64,000 bases of DNA from Longimicrobium sp. Its GTDB lineage: Bacteria > Gemmatimonadota > Gemmatimonadetes > Longimicrobiales > Longimicrobiaceae. Under the pieces are notes generated by a model that saw only the letters and a list, made by a program, of their open reading frames with translations, did not search any database and had not been told where the DNA came from. The position numbers were made by a program, and so were the translations under genes. The stretch spans positions 1 through 64,000 of the forward strand of contig DASUYB010000017.1 of NCBI GenBank assembly GCA_036377595.1. Reading direction: 5' to 3'. Below are positions 1 to 64,000 of this stretch, one piece after another. How positions within the stretch are numbered: position 1 is the stretch's first letter; the number at the start of each line of letters is the position of its first letter.

Positions 1-2246
1 GTGAGCACCGACTCCAGCGGCAGCCGCGGGGCCCGCGCGCTCGGCGCGCCCGCCACGCCCACGCGGAAGAGCAGCAGCCGCGTGTTCCCTTCCGCCGCCT
101 CGAACAGCGCGTCGAAGCGCGCCCGCAGCTCGCGCAGCTCCTCGCGCTCGCGCGCGGAGAAGACCGTGGCGGCGCTGCCGTCCAGCATCTCGAACATGTA
201 GACCAGCGCGGTCACCGGGTGCACGGCCAGCCCCAGCGACGTGGCCGTGAGCCACACCCGCTCCACCGCGCGCCCGCCGCGCAGCGCCGACGCCGGCGCG
301 ATCCCGCCCACCGTCAGCAGGCCCACCGCCGAGGAGTGGCGGATCGCCTTCTCCGCTCGCTCCCCGAACGCGCGCCCGCCGCCCAGCTCGCGCAGCGTGG
401 CCGCCACCTCCGGACGCGCGGCCACCCGCAGTGCCGCCCGCTGCTGCGGCGAAAGCTCCAGCGCGTCCACGGGAATGCCGTCTCCCGCGCGCCGCGCCTC
501 CTCGTCGCTCCAGCGCAGCTCGTCCGCCATCTCGCGGTGCAGCTCGCGGATCAGGTGGCGGATGCGCTCGCCCGCGCCCACCACGCGCGCCAGCCCGGCC
601 AGCTCGTCGTCCGTCGTCAGCAGGTCCAGCCGCGCGCCGCGGACGCGCGCCGCGTCGGCCAGCTCCGTCATGGCCCCCGCGCCCAGGGGAACGCGGCGGG
701 CCACGCGGCGGTTGGTCACCCGCTCGCCCAGCAGCGGGAAGAGCGCGGCGTCGTCGTCCAGCCCGCCGTCGCCCGCGTCGAAGGCGATTGCCGCCGCGAC
801 CGACGGGTCGCGCGGGCGGGGGAAGGGCTCGGTGCGCGCGCGCACGCCCCGGTGCGCCGCCGCCACGGCGATGTTCTCCACCGCCGCGCCCAGCGCCAGG
901 TACGCCGCGCGGTGGTTGGGATCGAGGAGCGACGCCGAGCGCCCGCGGTCGTGCATCACCCACAGCCGCTCGCCGTCCCAGTTGAAGCGCCAGGGCTGGC
1001 GGTTGGCGGCCGAGGGCGCGAGGGTGCCGTGCTCCACGACGAAGCGCACCAGCTCGGGGATGCGGCCGTCCACGCCGCCCAGCACCCGCGCCGGCGCCCA
1101 CCCCGGCGCGGCCGAGATCGGCGTCACCTGCGCGCCGCCCGCGTCGGCCAGGATCGCCGCCGCGTCCACCCGCCGCCGCCCGCCGGGGAGCGGCTGCCCC
1201 AGCGCCAGCCGCCGCACCGCGACCGCCACCGCGGCCGAGCCGAGCGCCGCGTCCGACGCCATGCGCGGCAGCGCCGTCACCGTGCGGCGGATCTCCACCA
1301 CCGAGGCGGCGGTGCGCGCCGAGGCGCGGTCCGCGTCGGCCACGGCCAGCTCGAGGGCCAGCCGCTCGCCCTCGTCCATCCCCCGCACCTGCTCCGAGGT
1401 GAGGTCGCCCACGCGGCCGTGGAAGAGCGGCGCGGCGGGGTCCAGGTCGAAGCGCTCCACGTCCACCATCCCCCGGTCGCCCGCGGCGGCCAGCACGGGG
1501 ATGCGCCGCTCGCGGGCCCGCTCGCGCAGCAGCACGCGGGCGTACAGGTCGCCGCAGGCGTCGACCACCGCGTGCAGCGGCACGTCGCCGCCCATGAAGT
1601 CGTCGGCGTTCTCGTCGCCGAACCCCTCGTGGAAGAGGGTGACGCGGGCGTACGGGTCGGCCTCGAACACCTGCCGCGCGGTCAGCACGGTCTTGGGCAC
1701 GCCCAGGTCCTGCACGCCGGCGCGCAGGCGGTTGAGGTCGCCCAGCCACGCCTCGTCGGCGTCGGCCAGCTTGAGGTGCCCGCACGCGCCTTCCAGCGCG
1801 AGGGTGAGCGCGACGGCGTTCCCCGTCGTCAGCCCCACGATCCCCACGTGGAAGGCGGCCAGGCGGCGCTGCTCGTCGGCGGTCACCTGGTGGCGGTTGC
1901 GGTCCAGGCGCAGCTCGGCGTACTCGGCCGGGGGAAGGACGTGCACCATCCGCCCGGACCAGGGAAAGAACACCCAGCGCCCGAACGCGGCGGGATCCGC
2001 CTCTCCCAGCAGCGCGGCGCGGCCGCGCCGCAGCTCGGCGGTGGACAGGTCGCCGCGGCGCGCGCGGACGCGCACCAGGTCGTCGATCTGCCGCTCGAGG
2101 GTATCGTGAAGGCTCCGGACCTGGCCGGAGGCGATCAAATGATTCATCCGCTCGTTGTCGGCCGTGCGCGAGCGGTCCAGCACCAGGGGAAGCGACGCCG
2201 CGTCGCCCCACCCCTCTTCTGTATGGATCAGGTCATCGACCCGCAT
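1..2246 (-). CDS. Rv1355c-type E1-like (ThiF) / nitroreductase fusion protein, C-terminus cut by window edge
   Basis: The minus strand stays open from an ATG at 2246 to the window edge (748 codons visible), with a purine-rich ribosome binding site just upstream. An N-terminal part of about 125 residues (HLIASGQVRSLHDTLERQ region) precedes a Rossmann-type nucleotide-binding stretch, HVGIVGLTTGNAVALTLALE, at about residues 133-152, followed by an acidic residue in LADADEAWLGDLNR as in ThiF/E1 enzymes. From about residue 400 there is a nitroreductase-like FMN domain with APSAANRQPWRFNW and a second half running to the edge. This two-domain order matches the actinobacterial Rv1355c family, as I remember it (about 715 residues), so little is missing. 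The family's substrate is not known to me. The E1 domain may adenylate a carboxyl group and the nitroreductase may carry out a flavin redox step; that is inference. Confidence 0.8.
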   Translation of the reverse strand, partial: MRVDDLIHTEEGWGDAASLPLVLDRSRTADNERMNHLIASGQVRSLHDTLERQIDDLVRVRARRGDLSTAELRRGRAALLGEADPAAFGRWVFFPWSGRMVHVLPPAEYAELRLDRNRHQVTADEQRRLAAFHVGIVGLTTGNAVALTLALEGACGHLKLADADEAWLGDLNRLRAGVQDLGVPKTVLTARQVFEADPYARVTLFHEGFGDENADDFMGGDVPLHAVVDACGDLYARVLLRERARERRIPVLAAAGDRGMVDVERFDLDPAAPLFHGRVGDLTSEQVRGMDEGERLALELAVADADRASARTAASVVEIRRTVTALPRMASDAALGSAAVAVAVRRLALGQPLPGGRRRVDAAAILADAGGAQVTPISAAPGWAPARVLGGVDGRIPELVRFVVEHGTLAPSAANRQPWRFNWDGERLWVMHDRGRSASLLDPNHRAAYLALGAAVENIAVAAAHRGVRARTEPFPRPRDPSVAAAIAFDAGDGGLDDDAALFPLLGERVTNRRVARRVPLGAGAMTELADAARVRGARLDLLTTDDELAGLARVVGAGERIRHLIRELHREMADELRWSDEEARRAGDGIPVDALELSPQQRAALRVAARPEVAATLRELGGGRAFGERAEKAIRHSSAVGLLTVGGIAPASALRGGRAVERVWLTATSLGLAVHPVTALVYMFEMLDGSAATVFSAREREELRELRARFDALFEAAEGNTRLLLFRVGVAGAPSARAPRLPLESVL

Positions 2247-2532
2247 GATTGATGGTGCTCCTGCCTTGGGTACGCATCGGCGGGGAACCCGGAGTGCTTC
2301 CCCGGATTCCCCGCCGACGGCACGCCCCCTAGGCAACGCCCGGGCCGTCCTCACCCGTTTCCGCGCAACTGTTCGGATTGCAAAGTGTTACCGTTTACAT
2401 TCCTCTGAATAACGATCCAGCCGAATGCATAAAAGTGGGACAGCGAGGGTACAGATTGGGGAGTCGGTGCCGCACGATCCGGCAGGTTCCACTTTGGTTT
2501 CAACCAGTTACGGCAGTCCGGCCTGCCACATG

Positions 2533-2629
2533 GTGCGAGAGTGCGAAAGTGCGAAAGTGCGAGAGTGCGGAAGTGCGAGAGTGCGCCGGACCGCTCGGAC
2601 CCGACGCACTCTCGCACTCTCGCACTCTT
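2533..2629. repeat. Dispersed inverted repeat family A, copy 1
   Basis: About five direct copies of an 8-base unit (GTGCGAGA and variants) are followed by a GC spacer containing CGGACCGCTCGGACCCGACG and then the reverse complement units (ACTCTCGC). The whole can fold into a long hairpin. It begins 4 bases after the stop codon of the SIMPL-domain gene, as read on the minus strand. Copies 2 and 3 are at 7195-7297 and 9136-9224. Confidence 0.85.
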
Positions 2630-2632
2630 GGA

Positions 2633-3379
2633 TCAGTCCACCGCGAAGGTCACGCGCACCACGGCGGTGACGTCCTTGTCGAGTGACGAGGTGTCGTTCA
2701 TCCCGTAGTCCGACACCTCGGTGGAGTTGCGCGGGGTGACCTGGAACACGCCCATCCGCGCGCTGCGCACCGCGCCCACCTCCGCCCCGGCCGCGCGGGC
2801 GATGGCCTGGGCGCGCTGGCGGGCGTCGCGCGTGGCGTCGGCCAGCATCTCGCCGCGCACCTTCTCCAGCTGCGTGTAGAGGTAGTCCACGCTCGACGAG
2901 CCCAGCGGCACCCCCTGCGCGATCAGCTCGTTGGCGCGCTGCGAGAGCTGGGTGATGCGCGCAACGTCGGCCGAGCGCACCTCGATGCGCTGGGTGACCT
3001 TGTAGCCCAGCAGGTCGCTGGTGGGGGTGCCGTTCTCGGCGGCGCGGTAGATGACGTCCATCTCCAGCGGCTTCACGCTCACGCTGCTGTCGGCGATGCC
3101 GCTGGCGCGCAGGAACTGCCGCAGGCGCTGCACGTCGGCGGTAACCGCGGCGCTGGCGCCCTGCAGGTCGGGGCCCTGGATGGCGATGGCGCTCTTCCAC
3201 ACCGCGTAGTCCGAGCGCACCTGCTTCTTGAAGCTGCCGGTGACCTCGATCTGGTCGCCCGCGCGCTTGACGGACTTGAGCGCGGCGGCGCCGACCAGCG
3301 CGGCCAGCACCAGCCCCAGCCCGAGCGCGACCATCCCCCAGAACAGCTGGGGGAACCTCTCCGTTCTGACGGTCTCCAT
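2633..3379 (-). CDS. SIMPL-domain (DUF541) membrane-anchored protein
   Basis: This 248-residue protein starts at ATG 3379 (METVRTERFPQLFWG). An N-terminal hydrophobic segment at about residues 11-30 (WGMVALGLGLVLAALVGAAA) anchors a periplasmic SIMPL domain that begins with IEVTGSFKKQVRSDYAVW and ends with the usual TAVVRVTFAVD strand. The family (Pfam DUF541; relatives include E. coli YggE and animal SIMPL) typically begins near a G-x-G/S beta strand and contains the ARxxAQAIARAAG helix, which is visible here as ARQRAQAIARAAGAEVG. Function is poorly defined; members have been linked to the envelope and to oxidative stress. An alternative upstream start exists in the same frame at 3586, but its translation is low-complexity Arg/Pro and unlikely to be used. 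Confidence 0.85.
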   Translation of the reverse strand: METVRTERFPQLFWGMVALGLGLVLAALVGAAALKSVKRAGDQIEVTGSFKKQVRSDYAVWKSAIAIQGPDLQGASAAVTADVQRLRQFLRASGIADSSVSVKPLEMDVIYRAAENGTPTSDLLGYKVTQRIEVRSADVARITQLSQRANELIAQGVPLGSSSVDYLYTQLEKVRGEMLADATRDARQRAQAIARAAGAEVGAVRSARMGVFQVTPRNSTEVSDYGMNDTSSLDKDVTAVVRVTFAVD

Positions 3380-3835
3380 GGTGGGATACGGGGAAGGGTG
3401 AAACGCCCGTCGGGGGCGTTCCGCGCGGGCAGGGGTCCACGCCCGCGAGTGGGTCGGGAGAATTGGACACCGGGAGATCGTGGAAGATCCCGGCGGCGCC
3501 CAGGATAGTGCAAACGTGCGGCGCCGCGCAACGAAATCGGAAAAACGGGGAGGGCGGCGGGGGGATCTCTCCGAAGGCCTCCGCAACGAGATTCTGGACG
3601 AAACCCCCGTCAGCCTTCATATTTGGCGTCGGACGGAGCCCCCCAGACCCATCTCCCTCCCGTGGGGACCTTCCCCCCTCCCCCGCGAAATCCGGTTGAA
3701 ACTCTTCGCGGCCAGGTCTCGTAACCTCGTCGCCAAGTACCCTCGGGACCGTGATCCGGGGGTGCCAGCGGACCAAACGCCCGGCAGGCCCGGAGCGTCT
3801 CGACGGGTCCGCAACGCTCGTCCCCAACCCGACCC
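3380..3835. other. Intergenic region between divergent genes, no gene seen
   Basis: This is 456 bases between the SIMPL-domain gene (minus) and the L,D-transpeptidase (plus). It must hold both promoters, but I see no convincing -35/-10 pair, hairpin or conserved coding frame. It contains several purine tracts around 3540-3560 and 3655-3690. Confidence 0.6.
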
Positions 3836-4681
3836 ATGTTCGCCCCGATGCGGGTCCTCCCCGCGCTGCTGACCGTCACCGCGCTCACCACGATTCCGGC
3901 CGCCGCGCAGCAGGCGCCGATGGAGCTTGTCGTCAACATTCCCGCCGGCCGCCTGGACGTGTTCCAGGGCGGCGAGCGCATCCGCTCGTACCCCGTGTCG
4001 GTGGGCACCGCGCGCCACACCACCCCCACCGGGCAGGCGTCCATCCGCCGCATGGTGTGGAACCCGTCGTGGACGCCGCCGCCCGACGCCGAGTGGGCGC
4101 GCGACGAGAAGCCGGCCGGCCCGGGCTGGGGCAACCCCATGGGCCGCGTGAAGATGCACCTGTTCGGCGACTACTACGTGCACGGCACGCCGGCGCGCAA
4201 CGAGCGGCACCTGGGCCGCCCCGCCTCGCACGGGTGCATCCGGATGCGCAACCAGGACGTGATGGAGCTGGCGCAGCTGGTGCTGCAGGCCGACGGCGCG
4301 CCGGTGCAGCCCACCACGGTGCAGGCGCTGGTGCGTAATCCGCAGGCCACGCGCGAGCTGGCGCTCTCGGGCCGGGTGAAGGTGCGCGTGGAGTACCGCC
4401 TGACCGAGGTGGGCGCCGACACGGTGACGCTGCACCCCGACGTGTACGGCCGCGCCGCCAGCGGCTACGCGGCCCGCGTGCAGCAGGAGCTGAGCGCGGC
4501 CGGCGCCGACCCGGCGCAGCTGCTGGCGCAGGTGCAGCTCCGCCGCTCGCCCGCCACCCCGCTGCGCATCGCCCGCGCGGTCACGTGGCCGGAGATGCGC
4601 GAGCCGGTGGTGACGGTGAACCCCGTCCGCACGGAGACCACGGTCGCGGGTGGCAACGCCATCGCCATGCTGCAGCGGTAA
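3836..4681 (+). CDS. Secreted L,D-transpeptidase (YkuD domain)
   Basis: This 281-residue protein has a Sec signal peptide (MRVLPALLTVTALTTIPAAAQ, cleavage after AAAQ). The start is ATG 3836; a second ATG at 3848 gives a shorter and equally plausible signal sequence. The YkuD domain follows immediately, beginning LVVNIPAGRLDVFQGGERI. It contains the catalytic signature HGTPARNERHLGRPASHGCI and RM, in which His and the nucleophilic Cys of SHGCIRM are present. These enzymes make 3-3 cross-links in peptidoglycan or attach proteins to it, in the periplasm. A region of about 110 residues after the catalytic Cys is longer than in minimal YkuD proteins and I do not recognise it. A strong terminator follows the stop codon. 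Confidence 0.9.
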   Translation: MFAPMRVLPALLTVTALTTIPAAAQQAPMELVVNIPAGRLDVFQGGERIRSYPVSVGTARHTTPTGQASIRRMVWNPSWTPPPDAEWARDEKPAGPGWGNPMGRVKMHLFGDYYVHGTPARNERHLGRPASHGCIRMRNQDVMELAQLVLQADGAPVQPTTVQALVRNPQATRELALSGRVKVRVEYRLTEVGADTVTLHPDVYGRAASGYAARVQQELSAAGADPAQLLAQVQLRRSPATPLRIARAVTWPEMREPVVTVNPVRTETTVAGGNAIAMLQR

Positions 4682-4700
4682 CGGACGACATCGGAGGACA

Positions 4701-4745
4701 ACGAGCGGGGCGGCAGACACGATCTGCCGCCCCGCTTCGTTTATT
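4701..4745 (+). terminator. Rho-independent terminator
   Basis: A 13-base-pair GC stem (GCGGGGCGGCAGA with TCTGCCGCCCCGC) around a short loop is followed by TTCGTTTATT. It lies 20 bases after the L,D-transpeptidase stop codon. Confidence 0.8.
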
Positions 4746-4753
4746 GACTCATA

Positions 4754-4826
4754 TCACACGGAGGAAACGGTGGTAACGGAGGGCCGCCGCCGCCTTTCCT
4801 CCGTTACCTCCGTTCCCTCCGTGTGA
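4754..4826. repeat. Dispersed inverted repeat family B, copy 1
   Basis: The left arm reads TCACACGGAGGAAACGG and continues with CGGAGG units; the right arm is its complement ending CCTCCGTGTGA. It lies between two convergent genes. Copies 2 and 3 are at 17596-17672 and 33906-33985 and share the same end sequences. Confidence 0.85.
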
Positions 4827-4850
4827 CATTCCCGCGTGATTCCGGCGCCG

Positions 4851-5294
4851 CTACAGCGCCTGCTGCTGGCGTACGAGCAGGTCGTAGTTCGCGCGCTGGG
4901 CGGGCGAGAGCGTGGTGGGGAGGCCGACAATGATGGCGGGATCGCCGGTGCGCTCGGGGAGATGCAGCACCAGCGCGTCGGGCGGTACCGGGCGCGCGTA
5001 GTCGCTGGCGCGGCCGCCGGCGTCGATCTGCACCGTCCGCCCCGGCGCGGCGAGCGTGGCCAGCACGCGGCCGTACTCCAGCCACTCGCCCACCGCGTCG
5101 CTGTCGTCCGCCGCCACGGCGGGGATCAGCCGCTCCTCGAAGTAGACGAGCGCGCGCTGGTACGCCCCGCGGTGGTTGGTCTTGAGCGCGACGAGCTGCT
5201 TGCGGTAGAAGTCGCGCGGGTCGCGCGCGCCGGTGTCGGCCAGGGCGCGCGCGAAGCGCTCGTCGGCGCGGGCGCGGAGGTCAGCGTCTGCCAT
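4851..5294 (-). CDS. Conserved hypothetical protein, 147 residues
   Basis: A soluble, mostly helical protein (MADADLRARADERFARALAD start) with FYRKQLVALKTNHRGAYQRA near residue 30-50 and VYFEERLIPAVA following. It has no signal peptide or membrane segment. I do not recognise a domain. Its stop is 25 bases from the repeat B copy, and its start is 25 bases from the stop of the damaged peptidase gene upstream, so it could have been co-transcribed with that locus. Confidence 0.7.
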   Translation of the reverse strand: MADADLRARADERFARALADTGARDPRDFYRKQLVALKTNHRGAYQRALVYFEERLIPAVAADDSDAVGEWLEYGRVLATLAAPGRTVQIDAGGRASDYARPVPPDALVLHLPERTGDPAIIVGLPTTLSPAQRANYDLLVRQQQAL

Positions 5295-5319
5295 GCGGGA
5301 GATTGTATCTCCACCGCGC

Positions 5320-6069
5320 TCACGGGCGCCACCCGCAGCCGTTCGCCGCGAGAGAATCCCAATCCACCGCGGGCGCGGGCCCGGACTTCATCGCCTCGAG
5401 CCACTCGCGGTAGATCGAGTCCGGCGTGCGCCCCGTCGCCTGCTCCAGCTCGCCCGTCCACACGGCGTGCACGGCGGCGATGCCGTGGCGCGTGCGCAGG
5501 TGGCGGACGAGGCTGCCGGCCAGCATGTAGGCGGTGAGGTCGTCCTGCGCGCGGAACCGGTCCGTCAGGTCCGCGAGCGGGATCGCGCGGCCGGCGTGCA
5601 CCAGGAAGCGGGCGACCGCGTCGACGTCGTATCTCCCGCAGACACCCTCCGCGTCCGTCGCCAGCCCCTCCTTCACCCAGTCGCCCGCGGCGGCGTAGCC
5701 CCAGGCGCGGATGGACGCGGCGTGCATCACTTCGTGGCGCAGGAACGGCCGCCAGTGCTCGCTGGCGACGAGGGCGACGGTGCGCTCCTCCGGGAACGTC
5801 GTCCCCCGCCCGCGGCGTCCGCTCAGCCGCATCAGCTCCGCGCGGTCCTCGACGAAGAAGACGTCGTACGTGCTCCCGTCGTCCGGCGTCTCCAGCAGCG
5901 AGAAGGCGTGCGCGCGCGCCTCGCCCGCCGCGGCGGTGATCTCGCCGCGATGCCGGGCGGCGTACGAGTCCGGCTGCGCGTACAGGCGCAGCTTCGGCGC
6001 GTCGCTCCGCCGCCAGTGGAACGCGGGATTGGCGATGAACCGCGCCGCGAGTGTCGATCGCGCACACTT
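5320..6069 (-). pseudogene. HExxH peptidase-like protein lacking its N-terminus (remnant fused to DUF3052 gene)
   Basis: The open frame reads ...TLAARFIANPAFHWRRSD... through to ANGCGWRP at 5320. It contains a zinc-peptidase signature, FLRHEVMHAASI (HEVMH), followed by WVKEGLATDAEG, which resembles the MA-clan peptidase pattern HExxH...E. There is no plausible start before ATG 5832 (MRLSGRRGRG), and that start would discard about 80 residues that look like real coding sequence (RLYAQPDSYAARHRGEI, DVFFVEDRAEL). A TGA lies at 6070-6072, inside what is coding sequence for DUF3052 in another frame. The signal peptide that such a secreted peptidase would need is missing. I read this as the 3' remainder of a gene whose 5' end was deleted; a sequencing or assembly error at the junction is the alternative. 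Confidence 0.65.
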
Positions 6070-6433
6070 TCACGTCCACCATCCCGCCGTCGAGCGCGAT
6101 CCGGCGGACGACGTCCTCGGTGAGGTCGGTGCGCACGCCGGACGACTTCTTCGGCCACGCCACCCACAGCATCCCCGCGGGCACGAGCGACTGCGACAGC
6201 GAGTGGAACCGAGCCTGCAGCACATCCGCCGAGGTGGTGAAGAAGACGATCAGGTCCAGCGCGCCGGCCGCGTCGTCCGGAGACAAGACGGTGATGCCGT
6301 CGGGCAGCTCGCCCAGCGCTGCGGCGAACTCCGGGGGCGCTGCGGCGAAGCGGATGCGCTGGCCGGGCTTGATCCCCAGCTTCCTGGGGAGCGGAGTGCC
6401 GCTGTAGCCGGCGGGATTCGGCGTCTGCGCCAT
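6054..6433 (-). pseudogene. DUF3052 family protein, C-terminus lost by out-of-frame junction
   Basis: From ATG 6433 the frame reads [20 protein letters not shown] and continues with clear DUF3052 features: KLGIKPGQR at about 18-26, GALDLIVFF, LWVAWPKKSSGVRTDLTEDVV, and VDVKVCAID at about residue 119-127. Family members, as I recall them, end shortly after VCAID with a WSGL-type motif. Here that motif is absent and translation runs on out of frame across the peptidase coding sequence as Arg-rich nonsense for more than 300 codons. The homology break is near 6053. DUF3052 proteins are small cytoplasmic proteins of unknown function. Losing only the last dozen residues might still leave a domain that folds, so activity cannot be excluded. 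Confidence 0.65.
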
Positions 6434-6645
6434 CGGTGGTGCTGGACGGGGAGACTGGAGAGCGGAGCGTGTGGGCATTTCCCCACTCCGCCGTGCTGGA
6501 AGGATTGCTATCTTCTCCGTCCCGGCCGGCGCAAGGCTGGAGGCCGTCGCGATGCGGCTACGGCAAACGTTTTCTTCCCTAACGGGAACGGAACTTGTAA
6601 CGTGCACGCCCCTCGCTGAACCCACCCCCCACGGAGAGGTGCGCC

Positions 6646-7188
6646 ATGCCCACCACGTTCACCCGCCCGCGCGCGCCGGCGTTCGCCGCCACGCAGGGCA
6701 CGTTCGAGCTCTCCTGGGAGCTGTTCGGCGAGATGTGCCGCGCGCTGGCCGTCCGCGTCGCGCGCGAGTACCGGCCAGACATCGTGATCGGCATCGCCAC
6801 GGCGGGCGTGATCCCGGCGGCCACGGTGGCCGCGATGCTCGACGCCGAGTTCGAGTCGATGAAGATCTCGCGGCGCGACGGGGAAACCGTCCACGCCGAG
6901 CCGCGCGTGCTGTCGGCCACGCCGGTGCGGTGCCGCGGCAAGCGCGTGCTGATCGTCGACGAGATCACCACCAGCGGCGACACCATGCGCCTGGCGCTGG
7001 CGGCTGTGCGCGAGGTGGGCCCCGCGGACGTGCGCACCGCGGCCACGTTCGTGCGCCCCGGCGGCTGGCGCCCGCACTTCTTCGCGATGGAGACGCCGCA
7101 GCTGATCGTCTATCCGTGGGACCGCCAGGTGATCACCGACGGCGAGCTGGTGGCCGGGCCGATGTACGAGGGCGTCGGCGCGGCGTAG
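6646..7188 (+). CDS. Phosphoribosyltransferase family protein
   Basis: This 180-residue protein starts at ATG 6646 behind a good ribosome binding site (GGAGAGGTGCGCC). It has the type I PRTase fold: a hydrophobic strand [15 protein letters not shown] at about 45-59 and the PRPP-binding loop [14 protein letters not shown] at residues 101-114. It ends with [13 protein letters not shown], similar to xanthine/guanine and archaeal-type PRTases. The hood region is too short to assign the base. It is likely cytoplasmic purine salvage or a regulatory PRTase. It lies divergent to the damaged DUF3052 locus. Confidence 0.8.
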
Positions 7189-7194
7189 AAAAGA

Positions 7195-7297
7195 AGTGCG
7201 AGAGTGCGAGAGTGCGAGAGTGCGAGAGTGCGAGAGTGCGAGAGTGCGTCGGACCGCTCGAACCCGACGCACTTTCGCACTCTCGCACTTTCGCACC
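7195..7297. repeat. Dispersed inverted repeat family A, copy 2
   Basis: Six direct AGTGCGAG units are followed by the conserved spacer CGGACCGCTCGAACCCGACG and complementary TTTCGCAC/TCTCGCAC units. It starts 7 bases after the PRTase stop codon and lies between that gene and the convergent rho gene. Confidence 0.85.
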
Positions 7298-7369
7298 ACG
7301 GATGAGGGCCGGCACCGCGGCAGCGGAGCCGGCCCTCGCTCGTGGACCCGCCGCGAGGGGCGCCGAAAA

Positions 7370-8623
7370 TCAGCCGCCCTTCGCCATCGAATCCAGGAAC
7401 TCCTTGTTGTTCTTCGTCTTCCGCATGCGGTTCAGCAGGAAGTCGATGGCCTCGGCCGGCGGCATGTCGCTCAGGAAGTTGCGCAGCAGGTACACGCGCG
7501 TGAGCTCCATCTCCGTCAGCAGCAGGTCCTCGCGGCGCGTCCCCGAGCGGTTCAGGTCGATGGCCGGGAAGATGCGCCGGTCGGCGATGTGCCGGTCGAG
7601 CACGAGCTCCATGTTGCCGGTGCCCTTGAACTCCTCGAAGATCACCTCGTCCATCCGGCTCCCCGTCTCCACCAGCGCGGTCGCCACGATGGTGAGCGAG
7701 CCCCCCTCCTCGATGTTGCGCGCCGCGCCGAAGAAGCGCTTGGGCTTGTGCAGCGCGTTGGCGTCCACGCCGCCGGAGAGGATCTTCCCGGAGTGCGGCA
7801 CCACCACGTTGTAGGCGCGCGCCAGGCGGGTGATGCTGTCCAGCAGGATCACCACGTCGCGGCCGTGCTCCACCAGGCGCTTGGCCTTCTCCAGCACCAT
7901 CTCGGCCACCTGCGTGTGGCGGTCGGCGGGCTCGTCGAAGGTCGACGAGATCACCTCGGCCTTCACGTTCTCCTGCATGTCGGTGACCTCCTCGGGCCGC
8001 TCGTCGATCAGCAGCACGATCAGGTGCACCTCGGGATGGTTCTCGGTGATCGCGTTGGCGATCTTCTGCATCAGGATCGTCTTGCCGGCCTTCGGCGGCG
8101 CCACGATCAGGCCGCGCTGCCCCTTGCCCAGCGGCGCGATCAGGTCCATCACGCGCATCGACAGGTCGCCCGCGGCGCCCTCCAGGTGCACGCGCTCGTC
8201 GGGATAGCGCGGGCGCAGGTTGTCGAAGGCGATGCGGTGCTTGGCCTTCTCCGGCTCGTCGCCGTTGACCCGCTCCACCTTGAGCAGCGCCAGGTAGCGC
8301 TCGCCCTCCTTGGGCGGGCGCACCTGCCCCAGCACCGTGTCGCCGGTGCGCAGGTCGAAGCGCTTGATCTGGCTGGGCGAGACGTAGATGTCGTCGGGGC
8401 CGTACAGGTAGTTCCAGTCCTGCGAGCGCAGGAACCCGTATCCCTCGGGAAGGACCTCGAGCACGCCCTCGCCGCGCAGCACGACCTCGCTGTCGAGCAG
8501 GTTCTGCTCGATGCGGTAGATCAGGTCCTGCTTCCGCAGTCCCGAGTAGTTGGAGATGTTGAGCCCTTCCGCCATCTCGTGCAGCTCGGAGATGCTCTTC
8601 GACTTTATGGAGGTGATGTCCAC
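7370..8623 (-). CDS. rho: Transcription termination factor Rho
   Basis: A 417-residue RNA-dependent ATPase, the normal length for Rho without large insertions. The N-terminal helical domain ([20 protein letters not shown]) and the cold-shock RNA-binding domain ([20 protein letters not shown], about 61-80) are followed by Walker A APPKAGKT at about 175-182, Walker [11 protein letters not shown] near 257, and the Q- and R-loop regions ([20 protein letters not shown]). It acts as a hexameric ring that ends transcripts in the cytoplasm. The last residues (FLDSMAKGG) match the usual C-terminus. A leader of more than 500 bases without a gene lies upstream, which fits the autoregulated, Rho-dependent leaders known for rho. 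Confidence 0.98.
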
Positions 8624-9135
8624 GACTGGCTCCGATTACGTTTGCCAGACACTCCGGCTCTCACGGGGCCCGGTGCCGCCGCGTCCGCTGGAATGTTCCG
8701 TTATCGCGAGGGAAGAAAGACCAGGGAGGAGGCGCGCACGCGCCCTGGAACCGAGTAGCTGATTTGTTCGTTGGGATCTGAGGCCCAACGTAACCACCGG
8801 TACGACCCGGCGCAAGAGAAAACATCTGGCTACACCAGTGTTTTCGCCGTTTCCGGGGCACCTTCCCCGTGCCGCTCCCTGGCAGTGGATTGCTCGTGCG
8901 GCGCGCGCACGAATCAGGCCACGCAGGTATCCTTTCAGCGGCGAACCCGTTGCGGCGCAGGCATTTCAAACCGCTGCCGACCAGCCCGTCACCGTTCTCC
9001 CGTTCTATCGCTGCAACCGCATACACGCCCGGTGCCCACTTGTGCCCCGAGTCGGGCCCGCCCGGATTAGCGGAAGATGAAGGCGCCGCGCGGATTCTCA
9101 TGTGCTCCCGTGCCTCGTAGCAGCGCGTTCACTTT
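8624..9135 (-). promoter_or_regulatory. Long 5' leader region of rho with two hairpins
   Basis: There are 512 bases between the rho start and repeat A copy 3 with no convincing gene. Two perfect or near-perfect inverted repeats are present: CGTTGGG/CCCAACG at about 8769-8790, and GAAAACA-CTGG/CCAG-TGTTTTC at 8818-8845. Neither is followed by a T-run. The remainder is less GC-rich than the coding sequence. A role in rho autoregulation is inference. Confidence 0.45.
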
Positions 9136-9224
9136 GAGTGCGAGAGTGCGAGAGTGCGAGAGTGCGCGGGGTCCGGGCCGATCCAGCGCACTCATGCACT
9201 TCCGCACTCCCGCACTTCCGCACT
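9136..9224. repeat. Dispersed inverted repeat family A, copy 3
   Basis: Four GAGTGCGA units, a spacer, and diverged complementary units (CATGCACT, TCCGCACT, CCCGCACT) form a weaker hairpin than copies 1 and 2. It ends 5 bases from the stop codon of the queuosine-precursor transporter gene. Confidence 0.8.
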
Positions 9225-9229
9225 GGGGT

Positions 9230-9952
9230 TCAGTCGACTGAGAGCTTGAACGGGGTGAAGTCCGTATCGCGGTCGTACCAGTCCTCGTGCTCGCGGCGCT
9301 TGAGGAAGGCCACGATGCGGTAGGTGAGCGGCGTGGCGACCGCTTCCCATCCCACCTTCAGCAGGTAGTTGGCGAAAAGCACCTTCAACACCGTCTCCGT
9401 GTCCCACACGCCCAGAAAGGCCGCGGGATAGAAGATGAGCGAGTCCACCATCTCCCCCACCACCGTGGAGCCGATGGTGCGCATCCACAGGAAGCGGCCC
9501 TCGGTCAGCACCTTCATCCGCGCCAGGGTGAAGGAGTTGGCGAACTCGCCGGCCCAGAAGGCGACCAGCGAGGCGGCCACGATGCGCGGCGTCTGTCCGA
9601 ACACCGCCTCCAACGTGGCCTGCCCGGTCCATCCCGCCGCCGGGGGAAGGGCGAGGACCACCCAGCTCATGAACGAGGCGAAGATCAGCGCGCCGAAGCC
9701 GGCCCACACCACGCGCCGCGCCCGCGCGTAGCCGTAGACCTCGGTCAGGATGTCGCCGAAGAGGTAGCTGATGGGGAAGAAGAGCACGCCCGCGCCGAAG
9801 GTGAGCGGCCCCACGTGCGCCGGCTTCCCCACGCCGATCAGGTTGGAGCAGAGGAGCACGGTGACGAACGCCGCCATGAGCAGGTCGTAGTAGCGGTACC
9901 TGCGCGGCGCGTGGGCGTCGGCGCGGGCGCGGTCGGCGTCCGGTGGCGGCAT
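9230..9952 (-). CDS. yhhQ: Queuosine precursor transporter (VUT/DUF165 family)
   Basis: This 240-residue integral membrane protein has about six hydrophobic segments. Family features are visible: an N-terminal LLMAAFVTVLLCSNLIGVGK, the FFPISYLFGDILTEVYGY signature at about 58-75, and WAGEFANSFTLARMK plus STVVGEMVDSLIFYPAAF in the second half. The E. coli relative YhhQ imports preQ0/preQ1 for queuosine tRNA modification. No other queuosine genes and no obvious preQ1 riboswitch are seen here. Residues 1-18 are polar and Arg/Ala-rich; a later start is possible but none is better supported. Confidence 0.88.
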   Translation of the reverse strand: MPPPDADRARADAHAPRRYRYYDLLMAAFVTVLLCSNLIGVGKPAHVGPLTFGAGVLFFPISYLFGDILTEVYGYARARRVVWAGFGALIFASFMSWVVLALPPAAGWTGQATLEAVFGQTPRIVAASLVAFWAGEFANSFTLARMKVLTEGRFLWMRTIGSTVVGEMVDSLIFYPAAFLGVWDTETVLKVLFANYLLKVGWEAVATPLTYRIVAFLKRREHEDWYDRDTDFTPFKLSVD

Positions 9953-10172
9953 GGCTGGCGGGACGTGGGGGAGATGGCGATCGGATGGGGGATTCTAGCC
10001 GCCGCAGATCGCACGGGAAACCTGCATCGGTCCATGCCGAGGGGAACCGATGTGTGTCTCGATCGTATACGGTTCCGTTGTGAATCGGCGACGATTGCGC
10101 TAGGTTGTTGTGCGGTCCCGATCTTGCTCCCGGCAGGCGGGACCGTTTTGTATATCCGTAGCAGAGGCAGAG

Positions 10173-10949
10173 ATGCAGCAGCGCCCCGTCATCGGGATCC
10201 CCACCCAGACCCTCCAGTCCATCGACCGCATCCCCGAGGACCTTCCCGAGTCCTGGGTGATGAACCAGCGGTATTTCCACGCGTGCACCTCGGTGGGCGC
10301 GATCCCGTGGATGGTGCCGCTGCTGGACGACGATCCCGAGACGCTGCGGGCCATCTACGACCGGCTGGACGGGATCTTCCTTCCCGGCGGCGTGGACATG
10401 GACCCGTCGAGCTACGGCTGCGACCGCCACGACCTGTGCGGCCGCACCGACCCGCCGCGCGACGCGGTGGAGCTGGCGTTCGCGCGCTGGGCGCTGGAGG
10501 ACGGCAAGCCCGTGTTCGGCGTGTGCCGGGGGATGCAGGTGCTGAACGTGGCGGCCGGCGGCACGCTGGTGCAGGACTGCGGCGAGCTCTATCCCGGCTC
10601 CATCAAGCACGATTACTTCCCTGGCGCGGGATGGGCGCGCGACCACCTGGCGCACGACGTCCGCATCGCCGAGGGGTCGCGGCTGCACGAGGCGTTCGGG
10701 GTGGTCGAATCTCCCGTCAACTCCATGCACCACCAAGGGATCTGCGAGGTGGGAGACGGGCTGGTGGCCACCGCGTGGGCCGAGGATGGCCTGGTGGAGG
10801 CGCTGGAGTCGACCCGCGAGGACCACTTCGTCGTCGGCGTGCAGTGGCACCCGGAGATGCTGGTGGACAAGCACGACGGCACCCGCCGCCTGTTCGAGGC
10901 CTTCATCGAGGCCGCCAACCAGTTCCACAACGCGGCAATGCTGGCCTGA
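10173..10949 (+). CDS. Class I glutamine amidotransferase, gamma-glutamyl-GABA hydrolase-like (peptidase C26)
   Basis: The 258-residue protein starts at ATG 10173 behind AGAGGCAGAG. It begins PVIGIPTQT and has LDGIFLPGGVDMDPSSYG at about 65-82. The nucleophile elbow FGVCRGMQVLN has catalytic Cys118, and the C-terminal VGVQWHPEM supplies the His and Glu. The pattern is that of PuuD-type enzymes, which hydrolyse gamma-glutamyl bonds in polyamine or other amine catabolism. No polyamine genes are nearby, so the substrate is open. A terminator follows the stop codon. Confidence 0.88.
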   Translation: MQQRPVIGIPTQTLQSIDRIPEDLPESWVMNQRYFHACTSVGAIPWMVPLLDDDPETLRAIYDRLDGIFLPGGVDMDPSSYGCDRHDLCGRTDPPRDAVELAFARWALEDGKPVFGVCRGMQVLNVAAGGTLVQDCGELYPGSIKHDYFPGAGWARDHLAHDVRIAEGSRLHEAFGVVESPVNSMHHQGICEVGDGLVATAWAEDGLVEALESTREDHFVVGVQWHPEMLVDKHDGTRRLFEAFIEAANQFHNAAMLA

Positions 10950-10978
10950 CGGGCTCGATCGCGGTGGAGATGAATGCA

Positions 10979-11015
10979 GAAGGGGCGCGACGAATCGCGC
11001 CCCTTCCGTTGTTTC
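10979..11015 (+). terminator. Rho-independent terminator
   Basis: An 11-12 base-pair stem (AAGGGGCGCGA with TCGCGCCCCTT), CGAA loop, then CCGTTGTTTCT. It is 30 bases after the amidotransferase gene. Confidence 0.75.
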
Positions 11016-11026
11016 TACTTCCGCCG

Positions 11027-11128
11027 TCAGCAGGCGAACGAGCACGAGAAGTCGCAGGTGTTGTGCAGGCAGCTGTAGTAGCAGGTCCTGCACGTCTGCT
11101 GGCAGGTCTCGGCGATGAAGCACGAGAC
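11027..11128 (-). pseudogene. Cys-rich peptide remnant (8 Cys in the last 33 codons), 5' end missing
   Basis: On the minus strand, the 33 codons before a TGA at 11027 encode a peptide with eight cysteines spaced 6, 4, 3, 4, 5, 4 and 4 residues apart (VSCFIAETC, then QQTCRTCYYSCLHN, then TCDFSCSFAC). This looks like the core of a Cys-rich secreted peptide or lanthipeptide-type precursor. Upstream, the frame runs into one arm of a family D repeat (11141-11169) and then a stop, with no ATG, GTG or TTG. The 5' end with any leader is therefore missing, probably replaced by the repeat. Chance is possible for so short a frame, but eight evenly spaced Cys codons make it unlikely. Confidence 0.45.
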
Positions 11129-11140
11129 CCCATCTCGCTC

Positions 11141-11169
11141 CTCCGCGTCTCCGCGCCTCCGCGTGAGAA
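11141..11169. repeat. Half copy of dispersed repeat family D
   Basis: The sequence CTCCGCGTCTCCGCGCCTCC followed by GCGTGAGAA equals the right arm of the full family D copy at 59237-59303; the left arm is absent. It lies just downstream of the esterase stop codon and against the Cys-rich remnant. Confidence 0.75.
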
Positions 11170-11185
11170 CTCAAGAGCGCATGGG

Positions 11186-12052
11186 TCAGAGCTTGGAATG
11201 CTCCAGCCGTGGGCGGGACGGGCGCGGGGGGACGCCGAGGAGGAAGCGGAGCGAGTGGTGGAGGCGCCGCGCCCAGGCGCGCTCGTTGTGGCGCCCGCCC
11301 ATCTCCACGAAGAAGAGCAGGTCGTGGCCCGTGCGGTATCCCTTCTCCTCCAGCAGCGCCTTCATCCGGCGCGCGTCGCCCAGCGCCTCGCGCCCCTCGT
11401 TGGTGCCGATGTCGAGGTAGATGCGGCCCGGCGTGAACGGCCGTTTGCGCACGTAGTCGAAGATCTTCCGGCCGCCGAACCAGAACGCGGGGCTCATCAC
11501 CCCCGCGAAGCCGAAGGTGTCGGGGTGGCGGAAGAAGGCGTAAAGGCTGATCAGCCCGCCCATCGACGAGCCGGCGATCCCCGTGCACTCGCGCTCGGGG
11601 CGGGTGCGGAAGTCGCGGTCGACGATGGGCTTGACCGTGCTCACCACGAAGTCGAGGTAGGCGTCGCCGCGGCCGCCCTGGTTGTGGCCGGGGTCGCGGA
11701 ACGGGCTGTACTCGTCGAGCCGCGCCGGGGTGTTGGGGATGCCGACGACGATGGTCTCCAGCCCCTCGGCGCTGGCGTCCTCGAGGGTCTGGTCCACCTC
11801 CCACTCCTCGCCGAAACTGGTGGCGCGGTCGAACAGGTTCTGCCCGTCGTGCATGTAGATCACGGGGTAGCGCCGGTCGCCGCGCGCGTACGACGGGGGG
11901 AGGTAGACCAGCAGGTCGCGCGTGTTGCCGAGCTGCGGGCTTTCCACCCCCTCCAGCACCTTGACGGTGCCGACGACGGTGTGCCCCTCCTCGGCGATCA
12001 TGTGGTAGTCCTTCCAGCCGCCTTCCTGCCGCGGAACCGCGTCCTCCGTCAT
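11186..12052 (-). CDS. Alpha/beta-hydrolase fold esterase (esterase D family)
   Basis: A 288-residue protein starting at ATG 12052 with GGGAG just upstream. It contains a beta-rich N-terminus, RRYPVIYMHDGQNLFDRATSF at about 80-100, the nucleophile elbow GIAGSSMGGLISLYAF (Ser of GSSMGG), and a C-terminal His in MGGRHNERAW. This is the putative-esterase family (PF00756) that includes feruloyl and enterochelin esterases. No signal peptide is evident, so a cytoplasmic carboxylesterase is most likely; the substrate cannot be told. The start lies 12 bases after the HAD gene's stop, so the two genes probably form an operon. Confidence 0.85.
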   Translation of the reverse strand: MTEDAVPRQEGGWKDYHMIAEEGHTVVGTVKVLEGVESPQLGNTRDLLVYLPPSYARGDRRYPVIYMHDGQNLFDRATSFGEEWEVDQTLEDASAEGLETIVVGIPNTPARLDEYSPFRDPGHNQGGRGDAYLDFVVSTVKPIVDRDFRTRPERECTGIAGSSMGGLISLYAFFRHPDTFGFAGVMSPAFWFGGRKIFDYVRKRPFTPGRIYLDIGTNEGREALGDARRMKALLEEKGYRTGHDLLFFVEMGGRHNERAWARRLHHSLRFLLGVPPRPSRPRLEHSKL

Positions 12053-12063
12053 CTCCCAGCCTT

Positions 12064-12747
12064 TCAGCACCAGCGTGCGAACGCCCGCGTGACGTCGGCC
12101 GGCTGGCTGAACACCCAATCCGGCGCGAGGGGCGTGATCCTGTTCACGAACCGTTCCGCCTCGCCCTCACCCGTCTTGGGCCAGAGCACGGCGGCGGTGC
12201 GCATCCCCGCCGCGCGGCCGGCGGCCAGGTCGACGGTGGAATCGCCGACGTAGACGGTCTCGCCGGGCTCGACCGCCATCGCCCGCGCGGCGGAGAGGAG
12301 GCCCTGCGGGTCGGGCTTCCCCGCGTCGACGTCGTCGTCCGTCACCACCACGTCGAAGGCGCCGAGGCCCATCTCCCGGTCGGTGACCTCCCACGCGTGG
12401 CGCGCCTTGCCGGTGACGATGCCGAGCGGATAGCCGGCGGCGCGCAGGGCGGCCAGCATCTCGGGCACGCCGCGGTAGACGCCGTCGACGTACGCGCCGT
12501 GCAGCTCGGCGTAGTGGCGGCGGAACTCGGCGTGGCAGGCCTCGCCCCGCTCGTCGCCCAGCCAGCCGAGGAGGAAGCGGCGCTCCGACGAGGGCCCGCG
12601 CTCGATCATCTCCCGCTCGGTGGGCGCGTGGCCCAGGAAGGGCTCCAGCGCGCGCCGGTAGCTCTCCAGGTACAGCCGGTAGGTGTCGATCAGCGTCCCG
12701 TCCAGGTCGAACAGGATCGCGCGGATCCGAGGCGCCGTGCCGTCCAT
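12064..12747 (-). CDS. HAD-family phosphatase (phosphoglycolate phosphatase-like)
   Basis: This 227-residue protein starts at ATG 12747. HAD motif I is RAILFDLDGTLIDTY near the N-terminus, motif II is in PLGIVTGKAR, motif III the Lys of AGKPDPQGLL, and motif IV YVGDSTVDLAAGRAAG. The cap is a small helical C1 type, as in Gph and PpaX. It is a cytoplasmic phosphohydrolase; phosphoglycolate or pyrophosphate are typical substrates but cannot be distinguished here. An in-frame upstream extension to 12954 is Arg/Pro-rich and is not likely to be translated. Confidence 0.85.
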   Translation of the reverse strand: MDGTAPRIRAILFDLDGTLIDTYRLYLESYRRALEPFLGHAPTEREMIERGPSSERRFLLGWLGDERGEACHAEFRRHYAELHGAYVDGVYRGVPEMLAALRAAGYPLGIVTGKARHAWEVTDREMGLGAFDVVVTDDDVDAGKPDPQGLLSAARAMAVEPGETVYVGDSTVDLAAGRAAGMRTAAVLWPKTGEGEAERFVNRITPLAPDWVFSQPADVTRAFARWC

Positions 12748-12908
12748 CCGGTCGCGTGCAAGGACGAGGCGGCCGGGGACTCGGGTCCGGCCGCCGCGTC
12801 GGTCGAAGTCGATCTTCCGTTTGCGGGAGGGAGAATCTGGCCGACGCGGCGTCTCCCCGAAAGCCCCGTCCCGCCGCTCGGTCGAGACATATTGGTGGGC
12901 AGAAACAT

Positions 12909-12937
12909 TTGACGTCAACCGTCGCCAGTGATAGCTT
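12909..12937 (+). promoter_or_regulatory. Sigma-70-like promoter of the PEGA lipoprotein gene
   Basis: TTGACG at 12909-12914 and TAGCTT at 12932-12937 are separated by exactly 17 bases. The next gene starts 75 bases downstream. Confidence 0.55.
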
Positions 12938-13011
12938 CGCGGCGCGGGAGACACATCCTCGCCTATCCCATCCCGTAGTCACCCACCCCGTTACAAGGTC
13001 CCGGAGGAAAC

Positions 13012-13458
13012 ATGCGGAAGTCCGTCGCCGTGCTCGCGTCGCTGATGATGGCGGGTTGCGCCACGATCATGCAGGGGAGCAAGCAGCAGGTCGGCATCAG
13101 CAGCACGCCGAGCGGCGCCACCATCTTCGTCGACAGCCAGCAGGTGGGCACCACGCCGGCCACCGTGCCGCTGGCCCGCAAGCGCAGCCACACCGTGCGC
13201 CTGGAGCTGGCCGGCTACCAGCCGTACGAGATCGCGCTCAGCCGCAAGACCAGCGGCTGGGTGTGGGGGAACCTGGTGTTCGGCGGCCTTCCCGGGCTGG
13301 CGGTGGACGCCATCACCGGCGGGCTGTACAAGCTGACGCCCGAGGACGTGCAGGGCACGCTGGCCACCCGCACGGCCATGAACGACGTGATGACGGTGCG
13401 CGTGGTGCTCTCGGCCGACCCGTCGTGGGAGAAGATCGGCCAGCTCGCCCGCCGCTGA
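13012..13458 (+). CDS. PEGA-domain lipoprotein
   Basis: This 148-residue protein starts at ATG 13012 behind GGAGGAAAC. A lipoprotein signal peptide (MRKSVAVLASLMMAGC) gives acylation at Cys16. The PEGA domain follows: VGISSTPSGATIFVDSQQVG and RSHTVRLELAGYQPYE, ending near residue 84. Then comes a hydrophobic, Gly-rich stretch (WGNLVFGGLPGLAVDAITGG) that may insert into or lie on the membrane. Similar short proteins carry this combination widely in bacteria. PEGA domains are thought to bind surface carbohydrate; the function here is unknown. It is monocistronic, with its own promoter and a strong terminator. Confidence 0.85.
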   Translation: MRKSVAVLASLMMAGCATIMQGSKQQVGISSTPSGATIFVDSQQVGTTPATVPLARKRSHTVRLELAGYQPYEIALSRKTSGWVWGNLVFGGLPGLAVDAITGGLYKLTPEDVQGTLATRTAMNDVMTVRVVLSADPSWEKIGQLARR

Positions 13459-13482
13459 TCTCTGCGGAGGCTGACATCGAAG

Positions 13483-13524
13483 GCGGGGGACGGCATCGGA
13501 GCCGTCCCCCGCTCTCTTTTTTTC
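13483..13524 (+). terminator. Strong Rho-independent terminator
   Basis: Perfect 12-base-pair stem GCGGGGGACGGC/GCCGTCCCCCGC with a 6-base loop, followed by TCTCTTTTTTTC. Confidence 0.9.
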
Positions 13525-13593
13525 TCACGCAGAGTTAGCAGAGTCAGCAGTTTGAACTGCAGTTTTCTGCTGACCCTGCTGACTCTGCGTGAG
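13525..13593. repeat. Dispersed inverted repeat family C, copy 1
   Basis: The left arm is TCACGCAGAGTTAGCAGAGT and the right arm TGCTGACTCTGCGTGAGA, built from CAGAGT/AGCAG units. It is adjacent to the terminator of the PEGA gene. Other copies are at 50349-50412 and 50977-51044. Confidence 0.85.
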
Positions 13594-13795
13594 ACCTTCT
13601 GTTTTCCGGATCTCGGAGCGACGGAAGCCGGGGTGGCCGACCGTATGTTTCTTGCATCTTCTTTCCTTCGTCTCCACATCTCGCGACACTCCCCGGCCCC
13701 TGTCCCTTGACGCGCCGAACTCCGCGCAGACAGGTTGCGTTCCGATCCCCTCGCGGGGACCCTCCGACCCCTTCTTCCCCCAGCAGGAGGTGCAC

Positions 13796-15904
13796 ATGGC
13801 GTCAGCGCCCAGTTTCACAACCGACCGCATCCGCAACGTGGTGGTGGTGGGCCACGGCGGCAGCGGCAAGACCACGCTGATCGACGCCTGCTGCCACACC
13901 TCGGGCGCCTCGCGCCGCCACGGCTCCAGCGCCGAGGGCACCGCGCTGACCATGTTCACCCCCGAGGAGGTGGCGCACGGCATCTCCATGAACGTCTCGG
14001 TGGCCTATGCCACCTGGGGCGACGCCAAGATCAACCTGATCGACACCCCCGGGTACCTGGACTTCCTGGGCGAGACCAAGGCGGGGATCCGCGTGGCCGA
14101 CGGCGCGCTCGTCTGCCTCAGCGGCCCCAGCGGGGTGGAGGTGGGAACGGAGCGCGTGTGGGAGCTGGTGCAGGAGCGCCACCTCCCCGCGATGTTCTTC
14201 GTGACCATGATGGACCGCCAGAACGCCGACTTCGAGACGGTCTACCAGGACGTGAAGGACCACCTCACGCCCAAGGTCATCCCCGTGGAGGTGCCGATCG
14301 GCGCGGGCGAGGACTTCAAGGGGATCGTGAACCTGTTCTCCGACAAGGCCTACTTCTTCAAGGGCGACGGGAGCAGCGACGACTACGACGAGCGCGACAT
14401 CCCCGCGGAGATGAAGGACACCGTCGAGCGCTTCTACAACGAGCTGATCGAGACCATCGCCGCCACCGACGACACCCTGCTGGAGCACTACCTGGAGGGC
14501 GACACCATCACCCGCGAGGAGGCGATCCACGCCCTGAAGCAGGCCATGCTCCGCGGCGAGCTGTTCCCGCTGCTGTGCGGCGTGCCCACGGCGGAATGGG
14601 GGACGAGGACGCTGCTGCAGCGGCTGGTGGAGCTGATGCCCAGCCCGCAGGAGCGCCCGGCCGAAGAGGCGCAGGGGCGCACGGGGAACGTGATCGAGCT
14701 GCGCAACCTGAACAGCGACCCCTTCGCCGCGCTGGTGTTCAAGACCACCAGCGAGCCGCACGTGGGCGAGCTGTCGTTCTTCCGCATCTACGGCGGGAGC
14801 GTGAAGAACGGCGCCGAGGTGCTGAACGCGGCGCGCGACAAGCCCGAGAAGCTGGCCCACCTCTCCATCGCGCAGGGGAAGGAGCGGGTGGAGGTGGACG
14901 AGCTGCGCGCCGGCGACATCGGCGTGGTCGCCAAGCTGCGCGACACGCACACCAACGACACGCTGAGCGCGCCGAACCACCCGCTCGTCCTCACCGGCGT
15001 CGACTTCCCCGAGCCCGACATCGCGGTGGCGCTGGAGACGGTGAACCGCGGCGACGAGGACAAGCTGGGGGTGGGGCTGCACAAGCTGCACGAGGAGGAC
15101 CCCTGCTTCGCCAGCGAGTACAACCCCGAGCTGGGGCAGACCATAGCGCGCGGGCTGGGCGAGCTGCACCTGGAGGTGCAGATCGAGCGATTGAAGCGGA
15201 AGAACGGGGTGGACGTGGTGATCAAGGCGCCGCGCATCCCCTACCGCGAGACGATCCGTTCGGCGGCCGAGGGGCACGGGCGGCACAAGAAGCAGACCGG
15301 CGGCCGCGGCCAGTTCGGCGACGCGCACGTGCGGCTGAAGCCGCTCCCGCGCGGCGGCGGCTACAAGTTCACCGACTCCATCGTGGGCGGGGTGATCCCC
15401 GGCAAGTACATCCCCGCGGTGGACAAGGGGGTGCAGGAGGCGGCGGCGCGCGGCTTCCTGGCCGGGTTCCCGGTGGTGGACTTCGAGGCCGAGGTGTACT
15501 TCGGCAGCTACCACTCGGTGGACAGCAGCGAGCAGGCGTTCAAGATGGCGGGGATCCTGGCCTTCCAGGCGGCGGCCGAGAAGGCGCAGCCGGCCATCCT
15601 GGAGCCGATCATGGAGGTGGAGGTGTTCTGCCCCGACGAGTTCGTGGGCGACGTGATCGGCGACCTGAACCAGCGCCGGGGGCAGATCCTGGGGATGGAG
15701 CCGGCGGGGCGCAGCCAGAAGGTGCGCGCGCTGGTGCCGCAGTCGGAGCTGTACAAGTACAGCACCACGCTGCGCTCGCTGACGCAGGGGCGGGCCACGC
15801 ACACGCGCCGCTTCCACAGCTACCAGGAGGTCCCCGCGCACGAGGTGCCCAAGCTCGTGGAGGCCGTGAAGAAGGAGCGCGAGGAGCTGGCCGCGGCGAA
15901 GTAG
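13796..15904 (+). CDS. Elongation factor G-like GTPase with altered G4 motif
   Basis: The 702-residue protein starts at ATG 13796 behind AGGAGGTGCAC. The five EF-G domains are recognisable: GTPase with G1 GHGGSGKTT (19-27) and G3 DTPGYLDF (83-90), a domain II beta barrel near 300-390, ELHLEVQIERL (domain III), GRGQFGDAHVRLKPL (domain IV start) and a C-terminal domain V. It differs from canonical translocase EF-G: G1 is GHGGSGKT rather than AHIDAGKT, and G4 reads VTMMDRQNADF (137-140 TMMD) where NKMD is expected, so the Asn and Lys that read guanine are both absent. This is typical of a second, divergent EF-G copy (FusA2 type). A role in specialised translation or ribosome recycling is inference; the classical fusA is presumably elsewhere. 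Confidence 0.9.
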   Translation: MASAPSFTTDRIRNVVVVGHGGSGKTTLIDACCHTSGASRRHGSSAEGTALTMFTPEEVAHGISMNVSVAYATWGDAKINLIDTPGYLDFLGETKAGIRVADGALVCLSGPSGVEVGTERVWELVQERHLPAMFFVTMMDRQNADFETVYQDVKDHLTPKVIPVEVPIGAGEDFKGIVNLFSDKAYFFKGDGSSDDYDERDIPAEMKDTVERFYNELIETIAATDDTLLEHYLEGDTITREEAIHALKQAMLRGELFPLLCGVPTAEWGTRTLLQRLVELMPSPQERPAEEAQGRTGNVIELRNLNSDPFAALVFKTTSEPHVGELSFFRIYGGSVKNGAEVLNAARDKPEKLAHLSIAQGKERVEVDELRAGDIGVVAKLRDTHTNDTLSAPNHPLVLTGVDFPEPDIAVALETVNRGDEDKLGVGLHKLHEEDPCFASEYNPELGQTIARGLGELHLEVQIERLKRKNGVDVVIKAPRIPYRETIRSAAEGHGRHKKQTGGRGQFGDAHVRLKPLPRGGGYKFTDSIVGGVIPGKYIPAVDKGVQEAAARGFLAGFPVVDFEAEVYFGSYHSVDSSEQAFKMAGILAFQAAAEKAQPAILEPIMEVEVFCPDEFVGDVIGDLNQRRGQILGMEPAGRSQKVRALVPQSELYKYSTTLRSLTQGRATHTRRFHSYQEVPAHEVPKLVEAVKKEREELAAAK

Positions 15905-15985
15905 TGGGCTGAGTACCGCGGCAGGGAGAGCATCCCCAGGCTGAATTGCCGCGACGGACCTCGGCGAGGCCCTCACCCGAAAAAT

Positions 15986-16029
15986 GGAGCAGGCGAGACG
16001 GTACTGCTGTCTCGCCTGCTCCGTTTTTC
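15986..16029 (+). terminator. Rho-independent terminator
   Basis: 14-base-pair stem GGAGCAGGCGAGAC/GTCTCGCCTGCTCC, 9-base loop, then GTTTTTCG. It lies about 80 bases after the EF-G-like gene. A diverged copy of the same right arm plus T-run occurs at about 29258-29278, so this hairpin is itself a dispersed element. Confidence 0.85.
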
Positions 16030-16059
16030 GACCTCTCCCAAAACCGACTGGGAGAGGTG
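16030..16059. repeat. Hairpin related to dispersed family F
   Basis: CCTCTCCCA and TGGGAGAGG flank AAAACCGAC. The same core, with more C/G, occurs at 45842-45866 and 62287-62314. Confidence 0.6.
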
Positions 16060-16295
16060 ACTGCAAACGAAAGGGCCGCTCGTCCTCCGGTGTGAATTGA
16101 CCGGCTGAAAACGCTTGCTCTCCACCTCTTCCGGTGCCTAGATTTCACCCGCATCGAAACGGCGTCACCTCCTGAGGCAGCACGCTTCCACGGCGAGCCG
16201 GGGCGTGTTGCCGGTGGATGCGCGTGGCGATGCGTTTTGGTCCAAAAGAATCTCCATCCCACCGCGACTCCCGGAACCGACCCAGGAGCACGACC

Positions 16296-17420
16296 ATGGC
16301 ACCCCGAGCCTCCGGCCGCGGCGCTCGCTCGCTCGCCGTCCTGGCCGCCTGCGCGGCCGCGCTCATGACCGCGCCCGCGCCGCTTTCCGCCCAGCAGACC
16401 CTGACCCCCGCCATGCAGCAGGCCGTCTCGGCGCTCACGCGCGCGCTCCAGCAGAAGAACTTCGAGGTGCTGGCCCCGTACCTGGACGACGGCTTTCGCG
16501 TGAGCGGGATGACGGGTCCGTTCGCGAGGCAGCTCCTGGCGCAAGTGGTGGCGGGCGGACGCCGCGCGCCCACCGCGGTGCACGTGGAATCTTCGCGGGC
16601 CGAGGGCGGGCTGGTGCGGGTGGACGCCCGGTTCGCGTATCCCGAGGGCGAGCGGCCGATGGAGCTGGTGCTGACCGCGGCCGGCAAGTTCGTGGAGATC
16701 CCCCTGGTGCAGGTGCAGATGACCGGCGGCGCGCCCCCGGGCGGCGGCTCGGGCGAAGAGCCGGTGCACGTGGTGATGGGTGGCGCGCCTCCCCCCGGCG
16801 TCGTGCGCATGCCGGCGGGCACGGCGCCCGTGCAGCCGGGGACGGCTCCCGCGCCGGCGGACGGTGACCGTTCCGTCACCAACCCCGCGCTGCGCGACGA
16901 GCTGCTGCGGATGATGGAGGAAGACCAGCGGGTGCGCTCGGCGCTGACGACCGGCGGGACGCCGCCGAGCCCGGGCTCGCCCGCGGTGCGCGGGATGCTG
17001 CACGCCGACAGCATCCACACGGGGCGGCTGCGGGAGATCGTCGAGCGGCACGGGTGGCCGGGAAGCACGATGGTGGGTGAGGACGGCGCCGAAGCCGCGT
17101 GGACCATCCTCCAGCACTCCGATCAGGAGACGCAGGAGCGCTATCTTCCGCTGGTGCGCCAGGCGGTGGAGCGGCACGAGCTGGGCGCCGACATGCTGGC
17201 GATGCTGGAAGACCGCGTGCGGATGCGCCGCGGCGAGAAGCAGCTCTACGGCACGCAGCTCCGGCGCGACCCCGCCACCGGCCGCGCCCAGTTGTGGCCG
17301 GTGGAAGACGAGGCGAACGTGGACCGGCGCCGTGCCGCGGTGGGCCTTCCGCCGCTGGCCATGTACCTGTCGAACTTCGGGATCCAGTACACGCCGCCCG
17401 CCCCGTCCCCCCGCCCCTGA
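16296..17420 (+). CDS. Secreted DUF6624-domain protein
   Basis: This 374-residue protein starts at ATG 16296 behind CCAGGAGCACGACC. A signal peptide with hydrophobic core SLAVLAACAAALMTAPAPLS ends near AQQ. Residues about 35-135 form an alpha/beta domain (VSALTRALQQKNFEVLAPYL) reminiscent of NTF2-like folds. A Gly/Pro/Ala-rich linker follows, then a C-terminal DUF6624 domain: LRDELLRMMEEDQRVRSAL, REIVERHGWPGSTMVGEDGA, WTILQHSD, GEKQLYGTQLRRD and VDRRRAAVGLPPLAMYL. DUF6624 is of unknown function and is common in Bacteroidetes and gemmatimonads. A candidate promoter (TTGCTC, 18 bases, TAGATT) lies at 16115-16144. Confidence 0.8.
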   Translation: MAPRASGRGARSLAVLAACAAALMTAPAPLSAQQTLTPAMQQAVSALTRALQQKNFEVLAPYLDDGFRVSGMTGPFARQLLAQVVAGGRRAPTAVHVESSRAEGGLVRVDARFAYPEGERPMELVLTAAGKFVEIPLVQVQMTGGAPPGGGSGEEPVHVVMGGAPPPGVVRMPAGTAPVQPGTAPAPADGDRSVTNPALRDELLRMMEEDQRVRSALTTGGTPPSPGSPAVRGMLHADSIHTGRLREIVERHGWPGSTMVGEDGAEAAWTILQHSDQETQERYLPLVRQAVERHELGADMLAMLEDRVRMRRGEKQLYGTQLRRDPATGRAQLWPVEDEANVDRRRAAVGLPPLAMYLSNFGIQYTPPAPSPRP

Positions 17421-17441
17421 CCACGCCGGACGCATCGACGA

Positions 17442-17479
17442 ATCGAGGGCCGCCTCCCCATCGGAAGGCGGCCCTCGAT
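17442..17479 (+). terminator. Terminator-like hairpin
   Basis: 14-base-pair stem ATCGAGGGCCGCCT/AGGCGGCCCTCGAT, 10-base loop, no clear T-run. It lies 20 bases after the DUF6624 gene. Confidence 0.6.
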
Positions 17480-17595
17480 CCGTAGTGATCGTGGAAGGTG
17501 TGCGCATCACCGCGATCGCACCCATCCCCATCGACCGAGTGGTTGTCCCAATTCTGCGGATTCAGTGTGCATTCCGGCATCCGCAAAAGAATGAA

Positions 17596-17672
17596 TCACA
17601 CGGAGGAAACGGAGGAACGGAGGAACTGAACGTGGTCGTAGTTCCTCCGTTACCTCCGTTCCCTCCGTGTGA
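17596..17672. repeat. Dispersed inverted repeat family B, copy 2
   Basis: Ends TCACACGGAGGAAACGGAGG and CTCCGTTCCCTCCGTGTGAG. It lies between the convergent DUF6624 and HlyD-type genes. The rest of the 17421-17769 interval contains only the hairpin above. Confidence 0.85.
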
Positions 17673-17769
17673 GATTCCTCAGTTCAGGAACATGGGACTG
17701 CCCGGGATATCCTGAGAAACGGTCTTATCTCGGCGACCACGTCGTGATCGCACTCAGCACTCAGCACGC

Positions 17770-19800
17770 TCACCCTCCCCCGCCGGCCGCCCGCACCTTG
17801 TTGACCAGCCGCGCCAGCAGGCTCATGTCCTGGGTGACCACGTCCATGTCGCCGCGCATCTCCTGGTGGAAATCCAGGCGGCGGCCATAGCTGGTCACCA
17901 GCCCCTTCGGCAGGCTGACCTCCACCTGGTAGGTCACCGAGCCGGGGTCGTTGGCGTCGGCCTGGAAGCCGAGCTGCGACACCCGCACCACCCGCCCGTC
18001 CACCGTGCCGTATTCGCGGTACGGATAGCTCTCCATGCGGATGATCACCCGCTGGCCGGGCTTCACCTTTCCCGCGCCCGCGCCGGAGAGCGTGGCCCGC
18101 CCCACCAGCCCCGACGCGGACGACACCACCGCCACCAGCGGCTCGGCCGCGCCCACGAACTGGTTCTCGTGTAGCTCGCGGAAGAAGGAGACGGTGCCGT
18201 CGGAGGGCGCGCGCAGCACGTTCTCCTGCTCCCACTGGGTGATGGCGGCGCGCATGGCGTGGTGCGCGTTGCGCAGCGCCACCAGCCCGCGCTGGCCCTC
18301 GTCGGAGCGGCGCTGCTCCAGGTCCAGCAGCGCCGACCGCTGCGCGGAAAGCTGCACCTCGTTGTTGGCCAGCGTGGACCGCCCGTTCTCCACCGCGTAG
18401 CGCTTCTGCAGGTAGTCTTCGTCCGACCTGTCCTGGTCCGTGGCGGCGGTCAGCCCGCGCTCCACCATCACCCGGGTGCGGTCGCGCGCGCGCTCGGCCA
18501 CGGCGAGCTGCTGCTCGAGCAGCGCCTGCTGCGCCTGCAGCCGGTCGTGCATCACCTGCAGGTCGGCCACCTGCTGCCGCGCGGTGGCCAGCTTCTGCGT
18601 GTAGAACAGCTCGTCGCGCGCCAGGCGGAAATCGGCGTACGCCTGCTGCAGCGCCGAGAAGGCGGACTGCAGCGTGCCCAGCGTGAGCGGGCGCGGGAAG
18701 GACAGGTCGGGAAGCGGCCCCGCGCGCTGCAGCGCGGGCTCCAGCCGGTCCAGCGCGGCGGACACGGCCTGCACGTCGGCGTAGTCCGCCGGGTTCTTCA
18801 GCAGCACGAGCGGCGCGCCCCCGCGCACCTTCGCCCCGTCCACGGCCAGCACGCGCGCCACCTCGCCCCCGTTGCGCGCCACCAGCCGCACCGGCGGCGT
18901 GGGCGTGGTGACGGAGATGCGGCCGTTGACCACGTCGGGCCAGGCGATGTAGGCGCCGATGGCCAGCAGCAGGCAGACGGTGCCGAACACGGCCGTGATC
19001 CCCCAGCGCACCAGCCCGCCGGGCATGCTGCTCAGGATCTCGTCGATCTCCTCGCTGCGGATCTCCACGTTGGCCGCGTCGCTCCGCCCCAGGTCGTCCT
19101 CGCCCTCCGGCGCGGAGATGGCGGCCGCCGCGACGAGATCCGCGATGTCCACCGGCGTCGCGGCCGTCTCCGCCGCCCGGACGGGAGATGCCGGGATCAC
19201 TGGGACGGGAGAGGGCGGGATCGGCTGGACGGGAGACGGCGCGGCGGCCGGCGCCTCCGCGCGCGCCGGCGCGGGGACGGCCTCCGGCGGCGGGGCGATG
19301 GGAGACGCGGGAGCCGGCTCCGGCGCGGGGGAGGCGACGGCGGCCAGCGGCTCCAGCACCGGCGCGGGCGCGGCGGGATCGGCCGGGCGCGCGGCGGCCG
19401 CCACCCCGGGCGTGGGGCGCGAGGAGACGCGCAGCGGGCCGTCGGGATTCACGAACACCTGGCGCCCCCCCTCGGAGTGCACCATGCGCGCGCCGGGCGC
19501 CAGCGGCGGCGGGCCGCTGGAGCGCGTCATCGACCCCCCCGGCGCGGGCGGGGCGTCTTCCGACGACAGCGTGTCCAGCGCCGACGCGTCGACCGCCGGC
19601 TCCTCCGCGTCGCCCTCGTCGGGGGGAAGCTCCACCCGCTCGCCGGTGGCGGTGAACATGAACGGCCGCGTCTGCACCATCACGCGGCGCGTGGCACGCG
19701 CGCGGGGGGCGGGGCGCGGCGGGGCGCCCGCCGCGGCGCCGTCGGGCGAAGGGACGGCGCCCGGCGCGGGCGCGTCGATCACCGGGTTCTCGTCGGCCAT
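17770..19800 (-). CDS. HlyD-type export adaptor of the RiPP cluster, with a 250-residue N-terminal extension
   Basis: This 676-residue protein starts at ATG 19800, sharing one base (TGATG) with the exporter stop codon. From residue about 247 it is a normal membrane-fusion protein: EEIDEILSSMPGGLVRWG just before a membrane segment (about 267-287), a short beta region (VRLVARNGGEVARVLAVDGA), two long coiled-coil helices (about 370-550), a lipoyl-like half motif (VLRAPSDGTVSFF) and a beta-barrel (KPGQRVIIRMESYPY). The first about 245 residues are cytoplasmic, Pro/Ala-rich and acidic, with only short ordered-looking parts (TRPFMFTATGERVELPPDEG; MVHSEGGRQVFVNPDG). Such adaptors link C39 ABC exporters to outer-membrane exit ducts. 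No TolC-like gene is in the window. Confidence 0.85.
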   Translation of the reverse strand: MADENPVIDAPAPGAVPSPDGAAAGAPPRPAPRARATRRVMVQTRPFMFTATGERVELPPDEGDAEEPAVDASALDTLSSEDAPPAPGGSMTRSSGPPPLAPGARMVHSEGGRQVFVNPDGPLRVSSRPTPGVAAAARPADPAAPAPVLEPLAAVASPAPEPAPASPIAPPPEAVPAPARAEAPAAAPSPVQPIPPSPVPVIPASPVRAAETAATPVDIADLVAAAAISAPEGEDDLGRSDAANVEIRSEEIDEILSSMPGGLVRWGITAVFGTVCLLLAIGAYIAWPDVVNGRISVTTPTPPVRLVARNGGEVARVLAVDGAKVRGGAPLVLLKNPADYADVQAVSAALDRLEPALQRAGPLPDLSFPRPLTLGTLQSAFSALQQAYADFRLARDELFYTQKLATARQQVADLQVMHDRLQAQQALLEQQLAVAERARDRTRVMVERGLTAATDQDRSDEDYLQKRYAVENGRSTLANNEVQLSAQRSALLDLEQRRSDEGQRGLVALRNAHHAMRAAITQWEQENVLRAPSDGTVSFFRELHENQFVGAAEPLVAVVSSASGLVGRATLSGAGAGKVKPGQRVIIRMESYPYREYGTVDGRVVRVSQLGFQADANDPGSVTYQVEVSLPKGLVTSYGRRLDFHQEMRGDMDVVTQDMSLLARLVNKVRAAGGGG

Positions 19801-21998
19801 CAGTTCCCCAGCTCGAGCTGGTTCTTCACCAGCGTGTAGTAGCTCCCGCGCAGCGCCGTCAGCTCGTCGTGCGTGCCGCGCTCGATGATCCGGCCCTGGT
19901 CCAGCACCACGATCTGGTCGGCGTTCTTCACCGTGCTCAGCCGGTGCGCGATGATCACCACCGTGCGCCCGCGGAAGAACTGCTGCAGGTTGTCGACGAT
20001 GGCGCGCTCGGTGTTGGCGTCGAGCGCGCTGGTAGCCTCGTCGAAGAAGAGGAAGTCGGGGTTCTTGTACACGGCGCGCGCGATCAGCACGCGCTGCCGC
20101 TGCCCCGCGCTCATCCCGATCCCGTCGCGGCCGATCTTGGTGTTGTAGCCCATCGGCAGCGACTCGACGAACGAGTGGATCTCGGCCATCTGCGCCGCGT
20201 ACAGCAGCCGCCCCCGGTCGATCTCGTCGTCGCCCACGGCGATGTTGTTGGCCACGGTGTCGCTGAACAGGTGGCCGTCCTGCATCACCACCCCGCAGCG
20301 CTTGCGCAGCGAGCGGGCCGAAAGGTTCCGCAGGGGCGTGTTCCCCATGTACATCTCGCCCTTCACCGGCTGGTAGAACTTCAGCAGCAGCTTGAGCAGC
20401 GTGGTCTTGCCGCTGCCGCTGCTCCCCACGATGGCGGTGACCTTCCCCTGCGGGATGTCGAGGTCCAGGTCGTCCAGCACCAGCTCGCTCAGCGGCCCGC
20501 CGTAGTGGAAGCTCACGTTGCGCAGGGAAAAGGCGCGCGTCTCGGGAAGGGCCATGACCTTCTCGTCGGCCACCTCCTCGTCTTCGTGCTCGTGGATCTC
20601 GGCCAGGCGGTCCAGCGCGATCTTGGCGTCCTGCGCCGTCTGCGTGAAGCCGATGAGCTGCGCCAGCGGCGAGTTGAGCTGGCCCACGATGAACTGCACC
20701 GACAGGAGCATCCCCAGCGTCAGGTCGCCCTCGATCACCAGCTTGGCGGCCAGGAAGGTGAGCGCCACGTTCTTCAGCTCGTTCAGCGCCGCCGCGCCTC
20801 CCTCCTGCATCTGCGAAAGCGACAGGCCGCGCAGGTTCACGCGGAAGAGGCGCGCCTGCACCCGCTCCCACCGCCAGCGCCGCTCCTGCTCGGCGTTGGC
20901 CAGCTTGATGTCGGGAAGGGCCTGCACCAGCTCGACCAGCGCGTTCTGGTTGGCCGACATCTCGTTGAAGCGCTGGAAGTCGAGCTCGCGCCGGCGCCCC
21001 AGGAAGAGCAGCACCCACCCCACGTGCACGATGCTCCCCGCCAGGAAGACGGCGAAGAGGAGCGGGTTGTACACCGCCAGCACCCCGCTGAACACGATCA
21101 GGGTGAAGAAGGCGAACACCACGTTCAGCGTGCTGGCGGTCACGAACTGCTGGATGCGCGTGTGGTCCTGGATGCGCTGGAGGATGTCGCCCACGGTGCG
21201 CGTGTCGAAGAACGGCACCGGCAGCTTCATCAGCTTGATCAGGAAGTCCGAGATCACCGACACGTACATCCTGGTTCCGATGTGGAAGAGGATGCGGTTG
21301 CGTATGAACTCCACCACGGTGCGGCTGAAGAGCAGGGCCAGCTGCGCGATCAGCACCGCGTTCACGAACGACAGGTTCTGCGTGGCGATCCCGTTGTCGA
21401 CCACCGCCTGGGTCAGGAGGGGGAAGACGAGCTGGAGGAGCGATCCCACGAACATCCCCAGCGCCACCTGCACGAACCAGGGCTCGAAGCCGCGCACGTA
21501 CGACAGCAGGAACCCCAGCTTGCGCCGGCCCGACAGTGCGTGGTCCTCGCGGGCGAAGAAGTCGGGCGAGGGCTGCAGGAGCAGGACGAACCCCGCGTCG
21601 CGCTCGCGGAACCGGGCCGACACGAAGTGGCGGCGGAACTCCTCGGTGCTCACGCTCACCACCCCGCTGTCGGGGTCGGAGATGTCCACCCGGTCGCCGC
21701 GCACGCCGTACACCACCACGAAGTGGTTCTGCCGCCAGTGCACGATGGCCGGCAGCGGCGCGTGCTCGAGGAAGTGCTCGGGCGACACCTTGGCCGCGCG
21801 CGTGCGGAAGCCGATGCTCTCGGCCGCGTAGGCGATTCCCAGCAGCGACACGCCCTGGCGGTCGATGTAGCTGCGGTCGCGCAGGTACTGCAGCGAGTAG
21901 CGGCGGCCGTAGTGCCGGGCCACCATGCGCAGGCAGGTGGGCCCGCAGTCCATGGCGTCGTGCTGGCGGTAGGACGGGAACTGGCGTCGCAGCTTCAT
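19800..21998 (-). CDS. C39-peptidase ABC exporter (bacteriocin/RiPP processing transporter)
   Basis: The 732-residue protein has the three expected parts. The N-terminal C39 peptidase has Cys18 in QHDAMDCGPTCLRMV, His92 in HWRQNHFVVVYG and Asp108 in VDISDPDSG. Six membrane segments span about 150-430. The ATPase domain has Walker A VGSSGSGKTTLLKLLLKF, signature MSAGQRQRVLIARAV and Walker B FLFFDEATSALD, ending with ERGTHDELTALRGSYY. Enzymes of this class cut the leader after a double glycine and pump the product through the inner membrane. The precursor at 24686-24892 has the matching GG site. The start is ATG 21998; an in-frame extension to 22043 is poor. Confidence 0.95.
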   Translation of the reverse strand: MKLRRQFPSYRQHDAMDCGPTCLRMVARHYGRRYSLQYLRDRSYIDRQGVSLLGIAYAAESIGFRTRAAKVSPEHFLEHAPLPAIVHWRQNHFVVVYGVRGDRVDISDPDSGVVSVSTEEFRRHFVSARFRERDAGFVLLLQPSPDFFAREDHALSGRRKLGFLLSYVRGFEPWFVQVALGMFVGSLLQLVFPLLTQAVVDNGIATQNLSFVNAVLIAQLALLFSRTVVEFIRNRILFHIGTRMYVSVISDFLIKLMKLPVPFFDTRTVGDILQRIQDHTRIQQFVTASTLNVVFAFFTLIVFSGVLAVYNPLLFAVFLAGSIVHVGWVLLFLGRRRELDFQRFNEMSANQNALVELVQALPDIKLANAEQERRWRWERVQARLFRVNLRGLSLSQMQEGGAAALNELKNVALTFLAAKLVIEGDLTLGMLLSVQFIVGQLNSPLAQLIGFTQTAQDAKIALDRLAEIHEHEDEEVADEKVMALPETRAFSLRNVSFHYGGPLSELVLDDLDLDIPQGKVTAIVGSSGSGKTTLLKLLLKFYQPVKGEMYMGNTPLRNLSARSLRKRCGVVMQDGHLFSDTVANNIAVGDDEIDRGRLLYAAQMAEIHSFVESLPMGYNTKIGRDGIGMSAGQRQRVLIARAVYKNPDFLFFDEATSALDANTERAIVDNLQQFFRGRTVVIIAHRLSTVKNADQIVVLDQGRIIERGTHDELTALRGSYYTLVKNQLELGN

Positions 21999-22076
21999 GA
22001 GGGGGCGGTCGGGGAGACGAAGGCGCCGCGCGCCCGGAAGCACCCGCGCTTCCGGGAGGATGGGCGCCGGGCGTGG

Positions 22077-23090
22077 TCAGTTCCAGCGGGCGGCGTACGG
22101 GTCGTAGCTGCATCCCGACGGCTTCGACAGCCGGTCGGCGGGGTCGCGCACCCAGGCGCGGCAGTCGGTGCACACGTAGCGGAACTCGCAGTCGCGGCAC
22201 GTTTCCACCTGGTCCTTGGTGATCGCCCACAGCTCGCGGAAGGCGGGGTGCTCCAGCGCCTCGTCGAGCCGGGTGTGGGCCGCGTTGCCGAACGAGCGCG
22301 GCAGCGAGGGGCAGTTGCGGATCTCGCCCGCCGCGTCGATCGAGAGCTTGCGGTTCAGGCACGAGTTGAAGCGCGTGGCCTCGGCGAACCCCTCCAGCGA
22401 CGGGCTGAACCACTCGGGGGCCACCGCGCCGCAGTGCGCGTGCGAGTCGACCCGCTCCTCGCGGTGGAAGATGGGGGTGTCGAGCCCGCCCACCCGCTCG
22501 GTGCGCGTCTCCGGCGCGGAGTGCACCGTCACGCCCATCACCCGCTGGTGGCGCAGGCACAGGTCCTCGAGCGCGCGGTCGGTCCACCCCGCGTCGTGGG
22601 GGAGCAGGAGCTCCACCGAGCGCAGCCGGCCGCTGGAGGTGTGCGCCAGCACCGCGTCCATCTCGCTCACGGAAACGGGGCGGAAGAAGCGGAGCTGCAG
22701 CGCCTGGCACCCCAGCCCGTCGAGCTGGCGCAGGAGCGACCCCCAGTCGTGCCGCGAGCGCTCGTCCACGTCGATGATGGCGTTGGTCACCCGCTCGGGG
22801 CGCTCCCACGACAGGTCCAGCGCCGGAAACGCGTCGGGGTCGTCGCACCAGAAGCCGTACTCCTGCTTCACCAGGAAGGCGAAGTACTCGTCGAGCGTGG
22901 CGTGCGCCTGCGCGGGAAAGTCGGCGCGGATCTCTTCCAGCGTGTGGTCGGTGTAGTGCTGGAGGATGTCGTACAGCCCGTTGGGGATCAGGTCGTAGCG
23001 CTCGCGCTGCAGGTCGCAGATGGTGCTGCGGCGCGCTCCCCTGACGGGAACGCAGCAGGCGAACAGGCGGAACACGCGGCGGCGGCTCAC
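22077..23090 (-). CDS. gwsS: Grasp-with-spasm system SPASM-domain maturase (GwsS-like)
   Basis: This 337-residue protein matches the family by its N-terminus (RLFACCVPVRGARRSTICDL, then RYDLIPNGLYDIL) and by a C-terminal SPASM-like cysteine region: CLNRKLSIDAAGEIRNCPSL, then CRDCEFRYVCTDCRAW and GCSYDP. The radical-SAM motif CxxxCxxC is absent; the N-terminal cysteines are C12, C13 and C25. As I recall, that absence is typical of GwsS, which is therefore named for its SPASM domain only. It may present the precursor to the ATP-grasp enzyme or bind an Fe-S cluster; its chemistry is not settled. The start ATG overlaps the upstream stop (ATGA), so translation is coupled. Confidence 0.85.
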   Translation of the reverse strand: MSRRRVFRLFACCVPVRGARRSTICDLQRERYDLIPNGLYDILQHYTDHTLEEIRADFPAQAHATLDEYFAFLVKQEYGFWCDDPDAFPALDLSWERPERVTNAIIDVDERSRHDWGSLLRQLDGLGCQALQLRFFRPVSVSEMDAVLAHTSSGRLRSVELLLPHDAGWTDRALEDLCLRHQRVMGVTVHSAPETRTERVGGLDTPIFHREERVDSHAHCGAVAPEWFSPSLEGFAEATRFNSCLNRKLSIDAAGEIRNCPSLPRSFGNAAHTRLDEALEHPAFRELWAITKDQVETCRDCEFRYVCTDCRAWVRDPADRLSKPSGCSYDPYAARWN

Positions 23091-23506
23091 CGGCGGCCTC
23101 CCACGCAGCGCGACAGCGGCTTGTAGAAGGGAACGCAGGTGTACGCCCGGGCCCGCGCGGCCGCGCTCGACGCCACGCGCATGGTCACCCCCGAGTAGCC
23201 GGCCTGCGACGCCAGCCGGTAGGTGAGCGGCAGCGACACTCCCGCCACCATGTCGGCGGGGAGAGCCTCCAGGAAGGGGCGGTCGAGGTCGGCCTCGTCG
23301 GGGGCGTCGTAGTGCCGCGTCTTGACCTCGCCGCTGACCTCGCGCTCCTCCACCGGATAGCGCACGGCGGAGGGAACGCCCGGCGGCGGGGCCAGGGACA
23401 CCGGCACCGTTCCCGGCGCGGGCGGCGGGGGCGCGGAGGCCTGCGTTGCCGCGGGTGCGGCGGGTGCGGCGGCGGCGGGCGCCGGGGGAGCCTCGAGCAT
23501 GGACAT
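23087..23506 (-). CDS. Unknown 139-residue protein inside the grasp-with-spasm cluster
   Basis: The frame is fixed by overlap on both sides: TGATG with the ATP-grasp gene and ATGA with the SPASM gene. The first 45 residues are Ala/Pro-rich and disordered (MSMLEAPPAPAAAAPAAPAA). The remainder looks structured: VRYPVEEREVSGEVKTRHYD, LPADMVAGVSLPLTYRLASQ and a C-terminus with two cysteines (YTCVPFYKPLSRC). There is no signal peptide or membrane segment. It is not a recognised maturase and lacks a GG leader site, although the hydrophobic VSLPLTYRLASQAGYSGVTM stretch is notable. It could be a scaffold, immunity or recognition protein; no function is claimed. Confidence 0.75.
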   Translation of the reverse strand: MSMLEAPPAPAAAAPAAPAATQASAPPPPAPGTVPVSLAPPPGVPSAVRYPVEEREVSGEVKTRHYDAPDEADLDRPFLEALPADMVAGVSLPLTYRLASQAGYSGVTMRVASSAAARARAYTCVPFYKPLSRCVGGRR

Positions 23507-24492
23507 CAGGCGCTCCGCGCGATCAGGTACTCGGCCACCTTCTTCTCCAGCCTGTAGTTGCAGCGGTGCGACACCATCCCGAACTGCCCGCCCGGGTTCA
23601 CCTCCAGGAACACGTGCCGGCCGTCGGGGGTGCGGATGAAGTCGATCGAGCCGGTTTCCAGCCGCAGCGCGCGCATGGCCGCGCGCACCCGGCCGGCCAC
23701 GTCTTCGGGGAGGCGGTAGGGAACCGAGCGGTTGGGGCGCTGCCGCCGGTAGTGGCGGAAGTCCACGGCGGTCTGCTCGTCGGCCTGCGAGAAGATGGCC
23801 ATCGAGTACATCTCGCCCGCCAGGTAGAAGGTGCGGATCTCGAACTCCTTCTCCACCAGCGCCTGCACCAGCGAGGGAAAGGCCGGCCGCGGGAGCGCGG
23901 CCACGTCGTCCTCCCTCACCTCGGCCGTGTACAGCCCGAAGCGGTAGCCGAAGAAGCAGTACATCTCCATCTCGCCCACGCTCTTGGTGATCACGCGCCC
24001 GTGCTCGCGGCGGAAGGCCTCGAGCTCGTCGGGGTCGTTGCTCACCAGCGTGGGGGGGATCTCGAGCCCCGCCACGGCGGCGGCGCGCAGCACGTGCAGC
24101 TTGCCCACGGCGCCGTCCTGCGGCCGGGTCAGCCAGTGCGCGTCGCCCAGCGCGCCGAACAGCGCGCCGGCCACGGCGCCCAGCTCGCGTCCCAGGTGCG
24201 CGTTCATCTGCGCCGCGATGGGCTCCAGCCCGGGGAGGGCGCGCACCGGGGCGCCCTCGCCCGCGCCCCAGCGGCGCAGCCAGACCACGCGCACGTCCTG
24301 CTCGGTGAAGTGGCGCCCGTCCACGCACAGGCGGATGCGCGGCCCGGTGCCGCCCACCGCCAGCCGGAACGGCCGCGGCGAGGTGAGGTCGTCACCGTTC
24401 AGGCGCACGCAGTCGCCGCCCAGCGCGCGCACCCAGTCGACCACCTCTTCGGTGGTGATCTCCTGATTGGCGTCGCTGAGTACGAGGATCAT
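23506..24492 (-). CDS. gwsG: Grasp-with-spasm system ATP-grasp ligase (GwsG-like graspetide synthetase)
   Basis: The protein of about 328 residues begins MILVLSDANQEITTEEVVDW at ATG 24492; a GTG three codons upstream (24501) is equally possible. Features of graspetide ATP-grasp ligases are present: an N-terminal recognition domain (VRVVWLRRWG), the ATP lid lysine in GRVITKSVGEMEMYCFFGYR, FEIRTFYLAGEMYSMAIFSQ, and the Mg-binding signature GSIDFIRTPDGRHVFLEVNP followed by GGQFGMVS. These enzymes phosphorylate Asp or Glu side chains of a precursor peptide and close ester or amide rings with Ser/Thr or Lys. The Gws family pairs with a SPASM-only protein, which lies two genes downstream. Coupled translation with the next gene. 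Confidence 0.9.
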   Translation of the reverse strand: MILVLSDANQEITTEEVVDWVRALGGDCVRLNGDDLTSPRPFRLAVGGTGPRIRLCVDGRHFTEQDVRVVWLRRWGAGEGAPVRALPGLEPIAAQMNAHLGRELGAVAGALFGALGDAHWLTRPQDGAVGKLHVLRAAAVAGLEIPPTLVSNDPDELEAFRREHGRVITKSVGEMEMYCFFGYRFGLYTAEVREDDVAALPRPAFPSLVQALVEKEFEIRTFYLAGEMYSMAIFSQADEQTAVDFRHYRRQRPNRSVPYRLPEDVAGRVRAAMRALRLETGSIDFIRTPDGRHVFLEVNPGGQFGMVSHRCNYRLEKKVAEYLIARSA

Positions 24493-24685
24493 GGGGCCCA
24501 CGGGGTGGCGGAGGGTGGCTCGCTGGCCGGCGGACGGGGCCGGCGCGGATCTATGCGCGGGGGTGGAAATGCCCCCGCGTGGCGGTGACCTGCAGGGCTT
24601 CCCGGACGAGCCGGCCAGGGTCAGCCGTACGCCAACGCCCGAGAGAGTGTGTTACGGGTGGTTGCTACGGGTACAGCCGGGTGGG

Positions 24686-24892
24686 TCAGGCTTCCGCGAC
24701 GGGGGCGGCCTCGACCTCGTAGATCAGGTCGCGAATGCGCTGGTCGGGCGACCAGGTGCCGTCGGACCACAGGATGATCGTGTCGGTATAGCAGTAGCCG
24801 ATCAGCTCGGCGGCCTGGCCACCGACGACCAGCGACGCTTCCTTCTCGGACAGCGGGGCGAACATGTTGTCGCTCAGCGATTCGAGCTGCAT
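24686..24892 (-). CDS. gwsA: Graspetide-type precursor peptide with double-glycine leader
   Basis: The 68-residue peptide has a strong ribosome binding site (TTAGGAGGCACC-ATG). Residues 1-25 are a typical leader (MQLESLSDNMFAPLSEKEAS, then LVVGG) with hydrophobic residues at the usual positions before Gly24-Gly25. The core of 43 residues is acidic and contains possible ester donors Thr36, Thr38, Ser43, Thr46, Ser48 and acceptors Asp37, Asp44, Asp50, Asp55, Glu59, Glu61, with one Cys (Cys34) and two Trp. It lies first in the cluster, 193 bases upstream of the ATP-grasp gene, the normal place for a highly expressed precursor. The product structure cannot be deduced. Confidence 0.85.
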   Translation of the reverse strand: MQLESLSDNMFAPLSEKEASLVVGGQAAELIGYCYTDTIILWSDGTWSPDQRIRDLIYEVEAAPVAEA

Positions 24893-25303
24893 GGTGCCTC
24901 CTAACGGAGTGGGATGGGTGGGGCGCGGCGTGCACCCGAGAGCCCTGCAGGTGTGTTTCTGGGGTCACCATGGCAGAATATGTGCGGCCTATCATCTGCG
25001 GTCAACAAAAAAATTCTCGCCACCCCTATCTCCTTGCAGGAGCCGCAAATCCAGGAATCACACAGAGTTTCGTTACATTCGGACAGGCCGGGACGACGCA
25101 GAGGGAGCGGGTTGGAGGAGTCCGCCCGTCGATCATTTGGGAGCAAATGTATTGAATTACAGTCGTGAAAAGAACGAACAAAATGTCTGATGTCACCAGA
25201 TGGATGGTGACGGATCAAAGGGGACAGGCCGCCGGATCGGCAGGGCGGGGATCGCGTCGCCCGGATCTCCCGGCGGCGACGGCGGAGAACGCGAGCGGCG
25301 CCG
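24893..25303 (-). other. Upstream region of the RiPP cluster
   Basis: This 411-base gap has no convincing gene. It is clearly richer in A/T than its surroundings, especially 24995-25025 and 25130-25195, and presumably carries the cluster's promoters. Besides the candidate described separately, TTGTTC/16 bases/TAATTC is present on the minus strand at 25154-25181. Confidence 0.55.
24977..25005 (-). promoter_or_regulatory. Candidate promoter of the precursor peptide gene
   Basis: On the minus strand, TTGACC (25005-25000) is followed after 17 bases by CATATT (24982-24977), giving a leader of about 80 bases to the precursor start. The -10 match is only moderate. Confidence 0.4.
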
Positions 25304-26419
25304 TCAATCGCGGCGGAGGGCGCTCAGCAGCTCGTCCATGGCGATGGAGCAGCCGCGGGCCTCGGCGCCCTGCGCGCGGCCGAGGACGCGGAAGCCGCGC
25401 GGCGTGGTGAAGCCCAGGTCCGCCGTCTGGATCGCCATCACCGAGTGGAGGTTGGCCAGGTCCCAGTGGCGAAGCACGCCGATCTCGCCGTGGGGGAGAA
25501 GGCGCAGCGTCTCGGGGTCGGCGGCGCGGGTGCGCACCCAGGCGGGGCCGGCGTGCAGGCGCCCGGCGGGTGGCGATGCGCTGCCGGCGGTGCCGTCGTA
25601 GAACTGCGAGCTCATCTCCGTCATCCCGTACTCGTTCACGCACCACGCGGGGGCGATGCCGAGGCGGTCGTGGAGGGCGGCGTACAGCTCCTCGCGGGTG
25701 ACCTCGCGCGAGCGGCCCTTGAAGCCGCCGGTGTCCATCACCCGCGAGCCTTCGGGGAGACGGTAGCGCTCGCCGGACGCGGCCAGCTCGTCGAGCCAGT
25801 GCACGAACGCGAACGCCGTCCCGGGGATGCAGACGGGCGCGCCGGCGGCCTCGGCGGCGCGGAGGGCGTCGCGCAGGCGGGCGGAGGCGATACCGCCGTC
25901 GGGGGTGACGAACCAGCCGCTCCCTTCCGCGGCCAGATCGCCCATCACCTCGCCGACCATGTGCGAGAGCGACGAGTCCGGCAGGTCCGCGGGGGAGGGG
26001 ACGAGCGAGAGGATGCGCGGGCGGGCGCCGTCCGGCAGCAGGTGCGCGGTGAAGCCGGCGCGCAGGGCCGCGTCGTACAGCCGGAGATCGGGGAAGTAGT
26101 GCGTCCCCCGGCGCTCGCGCCCCTGCGTGGTGCCGCTGGTGCGGAACACGGCGGCGGCGCTCGATGGATCGCCGCAGACGAGGGCGGCCGCCTTGAACGC
26201 GTCCGTCGGCACGGCGGGGACGTCGGCCCAGTCGCGCACCGTCTCGGGCGTGGCGCCGCGGCGGTCGCAGAAGGCGCGGTACGGGGCGTTGCAGGCGTAC
26301 TGGTGCGCGAACACCGCCCGCGCGAGCGCGCCGAACTCCGCGTCGTCCAGCGGCGCGTGCGCCCCGCGGGCGATGACGCCCAGCAGGCGTCCGGTGAGCT
26401 CGGCGGCGGAGTCGGTCAA
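25304..26419 (-). CDS. LuxE/PaaK-family acyl-protein synthetase
   Basis: This 371-residue protein is read from a TTG at 26419; a GTG start at 26476 would include repeat DNA (family H), so the TTG is preferred. Characteristic LuxE features are YACNAPYRAFCDRRG near 41-55, the adenylate-forming loop VFRTSGTTQGRERRGTHYF at about 91-109, and EYGMTEMSSQFYD, which corresponds to the YGxTE motif. The C-terminal part is a short ligase subdomain (HWDLANLHSVMAIQTADLGF). LuxE activates a fatty acid as acyl-AMP and passes it to LuxC for reduction to aldehyde. A LuxC homologue lies 5 kb away on the same strand; no luciferase genes are in the window. Confidence 0.85.
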   Translation of the reverse strand: MTDSAAELTGRLLGVIARGAHAPLDDAEFGALARAVFAHQYACNAPYRAFCDRRGATPETVRDWADVPAVPTDAFKAAALVCGDPSSAAAVFRTSGTTQGRERRGTHYFPDLRLYDAALRAGFTAHLLPDGARPRILSLVPSPADLPDSSLSHMVGEVMGDLAAEGSGWFVTPDGGIASARLRDALRAAEAAGAPVCIPGTAFAFVHWLDELAASGERYRLPEGSRVMDTGGFKGRSREVTREELYAALHDRLGIAPAWCVNEYGMTEMSSQFYDGTAGSASPPAGRLHAGPAWVRTRAADPETLRLLPHGEIGVLRHWDLANLHSVMAIQTADLGFTTPRGFRVLGRAQGAEARGCSIAMDELLSALRRD

Positions 26420-26449
26420 GGCGGCGGACGGTGATCGGTTGTGATGGGG

Positions 26450-26499
26450 CGGTTGAAACCGCGGCAACAACCACACGAAGTCCGCCTTCGCGGACTACA
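26450..26499. repeat. Dispersed element family H, copy 1
   Basis: GGTTGAAACCGCGGCAACAA followed by CCACACGAAGTCCGCCTTCG. Related sequences with the core GC(C)GC(G/T)GCAACAAC occur at 39541-39590 and 45612-45660, each in an intergenic space. Confidence 0.65.
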
Positions 26500-26556
26500 G
26501 GGCGCGGCGCGGACGAGGATTCCGCGCGCGCGGCCGGCTCCTCGGATCGCCGTCTT

Positions 26557-27081
26557 CTACCACCCTTCGCGCTCGGCCAGACGCGTGATGTGGGCCACGT
26601 GGTGGCGGCCGTGCCAGGCGTACATCCCCAGCGCATCCTCCAAGGTCATCTCACCCCATTCCGGATGGCGGAAGGTGCGCTTCCACTGCCCCTTGTCGAG
26701 CGCGCGCAGGAGGTGCACCCAGCGCTCGTGCAGCTTCTCCAGCAGCACCAGCGACACCTCGATCGGCAGCCGCGCGTCGGGGAGCCTGGCCCACTCGGCT
26801 TCCTCGTACGTCTTGATCATCGGCACGTCTTCCGTCAGCCCCAGCTTCATGCGCGTGTAGGCGTTCATGTGGCTGTCGGGGACGTGGTGCACCACCTGCC
26901 GCACCGTCCACCCGCCGTCGCGGTACGGCGTGTCGAGCTGCGCGTCGCTGAGACTGGTGACGGCGGCGCGCAGGCGGGCGGGGGCGTCGGCGACCTGCGC
27001 CACCCACTCGTCGCGCTGCTCGCGGGTGATCGGCTGGCCGGGCGTGTACTTGCCGACCGGGTAGCGCAGGTCGTCGTTCAT
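26557..27081 (-). CDS. YfiT-type DinB family protein (putative metal-dependent hydrolase / thiol transferase)
   Basis: The 174-residue protein starts at ATG 27081. Its signatures are close to Bacillus YfiT/BstA: LRYPVGKYTPGQPIT at the N-terminus, VRQVVHHVPDSHMNAYTRMK at about 60-79, EDVPMIKTYEEAEWARLPDA, and a C-terminal WHGRHHVAHITRL. The three metal-binding histidines expected for the DinB fold are present (one in VHHVPDSH and two in WHGRHHVAH). Members act as bacillithiol or other thiol S-transferases in the cytoplasm. Whether this organism uses bacillithiol is unknown from this window. Confidence 0.87.
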   Translation of the reverse strand: MNDDLRYPVGKYTPGQPITREQRDEWVAQVADAPARLRAAVTSLSDAQLDTPYRDGGWTVRQVVHHVPDSHMNAYTRMKLGLTEDVPMIKTYEEAEWARLPDARLPIEVSLVLLEKLHERWVHLLRALDKGQWKRTFRHPEWGEMTLEDALGMYAWHGRHHVAHITRLAEREGW

Positions 27082-27297
27082 CGCAGTCGCTCCGTCGCGT
27101 GGGTGGTCCGCCATCGCCGCGGCGACAACGTACGGAGCGGCGGAACCCCGCGCGAGGCGGATTCCGGACCATCCGCGACGCGGCGGGTGGGCCAAGATCA
27201 CCCTCCCGAAGCGTGGCGATGGTGCGAAACAAATCCGCCCGGCACGATCGCGCCAGGCGGACGGAATCGATTCTGCGTCCCAAGCCGCGGGGGGAGC

Positions 27298-28062
27298 CTA
27301 GCCTCCGAGCGCTTCTCCCGCCAAGTCCCAGACTGCCGTCGCCCGCGGACCTGTGATCGTCTCACCCGCGGCGGGAACGGGCCGCGGACCGGTGCGCCGG
27401 CCGCGCCGCGAGCCGCACCGGTCTGCCGCTGCCAGTTGCGTCACCTCCGGGGACGCCGCCAGCAGCACCATGCAGCGCACCGTGGCCTGCGTCCGCTCGC
27501 CCGCGCCGACGGAGGCCGCGTTCTGCACGCCGGCGCTTCTTTCGCGGAGTCGGCGAAGCTGGTCCCGGTTGAGGCTGCGCGGCGCCCTCACGGTCACCTG
27601 TACGCCGTGCTCCAGCACGTTCCGCAGATCGCGCTTGTTGATCTTGATCACCGGGCCGGCGCCGTTCCTCCGTTCGAAGATCAGGTACCACGCCTGATCG
27701 CTTGGCCTGCCGTGGCGGACCTGCAGCGAACGGTTGCTGAACCTGATGCCGGACTTCAGGGTGGCCCCGTCCAGCTCCTCCGGGTCCGCCATCCACGTCT
27801 CCAGCACCACGCAGCCGTCGGGCCCTGCGGGAAGGCGCAGGATCTCGTCGTAGCTGCCCTGCACCATCCTGATCCGGATGGCCTCAGCGCCTCCCGCCTG
27901 GCGCAGCATGGCCGGGTTCACGTCGAGGAGCAGATCCTCTCCCGTCTCCACCTGGAGCGTGCGCGGCACGTCGAGGTTCGCGATCTGGATGGTCTGGCCC
28001 GGCAACCCGGGGGCGAGCACGGCGGCCGCAAGGATGCCGGAGATCAAGGCAGAGCAGCGCAT
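27298..28062 (-). CDS. Secreted protein of unknown function
   Basis: A 254-residue protein starting at ATG 28062 behind GGGAGGTGG. It has a signal peptide (MRCSALISGILAAAVLAPGL, likely cut near PGQ). The mature part is mostly beta (VPRTLQVETGEDLLLDVNPA; IRIRMVQGSYDEILRLPAGP) with a charged helical stretch (RSLNRDQLRRLRERSAGVQN), and it carries a repeated-looking C-terminal Arg/Pro tail. Only two Cys are seen in the C-terminal half outside VLE. I do not recognise a domain. It lies 41 bases downstream of the membrane protein gene at 28104 and is probably co-transcribed with it. Confidence 0.65.
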   Translation of the reverse strand: MRCSALISGILAAAVLAPGLPGQTIQIANLDVPRTLQVETGEDLLLDVNPAMLRQAGGAEAIRIRMVQGSYDEILRLPAGPDGCVVLETWMADPEELDGATLKSGIRFSNRSLQVRHGRPSDQAWYLIFERRNGAGPVIKINKRDLRNVLEHGVQVTVRAPRSLNRDQLRRLRERSAGVQNAASVGAGERTQATVRCMVLLAASPEVTQLAAADRCGSRRGRRTGPRPVPAAGETITGPRATAVWDLAGEALGG

Positions 28063-28103
28063 CTTTCCACCTCCCACGCGAACGTGAATCTTCCCTGCAA
28101 CCG

Positions 28104-29108
28104 TCATGGAACCGCCTGGCCGACGCCGCGGCGTATCTCGTCCAGGCGATACGACAGGAGATCCTCCAGCACGTCGCCCGAGCCGTTAATCTGGATCATC
28201 CGCACCCGGTCATCCGGAATCACCCAGATCCGATGGTCCTTCTGAACGTACATCGACAGTTGGGCGCCCTCACCGAGCAGGAGCCCGGAAACCCACTCGG
28301 CACTGTCGCCGCGCGCGATCTCCACTCTGACCCGTTGCACCCGGATGGAGCGGGCGGTCTTGGCGTACTGGTATGGTCCGGTGGCGAAGTCGACCGCCAG
28401 CAGCACCACGGTGCCGATGGCGATCCCCCGCCAGACGCCCGTGAGCGAGCTGTTCTGTGCGTTCAGCCAGAGCATGATCCCCAAGGCTGCCACCACGCCC
28501 GCGACGGTGAAGACGGAGTTCAGGACGAAGAGGGCCCGCAGGCGATCGGCGTATCGGGCGCTGCGCTTCGTGCACCGGACCTGCATGTCCTCTTCGATGC
28601 GATCCGCGATTTCCGGAGGCGCCGGCAGGCCGCTCATGCGCGAGCAGAGGTTGCTCGTGCGGTTGTCCTCGGCGATGCGCTGGATCGGCATTCCGGCGGC
28701 CAGCACGCTGTTGGCGCCCAGGTTCACCAGCATGTCGCTGACGAAGAAGGTGGGAACGTCGAGCAGGAAGAACTGCAGGAGGGTGATGGATGCCAGTGCG
28801 ACCAGGAGCGTCCGAGGCCGCCGCAGCCGCTGGGGGAACTTCCAGGAGAGGAGGATCACGGCCGCGACGATCGCCAGCGTCGCCACGCCGTGCCAGGTCG
28901 CCGCGCCGATCCATTGCAGCGTGACACTCAGGATGGCGTACAGGAACTCGCCGGCCAGGCCGACCAGATTCTGCGCGCCCTCGCTGCCGCCCAAGCGGTA
29001 GCCGAGAAAGTCTTCGGACGACTTGCGCAGGACGAACCCAAGCGTGAGGAGGATGCCGGTCAGCCCAGCCGACCCCAGCAGCCACTTGGAGGCTTCCTTG
29101 AAGTTCAT
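28104..29108 (-). CDS. Integral membrane protein of unknown function
   Basis: A 334-residue protein beginning MNFKEASKWLLGSAGLTG. Four or five hydrophobic segments are visible: about 11-27, 52-88 (two), 101-120, 190-215 and 225-245. Two of them flank a loop with two cysteines (NLCSRMSGLPAPPEIADRIE...VRCTKRS) that could form a disulfide on the outside. The C-terminal 90 residues are soluble and beta-rich (SMYVQKDHRIWVIPDDRVRM). Base composition is visibly less GC-rich than that of neighbouring genes. No family recognised. Confidence 0.65.
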   Translation of the reverse strand: MNFKEASKWLLGSAGLTGILLTLGFVLRKSSEDFLGYRLGGSEGAQNLVGLAGEFLYAILSVTLQWIGAATWHGVATLAIVAAVILLSWKFPQRLRRPRTLLVALASITLLQFFLLDVPTFFVSDMLVNLGANSVLAAGMPIQRIAEDNRTSNLCSRMSGLPAPPEIADRIEEDMQVRCTKRSARYADRLRALFVLNSVFTVAGVVAALGIMLWLNAQNSSLTGVWRGIAIGTVVLLAVDFATGPYQYAKTARSIRVQRVRVEIARGDSAEWVSGLLLGEGAQLSMYVQKDHRIWVIPDDRVRMIQINGSGDVLEDLLSYRLDEIRRGVGQAVP

Positions 29109-29304
29109 TGTCGGACCCGCCCAGCCAGCTCATGAAATGACCCACCCATGCTGCTGTGCAGTGTAGGCGGGTCTCCGCGGAAGCACAACCAAACATTCTG
29201 CGCGCGCGAAGAGTCGCCGGCGCGACACGGAAAGGGAGAAGGCGAGACCGCGCGGCAGCCTCGCCTGCTCCATGTTTTTCGCCGTCTGCCCGGCCTTGGA
29301 ACGA

Positions 29305-30822
29305 TCAGCGCTTGTAGTTCGCGAGCAGCACGCCCAGGTTCTGCTGGATGCCGCGGGCGCCGGAGGTGTTCTTCCCGTTGTAGATCATCGAGAACACCAC
29401 CAGCTCGCCGCCGGCCGTCTTCACGAAGCCGGAGAGCGAGCGCACGCCGCGGATGTAGCCGGTCTTGGCGTGCAGGTTCCCCGCCGCGGGGGTGCCCACG
29501 AACAGGCGGTTCAGCGTGCCGTCGGGCTGCCCCGCCACGGGAAGCGACTCGTGGAAGAGCTTCGACCAGCGCTGCTGGTGCGCCCAGCTCATCGCGGACA
29601 CGAGGGCGTACGCGCTGGTCCGGTTGTCGGCGGAGAGGCCGGAGCCGTCGGCCTGGAAGAGCTGCCCGTACGGCACGCCCGCGCGGTCGTGGTAGAAGTG
29701 CGCCGACGCCGGGCCGCCCTTCTCGTAGCTCCCCTGTCCGGTCGCCTTCGCCACCGCCGCCTTCCAGAAGTGCTCGGCGAAGAAGTTGTCGGAGTGGCGG
29801 TTGGCCTGGGGGATCATCTCGCCCAGGGTGATGGAGTAGTGGCGGTGCATCAGCTTCGCGCCGTCGGGCGTCTTCCCCAGCCGCACGGGGCCGGCCACGG
29901 TGATCCCCGCCTCCTGCAGCGCCTCGCGCAGCGCCGCGGGGGCCAGCAGCGCCGGCTCGTTGGCGCCCACGCCGTAGCGGTTCCCCCGCCCCGCCGCCGC
30001 GCCGCGCACGATGATGGTGTCGTTGTCGGGCTTGCGCGCGGCCATCGCCCGGCCGCTGCGCTGCGTCCAGACCACGGGGATCTCCGTCATCTGCGGGGTG
30101 GTGCGGACGGCGCCGTTCTCGATCTGCACCCACAGCATGTTGCGGTTGAACGGCAGCCCGCTGACCGTCGGCGCGTACTGGGCGGCGCCGTTGCCGGTGT
30201 CCTGCGGCCAGTTGCTCCCGTGGTGCTTGCCGTCGTCGATGGTGGCGTCCGCGACGATCCCGCCCTCGATGCGGGTGATCCCCTTCTGCCGGAGCGCCTG
30301 GGCCATGATCCGCGGCGTCTTCATCACGTCGCGGTCGTACTCGGGATAGCCGAACGCGGGGTCGCCCGAGCCCCGCAGCACCAGGTCGCCGCGCAGCACG
30401 CCGCCCTCCACCGGCCCCGCGGCGAGCAGGTCGGTGGGGAAGCGGTAGCGCGAGCCGAGCATCTCCAGCGCCCAGATGGTGCTGAACACCTTGTTGTTCG
30501 ACGCGGGGATGCGGGCCTGGTCGGCGTTGATGGCGAAGAGCGTCTGCTGCCGGTCGACGGAGTACGCCATCAGCGTCCACCCCTCGCCGCTGCCCACGAT
30601 GGCCTGCGCCTGCGCCTGCAGCGGCCCGTCGGTGGCCGTGGCCGCGTCGGGCGGGATGGCGCGGAAGCGGTTGGCGGGCGCCGTGGCGGCCTCGGCCTCG
30701 GCGGCGCGCATGCGGGCCGCGTCGGAGATGGCGCTGGCGCGGGTGCCGTAGACGGCCACCCCGCCCCCCGCCAGGGCGAGGACCAGGGCGCCGGCCGTCA
30801 GGGTGGTACCGCTGGACTTCAT
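29305..30822 (-). CDS. dacB: D-alanyl-D-alanine carboxypeptidase/endopeptidase (PBP4, DacB type)
   Basis: This 505-residue protein has an N-terminal signal anchor (ALVLALAGGGVAVYG). All three serine-penicillin-binding motifs are present: SxxK as PASNNKVFST (Ser108, Lys111), SxN in RHSDNFFAEH, and KTG in LHAKTGYIRGVRSLSGF. The large insertion domain between the first two motifs (DGKHHGSNWPQDTGNG; YAPTVSGLPFNRN) is typical of class C low-molecular-weight PBPs. It trims or cleaves peptidoglycan cross-links in the periplasm. It is followed downstream by an unclear terminator-like hairpin near 29238-29263. Confidence 0.93.
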   Translation of the reverse strand: MKSSGTTLTAGALVLALAGGGVAVYGTRASAISDAARMRAAEAEAATAPANRFRAIPPDAATATDGPLQAQAQAIVGSGEGWTLMAYSVDRQQTLFAINADQARIPASNNKVFSTIWALEMLGSRYRFPTDLLAAGPVEGGVLRGDLVLRGSGDPAFGYPEYDRDVMKTPRIMAQALRQKGITRIEGGIVADATIDDGKHHGSNWPQDTGNGAAQYAPTVSGLPFNRNMLWVQIENGAVRTTPQMTEIPVVWTQRSGRAMAARKPDNDTIIVRGAAAGRGNRYGVGANEPALLAPAALREALQEAGITVAGPVRLGKTPDGAKLMHRHYSITLGEMIPQANRHSDNFFAEHFWKAAVAKATGQGSYEKGGPASAHFYHDRAGVPYGQLFQADGSGLSADNRTSAYALVSAMSWAHQQRWSKLFHESLPVAGQPDGTLNRLFVGTPAAGNLHAKTGYIRGVRSLSGFVKTAGGELVVFSMIYNGKNTSGARGIQQNLGVLLANYKR

Positions 30823-30853
30823 CGGGGCGTCTCCAGGGTCGGGTTCGGGTGGT

Positions 30854-31387
30854 TCAGGCCACGGCGGGCCGCGGCTCCGCCACCGTCGCGGCGGGGGGCG
30901 CGGGTGCCGGGGCGGGCGCCGGCGCGGCGGCCAGCGTCACGTCGCTCGCGGCGGCGGCCGGCTCGGCCGGGGCGCGGGCCTCCTGCAGCTCCTCGAGGAT
31001 CAGCTGCTGCAGCCGGAACGACGAGCGGGTGTTCTCCTCCACGTCGATCAGCAGCTCGAAGAGCCCCGCCGCGGCGAAGAGGACCACGGTGATGACCACG
31101 GCGCCCACCATCAGCGCCGTGCTCTGCGAGGCGCTGGCCCTGCCGTCGCCCAGGCCGGAGAAGAACACCAGCCCGCCGATCAGCAGCACGATCACGCCCA
31201 GGAAGCGCATCACGCCCAGCAGCACGCGGAAGCTGCCGTAGCGCTGCTCCACGCCGGCCAGGCGCCGGGGCGCGCGCCGCTCCTTGAGCAACGCCTTGCA
31301 GTTGGGGCACCGCTCCACCGTGGGGTCTTCCACGGTGGTGCCGCACTGGGTGCACTGTACGGGTGTGCTGAACAAGTGAAGGGACAT
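30854..31387 (-). CDS. Zinc-ribbon membrane protein of unknown function
   Basis: This 177-residue protein starts at ATG 31387. An N-terminal zinc ribbon (VQCTQCGTTVEDPTVERCPN, then CKALLKERRAP; two CxxC knuckles) is followed by two membrane segments (about 58-77 and 92-110) and a short helical region IDVEENTRSSFRLQQLILEE. The Pro/Ala tail (APAPAPAPAPPAA) ends the protein. Such proteins are common in this type of genome and no function is known. The stop is 31 bases from the dacB start, so they may be one transcript. Confidence 0.75.
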   Translation of the reverse strand: MSLHLFSTPVQCTQCGTTVEDPTVERCPNCKALLKERRAPRRLAGVEQRYGSFRVLLGVMRFLGVIVLLIGGLVFFSGLGDGRASASQSTALMVGAVVITVVLFAAAGLFELLIDVEENTRSSFRLQQLILEELQEARAPAEPAAAASDVTLAAAPAPAPAPAPPAATVAEPRPAVA

Positions 31388-31563
31388 CGCGGCCCGCCGG
31401 GTTCTCGGTGACACAGGGTGCAGGACACCCATCACCGGAGCAACGCGCGTGCCACGGAAACGGTTGCGGTTTGAGCAGTTACGCTGTCGTGAAGAAGGTG
31501 TGTCCAAGCCTTGTGGGAAGCGGTCCGGCCAAATCACGCTCCACACCGGAGATCACAAGAAAT

Positions 31564-31636
31564 CTCTCGCAGAGGACACAGAGATCACGGAGGACTGGAG
31601 ATCGGTTCTCCGTGTCCTCCGTGACCTCTGTGAGAG
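31564..31636. repeat. Dispersed inverted repeat family E
   Basis: Left arm TCTCGCAGAGGACACAGAGA, right arm CCTCCGTGACCTCTGTGAGA, with the same architecture as families B-D. It ends 9 bases from the stop codon of the LuxC-like gene. Confidence 0.75.
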
Positions 31637-31645
31637 CCATTCCGT

Positions 31646-33028
31646 TCAATCCTCCCAGTCGCACCAGCGGACGAGCGCGCGCAGCGGCGGGCGGCCGTCG
31701 TGATGCCACCACGGCGGCGGCCACGCCATCTTCCCGACCGGCGCGATGCGGCTCGCCCCCAGCCGCGCGAGCGCGTCCGCCAGCGCCGCTGCGGCGTCGG
31801 GGGAGGCGGTGACGCCGACGGTCTGCAGCACCTCCGCATATTCCCGCACCAGTGCGGGGATCTCCGCCAGCGCGGGGACGGGCTTCACGCGCACGACGCG
31901 GTTCAGGCACGAGGCCTCGAACACCGGGTCGGGATCGTAGATCACTGTCCACGCCGTCCCCTCGGCCGACGCGTGGAGATCGGCGTCGGACGCGAACTCG
32001 GTCTGGCCGCGCAGCTGGCGGATGGCGGACGCCTCGCCGGGAGACAGCCGGCCGCGCGGGAGATCGCGCTCCACCGTCTCCATCTCCCGCGCCAGCATCT
32101 CCGCCCACTCGCGGGGGGAGACGTCGCCGCCCTCCTCGGCGTAGAAGACGTGCGGAGAGACGCATCCCTGCTGGTCGAACGTCGACGCGTCCAGCGCGGC
32201 GGCGCTCGCGGTCTCCCACGTCAGCCGGTCGCGGCCAATCGCCCCGAAGGAGAGCTTGGGGCCGTACGCCAGGAAGCGCGCGCCCGCCGGGGTCTTCGCG
32301 TGCACGGCGGCGACGGCCTCGCGCCCGCCGTAGACGATCACCGCGTCGGCGTGCTCCAGCGCGGCGCGCTCCATCTCCTCGTCGCCGCCGTGCCAGTAGG
32401 TGACGGCGAGGCAGGCGCCCAGCGCCGCGTCCTCCTCCGCCACCGCGCGGGCGAAGAGCGCGGGGAGGAGCGGCTCGCCGACGGCCGTCTTCCCCAGCGT
32501 GGCCGCCTTCACCAGCAGCGAGCGGACGATGGAGGTGACGGCCACGCCCGGCACGTTGCCGCTGAACACGTGCGCCGCCAGCCGCGGCCCCATCGCCATC
32601 ACCCGTCCATGCCCGCGCGGCGCGGGGCGGAAGCCGTCCAGCACGCGCGGATCGCCCAGCTCGGTGCGCAGCAGCTCGCGCAGCTGCCCGGCGCGCCAGT
32701 CCGCCGCCATCCGGTCCAGCACCACCCGCACCATCTCGGGCGAGTAGTGGGTGATGGCCGGCAGCGCGCGCTCCGCCGTCCGCCGCAGCTCGTCCGCGGG
32801 GTCCAGCAGCCGCGCCGCCACCCGGTCGACCACCGCCACGATCTCCGCGACGGGCCGCCGCGCCAGCGTCTCGTCGCGCGCCTGGGCGAGCGCCTTCACC
32901 TGCTCGCGCAGCAGCGCGGGGGTCAGGCGCGGCACGCGGATCTCGAATGCGTCCTTTCCGCGCCCGTACGGCCACGTGGTCGTCGGAAAACGCGAAAGGG
33001 CAGGGAGATGGAATGCGTCGAGGCTCAC
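31646..33028 (-). CDS. LuxC-family acyl-CoA/acyl-protein reductase
   Basis: The 460-residue protein is read from GTG 33028 (MSLDAFHLPALSRFP). An in-frame ATG at 33118 lies above a promoter-like TATCTT at 33074-33069, so the GTG is preferred. Aldehyde-dehydrogenase-fold features are present: VFSGNVPGVAVTSIVRSLLV at about 154-173, KAATLGKTAVGEP, VIVYGGREAV, and the catalytic cysteine in FDQQGCVSPHVFYAEE (Cys289, close to the known position in LuxC). LuxC reduces an activated fatty acid to an aldehyde with NADPH, with the acyl group handed over by LuxE. It shares strand and probably function with the LuxE-like protein at 25304. The aldehyde's use here is unknown. Confidence 0.88.
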   Translation of the reverse strand: MSLDAFHLPALSRFPTTTWPYGRGKDAFEIRVPRLTPALLREQVKALAQARDETLARRPVAEIVAVVDRVAARLLDPADELRRTAERALPAITHYSPEMVRVVLDRMAADWRAGQLRELLRTELGDPRVLDGFRPAPRGHGRVMAMGPRLAAHVFSGNVPGVAVTSIVRSLLVKAATLGKTAVGEPLLPALFARAVAEEDAALGACLAVTYWHGGDEEMERAALEHADAVIVYGGREAVAAVHAKTPAGARFLAYGPKLSFGAIGRDRLTWETASAAALDASTFDQQGCVSPHVFYAEEGGDVSPREWAEMLAREMETVERDLPRGRLSPGEASAIRQLRGQTEFASDADLHASAEGTAWTVIYDPDPVFEASCLNRVVRVKPVPALAEIPALVREYAEVLQTVGVTASPDAAAALADALARLGASRIAPVGKMAWPPPWWHHDGRPPLRALVRWCDWED

Positions 33029-33158
33029 GGACCGCGCGTGCTGGAGATCAGGGTGACGGAACCGCCCGAAGATACCATCCGCCGCGGCCGAACGCAGGAC
33101 GGCGCCGGGGCGATCCATCTCCCGACGCCGTCCTTGTCATCGTCCGATGCGGTCCCCG

Positions 33159-33779
33159 TCAGCGGCGGCGGCGGTTGCGGCGTCCGGAGGACTGCGGCTT
33201 CGGCGGCGGGGTGGCGCCGGTGGCCCGGGCGGAGCGGTGCCGCGCGCGCTCGAGGGCCAAGTACGCCACCGTGTCCCACGCGTTGTGGATGCCGATGAAG
33301 AGCAGCAGCAGCTCCACCCCGCCGGCCACGAACAGCGCGCGGGCGAGATCGCTCTCCAGCAGGGCGGCGGCCGCCACCAGCCCGCCGTAGGCGACCAGCG
33401 GGAGGACGATGTGCCAGGCCCAGTCCTCCAGCACCGGCTTGTAGGCCGTCTGCCGCCGCGCGCGCAGCAGGGTGACGGCGCCGTACACCAGCCCCCCGCC
33501 GCCCGCCAGCAGCAGCGCGATGCGCAGCGGCCCCAGTTCCCGCCACGGCGCCGCCACCAGCGAGGCCAGCATCAGCGCGGCGGCGAAGTGTACCACCGTG
33601 GGCGTGCCGAAGGCGGTGAGCGAGTCGCCGTTGACGTCGACGTGGTCGTCGCTCGACGGATCGTCGTTGATGAGCGTGACGACCACGAACTGCAGCCCCG
33701 TCAGCGCCGCGGCCGCCGCGCCGGTGATCAGGTAGAACGCCTCCCATGCGCCCAGTGCCGCCCCCACCTCGTTTTCCAC
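33159..33779 (-). CDS. Four-helix membrane protein of unknown function
   Basis: This 206-residue protein is read from GTG 33779 behind GGAGGAGGTGGGACG. There are four or five hydrophobic segments (FYLITGAAAAALTGLQFVVV; VVHFAAALMLASLVAAP; IALLLAGGGGLVYGAVTLL; LPLVAYGGLVAAAALL; LFVAGGVELLLLFIGIHNAW). The C-terminus is strongly basic (NRRRR). Relatives occur as short conserved hypotheticals in many bacteria. An in-frame upstream extension to 33896 includes Gly/Arg-rich sequence and is not supported. Confidence 0.7.
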   Translation of the reverse strand: MENEVGAALGAWEAFYLITGAAAAALTGLQFVVVTLINDDPSSDDHVDVNGDSLTAFGTPTVVHFAAALMLASLVAAPWRELGPLRIALLLAGGGGLVYGAVTLLRARRQTAYKPVLEDWAWHIVLPLVAYGGLVAAAALLESDLARALFVAGGVELLLLFIGIHNAWDTVAYLALERARHRSARATGATPPPKPQSSGRRNRRRR

Positions 33780-33905
33780 CGTCCCACCTCCTCCCGGCCG
33801 GAGTCGCGTCGTCCATCCCCCCGACAAGCTAAGAACCCGCGCAATAGCGCCGAATGCGCCGGAGACTTCGTCCGTTGGTGCATTCGGGAAAATCAAAAAG
33901 AAGAA

Positions 33906-33985
33906 TCACACGGAGGAAACGGAGGGAACGGAGGAAGATCGCGCGTGCGATGAGCCCCTCCGTTTCCTCCGTTCCCTCCGTGTGA
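33906..33985. repeat. Dispersed inverted repeat family B, copy 3
   Basis: Ends TCACACGGAGGAAACGGAGG and TCCTCCGTTCCCTCCGTGTG. It lies 7 bases beyond the stop codon of the outer-membrane protein gene. Confidence 0.85.
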
Positions 33986-33991
33986 GACTCT

Positions 33992-36070
33992 CTACAGGAA
34001 GTCCCAGAAGCTTGGGTTCGCCTCGATGATCAGCTCCCAGCGGCCGCCGCTGCTCAGCCCGCGCATGACGTCTACGCGGAGGATGTCGTAGAAGATGCCC
34101 ACCCCCGCGCCGGCGCTGAAGATCGGATGGTCGAGCGTGGTCGCGCCGAGGCACGCGGGGCACGCGCCGCCCCAGTTGAAGAGCGCGTCGCGGCCCGGAC
34201 CGCCGACGTCGGCCCACCCGGCCGCGCCCAGCAGCCGCCCGCGGATCCACGGCGACCACAGGTCCGCCGCGGCGGTCGTGCGCAGCGTGGCGAAGCGGTC
34301 GCCGCCGTACGCGCGGAAGGCGTAGCCCGGCACCGTCCCCCGCCCGCCGATCAGGTACAGCGCCTGCCGCGGCAGCGTCCCCGCCGCGGCGCCGGCGCTG
34401 AGGTCGGCGTCCAGCCGCGCGGCGCCCGGGCGCCAGCGGCGGGAGAGGGAGAGATCCAGCCGCGGGCGGACGAAGTCGAACCCGTCGCCGCTGGCCAGGT
34501 GGCCGCCGTCCGCGCCGAGCGTCAATCCCCATCCCAGCGCCTTCCCCGACGGCGAGCGGCGGGAGACGGAGAGCGCGCCGCCGTACATCACCCCCTCGTC
34601 GATGGGCGAGACGGAGCGGAAGTCGCCCGCCGCGCTCACGTCCGTCTCCAGCGATGCGCTCTCGTGATCCTCCACTCGCGCGGTCAGCGTCCCTGTCCAC
34701 CCGGGGAACACGCGGCGCTGGAGGGAGAGCGAGCCGCCGCTGGCGTAGTACAGGTCGGTGAAATCCCGCCCCGCCAGCGCGGACGAGAGGGAGTTCATCG
34801 CCCCGGAGATCACCGGGCCCACGCCCACGTCGCGCGGGCGGTTGAGGTACGCGGCGCCGTCCAGCCGGAAGCGCGGCTTGGTCAGCGTCACCTCCGCCGC
34901 GCCGAGCGGGTGCATCGGCCCGAACGCCCAGCCGCCGTACAGGTTCGTGGCCACCTGCTCGCGGGGGCTGGAGCGCACGCCGAAGCCCACGGCCACCCCC
35001 TCGGCGCGGTTGTAGCGGCCGATCGTCGACGCCGCGGGGATGTCGAGCCGCGTGGTGGGCAGCCCGGAGAGCGCGTGCTCGCGGATCAGCTCGGCGGCCT
35101 CGCGGCGCACCTCGGCCAGTTCGCGCTCGGGGCCGATCCCCTGCTCGCGCAGCTCGGCGTCCAGCGGCTGCTCGAACGCGAAGTTCTGCCGCTGCACGGA
35201 GGGGACGGAGACCACGCGCGGGCCGGCGAACCGCCAGTCCGGCAGCCCCTGGTTGAAGCGGTAGCCGGAGATGCTCATCGTTCCCCGGATCACCCCGCCG
35301 GCGGGGAAGCCGAGCTCGGGAAGCTGCCGCCGGATCTCCACCTGCTGCCGGTTGGGAAGCCAGAAGCGTCCCTTCCACAGCCCGTTCTCGAGGGAGATGT
35401 TGATGTAGTCCAGCTGCCGGTCGACGTAGCTGGAGCGGGTGAAGGTGAACTCCATCCGCACGATGTCGCCCTGGCGCTGGTCCACGTAGACGGCGCCGAC
35501 CAGCGCGTGCTGCGACGAGTCCTTCGGCCGCACGTCGACGCGGTACACGCGCACCGGCTCGCCCGCGCCGGGAAGGCGGATCGAGAGAGAGTCCGACAGT
35601 CGGTAGTCGTAGAACCCCGCGGCGCCGGGTGCGGCGGGGTGCAGCACGTCGGCCACCTCGTCGCCGTCGCCGATGCGGATGCGGTCGCCGAAGTTGTCCT
35701 GGACGACGGCCAGGTGGTCGAGGTGGTAGTGGATGTTGGTGGGAAGCGACTTGCGGTCGCGCAGCCCCACGATCACCTGCTTGGTCTGGTTGGGCGCTTT
35801 CCAGAACACCTGCAGCGCCACCTGGTCGGTCTTCACCAGCGTGCGCTCGTCGATGTCGCGGCGGTCCAGGTAGAAGTAGATGTAGCCGCGCGCGTCGGCC
35901 TGGTAGTCCACCATCCCCGTGTCGGTGAGCGCCTGGCTGCGGCGCGTCTGCGCGCGGTCCACCAGCTCCAGCGCGCGGGGGGCGTTCCAGGCCGCGTCCG
36001 GCTCCTGCGCGGCGGCGGGCGCTATGGATCCAGCCGCCAGCGCGGCGGCGAAAAGCAGGCGCAATCTCAT
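33992..36070 (-). CDS. Outer-membrane beta-barrel protein (surface antigen/D15-like)
   Basis: The 692-residue protein starts at ATG 36070 with signal peptide MRLRLLFAAALAAGSIAPAA cut near AAAQ. The first 330 residues are a periplasmic domain (YQADARGYIYFYLDRRDIDE, then VIVGLRDRKSLPTNIHYHLD). From about residue 370, alternating amphipathic strands typical of a barrel are seen (RFRLDGAAYLNRPRDVGVGP; LQRRVFPGWTGTLTARVEDH; YLIGGRGTVPGYAFRAYGGD). It ends in an aromatic residue pair near the C-terminus (ANPSFWDFL), as expected for BAM substrates. The GGRGTVPGYAFRAYGG segment resembles the Omp85/D15 superfamily. Cargo is unknown. Confidence 0.8.
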   Translation of the reverse strand: MRLRLLFAAALAAGSIAPAAAQEPDAAWNAPRALELVDRAQTRRSQALTDTGMVDYQADARGYIYFYLDRRDIDERTLVKTDQVALQVFWKAPNQTKQVIVGLRDRKSLPTNIHYHLDHLAVVQDNFGDRIRIGDGDEVADVLHPAAPGAAGFYDYRLSDSLSIRLPGAGEPVRVYRVDVRPKDSSQHALVGAVYVDQRQGDIVRMEFTFTRSSYVDRQLDYINISLENGLWKGRFWLPNRQQVEIRRQLPELGFPAGGVIRGTMSISGYRFNQGLPDWRFAGPRVVSVPSVQRQNFAFEQPLDAELREQGIGPERELAEVRREAAELIREHALSGLPTTRLDIPAASTIGRYNRAEGVAVGFGVRSSPREQVATNLYGGWAFGPMHPLGAAEVTLTKPRFRLDGAAYLNRPRDVGVGPVISGAMNSLSSALAGRDFTDLYYASGGSLSLQRRVFPGWTGTLTARVEDHESASLETDVSAAGDFRSVSPIDEGVMYGGALSVSRRSPSGKALGWGLTLGADGGHLASGDGFDFVRPRLDLSLSRRWRPGAARLDADLSAGAAAGTLPRQALYLIGGRGTVPGYAFRAYGGDRFATLRTTAAADLWSPWIRGRLLGAAGWADVGGPGRDALFNWGGACPACLGATTLDHPIFSAGAGVGIFYDILRVDVMRGLSSGGRWELIIEANPSFWDFL

Positions 36071-36164
36071 CGAGGCAAGATATCCGTTCCGGTTCCCCGA
36101 ACGGAACCGGGTCCGCGGCGCGCGGACCCGGCTCGTGCATCCCATCTCCATCTACCCGGCGCCC

Positions 36165-36740
36165 TCACGGCCGGTGCCACCGTCCGTCGGGCCCGCGGGT
36201 CCACACGAAGTTGTACCCCGCCGTGTCCGCCAAGGGCCCGCGCGACGGCTCCTGCACCGCGCTGGCCACCAGCCCGTTCAGCCGGGCGCGCTCGGCCGTC
36301 GCCCGGAAGCGCTCGAACACCTCCGTGGCCTCGGCCTTCAGCGGCACCGTGTCGGTCATGGAGATGGTGGTGCCGTAGCGCACGATCAGCGCCGGCGGCC
36401 CCTGGGTGAACCGGATGGGCGCCACCGCCTGCACGTTCACCCGCCGCCCCGACGGCAGCACGATGGGCCCCGGCGCGTTGGCCGTCCGCGGCGTGGCCGC
36501 CGTCTTCGCGCCCGTGTCCGTCGCCGCCACCGGCGCGGGCGGGGCGGCGGGCGCGGACGCCGGCGTCTGCGCGGCCGCCATCGAGTCGCCCGGCTGGGCG
36601 GGGGATGCCGGCGCCGCGGCGGGCGCGGGCGCGGCGGGCGGCGCGTCGGCCGTCTTCGCGTCGCCGGCGGGCTCCGCGCGGTCGCCGCCGCAGGCCGCGG
36701 TCAGGGCGATGAACGGGACTGCGATGCGGGTCAGGCGCAT
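36165..36740 (-). CDS. Ala/Pro-rich lipoprotein of unknown function
   Basis: A 191-residue protein starting at ATG 36740 behind GGAGGGACC. The lipoprotein signal MRLTRIAVPFIALTAAC gives Cys17. An Ala/Pro linker to about residue 90 tethers a 100-residue C-terminal domain (VNVQAVAPIRFTQGPPALIV; VFERFRATAERARLNGLVAS; GYNFVWTRGPDGRWHRP) that I do not recognise. It is the last of three genes; its start overlaps the preceding stop by about 10 bases, so translation is coupled. Confidence 0.75.
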   Translation of the reverse strand: MRLTRIAVPFIALTAACGGDRAEPAGDAKTADAPPAAPAPAAAPASPAQPGDSMAAAQTPASAPAAPPAPVAATDTGAKTAATPRTANAPGPIVLPSGRRVNVQAVAPIRFTQGPPALIVRYGTTISMTDTVPLKAEATEVFERFRATAERARLNGLVASAVQEPSRGPLADTAGYNFVWTRGPDGRWHRP

Positions 36741-37294
36741 GGTCCCTCCGAGAAGGTGGCGGTGACGTGCCCCTGGATGCGGTCCTGCAGCCCCTCCTCG
36801 CTGATTCCCGCCGCGCGGGCGTAGTCCGAGCGGCGGACGAAGTAGGAGCTCACCTCGTCCCCGGCGGTCAGCCGGCGGGCGGGCGCGTCGAACACCAGGT
36901 CCAGGTGCGCGGGCGGCAGCAGCGCCTCCTGCTGTATGATGGTGGGCGACTGCGAGGTGAGGAAGAGGAAGACGGAGTGCTCGCCGAATTCCACGTCGCC
37001 GCGCACCTGGCGGAGCGTGCCGGAGGTGCGGGCGGCGTACACCATCTCGAACTGCGGCGCGGCGCCGCTGAGGGTCAGGCTGGCGCCGACGCGACCCGGC
37101 CCGGAGGTGGTGTCGATCACGCTCGTCAGCAGGTCCGCCGCGGGGATGGCCGTCTGCACCGGGGTGAAGCGCAGCGTGCAGAAGCGGTACACGCCCTGGA
37201 CCTCCGCCGGGGTGAGGCGATTCTCGTCGCCGACCCCGGTGGAGGCGCACGCCGCCAGCGCCAGCGCGGCCGCGGCGGCGGACGCGGGTCTCAC
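36731..37294 (-). CDS. Lipoprotein, tandem paralogue of the next gene
   Basis: This 187-residue protein is read from GTG 37294 (MRPASAAAAALALAAC), with lipid attachment at Cys16. The start overlaps the upstream gene's stop (GTGA). It shares the pattern LTPAEVQGVYRFCTLRFTPVQ, IPAADLLTSVIDTT, and SDYARAAGISEEGLQDRIQG with the 37291-37857 protein. The rest is beta-rich (LTLSGAAPQFEMVYAARTSG; FLFLTSQSPT). Family unknown to me. The conserved C-terminal helix-like ARAAGISEEGLQ suggests a shared binding site. Confidence 0.75.
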   Translation of the reverse strand: MRPASAAAAALALAACASTGVGDENRLTPAEVQGVYRFCTLRFTPVQTAIPAADLLTSVIDTTSGPGRVGASLTLSGAAPQFEMVYAARTSGTLRQVRGDVEFGEHSVFLFLTSQSPTIIQQEALLPPAHLDLVFDAPARRLTAGDEVSSYFVRRSDYARAAGISEEGLQDRIQGHVTATFSEGPCA

Positions 37295-37857
37295 GGGCAG
37301 GCGCCCACCGCGAAGGTGCCGGTCAGCGAGCCGTTGATCCGCTCCTGCAGCCCCTCCTCGCTGATCCCCGCGGCGCGCGCGTAGTCGGCGCGGCGCACGC
37401 TGTAGGTCACCTCGCCCGTCGCCGCCAGCCGCCGCGGCGCGTCGGTGAAGCGCAGCATCAGCTGGCTCGGCAGCAGCAGCTCGCGGCGCACCTCGCTGCT
37501 CCCCTCCTCGGGAACGTCGGCGAACACGAGGGTGCCGCCGAAGCCGGTGGTGCCGCGCAGCTCCTGCAGGAAGTTGTCGCTCTTGCGCGTGTACAGCAGT
37601 TGGTACTCGTTCGACTGCCCGCTCAGCGTGAGCGACGGCGGCAGCTTGGGCGCGGGCGGGCTGGTGTTGACCACGGTGGCCAGCAGGTCCGCCGCGGGGA
37701 GCGCCGCCTGGCTCGGCTGGAAGCGGAGCGAGCAGACGTTGTACACGCCCTGCGTCTCCTGCGGGGTGAGCGGCGACGTATTCGTCCCGCCGTCGCCGCA
37801 CGCCGCGAGCAGGGCGGACAGCGGCAGGGCCAGGGCGAGCACGGACTGCCGGCGCAT
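37291..37857 (-). CDS. Lipoprotein, first of the tandem paralogue pair
   Basis: This 188-residue protein (ATG 37857; GGAGGAC at 37864-37870 fits this start, 8 bases upstream; an ATG at 37863 is only 1-2 bases beyond it) has a lipoprotein signal MRRQSVLALALPLSALLAAC with Cys20. Shared motifs with its neighbour are LTPQETQGVYNVCSLRFQPS, LPAADLLATVVNTSPP, and YARAAGISEEGLQERINGSL. Identity by eye is perhaps a third to a half in these blocks, and lower elsewhere. Probably surface or periplasm-facing; function unknown. It begins a three-gene translationally coupled operon. Confidence 0.75.
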   Translation of the reverse strand: MRRQSVLALALPLSALLAACGDGGTNTSPLTPQETQGVYNVCSLRFQPSQAALPAADLLATVVNTSPPAPKLPPSLTLSGQSNEYQLLYTRKSDNFLQELRGTTGFGGTLVFADVPEEGSSEVRRELLLPSQLMLRFTDAPRRLAATGEVTYSVRRADYARAAGISEEGLQERINGSLTGTFAVGACP

Positions 37858-38016
37858 GGTCATGTCCTCCGGTGGGGAAAATTACCGATGAGCGGGCCGG
37901 GGAGAATTACCCGTCCCCCGGCCGTTCGTTTCAAGCCGCGGACCGCCGCGACCTTTTGCCGTTCTCCCCCGATCTCCCGTGATTCAGGGAGATGGGGATC
38001 GGGAGATGAAGCGCCG

Positions 38017-38745
38017 TCAGCGCTGCGCCATCAGCACGTAGATGTCGTATAGCGCGTGCGTCCACACGGCGATGCCGAAGCCGCGGGTGATGAACAGCGC
38101 GTTCAGCGCCAGCCCGCTGATGAAGCGGAACATGAACGACCCCAGCTCCAGCGGATAGGCGTACGGGCCGATGTAGTGGAAGGCGGAGAAGAGGAGCGCC
38201 GCCAGCACCGCCGCGTACACCCGCCCCGCCGTCCGCCCGACCTTCGACTGCTTGAAGACGGCGAGAAGGCCTCCGACGAGGATGACGCGGAAGAGCAGCT
38301 CCTCGTAGAACCCGGCGCCGAGCGAGAGGACCACGCCGTCGCGGAAGGGGACGCGGTCGAGCGCGCCGCCCTGGTCCGCGGCCAGGCGCCATCCCCCCAG
38401 CACCCAGGTGGTCAGCGTGCCCACGATGGTGCCGAACACCAGCGCGTACAGCACGCTCTCCATCATCATCCCCCCGAACACCGCGCCGCGGAGCGGAACC
38501 GCCTCCTTCCGCCGCTCCCGCGCGATCAGCACCGCCGCGCCCAGCGCCAGGATGGCGGTGAACACCACGGTGCTGTGGATTCCCCCGGCCGCCAGCACGG
38601 TGCGGAGCAGGACGTCGGCGCCGTTGCGCAGCCCCTGCGTGGAGCCGTTGATCAGCCACGCGCCGGCCTCGTACGCCAGCAGCACGGGGAGGGCGAAGAG
38701 CAGCGAGTAGCTGTGCTTGCGGGTCAGCTCGAAGTAGCGGGGCAT
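38017..38745 (-). CDS. CPBP family intramembrane metalloprotease
   Basis: The 242-residue protein (ATG 38745, MPRYFELTRKHSYSLLFALP) has about eight hydrophobic segments. The CPBP motifs are present: FYEELLFRVILVGGL (EExxxR), FSAFHYIGPYAYPLELGSFM (FxxxH-type His), and a C-terminal TRGFGIAVWTHALYDIYVL with the second His (HALYD). These are the Abi/Rce1-like proteases, which act in the membrane on unknown substrates. Several functions are known in the family, including bacteriocin self-immunity, so a link to peptide systems cannot be ruled out, but no such gene is adjacent. Confidence 0.9.
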   Translation of the reverse strand: MPRYFELTRKHSYSLLFALPVLLAYEAGAWLINGSTQGLRNGADVLLRTVLAAGGIHSTVVFTAILALGAAVLIARERRKEAVPLRGAVFGGMMMESVLYALVFGTIVGTLTTWVLGGWRLAADQGGALDRVPFRDGVVLSLGAGFYEELLFRVILVGGLLAVFKQSKVGRTAGRVYAAVLAALLFSAFHYIGPYAYPLELGSFMFRFISGLALNALFITRGFGIAVWTHALYDIYVLMAQR

Positions 38746-38897
38746 GGCGTCGGGTCGAGAGGCGGCAAGGGCTTGCGCCGCCATGAGTTGCGATGTACTG
38801 GCCTGGCGATTGCGAAATCCGGCGGATGGCCGGCTTCCTCCGCACGATGGAACGCCGGATGGGGGGCGAAAGTTTCGCCAGGCACGCGGGGACAAGA

Positions 38898-39317
38898 TTG
38901 CACCGGAACCGACCGAACCGCATCACCCGCCGAGGGATCCAGGCGATGGCCGTGCTGGCGATGGCGGGCTCCGCCGCGGGGTGCAGCCTCTTCTCGCGGA
39001 AGAAGCCCGCCGACACGCCCGCGATGATCGCCGCGCGCCAGGCCGAGGACGCCCGCATCGCGCACGAGGTGGAGGCGCGGCTGGCGGCCGAGCCCTCCAT
39101 CGGCGGGGGGAAGGTGCGCGCCCAGGTGGAGCGCGGCGAGGTGACGCTGTTCGGCGGCGTCACCGGCTTCGGCGCGCTGCGCTGCGCGGAGCGGAACGCC
39201 GGCCTGGTGCGCGGCGTGCGGCTGGTGATCGACCAACTCGTGCTGGACCCCGGCCCGCGCGACGTGCGGTGCCTGGCCCCGCGCGTGTTCCCCGGCACCC
39301 GCACCGCGAGCCAGTGA
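38898..39317 (+). CDS. BON-domain-like lipoprotein
   Basis: The protein of about 139 residues is read from TTG 38898, which gives a basic n-region and a proper lipoprotein signal (MHRNRPNRITRRGIQAMAVL, then AMAGSAAGC with Cys29). ATG 38946 would leave no positive residues before the hydrophobic core. The mature part contains IAHEVEARLAAEPSIGGGKV followed by RAQVERGEVTLFGGVTGFGA and RLVIDQLVLDPGPRDV, the alpha-beta-beta pattern of a BON domain as in OsmY. Such proteins bind phospholipid or act as periplasmic chaperones. The stop is 1 base before the next gene. Confidence 0.7.
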   Translation: MHRNRPNRITRRGIQAMAVLAMAGSAAGCSLFSRKKPADTPAMIAARQAEDARIAHEVEARLAAEPSIGGGKVRAQVERGEVTLFGGVTGFGALRCAERNAGLVRGVRLVIDQLVLDPGPRDVRCLAPRVFPGTRTASQ

Positions 39318-39318
39318 G

Positions 39319-39519
39319 ATGGCCACCAAGCTGGAGAAGGAGCTGAAGCGCGAGCTGGAGGTCGACGGCTCGTCGTACATGCTCACCATCACCCCCGAGG
39401 GCCTGCGCCTGGTCCCCAAGGGCAAGCGCAAGGGCGTCGAGCTCGCCTGGAGCGCCATCGTCAGCGGCGACGCCGCCCTCGCCACCGCGCTGCAAGCCTC
39501 CGTCGAGCGGCTGGGGTAG
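39319..39519 (+). CDS. Small conserved protein, 66 residues
   Basis: The frame MATKLEKELKRELEVDGSSY begins 1 base after the BON protein stop. It continues MLTITPEGLRLVPKGKRKGV and ELAWSAIVSGDAALATAL, a compact helix-strand-strand-helix pattern. No signal peptide. It is a small cytoplasmic conserved protein of unknown function; the close spacing suggests co-translation with the BON lipoprotein. Confidence 0.7.
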   Translation: MATKLEKELKRELEVDGSSYMLTITPEGLRLVPKGKRKGVELAWSAIVSGDAALATALQASVERLG

Positions 39520-39540
39520 CAATCGCGGAACCCACTCACC

Positions 39541-39590
39541 GGCGGCTGAAGCCGCTGCAACAACTACGGGAAGCTCGCAAACTGCGCGAG
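39541..39590. repeat. Dispersed element family H, copy 2
   Basis: GGCGGCTGAAGCCGCTGCAA then CAACTACGGGAAGCTCGC. The core GCTGAAGCCGCTGCAACAAC resembles the copies at 26450 and 45612. Confidence 0.6.
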
Positions 39591-39681
39591 GTTGGTCGCC
39601 ACGCGCCACGCATCCGGTGACCGGCCGCCGCGCCACGATTAGATTGGCTCGTCCCCGACGATTCCGCCCGAAGCCACGCCC

Positions 39682-40416
39682 TTGCCCCGAGCCCGCACCC
39701 GCCGTCCGCCCGTACGCCGCACCCGCCGCCGCGCCGCGCGCCCGAAGCTGCGGCTGCGCGCCGGCCCGCGCTTGTGGGTGGCGGTTGCGGCCGCGGTGCT
39801 CCTCCTCGCCCTCCCGGCGACGCGGCACGGGCTGAGGGATGCGGCGCGGGCGGTCGCGCGCGCGGTGGCCGATGCACGCGCGGCGGAGGCGCGCGAGCGC
39901 GTGGTGGGCGAGTACGCGCGCCGCTACGGCATCGCGCGGGAGATGGCGGACGCCATCGAGCGCGCCGCCCGCGCCGAGCGCGTGGACACGGATCTCGCCT
40001 TCCGCCTGGTGCGCGTGGAGAGCGCCTTCAACCCGCGCGCGGTCAGCCCCGTCGGCGCCATCGGGCTGACGCAGATGATGCTGCCGACCGCGCTGGAGCT
40101 GCAGCCCGGCATCACCCGCGAGCGGCTGTTCGACCGCGACACCAACCTGCGCCTGGGCTTCCGCTACTTCCGCTCGCTCCTGCGCTTCTACGGCGGCGAC
40201 GTGGAGACGGCGCTGCACGCGTACAACCGCGGCATCGGCACCGTCGCCCGCATCCGCGCGGAGGGCGGCGACCCGGCGAACGGCTACGCGGAGAAGGTGC
40301 GCGGCAGCGTCGGCGCCTCGCCCGTCGACCTCGTCCCGCGCGACACCACCGCGCCCAGGCCCATCCCGCCGCGTGTGGACGAGCTCGCCCCGACGCGTCT
40401 GCCATCGGGAACGTGA
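39682..40416 (+). CDS. Lytic transglycosylase (SLT domain)
   Basis: A 244-residue protein read from TTG 39682; the N-terminus is highly basic (MPRARTRRPPVRRTRRRAAR), followed by a hydrophobic segment (about 32-46) that acts as signal anchor. The SLT domain is clear: LAFRLVRVESAFNPRAVSPV with catalytic Glu113, then GAIGLTQMMLPTALELQPGI, LRLGFRYFRSLLRFYGGDVE and ALHAYNRGIGTVARI. It cleaves glycan strands of peptidoglycan in the periplasm. The start is uncertain, since no ATG fits. Confidence 0.88.
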   Translation: MPRARTRRPPVRRTRRRAARPKLRLRAGPRLWVAVAAAVLLLALPATRHGLRDAARAVARAVADARAAEARERVVGEYARRYGIAREMADAIERAARAERVDTDLAFRLVRVESAFNPRAVSPVGAIGLTQMMLPTALELQPGITRERLFDRDTNLRLGFRYFRSLLRFYGGDVETALHAYNRGIGTVARIRAEGGDPANGYAEKVRGSVGASPVDLVPRDTTAPRPIPPRVDELAPTRLPSGT

Positions 40417-40529
40417 GCGGCCGGGCCTCGTCCATCTGAGTCCGACGCTGAAAGGCCGCGCATGGGGCGCGGCATTTTTGTCTTCCATCACGATCCTGTC
40501 CAGGATCCCGCCGAGAGCGCGAGGGCCGT

Positions 40530-41585
40530 CTATTTCAGGTCCTTGATGGCCTTCGCCAGGTTCACGAATCCCTCGATCACGCGCAGCCGGAACATCCCGT
40601 TGACGGCCAGCAGGAACCACGCGAGCAGCACGAGCGGGATAATGGGTGTCGACATGCCCAGCTTTGACAACAGGTCCGTGTTGTTCAGCAGGTAGCCCAG
40701 CACGAACACGGGGAGAAGAAAGCCCAGCCCACGCGTGAGAAACGCCAGCAGCACGGCGGTCCGCGACCGCGGCTGTACGTGGCGCTTCCGGTGCTCCTGT
40801 GGCCAGACGAACTCGCCGTACGTGCCCAGCACGAGGATCGGCGCGAGCGACGCCAGGTCCTGCCGCAGCACCTCGGCCGTGGTGGCCACCGGCGCGATCA
40901 CCCAGCGCTCCCGCTCCCGCACGTATTCCAGCATCTGCGTGAAGTGCGCGTTGGCCCACGCCTGGGTGGTGCTTCCCGCGGGAAAGCGGTACGACAGCAG
41001 GAGCAGCGACCGCGCGAGGTAGGCCATGCGGATCAGCAGCATCCGTTTGACCAGCGGTGACGTGATCGGCTCGTCGCGGCGCAACTCGGCCAGGACGTAG
41101 AGGATCGAGATGGCCGACAGCGTCTCGGCGTAGTACCGGTCCGACAGCAGCGTGGCGATGCGGAAGGCGATCATCGCGTAGGCGTACGCCAGCAGCAGCA
41201 GGGCCGCGCCGATCACCGCCACCGTTTCCGTGCTGCCGCTCAACGTCTGGGTGACGTTCTGCGGCTGGGTGTCCTGCAGCAGGAAATGGTGGATAACGAG
41301 CAGCGCGACTCCCGTAAACAACAGTGCGGCGACGAAATAGAACAGGTACGCCGTGCGCCAGCGCGTGGTGAGCACGCGCTCGTGCCGCTTCAGGCTCTCC
41401 TCGATTCCCGCGCCGGTGATCCCCAGGATCCGCGCGAGCTCGGGCAACCCCACCCGTTCGCCGGGCTGGTCGGCGAACCGGAACGGCGGCATGAACGGCA
41501 TGTTCGCGAGCTGCCTGTGGTTCGTCATCCACGTCAGCTCCTCGAACCCTTCCACGCGCCGATCGGTTGGTTCCGGGGTGAACAT
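40530..41585 (-). CDS. Membrane protein of unknown function, 351 residues
   Basis: Begins MFTPEPTDRRVEGFEELTWM. At least five hydrophobic segments are visible (about 84-101, 125-145, 268-285, 300-318 and 327-340) plus a long central helical region with Arg/Glu (LAELRRDEPITSPLVKRMLL; HFTQMLEYVRERERWVIAPV). The codon use is like that of its neighbours but slightly less GC-extreme. No known domain. It is followed downstream on the minus strand by no clear terminator. Confidence 0.65.
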   Translation of the reverse strand: MFTPEPTDRRVEGFEELTWMTNHRQLANMPFMPPFRFADQPGERVGLPELARILGITGAGIEESLKRHERVLTTRWRTAYLFYFVAALLFTGVALLVIHHFLLQDTQPQNVTQTLSGSTETVAVIGAALLLLAYAYAMIAFRIATLLSDRYYAETLSAISILYVLAELRRDEPITSPLVKRMLLIRMAYLARSLLLLSYRFPAGSTTQAWANAHFTQMLEYVRERERWVIAPVATTAEVLRQDLASLAPILVLGTYGEFVWPQEHRKRHVQPRSRTAVLLAFLTRGLGFLLPVFVLGYLLNNTDLLSKLGMSTPIIPLVLLAWFLLAVNGMFRLRVIEGFVNLAKAIKDLK

Positions 41586-41704
41586 GGCGGCGAATGAGGG
41601 ATGCTGCCGAAGGGAGATCCGGGGCGGGACGGCCGTGAGGATGGAGAGCTCGGCCGCGCGCCCGACGGGATCGCATCAATAGGGCGGGGAATTCCCGCGG
41701 GCGT

Positions 41705-42640
41705 CTAGACCCGGCGGACCGTGAAGAAGAAGCTGAACTCGCCGTGATCCGCCCTGTCGGAAACGACGGGGACGACCACCTGCTTCGGGCGCCCGCCGTC
41801 GAGCTCGTCCAGGGGGAAGGTCTCGCTCCGGCCGCTCGCCATGTAGTTGCCGAACAGCGCCGAGCGGACCCCCTGCACCTGCACGGTCAGCGTGTTGTTG
41901 CGGGTGAGCGCCAAGGACACGATGGGCCATCCCGGACCGACGAAGCGCGTCGTGCGTCTGGCGGGTGTGTCCTGGTAGATGTCGCGTCCCAGCGACCTCT
42001 GCAGGTGGCGGTTGACGTAGACGTCGAACCGCCAGTCTGTCGTCCCTGCCGACCCGTCGTGGATGGCCACGATGCTGTCCAGCCGCAGCACGAGCGGGTC
42101 CGTGCCGCCCCGCGGCGTCGCGGCCGGTTCGTCCGCGGCGGGCGCGGGCGGGTCCGGCGCGCCCGGGAGCGAGCGCAGGTGCAGGTACGCGGCCGCCACG
42201 CCGAGCTCGCCGCTCCGGCGCGGGCGTCCTGGGCGGAGCGTTTGCGTGCCGTGCCCGGCCGATGGATGGATGCCGACGGTGTCGTCGAGGATCGGTGCTG
42301 GATCGCGCTCCGTCAGGTCCGGCGTCAGCGCCACGAAGCCGGTGAACAGCATGAAGACGACGAACCCCACCTTCCCGCGCCAGTCGGGGAGCGCGGCGGG
42401 CGACATGAACGCGCACAACAGGCTGACCCCCGCCAGCGGGATCTGCACCGTGGCCAGTGCCTCCGAGGAGATGCGCGCCCACGCGGTGGCCCCCACGCAC
42501 AGCGCGATGGCGACCAGGGCCAGCACCTGGATGGGGCTCAGCCCCGCGACCGCTCTGCGGTGGCGGCCGTTGCGTGCCGGAGAGATCGCGGTGGGATTTG
42601 GCGACTGAGGCGCGGGGAGCGCCGGATTCGAATCGCTCAT
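41705..42640 (-). CDS. Membrane-associated protein of unknown function
   Basis: A 311-residue protein starting at ATG 42640. Three hydrophobic segments occupy about residues 35-110 (IQVLALVAIALCVGATAW; LAGVSLLCAFMSPAALP; VGFVVFMLFTGFVALTP). The C-terminal half is soluble and mostly beta (DPLVLRLDSIVAIHDGSAGT; WRFDVYVNRHLQRSLGRDIY; NTLTVQVQGVRSALFGNYMA) and resembles a periplasmic immunoglobulin-like or lectin-like fold only in a general way. No family recognised. It lies 120 bases upstream of the membrane protein at 40530. Confidence 0.65.
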   Translation of the reverse strand: MSDSNPALPAPQSPNPTAISPARNGRHRRAVAGLSPIQVLALVAIALCVGATAWARISSEALATVQIPLAGVSLLCAFMSPAALPDWRGKVGFVVFMLFTGFVALTPDLTERDPAPILDDTVGIHPSAGHGTQTLRPGRPRRSGELGVAAAYLHLRSLPGAPDPPAPAADEPAATPRGGTDPLVLRLDSIVAIHDGSAGTTDWRFDVYVNRHLQRSLGRDIYQDTPARRTTRFVGPGWPIVSLALTRNNTLTVQVQGVRSALFGNYMASGRSETFPLDELDGGRPKQVVVPVVSDRADHGEFSFFFTVRRV

Positions 42641-42993
42641 GGTGATCCTGCCTGCGAATGAAATCCTGCCACATTGCCGGGAAGCGAGCCCGCCGACTTC
42701 CTGCCGAAATATGGCGCGAAGCACGGCTCAGGCAAGCATTTTCGCGTTGGTGGGCAACTGGCAGGATGGGGAGACGACGCCTCCGCGCGGTCGCGGGAGG
42801 CGTGACTGAGCAGGGCGGGTGCAAGCGCCGCGCCGCCTCCGGGAGCATGGAACCCCCAGCAGCGGCGCGGATTTCAGCCTGTCCGCGCGGAGATGCGGGC
42901 GGCGCTGGGGCGCGTGTGCCCCGCCCGTCTGCGGCGCGGATTCCCGCGCGCGGTCACGGTGTATCGCGGGAATGCGATGCGGTGTGACGACGA
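42641..42993. other. Intergenic stretch without a recognised gene
   Basis: I see no convincing coding frame, promoter or repeat between the 41705 gene's start and the hairpin at 42994; codon-position bias is weak in all frames. Confidence 0.5.
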
Positions 42994-43030
42994 ACCGCGG
43001 ACGCGCTTCGCAGCGCGTCCGCGGTTTTCA
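42994..43030 (-). terminator. Bidirectional hairpin terminator
   Basis: 13-base-pair perfect stem ACCGCGGACGCGC/GCGCGTCCGCGGT with TTCGCA loop. TTTTC follows on the plus strand; on the minus strand, the hairpin lies 30 bases after the precursor peptide gene. Confidence 0.7.
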
Positions 43031-43059
43031 GCTTGTGGCGACCAGCCTGCTCCGGCGCT

Positions 43060-43242
43060 TCAGTCCCGCGGGGGCGGGCAGGTGCAGAGGGTGTTCGGGC
43101 AGTAGCTCTGGTACGAGTTCGCGGCGCACCAGGGGTTCGTCGGCACGTCGTGCCCCTTCACCGTTCCGCCTTCCGTCTCGGCTTCCACGGTCTCGAACGA
43201 GGCCACGGCGAGCGTGTCGAGGTCCAGCCTGAGCTTCCTCAT
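43060..43242 (-). CDS. Pinensin-type lanthipeptide-like precursor peptide (orphan)
   Basis: A 60-residue peptide with start ATG 43242 and a strong ribosome binding site (GAGGAGCACCC). The leader MRKLRLDLDTLAVASFET resembles that of pinensin-family and related Cys-rich precursors in gemmatimonads and Bacteroidetes. It is followed by an acidic stretch and GGTVKGHDV, a likely cleavage region, and then a core of about 25 residues with four cysteines (NPWCAANSYQSYCPNTLCTC). Ser and Thr for dehydration are few (three near the core). A possible promoter (TTGTCA, 19 bases, TAGTAT) lies at 43280-43310 on this strand. No LanB/LanC-like or other maturase genes are present in the window. Confidence 0.7.
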   Translation of the reverse strand: MRKLRLDLDTLAVASFETVEAETEGGTVKGHDVPTNPWCAANSYQSYCPNTLCTCPPPRD

Positions 43243-43366
43243 GGGTGCTCCTCGGGATGTGGGTGAAAGCATCATCCCGATACTAAAACAAGACGGGAAT
43301 CGACTGACAAGAGGAGGTCCGGAAGGCGACATTGCTCCACTCGCCCGCCGAGAACGCCGTTCTCCC

Positions 43367-44515
43367 TCATCCCTTCAGCGCCTCGCGGGCGATGACGAGG
43401 CGCTGGATCTCGCTGGTGCCTTCGTAGATGCGCATCACCCGCACGTCGCGGTAGAGGTGCTGGACGGGGCCTTCCTCCATCACCCCCTGCCCGCCGAAGA
43501 GCTGCACCGCGCGGTCGGCGACGCGGCCCACCGCCTCGGTGGCGAAGAGCTTGGCCATCGACGCCTCGCGCGTCACCCGCTCGCCGCGGTCCATCCGCCA
43601 CGCGGCGTCGTAGGTCATCTGCCGTGCGGCGTAGCGGTCGGTCTCGCTGTCGGCGATCATCCACTGCACGCCCTGGAACTGCGCGATCGGCCCGCCGAAC
43701 TGCTCGCGGCTCTTCGCCCGCGCCACCATCGCGTCGATCAGCCGCGCCATCGGCCCCAGCGCGCCCGCGGCCACGGCGATGCGGCCGTGGTCCAGCGCGC
43801 CCATCGCCAGCCGGAACCCCTCGCCCTCCGCGCCGAGAACGTGGGACGAGGGGACGCGCACGCCGTCGAAGCGCAGCCGCGCCTGCGAGTACGGCGGCGT
43901 CCCCATCGTACGCTGCACCTCCTCCACCACCACGCCCTCCATCTCCCGCCGGTCGATCAGGAACGCCGTCACCCCGCCGCGGGTGCCCTTCTCCGGATCG
44001 GTCACCGCGATCACCGTCACCAGCTCGGCGGTGGGGCCGTTGGTGATGTAGTGCTTGGTTCCGTCGATCACCCACTCGTCGCCGTGGCGGACGGCGCGCG
44101 TGCGGATGCGGCCCGCGTCGGAGCCTGCCTCCGGCTCGGTCAGCGCGAACGCCGTCGTCAGGTCGCCTCGCGCCACGGCGGGGACGTATCTCCTCCTCAG
44201 CTCGTCGCTCCCCGCGGTCAGCAGCGCGGACACGCCGATGCCGTTGGACAGCGTCAGCGCGGCCAGGAAGCCGTGGTGCGCGCGGGCGAGCTCCTCGTGC
44301 ACGCGCACTTGGGCGTAGGTGTGGAAGCCCAGGCCGCCGAACTCGCGGGGGATGGTGATGCCGAAGAGCCCCGCCTCCTTCAGCCGCCGCATCCCTTCCG
44401 CGGGGACGGCGCCGGTGCGGAGGATCTCCGGCTCGGCGGGGATCAGCGTCTCGTCGACGATGGCGCGCGCCGATTGGCACAGCGCCTCGATCTCGGGGGT
44501 GGAGCGGGGGTCCAT
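43367..44515 (-). CDS. Acyl-CoA dehydrogenase
   Basis: The 382-residue protein starts at ATG 44515. Signature sequences include TTAFALTEPEAGSDAGRIRT at about 141-160, GLFGITIPREFGGLG near 45-59, and GVQWMIADSETDRYAARQMT in the C-terminal helical domain. The catalytic Glu is in DVRVMRIYEGTSEIQRLVIA near the end. It is an FAD enzyme that introduces the alpha-beta double bond in acyl-CoA substrates during beta-oxidation. Divergently arranged with the SDR gene and close to the FadJ-like gene, which fits fatty-acid catabolism. Confidence 0.93.
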   Translation of the reverse strand: MDPRSTPEIEALCQSARAIVDETLIPAEPEILRTGAVPAEGMRRLKEAGLFGITIPREFGGLGFHTYAQVRVHEELARAHHGFLAALTLSNGIGVSALLTAGSDELRRRYVPAVARGDLTTAFALTEPEAGSDAGRIRTRAVRHGDEWVIDGTKHYITNGPTAELVTVIAVTDPEKGTRGGVTAFLIDRREMEGVVVEEVQRTMGTPPYSQARLRFDGVRVPSSHVLGAEGEGFRLAMGALDHGRIAVAAGALGPMARLIDAMVARAKSREQFGGPIAQFQGVQWMIADSETDRYAARQMTYDAAWRMDRGERVTREASMAKLFATEAVGRVADRAVQLFGGQGVMEEGPVQHLYRDVRVMRIYEGTSEIQRLVIAREALKG

Positions 44516-44807
44516 GCGGGCCGGCGGGCGGAGGGTGGTGACGATGGGGATTGTCCTGAATCTCCATGCAACCGGTCCCGGCGCAAGCAGGAGCGTCGCG
44601 CCCGGTTCTCCGTCACCGTCCCGTCCAGGTGCAGTTTGGACATTCCTGTTGCAGAGTCGGAAGCCAGGGTGGGGCGGATTCACGGCACGGCACTGAGTGA
44701 CGCTCAGTTTTTCCAGTATTTGCAAGGGAAATCCACCGGGTTACATTCCGTCACCCGACCCCGCCGAAGGGCGCCATCGAGACCCGCGACATCGGAGCCG
44801 TACGCAC

Positions 44808-45596
44808 GTGCCCGCACCCGCCCTGCGCGAGCTGTTCGACCTGACCGGGCGCGTGGCGCTGGTGACCGGCGGCGGCCGCGGGCTGGGCGCCGAGATCGCC
44901 GCGGGGCTGGCGCAGGCGGGCGCGTCCGTCGCGGTCGCCTCGCGGAAGCTGGAGGCGTGCGAGGAGGTCGCCCGCGAGCTGCGCGACACGTTCGGCGCCC
45001 GCACGCTGGCGCTGAAGATGGACGTGGCCAGCGAGGACGACGTGCGCGCCGGCGTGGACGCGACGGAGAACGAGTTGGGGCCGGTGGACCTGCTGGTGAA
45101 CAACAGCGGCACCTCGTGGGGCGCGCCGGCGGCCGAGATGCCGCTGGAGGCGTGGCAGAAGGTGATGGAGGTGAACGCCACCGGCGCCTTCCTCTGCTCG
45201 CGCGAGGTGGGCCGCCGGCTGATCGCGCGCGGCGCGCCGGGCGCGATCCTGAACGTGGCCTCGATCGCGGGGCTGGCGGGAACGCCGCCGGAGGTTCTGG
45301 ACGCGGTGGGATATACAGCGAGCAAGGGGGCGCTGATCGCCATGACGCGCGACCTGGCGGTGAAGTGGGCGCGCCACGGCATCCGCGTGAACGCCATCGC
45401 CCCCGGCTTCTTCCCCACGAAGATGTCGAAGGTGGTGCTGGAGCGCGCCGAGAAGGCCATCGCCCGGGCCGTCCCGCTGGGCCGCGTGGGGAGCGAGGGC
45501 GAGCTGATGGGCACCGCCGTCTTCCTCCTCTCCCCCGCCGCCGGCTACGTCACCGGACAGGTGCTGGCGGTGGATGGCGGGCTGACCGCGGGGTAG
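44808..45596 (+). CDS. SDR-family oxidoreductase
   Basis: A 262-residue NAD(P)-dependent enzyme read from GTG 44808, with CGGAG 9 bases upstream. The cofactor motif is TGGGRGLG at residues 20-27, the structural motif is NNSG (98-101), and the catalytic triad is Ser152, Tyr169 and Lys173 (YTASK). The C-terminal APGFFPTKMSK and VTGQVLAVDGG are classical-SDR features. Gluconate 5-dehydrogenase-like and 3-oxoacyl reductase-like enzymes both fit; the substrate is not clear. Beta-oxidation genes flank it. Confidence 0.9.
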   Translation: MPAPALRELFDLTGRVALVTGGGRGLGAEIAAGLAQAGASVAVASRKLEACEEVARELRDTFGARTLALKMDVASEDDVRAGVDATENELGPVDLLVNNSGTSWGAPAAEMPLEAWQKVMEVNATGAFLCSREVGRRLIARGAPGAILNVASIAGLAGTPPEVLDAVGYTASKGALIAMTRDLAVKWARHGIRVNAIAPGFFPTKMSKVVLERAEKAIARAVPLGRVGSEGELMGTAVFLLSPAAGYVTGQVLAVDGGLTAG

Positions 45597-45611
45597 GGGC
45601 TTTTGCCCAGG

Positions 45612-45660
45612 CGAATGAATTCGCGGCAACAACAGCACAAAGTCCCTGCAGGACTGCCGC
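45612..45660. repeat. Dispersed element family H, copy 3
   Basis: GCGAATGAATTCGCGGCAAC then AACAGCACAAAGTCCCTGCA with a following complementary GGACT. It starts 15 bases after the SDR stop codon. Confidence 0.6.
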
Positions 45661-45703
45661 CGCGGCATTCCGGCGACGAGCCGACATTGAAGCGGCGCTG
45701 AGT

Positions 45704-45886
45704 TCTCCCCTCCCCTGCGGAGCGGGGGAGGGGCCGGGGGAGGGGGCCACCCGCGGCCGCGCAGGCATCTGCATCTCGCGCGGGGATCGCCCTCCGCGCT
45801 GAGTGGCCGCGAGCGAAGCGAGCCCCGGTCCCTCCCCCAGTTGGTTTTGGGGGAGGGACAGGCGCGAAGCGCCAGGGAGAGGGCGG
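45704..45886. repeat. Dispersed element family F, long copy
   Basis: Opposed G-rich and C-rich tracts (CTCCCCTCCCCTGCGGAGCG; GGGGGAGGG; CCCTCCCCCAGTTGGTTTTG; GGCGCGAAGCGCCAGGGAGA) with internal hairpins. The 25-base core CCCTCCCCCAGT-GGTTTTGG and the following GCGCGAAGCGC also occur at 62287-62343. The stretch fills the gap between the SDR and FadJ-like genes. Confidence 0.7.
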
Positions 45887-45944
45887 CGGGCACGACATGT
45901 CGTTGTAGAGCAGGCGTAAGACCAACCACATTCAGGAGATCCGG

Positions 45945-48116
45945 ATGGCAAGCACGCTGACCGAGGAGCCGGTCGTGGCCGCCCCGTCGCCCGTCCGCAT
46001 GGACGTGGAGGACGGCATCGCCATCGTCCGCCTCAACCAGCCCGGAAAGCCGCAGAACGTCATCTCCGCCGACCTGGTCATGGCGATGCACGAGATCCTG
46101 GACCGGCTGGAGGGCGGCGGCGAGGGCGTGCGCGCGGCGATCCTCATCTCCGACAAGAAGGGGAGCTGGATCGCCGGCGCCGACATCGACCAGTTCAAGG
46201 ACTTCCGGACGCCCGCCGACGGCGAGAACGCCAGCCGCGAGGGGCAGAAGCTGCTCAACCGCCTGGAGCGCCTGGTCATCCCCACCGTCGCCGCCATCGA
46301 CGGCGCGGCGCTGGGCGGCGGGCTGGAGACGGCGCTGGCCTGCACCTACCGCATCGCCACCGACTCGCCGAAGACCAAGATCGGGCTGCCGGAGGTGAAC
46401 CTGGGGATCATCCCCGGCGCGGGCGGCACCGCGCGCCTCCCGCGCCTCGTCGGTCTCGCCGGCGCGCTGGAGCTGATGCTGACCGGGAAGCAGCTCGACG
46501 GCCGCCGCGCCCGCTCCACCGGCGTGGTCGACGAGGTCGTCCCCGCCCCCGTCCTCCTGCGCGAGGCGAAGCGGGCGGCGAAGGACCTCGCCTCGGGGAA
46601 GCTGAAGCCGAAGGGCGCGCGCCGCCGCGGCTCGCCGAAATTCGCCGAGAACCTCCCCGGGGTGCGCGGCTTCATCCTGCGCAAGGCGCGGCAAGGGGTG
46701 ATGAGCAAGACGCACGGCCTCTACCCCGCGCCGCTCAAGCTGCTCGAGGTGGTGGACCGCGGCCTCGACAAGCGCATCGACGACGCGCTCGAGCTCGAGG
46801 CGAAGGCGTTCGGCGAGTTGGCGGTGACGCCGGAGGCGCGCTCGCTGGTGCACCTCTTCTTCACCTCCACCGCGGCGAAGAACGACCCCCCCGTGCCGGA
46901 GGGGACGAAGCCGCAGGACGTGGACCACATCGCCGTGGTCGGCGCGGGGTTCATGGGCGCGGGGATCGCCGCCGTCAGCGCGGAGAGCGGGATCGAGGTG
47001 CGGCTGAAGGACGTGAAGCCGGAAGCGGCGGCGAAGGGGCTCAGGACGGCGCGCGAGACGCTGATCAAGCGGGCCAAGCGCAAGAAGCTGAAGCCGTACC
47101 AGATCACCGCCATCATCGACCGCGTGGAGCCGACCGCCGAGTACACCGGCTTCCACACGGCCGACGTCATCGTCGAGGCGGTGTTCGAGGAGGTGTCGCT
47201 CAAGCACAGCGTGATCAAGGAGATCGAGGCGCACATCGGCCCGGAGACGGTGCTCGGCTCCAACACGTCGACGATCCCCATCTCGCGGCTGGCGGAGGCG
47301 TCGGCGCACCCGGAGAACGTGATCGGGCTGCACTTCTTCTCGCCCGTGGACAAGATGCCGCTGCTGGAGATCATCACCCATCCCGGCACCGCGCCGTGGG
47401 TGACGGCGACCAGTCACGCGTACGGGAAGAAGATCGGGAAGACGCCGATCATCGTGAACGACAGCCCGGGCTTCTTCGCCAACCGCATCCTCAGCCCCTA
47501 CATGGCCGAGGCCGCGCTCCTGCTGGAAGAGGGCGTGCGCATCGAGGACATCGACAGGGCGATGGTGACGTGGGGCTATCCCGTGGGCCCCATCACCCTG
47601 TACGACGAGGTGGGGCTGGACGTGGCGCAGAAGGCGGGGACGATCATGGCCGAGGCCTTCGCCGACCGGATGACGCCGGTGACGGTGATCCAGAAGATGG
47701 TGGCGGACGGGCGGCTGGGGCGGAAGAACGGGAAGGGCTTCTTCAAGTATGGGGAAGACGGGAAGAAGACCGAGCCGGACGAGGCCGTGTACGCGCTGAT
47801 CGGCAACCCCGCGCCGAAGAAGCTGGAGCGCAAGGAGATCCAGGACCGGCTCGGGCTGATGATGGTGAACGAGGCGGTGCGCACGCTGGAGGAAGGCGTC
47901 CTGCACTCCGCGCGCGACGGCGACGTGGGCGCGGTGATGGGGATCGGCTTCCCGCCCTTCCGCGGCGGCCCGTTCTGGTACGTGGACACCGTCGGCGCGG
48001 CGGACGTGGTGCAGCGCCTGCGCGCGCTGCAGGCGAAGCACGGCAAGCGCTTCGCCCCCGCGCAGATGCTGGTGGACTACGCCGAGCAGGGGAAGAAGTT
48101 CTTCCCCGAAGGCTGA
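45945..48116 (+). CDS. fadJ: Fatty acid oxidation protein: enoyl-CoA hydratase / 3-hydroxyacyl-CoA dehydrogenase (FadJ-like)
   Basis: The 723-residue protein starts at ATG 45945 behind CAGGAGATCCGG. The N-terminal crotonase domain has [11 protein letters not shown] and [16 protein letters not shown] (oxyanion hole glycines and catalytic Glu) and [20 protein letters not shown] with the second Glu. The NAD-binding domain begins [15 protein letters not shown]-like sequence at about 326 ([20 protein letters not shown]). HCDH catalytic residues appear in [20 protein letters not shown] (His) and [17 protein letters not shown]. It catalyses two consecutive beta-oxidation steps in the cytoplasm; the thiolase subunit is not in the window. 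Confidence 0.95.
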
Positions 48117-48120
48117 GCGC

Positions 48121-49089
48121 GTGAGCCTGGCCGTCCAGGTCGCCCCCGGCGTCCACCGCGTCTCCGTCCCCCTCCCCTTTCCGCCCGGCGAGGTGGCCGC
48201 GTGGGTGATCGAGGGCGACGAGGGGCACACGCTGGTGGACACGGGGATCGACACCCCGCCCGCCCGCGATGCCCTCCGCGCCGCCGCCGACGAGGTGGGG
48301 GTCACGCGCGAGTCGCTGGCGTACGTCGTCCTCACCCACGCCCACCCGGACCACTACGGGCTGGCCGGCCCCGTGCGCGAGTGGAGCGGCGCGCGGGTCG
48401 CCATCCACGAGGAGGAGGAGAAGCTCGCGCGCCGCTTCGTGGACCGCTGGCCCGAGGACCGGCTGCACGCGGCCGAGGTGTTCGCGGAGATCGGCGTCCC
48501 CGCGGCGGTGATCCCCGGCTTCCTGCGCGCGAGCGACCTGATCCACTCGTTCTACGCGTGCTTCCACCCCGACATCGTGCTCACCGGCGCGCGCGGGCCG
48601 CTCCCGGGCGGCGGGGGATGGGAGTGGATCCACACGCCCGGGCACTCGCCGGGGCACGTCACCGTCTATCACCCGGAGCGGCGGATCCTGATCACGGGCG
48701 ACCACGTGCTCCCGCGCATCTCGCCCAACATCGGCGCGGACATGTACGCGTCGGAGCCGCTGTCGGACTACCTCGCGTCGCTCCGCGCGCTGCGCGAGCT
48801 CCCCGTGGACCTCGTCCTCCCGTCGCACGGCGAGCCGTTCGAGGACCTGGCCAGCCGCATCGACGCCATCGCCGCGCACCACGACGAGCGCAACGGGCAG
48901 ATCCTGGCCTTCCTCGCCGCCGGCCCGCGCACCTCGTTCGACGTCGCCCGCGGCGTGTTCGGCGACCTGCCGCCCGACAACCTGCTGCACGCGGTGCGCG
49001 AGAGCCGCGCGCACCTCGCCTACCTCGAGCGCCACGGCCGCGTCCGCCACTCGCGCGACGCCGGGGTGGAGACGTGGCGGCTGGCGTGA
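48121..49089 (+). CDS. MBL-fold metallo-hydrolase
   Basis: A 322-residue protein read from GTG 48121, 4 bases after the FadJ stop. Zinc-binding residues of the metallo-beta-lactamase fold are visible: HAHPDH at 73-78, a His in HTPGHSPGH, and an Asp in ITGDHVLPRI, then LPSHGEPF. The C-terminal 70 residues form a winged-helix-like region (FDVARGVFGDLPPDNLLHAV, then ESRAHLAYLERHGRVR) as in LACTB2-type and thioesterase-type members. Likely a hydrolase acting on CoA thioesters or lactones; coupling to fadJ supports an acyl-CoA link. Confidence 0.88.
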   Translation: MSLAVQVAPGVHRVSVPLPFPPGEVAAWVIEGDEGHTLVDTGIDTPPARDALRAAADEVGVTRESLAYVVLTHAHPDHYGLAGPVREWSGARVAIHEEEEKLARRFVDRWPEDRLHAAEVFAEIGVPAAVIPGFLRASDLIHSFYACFHPDIVLTGARGPLPGGGGWEWIHTPGHSPGHVTVYHPERRILITGDHVLPRISPNIGADMYASEPLSDYLASLRALRELPVDLVLPSHGEPFEDLASRIDAIAAHHDERNGQILAFLAAGPRTSFDVARGVFGDLPPDNLLHAVRESRAHLAYLERHGRVRHSRDAGVETWRLA

Positions 49090-49122
49090 CCCGGACCGCA
49101 TCCGGAGCCTGCGCGCACGAAC

Positions 49123-49156
49123 GGAGGCCCGGCAGCCACGCGGCTGCCGGGCCTCC
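49123..49156 (+). terminator. Terminator-like hairpin
   Basis: 15-base-pair perfect stem GGAGGCCCGGCAGCC/GGCTGCCGGGCCTCC with a 4-base loop, followed by TCATCGCTTCCTTTC. It lies between two convergent genes. Confidence 0.75.
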
Positions 49157-49200
49157 TCATCGCTTCCTTTCTCCTTTGCCCGCGCCACCGGACGACGACG

Positions 49201-50166
49201 CTACCGCCCCGGACCTCCGAATGCCGCGAGCTCCTGCTGCGCCTCGCTGAGCGCAGCGATCCGGCGGTTCAGCTCGGGGTTTTCCTGTCTCCAGTGGAAC
49301 TGGCCTCTCATGGCGAGCTCGCGGTTCTGCGCTTCCTCCGCGCGCAGGTAGCTGTCCAGCCTCAGCCCCGCCGCCGCGAACCGGTCCATGGCGTCGAACG
49401 GGCGGGTGGCGTCCGGCGCCGTCAGCGCCTGGCGCATCCCGCGCACGATCTCCTTCACCACGGGCGCGGGGATGCCGGCCTCGCGGAAGCGCACCTCGCC
49501 GCGTTCCGCGACGTAGTCCGAGAACGACCGGCGCATCGCCACGCTGGCGCGGCTCAGGCGGGTGAACCAGTCCTCCACGACCGGATACGCCGACGGGTGC
49601 TCGATGTAGTGGGTCGAGGGCCATCCCGGCACGTCGAACGGCTTGTCGACCCCGTACTGCTCGGCCACGAACTGCCCGTACGCCGCCGCGTCGTCGAAGC
49701 ACAGCCGGATGCCGTGGATGGCGCGGACGCGGTAGAGGAACGGCGCGCTCGCAACCATCCTGGCCACGGCCTGCGGCCCGCTGCGCGCCTCCATCGCGTC
49801 GAGGTCGGCATCGTACTGCGCCCACTGCGACTTCGCGCGCAGGCACATCGCGCCGGCCAGGGGAAGCATCACCAGCGCCGCGAACACCGGCGCGCGCGCG
49901 GACCGCGCCGGTGACGTCAGGTTCAGGAGAAACGCCAGCGTCCAGCACATCCCCGCGAACACCATCCCCGCGAAGATCCCCACCGGCGAGCGGGTGACAT
50001 AGACGCCCGCGGCGATGGTGGCCAGCGTGGCGGGCAGCCCCGCCCACAACCACGACGGGAGATCGATCTCCAGCGAGTGGCCCGGCTCGGGAACCGCGCG
50101 AGCGGGCGACACGTGGATCTCGATGCGGCGCGCGGGTGCGGGCGGCCCGTCGGTGTGGAGGGACAT
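49201..50166 (-). CDS. Membrane protein of unknown function, 321 residues
   Basis: Starts at ATG 50166 (MSLHTDGPPAPARRIEIHVS). Three hydrophobic segments occupy about 39-110 (LWAGLPATLATIAAGVYVTR; GIFAGMVFAGMCWTLAFLLN; VFAALVMLPLAGAMCLRA). The C-terminal 200 residues are soluble and helical (RSFSDYVAERGEVRFREAGI; LRAEEAQNRELAMRGQFHWR). No domain recognised. The similarity of layout to the 41705 protein (three N-terminal helices and a large soluble tail) is noted, but the sequences do not align by eye. Confidence 0.65.
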   Translation of the reverse strand: MSLHTDGPPAPARRIEIHVSPARAVPEPGHSLEIDLPSWLWAGLPATLATIAAGVYVTRSPVGIFAGMVFAGMCWTLAFLLNLTSPARSARAPVFAALVMLPLAGAMCLRAKSQWAQYDADLDAMEARSGPQAVARMVASAPFLYRVRAIHGIRLCFDDAAAYGQFVAEQYGVDKPFDVPGWPSTHYIEHPSAYPVVEDWFTRLSRASVAMRRSFSDYVAERGEVRFREAGIPAPVVKEIVRGMRQALTAPDATRPFDAMDRFAAAGLRLDSYLRAEEAQNRELAMRGQFHWRQENPELNRRIAALSEAQQELAAFGGPGR

Positions 50167-50348
50167 GGGACGCGGTCGGGCGGGTGGGATTGGGCCGGGA
50201 GAGAATGGAATCGGCCGGACGTGAGGGTCGGAACCGCAAGATAAACGCGTGGCGTCGAGCGAAGCAAGCGTCTCCAAACGAGCGAGGCTCCGGCCGGGCG
50301 GCGTGGAGACCCGGCACCCGGCGTAGACTGGAGTTCACGAAGAAGGGC

Positions 50349-50412
50349 TCACGCAGAGTCAGCAGCAGTTGAAACCGCAGTTCGACTGCTTACCCTGCTA
50401 ACTCTGCGTGAG
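50349..50412. repeat. Dispersed inverted repeat family C, copy 2
   Basis: Ends TCACGCAGAGTCAGCAGCAG and CCTGCTAACTCTGCGTGAGA. It lies in the divergent space between the 49201 gene and the CoA-binding protein. Confidence 0.8.
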
Positions 50413-50512
50413 ACTTCCTGTTAGATATGTTAATGATGAGGGGCTTGCATGTGGAGACTGTTCGCGCCACCATTCGTTCACACGAACTCTTCGAAATGAT
50501 GGAGGAATGGGG

Positions 50513-50959
50513 ATGGCGGACGACTGGCAGCAGAACCTGATCACCCGCGGCGAGGAGATCGCGCAGATCTGGCGCGAGGTGCGGCGCATCGCGGTGCTGG
50601 GGATGAAGACCGAGGCGCAGGCCGGGCAGCCGGCCTTCTACGTCCCCGAGTACCTGCACCGCGCGGGCTACGACATCATCCCCGTGCCGGTCTACTTCCC
50701 CGACGCCACGCACATCCTGGGGAAGCACGTCTACCGCAGGCTCGCCGACATCCCCGGCGAGATCGACATGGTGAACGTCTTCCGCCGCTCGCAGGACGTG
50801 CCGCCGCACGTGGACGACATCCTGGCATCGAGTCCGAAGGTCGTGTGGATGCAGAGCGGCATCCGCCACGAGGAGTCGGCGCGGCGCCTGGCCGAGGCGG
50901 GGATCCGCGTGGTGCAGGACCGCTGCGCCATGGTCGAGCACCGCCGCTACGCCCACTGA
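50513..50959 (+). CDS. CoA-binding domain protein (YccU-like)
   Basis: The 148-residue protein starts at ATG 50513 behind GGAGGAATGGGG. The family pattern is plain: RRIAVLGMKTEAQAGQPAFY at about 24-43, VPEYLHRAGYDIIPVPVYFP, then IDMVNVFRRSQDVPPHVDDI and PKVVWMQSGIRHEESARRLA, with CAMVEHRRY at the end (Cys and His conserved in the family). These single-domain proteins bind CoA through a Rossmann-like fold; physiological role unclear. Confidence 0.92.
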   Translation: MADDWQQNLITRGEEIAQIWREVRRIAVLGMKTEAQAGQPAFYVPEYLHRAGYDIIPVPVYFPDATHILGKHVYRRLADIPGEIDMVNVFRRSQDVPPHVDDILASSPKVVWMQSGIRHEESARRLAEAGIRVVQDRCAMVEHRRYAH

Positions 50960-50976
50960 GAACAGAAACAAAAGTC

Positions 50977-51044
50977 TCACGCAGAGCAGCAGAGGCAGCA
51001 GGGGACCACGGTGAGTTCTCCGCTGCCTCTGCTGCTCTGCGTGA
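50977..51044. repeat. Dispersed inverted repeat family C, copy 3
   Basis: Ends TCACGCAGAGCAGCAGAGGC and GCTGCTCTGCGTGAG; GCCCCTGTTTTTTT follows, so this copy closely resembles a Rho-independent terminator. It begins 17 bases after the CoA-binding gene. Confidence 0.85.
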
Positions 51045-51191
51045 GCCCCTGTTTTTTTCTTCTGCCGATTGAGATTGGTTCTCAAACATCCGTCGCAAGA
51101 CGCGTCTGCGGAGGATCTAACTCGTAGCAGCGCAAATGCTTGTCTTGAGAGACGATACGCTGCCCGCCGCGCGAAAGCCGCCCGGCGGGCA

Positions 51192-51220
51192 TTGCCGTTT
51201 GATTGGGGGGGTGCTATATG
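51192..51220 (+). promoter_or_regulatory. Sigma-70-like promoter of the act operon
   Basis: TTGCCG (51192-51197), a 17-base spacer with a G-run, and TATATG (51215-51220). The first gene of the operon starts 127 bases downstream; no other good pair is seen in the 50960-51346 gap. Confidence 0.6.
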
Positions 51221-51346
51221 GGTGTGCTTCCGAGCGGGGTCAGTGAAATACGGGCTCCGCCGCGGGTGCAGGGGAGCCGCAGGCGGCCGGCGGGGACGGG
51301 ACCCCGGCGGGCGCAGTGCGGCAACGGTTTTCTCCGTCAGGCACAC

Positions 51347-52033
51347 ATGAAGAGAGCCTTATCCACACTCGGCCTCGCGCTGCTCGCGATCGCCGCCGCG
51401 TCGTGCCGCGGATACTCGGCCGACGAGGGCGACGCCCCCGACCAGCCGATCGCCTTCTACCACAGCGTGCACGCGGGGCAGAACAACATCCCCTGCGCGT
51501 ACTGCCACTACACCGCCGACCGCTCGCCGGACGCCGGCATTCCCCCCGTGCAGCTGTGCGTGGGGTGCCACGTGCCCGGCAGCAGCGCGCCCGGCGCGGT
51601 GGCCAGCCAGGCGTCGCTCGCCTACCCGACGGCGCAGCGCGACACCTTCTGGAACCGCCAGGCCAGCCTGCTGGTGGACTACTGGAAGCGCGGCCAGGCC
51701 ATCCCCTGGGTGCGCATCCACAAGATCCCCGAGCACGCCAAGTTCCCGCACTACATGCACGTGAACGCCGGCCTCCAGTGCCAGACGTGCCACGGGCAGG
51801 TGCAGGAGATGAAGAAGGTGTGGCAGGTCAACTCGCTGCGCATGGGGTGGTGCATCGAGTGCCACCGCGGCGAGACGCCGCTCTCCGCCGTCGAGGAGGC
51901 CAGCGTGCGGGCGCGGTCGTCGTTCGTCCGCCGCGTGCGCGAGCTGCGCGCCGCGGGGAACGACGTGCGCGGCGTGCCCGCCACCCGCCCCAACCAGCGC
52001 GCCTCCACCGACTGCGTGGCGTGCCACTACTGA
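51347..52033 (+). CDS. actA: Alternative complex III subunit ActA, pentaheme cytochrome c
   Basis: The 228-residue protein starts at ATG 51347 with a lipoprotein signal peptide (MKRALSTLGLALLAIAAASC, Cys20). Five CxxCH haem sites lie at residues 50, 71, 145, 169 and 223. WVRIHKIPEHAKFPHYMHVN is a family-typical region with haem ligands. ActA is the extracytoplasmic cytochrome subunit of alternative complex III, which oxidises menaquinol or another quinol and passes electrons to cytochrome c or an oxidase. First gene of a six-gene operon. Confidence 0.95.
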   Translation: MKRALSTLGLALLAIAAASCRGYSADEGDAPDQPIAFYHSVHAGQNNIPCAYCHYTADRSPDAGIPPVQLCVGCHVPGSSAPGAVASQASLAYPTAQRDTFWNRQASLLVDYWKRGQAIPWVRIHKIPEHAKFPHYMHVNAGLQCQTCHGQVQEMKKVWQVNSLRMGWCIECHRGETPLSAVEEASVRARSSFVRRVRELRAAGNDVRGVPATRPNQRASTDCVACHY

Positions 52034-52108
52034 TGACGATCCGAGCGCGACAGGACGGAGCGCCGGCGGCCGCGGCCGCGGCGGGCGCCCCCAGTGCCAG
52101 GAGCAAGC

Positions 52109-55100
52109 ATGGCTGATGGAATGAAGAGACGCGACTTCCTGAAGGTCCTGGGCGTGTCCGGGGCCGGGGTCGCGACCGTCGGGTGCGGCACGCAGGCGGC
52201 GGACAGGCTCATCCCCTACGTGGTGCCGCCCGAAGACATCGTCCCCGGCACGGCCACCTTCTACGCCAGCACCTGCCGCGAATGCCCGGCCGGGTGCGGC
52301 ATCCAGGTGGAGACGCACGAGGGGCGCGTCACCAAGATCGAGGGGAACCCCGGTCACCCGGTGTCGCACGGCAACACCTGCGCGCGCGGGCAGGCCTCGG
52401 TGCAGGGGCTCTATCACCCCGACCGCTACCAGGGCCCCATGCTCATCGAGAGCGACGTGGGCGGCACGCCGCGCAACGTCTCGTGGAGCGTGGCCGAGGA
52501 GCAGGTGGCGGCGCAGATCTACTCCGCGCCGCGCGGCTCCGTCGTCTTCCTCACCGGCAACTACACGGGGACGATGGCGCGGCTGGCGGACGAGTTCACC
52601 GCCGCCATCGGGGCGCGCCGCGTGGTGTACGCGCCGCTCGAGGACGCGCCGCGCAACCTCGACCTGGCCACGGCCGACCTGATCGTCTCGTTCGGCGCCG
52701 ACTTCCTGGAAACCTGGGGGTCGCCGGTCGACTACGCGTACCAGTTCGCGCAGATGCACGCCTACAAGAAGGGCGGCACGCGCGGGCGGTTCATCTGGGT
52801 GGGCCCGCACCGTCCGCTCACCGGGCTGAACGCCGACCTCTGGCTCTCCTGCCGCCCGGGGACGGAGGCGATGGTGGCGGACGCGCTCGCCTCCGGCAAC
52901 ACGGGCGCCGCGGGCCAGGCGGGGGTGGACGCGCGGAAGCTGGAGACCGCGATCCAGTGGGTGCGCGAGTCGCGGCGGACGGTGGCGATGGGCCCCGGCG
53001 CGGCGCTCCGCTCCACCGGCGGCGCGGCGCTCGAGGCGGCGGTCGCGCGGCTGAACCGCGGCGGCGCGGCCCCGGCGGCCACCCGCCCGGCGGACATGCG
53101 CCCGGTGGTCGAGCTCGTCCGGCAGATGGCGGCCGGCCAAGTCCGCGTGCTGCTGATCGACGCGTCGGACCCGTCGTTCACCCTTCCCGGCGGGCTGCAG
53201 TTCGCCCAGGCGCTCAAGAAGGTGCCGGTGCGCGTCTCCTTCTCGTCGTTCCCCGACGACACGGCGCGCGCGGCCAACTTCATCCTCCCGCAGAGCCACT
53301 TCCTGGAGAGTTGGGACGACTACGCGCCGCGCGACGGCGTCACCTCCATCGTGCAGCCCGCGATGCGTCCCGTCTTCAACACCAAGCAGGTCGGCGACGT
53401 CCTGCTGGCGATCGCGGCGCGGCTCAACCTCGCCCTCCCCGGCGCGGCCGGCGGGGCGAAGACCTACTACGACTACCTGGTGGCCAACTGGGCCGGCCGC
53501 GCGAGCGGCTCCGCTTGGCGCGACGTGTTGAAGGCCGGCGGCATCTTCTCCGTCGCGGGCACCGTCGGTGGCAACCCGGCGCCGGCCGCCGGCGCCGTCG
53601 CCGCGGCGCAGCCCGCCGCGGCGGGGACCCAGCCGGCTCCGGCGACCCCGGCTCCGGCTCCCGCTGCTCCGGCCGGCGCGGCGCCGGCGTTCGAGGGGTC
53701 GGGCGAGTACACGCTGGTGGTGTACCCGAGCTACCGCTTCTTCGATGGCCGCAACGCGAACCGGCCCTGGCTGCTGGAGCTGCCGGACCCGGTGACCAAG
53801 GTGCCGTGGGACATGTGGGTGGAGGTCCATCCCGCCACGGCGCGGCGGCTCTCCATCGTGCAGGGCGACGTGCTGGAGGTGCAGTCGCGCTACGGCAGGA
53901 TCCAGCTTCCCGCCTACGTGTGGCCGGGGGTGCGCGAGGACGCCGTCGCCATCCAGATGGGGATGGGGCACGAGGGCTTTGGCCGCTGGACGGCCGGCCG
54001 CGGCGCCAACCCGATGAAGCTGCTGGGCGGCACGGTCGACTCCGCCACCGGCGCCTTCGCCCACTACGCGGTAAAGGTGTCGCTCCGCGCGACGGGGGAA
54101 GGCGCGGGGCCGCGCTTCCAGGGGCTGTACGAGAACGGCGTGCGCATCCAGCACGACCGCGAGATCGCGCAGGCCGTGTCGCTGGCCGCGCTGCAGCGCG
54201 CCGACGCGCAGGGGCCGGGGATCATCCCCGGGCAGGAGCAGAGGATCGAGGAGCTGAAGGGGAACGGCGGCTTCAAGCCCGTCCCCACCACGACGGACCC
54301 GGCGGGCGGCTATCCCACCCCGGGATCGGAGTACGGCCAGTACCTCCCCGGCAACGTGCGCTGGGCGATGTCGGTGGACCTGTCGCGCTGCATCGGCTGC
54401 TCGGCGTGCACCGTGGCCTGCAGCGCCGAGAACAACATCCCCGTGGTCGGCCCCACCGAGATGAAGCGCGGGCGCGAGCTGAGCTGGCTGCGCATCGAGC
54501 GCTACTTCGGCGTGGGGCAGGACGACCAGGAGGCGTACGCCGACACGGCGACGGACGACGTGCGCTTCCTGCCCATGCTCTGCCAGCACTGCAACAACGC
54601 GCCGTGCGAGCCGGTGTGCCCGGTATACGCGGCGTACCACACGCCCGACGGGCTGAACGGGCAGGTCTACAACCGCTGCGTGGGCACGCGCTACTGCGCC
54701 AACAACTGCCCGTACAAGGTGCGCGTCTTCAACTGGTTCACCTACGAGTTCGCCGAGCCGATGAACTGGCAGCTGAACCCGGACGTGACCGTGCGCGAGA
54801 AGGGCGTGATGGAGAAGTGCACCTTCTGCGTGCAGCGCATCCACGAGGGTGAGCGGCGCGCGGCGGTGGAGGGGCGCCACGTGCGCGACGGCGAGATCGT
54901 GCCCGCCTGCGCCCAGGTGTGCCCGACGGAGGTCTTCACCTTCGGCAACATCCGCGACACCAACTCGGCGGTGGCCCGCGCGTCGACGTCGAATCGCGGC
55001 TTCCGCGCGCTGGAGGAGCTGAACACGCAGACGGCCATCGTCTACCTGAAGAAGGTCACGCTGCACCAGCCGCGCAACACCAGCCACGAGGCCGAGGAGC

Positions 55101-55165
55101 GCGCGGAGATGGGCGGTACCGAGCACACGCCGCAGGCCGGCGTCCAGCAGCCTGGAGGGCACTGA
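52109..55165 (+). CDS. actB: Alternative complex III subunit ActB, Fe-S protein with molybdopterin-like domain
   Basis: This 1018-residue protein starts at ATG 52109 behind CCAGGAGCAAGC. The N-terminus carries a twin-arginine signal (KRRDFLK at 6-12) and Cys26. Residues about 40-740 are the molybdopterin-oxidoreductase-like domain, beginning CRECPAGCGIQVETHEGRVT. As I recall, this ACIII domain carries no Mo cofactor. An Ala/Pro linker interrupts it at about 490-527. The C-terminal ferredoxin part has the cluster motifs CIGCSACTVACSAENNIPVV, CQHCNNAPCEPVCPVYAAYH, CVGTRYCANNCPYKVRVFNW and KCTFCVQRI...CAQVCPTEVFTF. It transfers electrons in the complex and faces the periplasm. Confidence 0.95.
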   Translation: MADGMKRRDFLKVLGVSGAGVATVGCGTQAADRLIPYVVPPEDIVPGTATFYASTCRECPAGCGIQVETHEGRVTKIEGNPGHPVSHGNTCARGQASVQGLYHPDRYQGPMLIESDVGGTPRNVSWSVAEEQVAAQIYSAPRGSVVFLTGNYTGTMARLADEFTAAIGARRVVYAPLEDAPRNLDLATADLIVSFGADFLETWGSPVDYAYQFAQMHAYKKGGTRGRFIWVGPHRPLTGLNADLWLSCRPGTEAMVADALASGNTGAAGQAGVDARKLETAIQWVRESRRTVAMGPGAALRSTGGAALEAAVARLNRGGAAPAATRPADMRPVVELVRQMAAGQVRVLLIDASDPSFTLPGGLQFAQALKKVPVRVSFSSFPDDTARAANFILPQSHFLESWDDYAPRDGVTSIVQPAMRPVFNTKQVGDVLLAIAARLNLALPGAAGGAKTYYDYLVANWAGRASGSAWRDVLKAGGIFSVAGTVGGNPAPAAGAVAAAQPAAAGTQPAPATPAPAPAAPAGAAPAFEGSGEYTLVVYPSYRFFDGRNANRPWLLELPDPVTKVPWDMWVEVHPATARRLSIVQGDVLEVQSRYGRIQLPAYVWPGVREDAVAIQMGMGHEGFGRWTAGRGANPMKLLGGTVDSATGAFAHYAVKVSLRATGEGAGPRFQGLYENGVRIQHDREIAQAVSLAALQRADAQGPGIIPGQEQRIEELKGNGGFKPVPTTTDPAGGYPTPGSEYGQYLPGNVRWAMSVDLSRCIGCSACTVACSAENNIPVVGPTEMKRGRELSWLRIERYFGVGQDDQEAYADTATDDVRFLPMLCQHCNNAPCEPVCPVYAAYHTPDGLNGQVYNRCVGTRYCANNCPYKVRVFNWFTYEFAEPMNWQLNPDVTVREKGVMEKCTFCVQRIHEGERRAAVEGRHVRDGEIVPACAQVCPTEVFTFGNIRDTNSAVARASTSNRGFRALEELNTQTAIVYLKKVTLHQPRNTSHEAEERAEMGGTEHTPQAGVQQPGGH

Positions 55166-55166
55166 G

Positions 55167-56603
<1,437 letters not shown>

Positions 56604-56613
56604 CACCGAGCCT

Positions 56614-57132
56614 ATGAGCAAGCTTCGCACGGGCGTGCTGGGCGTGTTCGCCCACCTGGACACCGCCACCGACGCCATCCGCCGGCTCCGGCGCGAGGGG
56701 TACGAGGTCACCACCTACGCCCCCACGCCGCGCCACGAGCTGGAAGAGGCCATGGAGACGCCGGAGAGCCCGGTCCGGATCTTCACCCTGACGGGCGCCT
56801 TCACCGGCACCGCAGCGGGCACCGCGCTGGCCACCTGGACCTCCATCGACTGGCCGCTGATCGTGGGTGGGAAGGAGATCATCTCGCTCCCCGCCTTCAG
56901 CGTGATCATGTTCGAGCTGACCATTCTGATCGGCGCGCTGTCGACGGTGGCCGGGCTGTTCCTGCTCGGCCGGCTGCCGCACATCGGCCCGCCCGAGGCG
57001 CCCATGTTCCATCCTTCGTTCACCGGCGGAAACTTCGGCGTGTTCGCGCACGCCCCGCGCGACCGCTACGACGCCGTGCAGCAGATCATGACCGACGCGG
57101 GGTCGGAGGAGGTGCTGGTTGACCACCGCTGA
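56614..57132 (+). CDS. actD: Alternative complex III subunit ActD (DUF3341)
   Basis: 172 residues. The N-terminal ferredoxin-like half (LGVFAHLDTATDAIRRLRRE, then YEVTTYAPTPRHELEEA) and two membrane segments at about 67-89 (GAFTGTAAGTALATWT region) and 100-122 (VIMFELTILIGALSTVAGLF) match DUF3341, the small subunit of ACIII. The C-terminal GVFAHAPRDRYDAVQQIMTD repeats the N-terminal motif. It ends inside the ActE gene. Confidence 0.93.
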   Translation: MSKLRTGVLGVFAHLDTATDAIRRLRREGYEVTTYAPTPRHELEEAMETPESPVRIFTLTGAFTGTAAGTALATWTSIDWPLIVGGKEIISLPAFSVIMFELTILIGALSTVAGLFLLGRLPHIGPPEAPMFHPSFTGGNFGVFAHAPRDRYDAVQQIMTDAGSEEVLVDHR

Positions 57133-57850
57133 GCGGCTCGCCGTGGTGGCGCTGTCGACCTTCGGGCTGGCGGCGTGCACCGACTGGGCGGGCTACGACC
57201 TCGACGTGGCCAGCGGCAAGGTGCCGCAGCTGGCCAACATGCGCCGCAGCGTGATCCCCGATCCGTACGCCATGCCGCGGCTGCCGGCGCCCAACGCGGT
57301 GCCGTCGGAAAGCCCGATGGGGGTCACGCCCGCGCACTTCACCAGCGACAAGCTGGACTCCGTGGCCGCCACGCTGCGCAACCCGTACTCCGGGGGCGCG
57401 CCGGCGCCGGTGCTGGCGCGCGGGCAGGTGGTGTTCCAGAACAACTGCTACGTCTGCCACGGCCCCGAGGGCGCGGGGAACGGCCCCGTGGTGCAGCCGG
57501 CGAAGGGCGCGAACGGGCAGATGTACAGCCGCTTCCCCGGCGCGCCCGCCATCAACGGGCAGGTCACCGCGGCCAAGTCCGACGGCTACGTCTACGCGGT
57601 GGTGGCCGCCGGGCGGGGGCTGATGCCGCCCTACGGCCCGCGGCTGACCGAGGCGGACCGCTGGGCGGTGGTGGAGTACGTGCGCGCGCTGCAGGCCCGC
57701 GCGGGCCAGGCGCCGCAGCGCGCCGGTGCGGCTCCGGCCGCCCCGGCGACGGCTGCCCCGGCGGGCGCGACGCCGGCCCCGGCGCCGGCCACCGCCCCGC
57801 CGTCGACGACGCCCGCACCCGCCCCGGCGCCCGCGCCGGCGGCGCCTTGA
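57119..57850 (+). CDS. actE: Alternative complex III subunit ActE, monohaem cytochrome c lipoprotein
   Basis: The 243-residue protein is read from TTG 57119, overlapping actD by 14 bases; GGAGGA lies about 10 bases upstream. Lipoprotein signal ALSTFGLAAC gives Cys20. One haem site, CYVCHGPEG at 110-118, with likely Met ligand in RGLMPPYGPRL. A Pro/Ala tail of about 45 residues follows residue 200 (APAPATAPPSTTPAPAPAPA); this tail is unusual. ActE is the monohaem subunit of ACIII and passes electrons outward. Confidence 0.93.
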   Translation: MTTAERLAVVALSTFGLAACTDWAGYDLDVASGKVPQLANMRRSVIPDPYAMPRLPAPNAVPSESPMGVTPAHFTSDKLDSVAATLRNPYSGGAPAPVLARGQVVFQNNCYVCHGPEGAGNGPVVQPAKGANGQMYSRFPGAPAINGQVTAAKSDGYVYAVVAAGRGLMPPYGPRLTEADRWAVVEYVRALQARAGQAPQRAGAAPAAPATAAPAGATPAPAPATAPPSTTPAPAPAPAPAAP

Positions 57851-57867
57851 TCTAGAGAGAGACCGAA

Positions 57868-59166
57868 ATGGCGCATAACGGAGACTTTCCCGCCCGCGTG
57901 CCCTTCCGGCGGCTGGCCGTGCCGGGCGCCGCGTGGGGCGCCATCGCCCTGCTGGTGCTGGTCGGCATCGTGGCGGCGGTGATCGGCCTGGGCGGCGACC
58001 ACGAGGCCGCCGAGCGGGCCTGGCTGGCGGTGCACTTCAACTGGCTGTTCTGGTCGTCGCTGGCGACCGGGCTGGTCGTCTTCGCCATCTCGCAGCAACT
58101 CACCAACTCGCGCTGGAGCTGGTCGATCCGCCGGCTGGCCCTCGCGGGGCTGGCGTTCCTCCCCATCTCCTTCGTCCTCTTCCTCCTGAAGCTCCCCGGC
58201 CGCCCGGTCTGGTTCGAGCACTGGTGGGGGAAGGTGGACAGCGATCCCATCCTCTCCGCCAAGGCCGCGTGGCTCTCGCCCACGGGGATGCTGGCGCGCG
58301 ACGTGGTGGGGCTGCTGGTGCTGTACGGGCTGATGGGGTGGTTCGGCTACCACATGCTGCGCGTGGACCTGCACGAGGCGAAGGGGCCCTCGATCTACGG
58401 CTGGTTCACCGGCGGCACCTGGCGCGGCGTGGGCGAGGAGGCGCTGCGCTCGCGCAGGATCAGCCTGCGCCTGGGCGTGGTGACGGCGCTCCTGTTCGCG
58501 CTGATCTGGGGGATGATCGGGATCGACCAGGCGATGACCATGCTGCCGCACTGGTTCAGCACCATGTTCCCGGTGACCTTCATCGTCAGCGCCTTCCACT
58601 CGGGGCTGGCGTTCACCGCCATCGCGATGGTGCTGCTGCGGCGGCAGCTGAAGCTCGAGGAGTACATCACCCCGGCGCAGTACCACGACCTGGGGAAGCT
58701 GATCTTCGCGTACGCGGTGTTCTGGATGTACGTGAACTGGTCGCAGTACGTGGTGATCTGGTACGGGCAGCTGCCGCACGAGCAGGAGTTCTTCGTCCAG
58801 CGCTTCCATCCCCAGTTCGCGGTGCTGACGGAGATCGCGGTGGGGTGCATCTTCGTCTTCCCCTTCCTGTCGCTGCTGCCGCGCGCGCCCAAGAAGGCGG
58901 GTGGGGTGCTGGCGGGGGTGAGCACGATCGTGGTGATCGGCCACTGGCTGGAGCGCTACCTGATCACCGTGCCCAGCGTGTGGACGGGCGAGCACGCGCC
59001 CTTCGGGCTGACGGAGATCGGCGTGTCGCTGGGCTTCGCGGGGCTGTTCCTGGCCTCGTACGCGTGGTTCCTGAGCACCTTCCCGGTGCTGCCGTCGCCC
59101 GCGTCGCTGGCCGCCATCCCCACGCCGACGATCACGCTCCCGGCCCGCGCGGTCGCGCAGAGCTGA
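57868..59166 (+). CDS. actF: Alternative complex III subunit ActF (NrfD-like membrane protein)
   Basis: 432 residues with about ten membrane segments; starts at ATG 57868, 17 bases after actE. N-terminal RLAVPGAAWGAIALLVLVGI begins the first helix. Characteristic ActF stretches include HFNWLFWSSLATGLVVFAIS, VLFLLKLPGRPVWFEHWWGK and GMIGIDQAMTMLPHWFSTMF. It is the second NrfD-like half of ACIII, thought to contribute to proton movement rather than quinol oxidation. Last gene of the operon; a terminator follows. No haem-copper oxidase genes are adjacent. Confidence 0.94.
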   Translation: MAHNGDFPARVPFRRLAVPGAAWGAIALLVLVGIVAAVIGLGGDHEAAERAWLAVHFNWLFWSSLATGLVVFAISQQLTNSRWSWSIRRLALAGLAFLPISFVLFLLKLPGRPVWFEHWWGKVDSDPILSAKAAWLSPTGMLARDVVGLLVLYGLMGWFGYHMLRVDLHEAKGPSIYGWFTGGTWRGVGEEALRSRRISLRLGVVTALLFALIWGMIGIDQAMTMLPHWFSTMFPVTFIVSAFHSGLAFTAIAMVLLRRQLKLEEYITPAQYHDLGKLIFAYAVFWMYVNWSQYVVIWYGQLPHEQEFFVQRFHPQFAVLTEIAVGCIFVFPFLSLLPRAPKKAGGVLAGVSTIVVIGHWLERYLITVPSVWTGEHAPFGLTEIGVSLGFAGLFLASYAWFLSTFPVLPSPASLAAIPTPTITLPARAVAQS

Positions 59167-59193
59167 CGTCCGCTGGAGCGGAACGAGACGGAG

Positions 59194-59231
59194 GCCGGTC
59201 CCGCTGCTTCGGCGCGGGACCGGCTTCGTTT
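59194..59231 (+). terminator. Terminator of the act operon
   Basis: 11-base-pair stem GCCGGTCCCGC/GCGGGACCGGC, 9-base loop, then TTCGTTTC. Confidence 0.8.
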
Positions 59232-59236
59232 CAGCC

Positions 59237-59303
59237 TCACGCGGAGCCGCGGAGACGCGGAGGTGCATGGCCGTTCCCCGTGTCTCCGCGCCTCCGCGTG
59301 AGA
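59237..59303. repeat. Dispersed inverted repeat family D, full copy
   Basis: Left arm TCACGCGGAGCCGCGGAGAC and right arm CCGCGCCTCCGCGTGAGA, made of CGGAG/CTCCG units. It follows the act operon terminator directly. Half of the same element is at 11141-11169. Confidence 0.8.
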
Positions 59304-59395
59304 ACCGGGATGGCCGAACCCGCGCGGAGGATGTGGGTACGCAGGTTGCAACCCGGCTTGAAGTTGCGCTGCACGCAGCCCCCTGGGACACACGC

Positions 59396-60565
59396 ATGAT
59401 CCGCATGATCCACCGCACCGGCGCCCGCGCGCTCGCGCCGACCCTGCTGGCGCTGGCGCTGGCCGCGTGCGCCGGCCGCGCGCCCGTCGTCGCCATGCCC
59501 GAGCCGGCGCCCGAGAAGCCGGCCGCCATCGACCCTCTGCGCCCGCCCGTGCGCCCCGACCACCGCTACGTGGTGGTGGACGTGGAGCGCAACGAGCTGC
59601 GCTTCATGGACGGCCAGCGCGTGCTCTGGCGCGCGCCGGTGGGAACGGGGACCGGCTTCCGCCTTTCCACCCCCGGGCGCGCGTGGCAGTTCACCACGCC
59701 CACAGGCACGCGCTACGTGCAGTTCAAGCAGCTCAATCCTCCGTGGTTCCGGCCGGACTGGTGGTACCACGAGAACAAGCTCCCCGTCCCCTCCGCCGAC
59801 TCGCCGGCGCGGAAGGAGGAGGGCGGGCTGGGCGCGGCGGCTGTGTTCCTGGGCGACGAGATCGCCATCCACGGCACCGACAAGCCGGAGCTGCTGGGGC
59901 GCCGGGTGAGCCACGGGTGCATCCGCCTCTCCAACGCCAACGCGCTCCGCCTCTTCCACGACGTGCAGGTGGGAACGCCGGTGGTGATCGTGGGCCAGGC
60001 CGAGGTGCTGGGCGAGCAGCCGGACAGCGTGGCCCGCTTCACCCGCGCGCGGCGGGGGACGACGACGCGCGTCTTCCGCAACCCGATGGCGCGGCTGGGG
60101 ACGGCGACGCTGCTGACGCGGCTCGACCGCGCGCTGGCGCCGGCGGCGGACGACAGCACGTGGACGCTGGTCGCCAGCGCGCTGCTGGAGCGCGGGCTGA
60201 CGACCGACGCGCCGGCGCTGCGCGGGCTGCTGGAGCGCGCGGGCCGCGCCGAGCCCGAGGCGCGGCGGCGCGAGTACGCCAACTTCCTCGCGGACGCCTT
60301 CGCCCGCGGCGCACTCCGGACCGTCGTCTCGCTCAACCGCATCGCCCCGGCGGCGCGGCAGCGGGCGGTGGAGGAGATCGTGGACGCGACGATGGCGCTC
60401 TACCACGGTCCCGCGGATCACCCGCTGGCGCCCTGGCCGACCCGCCGCGTCCCCGTCTCCATGCTGGGCCCCGAGGGGCAGGCGGGGTGGCGCGCGCTGC
60501 AGGACGCCGAGGCCGCGTACCGCGAGAAGGTGGGCGCCGCGCCGGCCGCCGCGGGGGCGCGGTGA
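59396..60565 (+). CDS. L,D-transpeptidase lipoprotein with long C-terminal extension
   Basis: This 389-residue protein starts at ATG 59396 (second ATG at 59405 possible). Lipoprotein signal APTLLALALAAC gives attachment near residue 25. The YkuD domain begins YVVVDVERNELRFMDGQRVL, and its catalytic motif is HGTDKPELLGRRVSHGCIRL with nucleophilic Cys. The C-terminal 190 residues (from about 200) are helical and not a known LDT module (DRALAPAADDSTWTLVASAL; LRGLLERAGRAEPEARRREY). It cross-links or modifies peptidoglycan at the outer face of the membrane. It overlaps the PHP gene (GTGA). Confidence 0.9.
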   Translation: MIRMIHRTGARALAPTLLALALAACAGRAPVVAMPEPAPEKPAAIDPLRPPVRPDHRYVVVDVERNELRFMDGQRVLWRAPVGTGTGFRLSTPGRAWQFTTPTGTRYVQFKQLNPPWFRPDWWYHENKLPVPSADSPARKEEGGLGAAAVFLGDEIAIHGTDKPELLGRRVSHGCIRLSNANALRLFHDVQVGTPVVIVGQAEVLGEQPDSVARFTRARRGTTTRVFRNPMARLGTATLLTRLDRALAPAADDSTWTLVASALLERGLTTDAPALRGLLERAGRAEPEARRREYANFLADAFARGALRTVVSLNRIAPAARQRAVEEIVDATMALYHGPADHPLAPWPTRRVPVSMLGPEGQAGWRALQDAEAAYREKVGAAPAAAGAR

Positions 60566-61335
60566 GCGCGACCGGCGACGGCTCGCTGCTGGGCCGGCAG
60601 GACCTGCACTGCCACACGGTGATGTCCGACGGCCACCTGACGCTGGAGCAGGTGGTGGAGGTGGCGGAGCGTCGCGGGGTACAGGTGGGGATCGCCGACC
60701 ACGTCTCCACGCGCCACGAGCTGTTCGTCCGCACGCGCGGCGAGGTGGAGCGCTACCTCGACGCGCTCGACGGGGCGCCGGTGTTCCGCTCGGCCGAGTT
60801 CTGCTGGTGCGACACCCTCTGGCGCGACCTGCCGGACGAGGTGATGCGGCGCTTCGACTACCGCATCGGCTCGAACCACGGGTTCTGGCTCCCGGACGGG
60901 TCCACCGCATCCCCCTGGTGGGAGACGCTGCCGGCGCCGTGGGACGCGGAGCCGCAGCGGCTGATGGAGATCCTGGCCGCGAATCTCTGCGACATGGTCC
61001 GCACCATGCCGATCCAGATCGCGGCGCACTCGACCTTCATCCCCGCCGCGTTCACGGAGCTGGAGCCGGACGTGCACGCGTGGTGGACCGAGGAGCGCGA
61101 GGACCGCTACGTCGAGGCGCTGCGCTGCGGCGGGGTGGCGCTGGAGATCAGCAACCGCTACCGGCTGCCGCACGACCGGCTGCTGCGCAAGGCCAAGGAC
61201 GCCGGGGTCCGGTTCTCGCTGGGAAGCGACGGGCACAGCGAGCGGCAGGTGGCGGCGCTCGATTGGGCGGCCGAGACCGCCCGCCGCATCGGAATCACCG
61301 ACGCGGACCTGTTCGTCCCCCAGCGCTGGGCGTGA
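60562..61335 (+). CDS. PHP-domain protein
   Basis: The 257-residue protein is read from GTG 60562, overlapping the transpeptidase stop by 3 bases. PHP metal sites are visible: RQDLHCHTVMSDGHLTLEQV near the N-terminus (HxH), IADHVSTRHEL, a central DYRIGSNHGFW, IAAHSTFIP and RFSLGSDGHSERQ near the end (D-x-H). These are histidinol-phosphatase-like phosphoesterases with three metals. Substrate unknown. Confidence 0.87.
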   Translation: MSATGDGSLLGRQDLHCHTVMSDGHLTLEQVVEVAERRGVQVGIADHVSTRHELFVRTRGEVERYLDALDGAPVFRSAEFCWCDTLWRDLPDEVMRRFDYRIGSNHGFWLPDGSTASPWWETLPAPWDAEPQRLMEILAANLCDMVRTMPIQIAAHSTFIPAAFTELEPDVHAWWTEEREDRYVEALRCGGVALEISNRYRLPHDRLLRKAKDAGVRFSLGSDGHSERQVAALDWAAETARRIGITDADLFVPQRWA

Positions 61336-61365
61336 CGGTCGGGAGATCGGGCGGGCGCGACAGCA

Positions 61366-61557
61366 ATGTCATCCTGAGGGCGCGGAGACGGGAAGCGCGG
61401 AGTGCTCCGAATCCGCCGCGCCCGAAGGATCTTGCCGACGCGGCAGGAGATCTGCGCAACGGGCGGACGTTGGTCGCGGCGCGAGTAGATCCTTCGGTCG
61501 GCGCTGGAGATCCGGGCAGGACGCGGTTTCGGTGCGGCGCCTCCCTCGGGATGACAT
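61366..61557. repeat. Dispersed palindromic element, GTCATCCTGAG family (family G)
   Basis: Begins GTCATCCTGAGGGCGCGGAG and ends CTCGGGATGAC (complement-related), with an internal pair CGAAGGATCT/AGATCCTTCG. Overall length 192 bases. Elements with these ends are a common dispersed repeat type in many bacterial genomes. It fills the gap between the PHP gene and the next gene; nothing else is seen there. Confidence 0.75.
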
Positions 61558-61650
61558 CGATCTGGATGGAGATGGATTGCCGGGATCTCAACCCGGCTGC
61601 GGTGCGGGCGGAGGTTCGATACGGACTCGAATGAGGCGGAGGAGGGGTTG

Positions 61651-62211
61651 ATGCGCGACGACGAGCCGCGGCCGGGCGGGATGGGAGATCCGGCGTACGG
61701 AGCAGGGGGTGAGCCCGTCCGCGGGCTGGGCGGCGAGCAGGCGAAGTTTCGCCCCGCGCCCACGGCGGGCGACCGCGAGATCTGGCCCGCCGACGACGAG
61801 GAGACGGACGAGGATCGCGTCGCGCGCGCCCGCCGCGACCCCTCCGCCATCCGCGCGGAGGACACCGAGCCGTACATCGGCCTCCAGTACGTCGCGCGGC
61901 TGTTCAAGATCGTGGCGATGGTGGTGATCGTGGCCCTCACCGCCGAGATCGTGGCGGCGCTGGTGATGGAGGGCCCCAGCGCGCTCCTGCCGCTGATCCT
62001 GGAGATCCTGCAGGGCGCGGTGCTGGCGGCGGTCCTCTGGGGCGCCAGCGACCTGACGCTGCTGTTCATCGACGTGGGCCACGACGTGCGCGCCGCCCGC
62101 GTGCTGCTGGGCCGCATGTCCGCGCGCGTGGGCGGCGGCTTCGACGCCGGCCCGGGCGCCGACCAGCGCCAGCGCCCCCGCCGCGACGCCGGCGAGGAGT
62201 ACGTCGGCTAG
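61651..62211 (+). CDS. Two-helix membrane protein of unknown function
   Basis: A 186-residue protein starting at ATG 61651 behind GGAGGGGTTG. Residues 1-70 are polar and acidic (EIWPADDEETDEDRVARARR; AIRAEDTEPYIGLQYVARLF). Two hydrophobic segments at about 75-95 (IVAMVVIVALTAEIVAALVM) and 103-125 (LLPLILEILQGAVLAAVLWG) follow, then VGHDVRAARVLLGRM and a basic C-terminus. No family recognised; conserved helical tail suggests a membrane scaffold. Confidence 0.7.
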   Translation: MRDDEPRPGGMGDPAYGAGGEPVRGLGGEQAKFRPAPTAGDREIWPADDEETDEDRVARARRDPSAIRAEDTEPYIGLQYVARLFKIVAMVVIVALTAEIVAALVMEGPSALLPLILEILQGAVLAAVLWGASDLTLLFIDVGHDVRAARVLLGRMSARVGGGFDAGPGADQRQRPRRDAGEEYVG

Positions 62212-62286
62212 GCTCTGGCGCACGGGCGAGCGGCGCGGCCAGAATGATGCACCCCGGGGCAGCCGCTCCGGGGTGCGCGTTTCTTC

Positions 62287-62343
62287 ACCCTCCCCCCAGT
62301 CGGTTTTGGGGGGAGGGTCGCGCGAAGCGCGGGGAGGGGGGCC
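62287..62343. repeat. Dispersed element family F, short copy
   Basis: CCCTCCCCCCAGTCGGTTTT then GGGGGGAGGGTCGCGCGAAG and CGCGGGGAGG; hairpin with GTT(TT) loop, matching the long copy at 45704-45886. Confidence 0.7.
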
Positions 62344-62383
62344 TCCGGGGCGGCGGCCGCGTGGAGGTGCGGTTTAATCACGG

Positions 62384-63253
62384 ATGACAGATGAGATGAG
62401 CGAGACCGGGCAGGAGATCAACCCGCAGATCGAGCAGGCGAGGCAGGCGCTGGAGGGGATCGTGGTGGTCCTGTGGCAGACGCAGGACTACGTGAACATC
62501 GCCGGCACCATCCGGGCGATGAAGAACTTCGGTCTGACGCGCCTGCGCCTGGTCAGCCCCGCGCTGTGGGACCCTTATCGCATCGAGGGGATCGCGCACG
62601 ACACCAAGGACATCGTGGCGTGCACGGAGATCTTCGACACGCTCGACGAGGCGCTGGCCGACTGCTCGTACGTGATCGGGATGACCGCGCGCGAGCGCCG
62701 CGCCAAGCGCGCCGTGGCCCGCCCGCGCGACCTCGCGCCCGAGCTGCTCGCGCGCGTCACGTCGCCGTCCGGCGAGGAGGCGTCGGGGCCGATCGCGCTG
62801 CTGTTCGGGCGCGAGGACAAGGGGCTGAGCAACGAGGCGCTCGACCTCTGCCACCGCACCTGCATCATCCCCACGACGGAGCACGCGTCGCTGAACCTGG
62901 CGCAGGCGGTGCTGCTGATGGCGTACGAGCTGTGGATGGCGGCCGCCGGCACCGCGCTGCCGTTCAAGCCGCCCCGCCGCGACGCGCCGCCGCCCACCGT
63001 CGAGCTGCTGCGGGTGGTGTTCGACGACATGGAGCGCGCGCTCTGGGCCATCGACTTCTTCAAGACGCGCAACAGCGAGAGCGTGATGCGCACCCTGCGC
63101 GAGCTCGTCCGCCGCGCCGACGTGGACGCGCGCGAGGCCGGCTTCCTGCGCGCCATGGCCATCGAGGTGGTGAAGTACCTGAAGCGCGCCGGCGTCTACG
63201 AGGAGCGTGGGCCGGCGGCGAAGGAGGAGGGAGTGGGGGAAGCGGCGGAGTAA
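62384..63253 (+). CDS. trmJ: RNA methyltransferase TrmJ/SpoU family (tRNA 2'-O-methyltransferase)
   Basis: The 289-residue protein starts at ATG 62384. SPOUT motifs: GIVVVLWQTQDYVNIAGTIR (motif 1) at about 25-44, LLFGREDKGLSNEALDLCHR (motif 2) and ASLNLAQAVLLMAYELWMAA (motif 3), forming the trefoil-knot AdoMet site. The C-terminal helical extension (VFDDMERALWAIDFFKTRNS, ESVMRTLRELVRRADVDARE) matches TrmJ, which methylates position 32 of tRNAs. Cytoplasmic; single gene with a repeat just upstream. Confidence 0.88.
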   Translation: MTDEMSETGQEINPQIEQARQALEGIVVVLWQTQDYVNIAGTIRAMKNFGLTRLRLVSPALWDPYRIEGIAHDTKDIVACTEIFDTLDEALADCSYVIGMTARERRAKRAVARPRDLAPELLARVTSPSGEEASGPIALLFGREDKGLSNEALDLCHRTCIIPTTEHASLNLAQAVLLMAYELWMAAAGTALPFKPPRRDAPPPTVELLRVVFDDMERALWAIDFFKTRNSESVMRTLRELVRRADVDAREAGFLRAMAIEVVKYLKRAGVYEERGPAAKEEGVGEAAE

Positions 63254-63260
63254 GGCCGCG

Positions 63261-63476
63261 TCAGGCGTCTTCCTCCGTGTAGCCCGGCTCGCCGGGGAGC
63301 TTGATCTCCCAGGGATCGACGTGCTCGATCCTCTCGTTCCGCCAAAGGACCATCGGTACGCCCCCCGCGCGGTGCCGCCGGACGGCATCGCCAAACGCGA
63401 GACCGAATGCCTCGTCAATCGCCGAGCGGTCGCGGATCACCGCTTCGATGTCCTTCCCTGCGCGCTTCGCTCCCAT
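63261..63476 (-). CDS. Small protein downstream of the zeta-toxin-like kinase
   Basis: A 71-residue protein starting at ATG 63476, placed correctly behind AGGAGGTGATCGTC; the GTG at 63485 is too close to that site. It reads MGAKRAGKDIEAVIRDRSAI, then DEAFGLAFGDAVRRHRAGGV and ends in an acidic tail (KLPGEPGYTEEDA). No known domain. The gene starts inside or next to the stop of the kinase gene (TGA at 63482-63484), so the two are coupled. Small partner proteins of this kind often accompany zeta-type kinases; an antitoxin role is inference. Confidence 0.65.
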   Translation of the reverse strand: MGAKRAGKDIEAVIRDRSAIDEAFGLAFGDAVRRHRAGGVPMVLWRNERIEHVDPWEIKLPGEPGYTEEDA

Positions 63477-63481
63477 GACGA

Positions 63482-64000
63482 TCACCTCCTGTGCTTCCTT
63501 GCGGGCGGCGCTACTAGCGTCGCCCAGTCACCTGCTTTCAGAATCTGGCAGGCCGCATCACCCACGCCAAGTGCGACGGGAGCCAGGCGGCCGGAATTCG
63601 CTCTCGTCGCATCGTACACCATCCAATCGGTCACGGCCCACCGATACACCTCGCGGAAGTTGTCGATACTGCGATTGTACCGCCGCCGTACGTCCTCAGG
63701 CGGGACAGCATGGCCTCCGAGCCGCACCCGGGTAGTGACGCGCTCAACGGAGAACTCGGCGGAAGGCACCCACAAATAGAACAGGTGGATGGCATAGCCG
63801 TCGGCGCGGAGGCGCTCGAGGGTGCGGCGATGCGCGAGGCCGGAGAGCGTGGTCTCGAACGCGAAGTCGGCGCGTGCGCGGCGGAGCTCGTCCAGCCGCG
63901 CTAGCATGATGCGGCCGGCCTGCATCGCGGCCGAGGCGGGATCGAACCCGGCCAGCCCCTGGGCGATGACGTCCGCGTTCACGAACGTGCCGACCTCGAA
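63482..64000 (-). CDS. Zeta-toxin-like P-loop kinase, N-terminus outside the window
   Basis: The frame is open to the window edge (172 codons). Visible features are FVNADVIAQGLAGFDPASAA at the edge, AGRIMLARLDELRRARADFA, FETTLSGLAHRRTLERLRAD (substrate-side Thr-Ser pattern), and IHLFYLWVPSAEFSVERVTT, followed by RVRLGGHAVPPEDVRRRYNR. The Walker A loop must lie just beyond the edge. This is the UDP-N-acetylglucosamine kinase-like zeta family in the broad sense, used in toxin-antitoxin systems and in other ATP-dependent roles. Chromosomal copies of this subtype often have no proven toxicity. Confidence 0.8.
   Translation of the reverse strand, partial: FEVGTFVNADVIAQGLAGFDPASAAMQAGRIMLARLDELRRARADFAFETTLSGLAHRRTLERLRADGYAIHLFYLWVPSAEFSVERVTTRVRLGGHAVPPEDVRRRYNRSIDNFREVYRWAVTDWMVYDATRANSGRLAPVALGVGDAACQILKAGDWATLVAPPARKHRR

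Follow-up and report, generated by a model that had tools for sequence, protein, structure and literature searches.

A grasp-with-spasm graspetide cluster in Longimicrobium sp. (Gemmatimonadota) and a probable leader-binding role for its SPASM protein

Gene content of the locus

We analyzed a 64,000 nt stretch of DNA, here called the window, from Longimicrobium sp., a soil bacterium of the Gemmatimonadota. The window carries a grasp-with-spasm graspetide cluster with a complete set of genes for making and exporting a peptide (Table 1). The initial annotation had listed six leftward open reading frames, encoding a precursor, an ATP-grasp ligase, a small protein, a SPASM protein, a C39 ABC exporter and a HlyD adaptor, all of which were found where it had placed them. 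It had also described the genes as mostly coupled, which is borne out by overlaps at three junctions (1 nt between gwsG and the LPL gene, 4 nt between the LPL gene and gwsS, and 1 nt between the exporter and HlyD genes); the other two junctions are spaced, by 78 nt between gwsS and the exporter gene and by 184 nt between the precursor gene and gwsG. The range given for the cluster, 17770–24892, does hold these six genes but appears slightly too narrow, as a neighboring DUF6624 gene probably belongs to the cluster as well (see below).

Table 1. Features of the cluster and its surroundings, in window coordinates.
Feature	Position	Strand	Evidence
DUF6624 protein gene, probable extra member	16218..17420	+	PF20329 1.4e-26; only copy in 7.2 Mb; enrichment
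HlyD-type adaptor, 676 aa	17770..19800	-	TIGR01843; homologs at like position in sister clusters
C39 peptidase-containing ABC exporter (PCAT), 732 aa	19800..21998	-	PF03412, PF00664, PF00005
gwsS, SPASM protein without radical SAM site	22077..23090	-	TIGR04193 313.2 bits; AF2 model; Foldseek
GwsS SPASM region	residues 220–327 (22110–22433)	-	model and conserved Cys
GwsS truncated barrel	residues 103–209 (22464–22784)	-	three and a half beta-alpha units in model
GwsS RRE domain (predicted)	residues 6–82 (22845–23075)	-	strands and three helices in model
LPL-family small protein, 139 aa	23087..23506	-	conserved position directly before gwsS; motifs in relatives; PMC8939145
gwsG, ATP-grasp ligase (graspetide synthetase)	23506..24501	-	TIGR04192 246.9 bits; PDB relatives; conserved residues
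Hairpin in the precursor–gwsG gap, perfect 8-bp stem and 8-nt loop	24556..24579	-	inverted repeat I3
Precursor peptide, 68 aa	24686..24892	-	leader HMM; aligns with 17 sister precursors; only genome match

The precursor had been noted as a 68-residue peptide with a GG leader and a strong ribosome binding site; its gene has an AGGAGG Shine-Dalgarno sequence, and homologous leaders occur in sister clusters. The hairpin downstream of it may act as an attenuator or as an mRNA-stabilizing element, and may set the ratio of precursor to enzyme expression. For gwsG, the ATG at 24492 (MILVLSD) is the more likely start, as this is where the sister proteins begin. Both gwsS and gwsG are present in one copy above cut-off in the 7.2-Mb genome of the host. 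A search of this genome for a second gws copy or orphan precursors found none, and yielded two weak ATP-grasp matches below cut-off. A gene for a LuxE-like acyl-protein synthetase (PF04443, 25307–26476) lies upstream of the precursor gene in the same orientation, and nothing ties it to the cluster.

The exporter contains C39, membrane and ATPase domains, and the motifs DCGPTC, HFVVVYG and DPDSG can be read in its sequence. The HlyD adaptor matches TIGR01843 from residue 265 with an E-value of 1.3e-31, HlyD models all scoring below their curated cut-offs. Ahead of its conserved part is a Pro/Ala-rich N-terminal extension of ∼240 residues.

The DUF6624 gene is convergent with the cluster, 349 nt beyond the HlyD stop codon, and its start is not fixed. 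Judged by eye, the protein likely has a signal peptide. A profile search detected DUF6624-like open reading frames at 36 of the 73 gws loci from Bacteroidota, and in 28 loci they lie on the same strand at most 700 nt away. As background, twenty such genomes (∼117 Mb) gave 41 matches, or ∼2 copies per genome, which predicts ∼0.006 matches for a 17-kb locus; the locus and genome searches used unlike models and thresholds, but a several-fold undercount would still leave a large excess. Speaking against membership, no DUF6624 gene was found near the sister gemmatimonad clusters of the host's family. His300 and Arg240 are nearly invariant in DUF6624. Makarova et al. (PMC8939145) describe a "cluster 23" that is often secreted, has a conserved His and Arg and occurs in almost all branch 5 loci, and DUF6624 is probably this family. 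Being the only copy in the genome and of a family that often accompanies such clusters, the gene at 16218–17420 is probably a member of the cluster.

Family membership and distribution

Searches with the grasp-with-spasm TIGRFAM models, proposed earlier as a check, placed both maturases above the curated cut-offs, with TIGR04192 and TIGR04193 as their best matches. Under NCBIfam scoring gwsG reached 246.9 bits against a cut-off of 230, a modest margin, and GwsS 313.2 bits against 175. In the proposed comparison of neighborhoods, the order of the core genes was conserved among relatives, and the reading of the locus as a Gws-type system in a gemmatimonad is thus supported. The cluster shares with the known grasp-with-spasm system (TIGR04192/TIGR04193; PMC8939145; PMC13097080) the order of ligase, LPL and SPASM genes, the GG-leader precursor in front, the C39 exporter and the HlyD adaptor, DUF6624 being present in many loci. 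It differs in its host, which belongs to the Gemmatimonadota and not to the Bacteroidota, in a precursor family and cores that match no NCBIfam precursor model, in the cores of its family, which mostly lack Cys, and in the long Pro/Ala-rich extension of its LPL protein. We conclude that the cluster is real and complete and that it belongs, as a representative from the Gemmatimonadota, to a known group of graspetides, which Makarova et al. call ATP-grasp branch 5. This group is probably graspetide group 14 of Carter et al. (2026; PMC13097080), who list a SPASM protein as invariably present with it. Our literature search found no experimental product and no SPASM-protein function for the grasp-with-spasm group, and no experimental paper on graspetides in gemmatimonads.

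Such systems had been placed mostly in Bacteroidetes. This holds for the family as a whole, but the system is not confined to that phylum, since Acidobacteriota also carry it and contain the nearest outside relatives. A scan of genome contigs with a single GwsS sequence as query gave no match, but an alignment-based scan of GTDB genomes returned 451 relatives. The 79 loci kept belong to Gemmatimonadota, Acidobacteriota (5 loci) and Bacteroidota. In a maximum-likelihood tree of 85 GwsS proteins, which has a weak backbone and is rooted at the midpoint only, the eight Gemmatimonadota clusters form one clade (100/99), and together with the Acidobacteriota they make up a clade of 13 (97/91) among the Bacteroidota; the Gemmatimonadota rows deviate in amino-acid make-up, which may help draw them together. 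The finding extends the grasp-with-spasm group to Gemmatimonadota and Acidobacteriota.

Within the phylum the distribution is patchy. Only one of 200 genomes sampled across it, that of the window, scored above the TIGR04193 cut-off, as did six of 21 in the host's family with eight clusters in all, the window's cluster thus having seven sisters with homologous leaders and hypervariable cores. Such patchiness could indicate a decaying horizontal acquisition that makes nothing. We consider this highly improbable, as the six frames are open, the catalytic residues are intact, the leader is conserved, the ribosome binding site and the coupling of the genes are retained, and the eight Gemmatimonadota GwsS proteins form a single clade.

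The ligase contains the EVNPGGQF signature, as the initial annotation had pointed out. Its relatives in the PDB are AMdnB and MdnB/C-type ligases, and K134, K173, E221, R223, D287, E300 and N302 are invariant among the ligases compared. GwsG thus shares the ATP-grasp fold family and the ATP and metal motifs of microviridin/marinostatin-type synthetases (MdnB/MdnC, AMdnB, CdnC). To our knowledge these act without an RRE/SPASM partner, whereas GwsG is always adjoined by GwsS and the LPL protein. A macrocyclic ester or amide, the product proposed earlier, would fit the intact residues of gwsG.

The small protein between the maturases had been taken as unknown, but it belongs to the LPL family (PMC8939145). 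The LPL motif is at residues 92–94 (23225–23233) and FYKPLS, an instance of the C-terminal motif FYKP[ILV]S, at residues 127–132 (23111–23128). The window protein has a Pro/Ala-rich N-terminal extension of ∼75 aa, and the nearest two sisters, L042 and L044, share such an extension. At 77 of the 85 loci a short gap, usually 143–342 nt long (415 nt in the window), separates gwsG from gwsS on a shared strand, and nearly every such gap holds a small open reading frame. An alignment of 45 of these showed the Pro of [LIVF]P[LIVFA] to be invariant and the Lys and Ser of the C-terminal KP[ILV]S to be at least 90% conserved. Makarova et al. (2022; PMC8939145) likened the LPL family to the chaperone PqqD.

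Precursor peptides

The leader of the window precursor is MQLESLSDNMFAPLSEKEASLVVGG, and the core starts at Q26. A leader HMM found 18 precursors in seven of the eight clusters of the family, and inspection of the eighth (L043) revealed two more. The leader consensus is KLESLxxxLFAPLSxxEAAxVKGG with invariant L3, L6, F11, P13 and G24, and two of the Acidobacteriota loci (L050, L051) encode recognizably related leaders. A model built from the 18 precursors, the window's included, matched the 7.2-Mb genome at the window locus only. As the leader HMM finds the sister leaders and the precursor model matches this locus alone, we do not regard the window precursor as a chance open reading frame. None of the NCBIfam precursor models reached its cut-off on it, which we did not take as defining because precursors of branch 5 are reported to be very diverse (PMC8939145).

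One sister cluster, L046, contains seven precursors. Six extra, mutually divergent genes stand in a row downstream of HlyD (15953–17522 of that locus), and the seventh is located upstream of gwsG.

Candidate donors in the window core are T36, T38, S43, T46 and S48, and candidate acceptors are D50, D55, E59 and E61, both sets lying around an S43-D44-G45 turn. The pattern [ST]x(2-5)[DN]Gx(3-7)[DE] occurs in 13 of the 18 cores, some of which are near-copies and hence not independent, whereas after composition shuffling it was seen in 1.6 cores on average and in five at most. This suggests a hairpin with a DG or NG turn, a donor before it and an acceptor after it, which in the window core would be T38, D44-G45 and D50.

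GwsS and a proposed mechanism

GwsS had been described as a SPASM-only maturase without CxxxCxxC, and this motif is indeed absent from the window protein and from all 84 relatives. The Pfam Radical_SAM model had no match in the window protein, nor any among the family matches listed for the 84 relatives. Single-sequence and profile searches of the PDB with GwsS also gave no match, and we therefore turned to structure. An AF2 model of GwsS, built on 84 aligned sequences from the window and from genome loci with plasmid sequences left out, had a pLDDT of 95.5, and with the whole model Foldseek returned structures of CteB, a sactipeptide maturase (PDB 5why/5wgg), as the only PDB matches below an E-value of 0.001. 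The two proteins have RRE, barrel and SPASM region in the same order, but GwsS has only ∼3.5 beta-alpha units and lacks CxxxCxxC, and thus no SAM chemistry is expected of it. When the N-terminal 98 residues were modeled alone (pLDDT 94.3), the top 12 PDB matches were without exception RiPP proteins that carry an RRE, including TbiB1 and lasso B1 with leader peptides, CteB, TruD, a heterocyclase and PbtF; these matches are weak, with E-values of 0.015 or worse, though with a probability of 1.00. The model thus predicts this domain to be an RRE, a PqqD-like winged-helix, leader-binding fold.

In the SPASM region eight Cys are conserved in 99–100% of the 84 relatives, although four of them lie in the scan pattern and their invariance is partly selected. 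Iron-sulfur clusters therefore seem to matter in most lineages. GwsS is thus most aptly read as a former radical SAM enzyme in truncated form that carries an RRE and at most two iron-sulfur clusters. With an RRE, part of a barrel and a SPASM region like radical SAM maturases, it might instead complement, as an auxiliary half, a radical SAM enzyme whose gene lies elsewhere in the genome. We give this little credence, since the model is well folded and yet shows a truncated barrel, and a second open reading frame with a radical-SAM-like Cys motif was present at only three of 85 loci, never next to gwsS. At these loci we thus saw no neighboring gene that would supply such an enzyme.

Nearly all SPASM Cys have been lost from the GwsS proteins of five Hymenobacteraceae loci (L040, at 7989–9014, and L140 to L143), which form one related group that probably goes back to a single loss event. 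L140 has an in-frame TAG, and L147 is intermediate. The adjacent GwsG keeps K134, K173, E221, R223, D247, D287, E300 and N302, and neither the LPL gene nor the RRE region has been lost. Hence the function common to all GwsS proteins apparently needs no iron-sulfur clusters, which leaves the RRE as the candidate working part. Because the Cys-less proteins sit beside an intact ligase, LPL protein and RRE, this common role is probably leader presentation and not radical chemistry. Comparison with relatives suggests that GwsS is mainly a peptide-holding helper.

We propose the following mechanism, to which we assign a probability of about 0.65. The precursor would be recognized via its leader, bound by the RRE domain of GwsS, and GwsS and the LPL protein would present the core to GwsG. 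GwsG would phosphorylate Asp/Glu side chains and join them to Ser/Thr side chains, giving lactones and not lactams, since the window core has no Lys. The rings would most likely form across the SDG turn, for example from T38 to D50. The C39 exporter would cleave behind the GG, and exporter and HlyD adaptor together would secrete the product. GwsS would not act as a radical SAM enzyme, and its iron-sulfur clusters would be structural or serve a lineage-specific extra step. Weighing against this mechanism are the weak E-values of the RRE matches, the conservation of the eight Cys and, for the Cys-less group, its probable origin in a single loss and the in-frame stop in one of its members.

We prefer this mechanism because of the Cys-less GwsS variants and a precedent from rosaritide (group 21). 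Carter et al. (2026; PMC13097080) show that its synthesis requires the partner MirC, the N-domain of which bears a weak resemblance to an RRE. The synthetase MirB thus depends on a partner with an RRE-like N-domain, as proposed for GwsG and GwsS, but MirC is chaperone/PPIase-like, not a SPASM protein, and there is no family relationship.

The main alternative is that GwsS is a second tailoring enzyme carrying out an iron-sulfur redox step on the core (e.g. on Cys, Tyr or Trp), its RRE serving that step while GwsG recognizes the leader alone. Other graspetide synthetases recognize the leader on their own. The conservation of the SPASM Cys would fit such a step, as would the Cys in the window core. 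Thioether or carbon crosslinks have been suggested by Makarova et al. (PMC8939145), according to whom many cores of branch 5 have conserved Cys. However, the window core is the only one with a Cys among the 18 of the Longimicrobium family, GwsS has no radical SAM site, and its Cys-less forms persist beside an intact GwsG, so that we find this alternative unlikely. As the sister cores lack Cys, we rejected the idea that GwsS proteins generally form thioethers.

Leader presentation to GwsG thus remains our preferred role for GwsS. For the family at large, we lean slightly towards seeing former radical SAM enzymes turned leader-binding partners of ATP-grasp ligases, with the RRE as the common working part, the SAM site absent throughout the relatives compared and the clusters also lost in Hymenobacteraceae. 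Added here to what was known are the taxonomic spread, the precursor family, a radical-SAM-less GwsS with a predicted RRE and thereby a structure-based role, the Cys-less variants and a likely DUF6624 companion. The role of a SPASM protein without radical SAM chemistry becomes directly testable, with the Cys-less GwsS proteins as ready-made natural controls, and the LPL and DUF6624 genes should be included when such clusters are expressed.

Among the other Bacteroidota loci, the gwsS of L121 (8001–8975) has an in-frame stop codon and is possibly a pseudogene. A plasmid locus of Hymenobacter canadensis carries ten small precursor-like genes in tandem.
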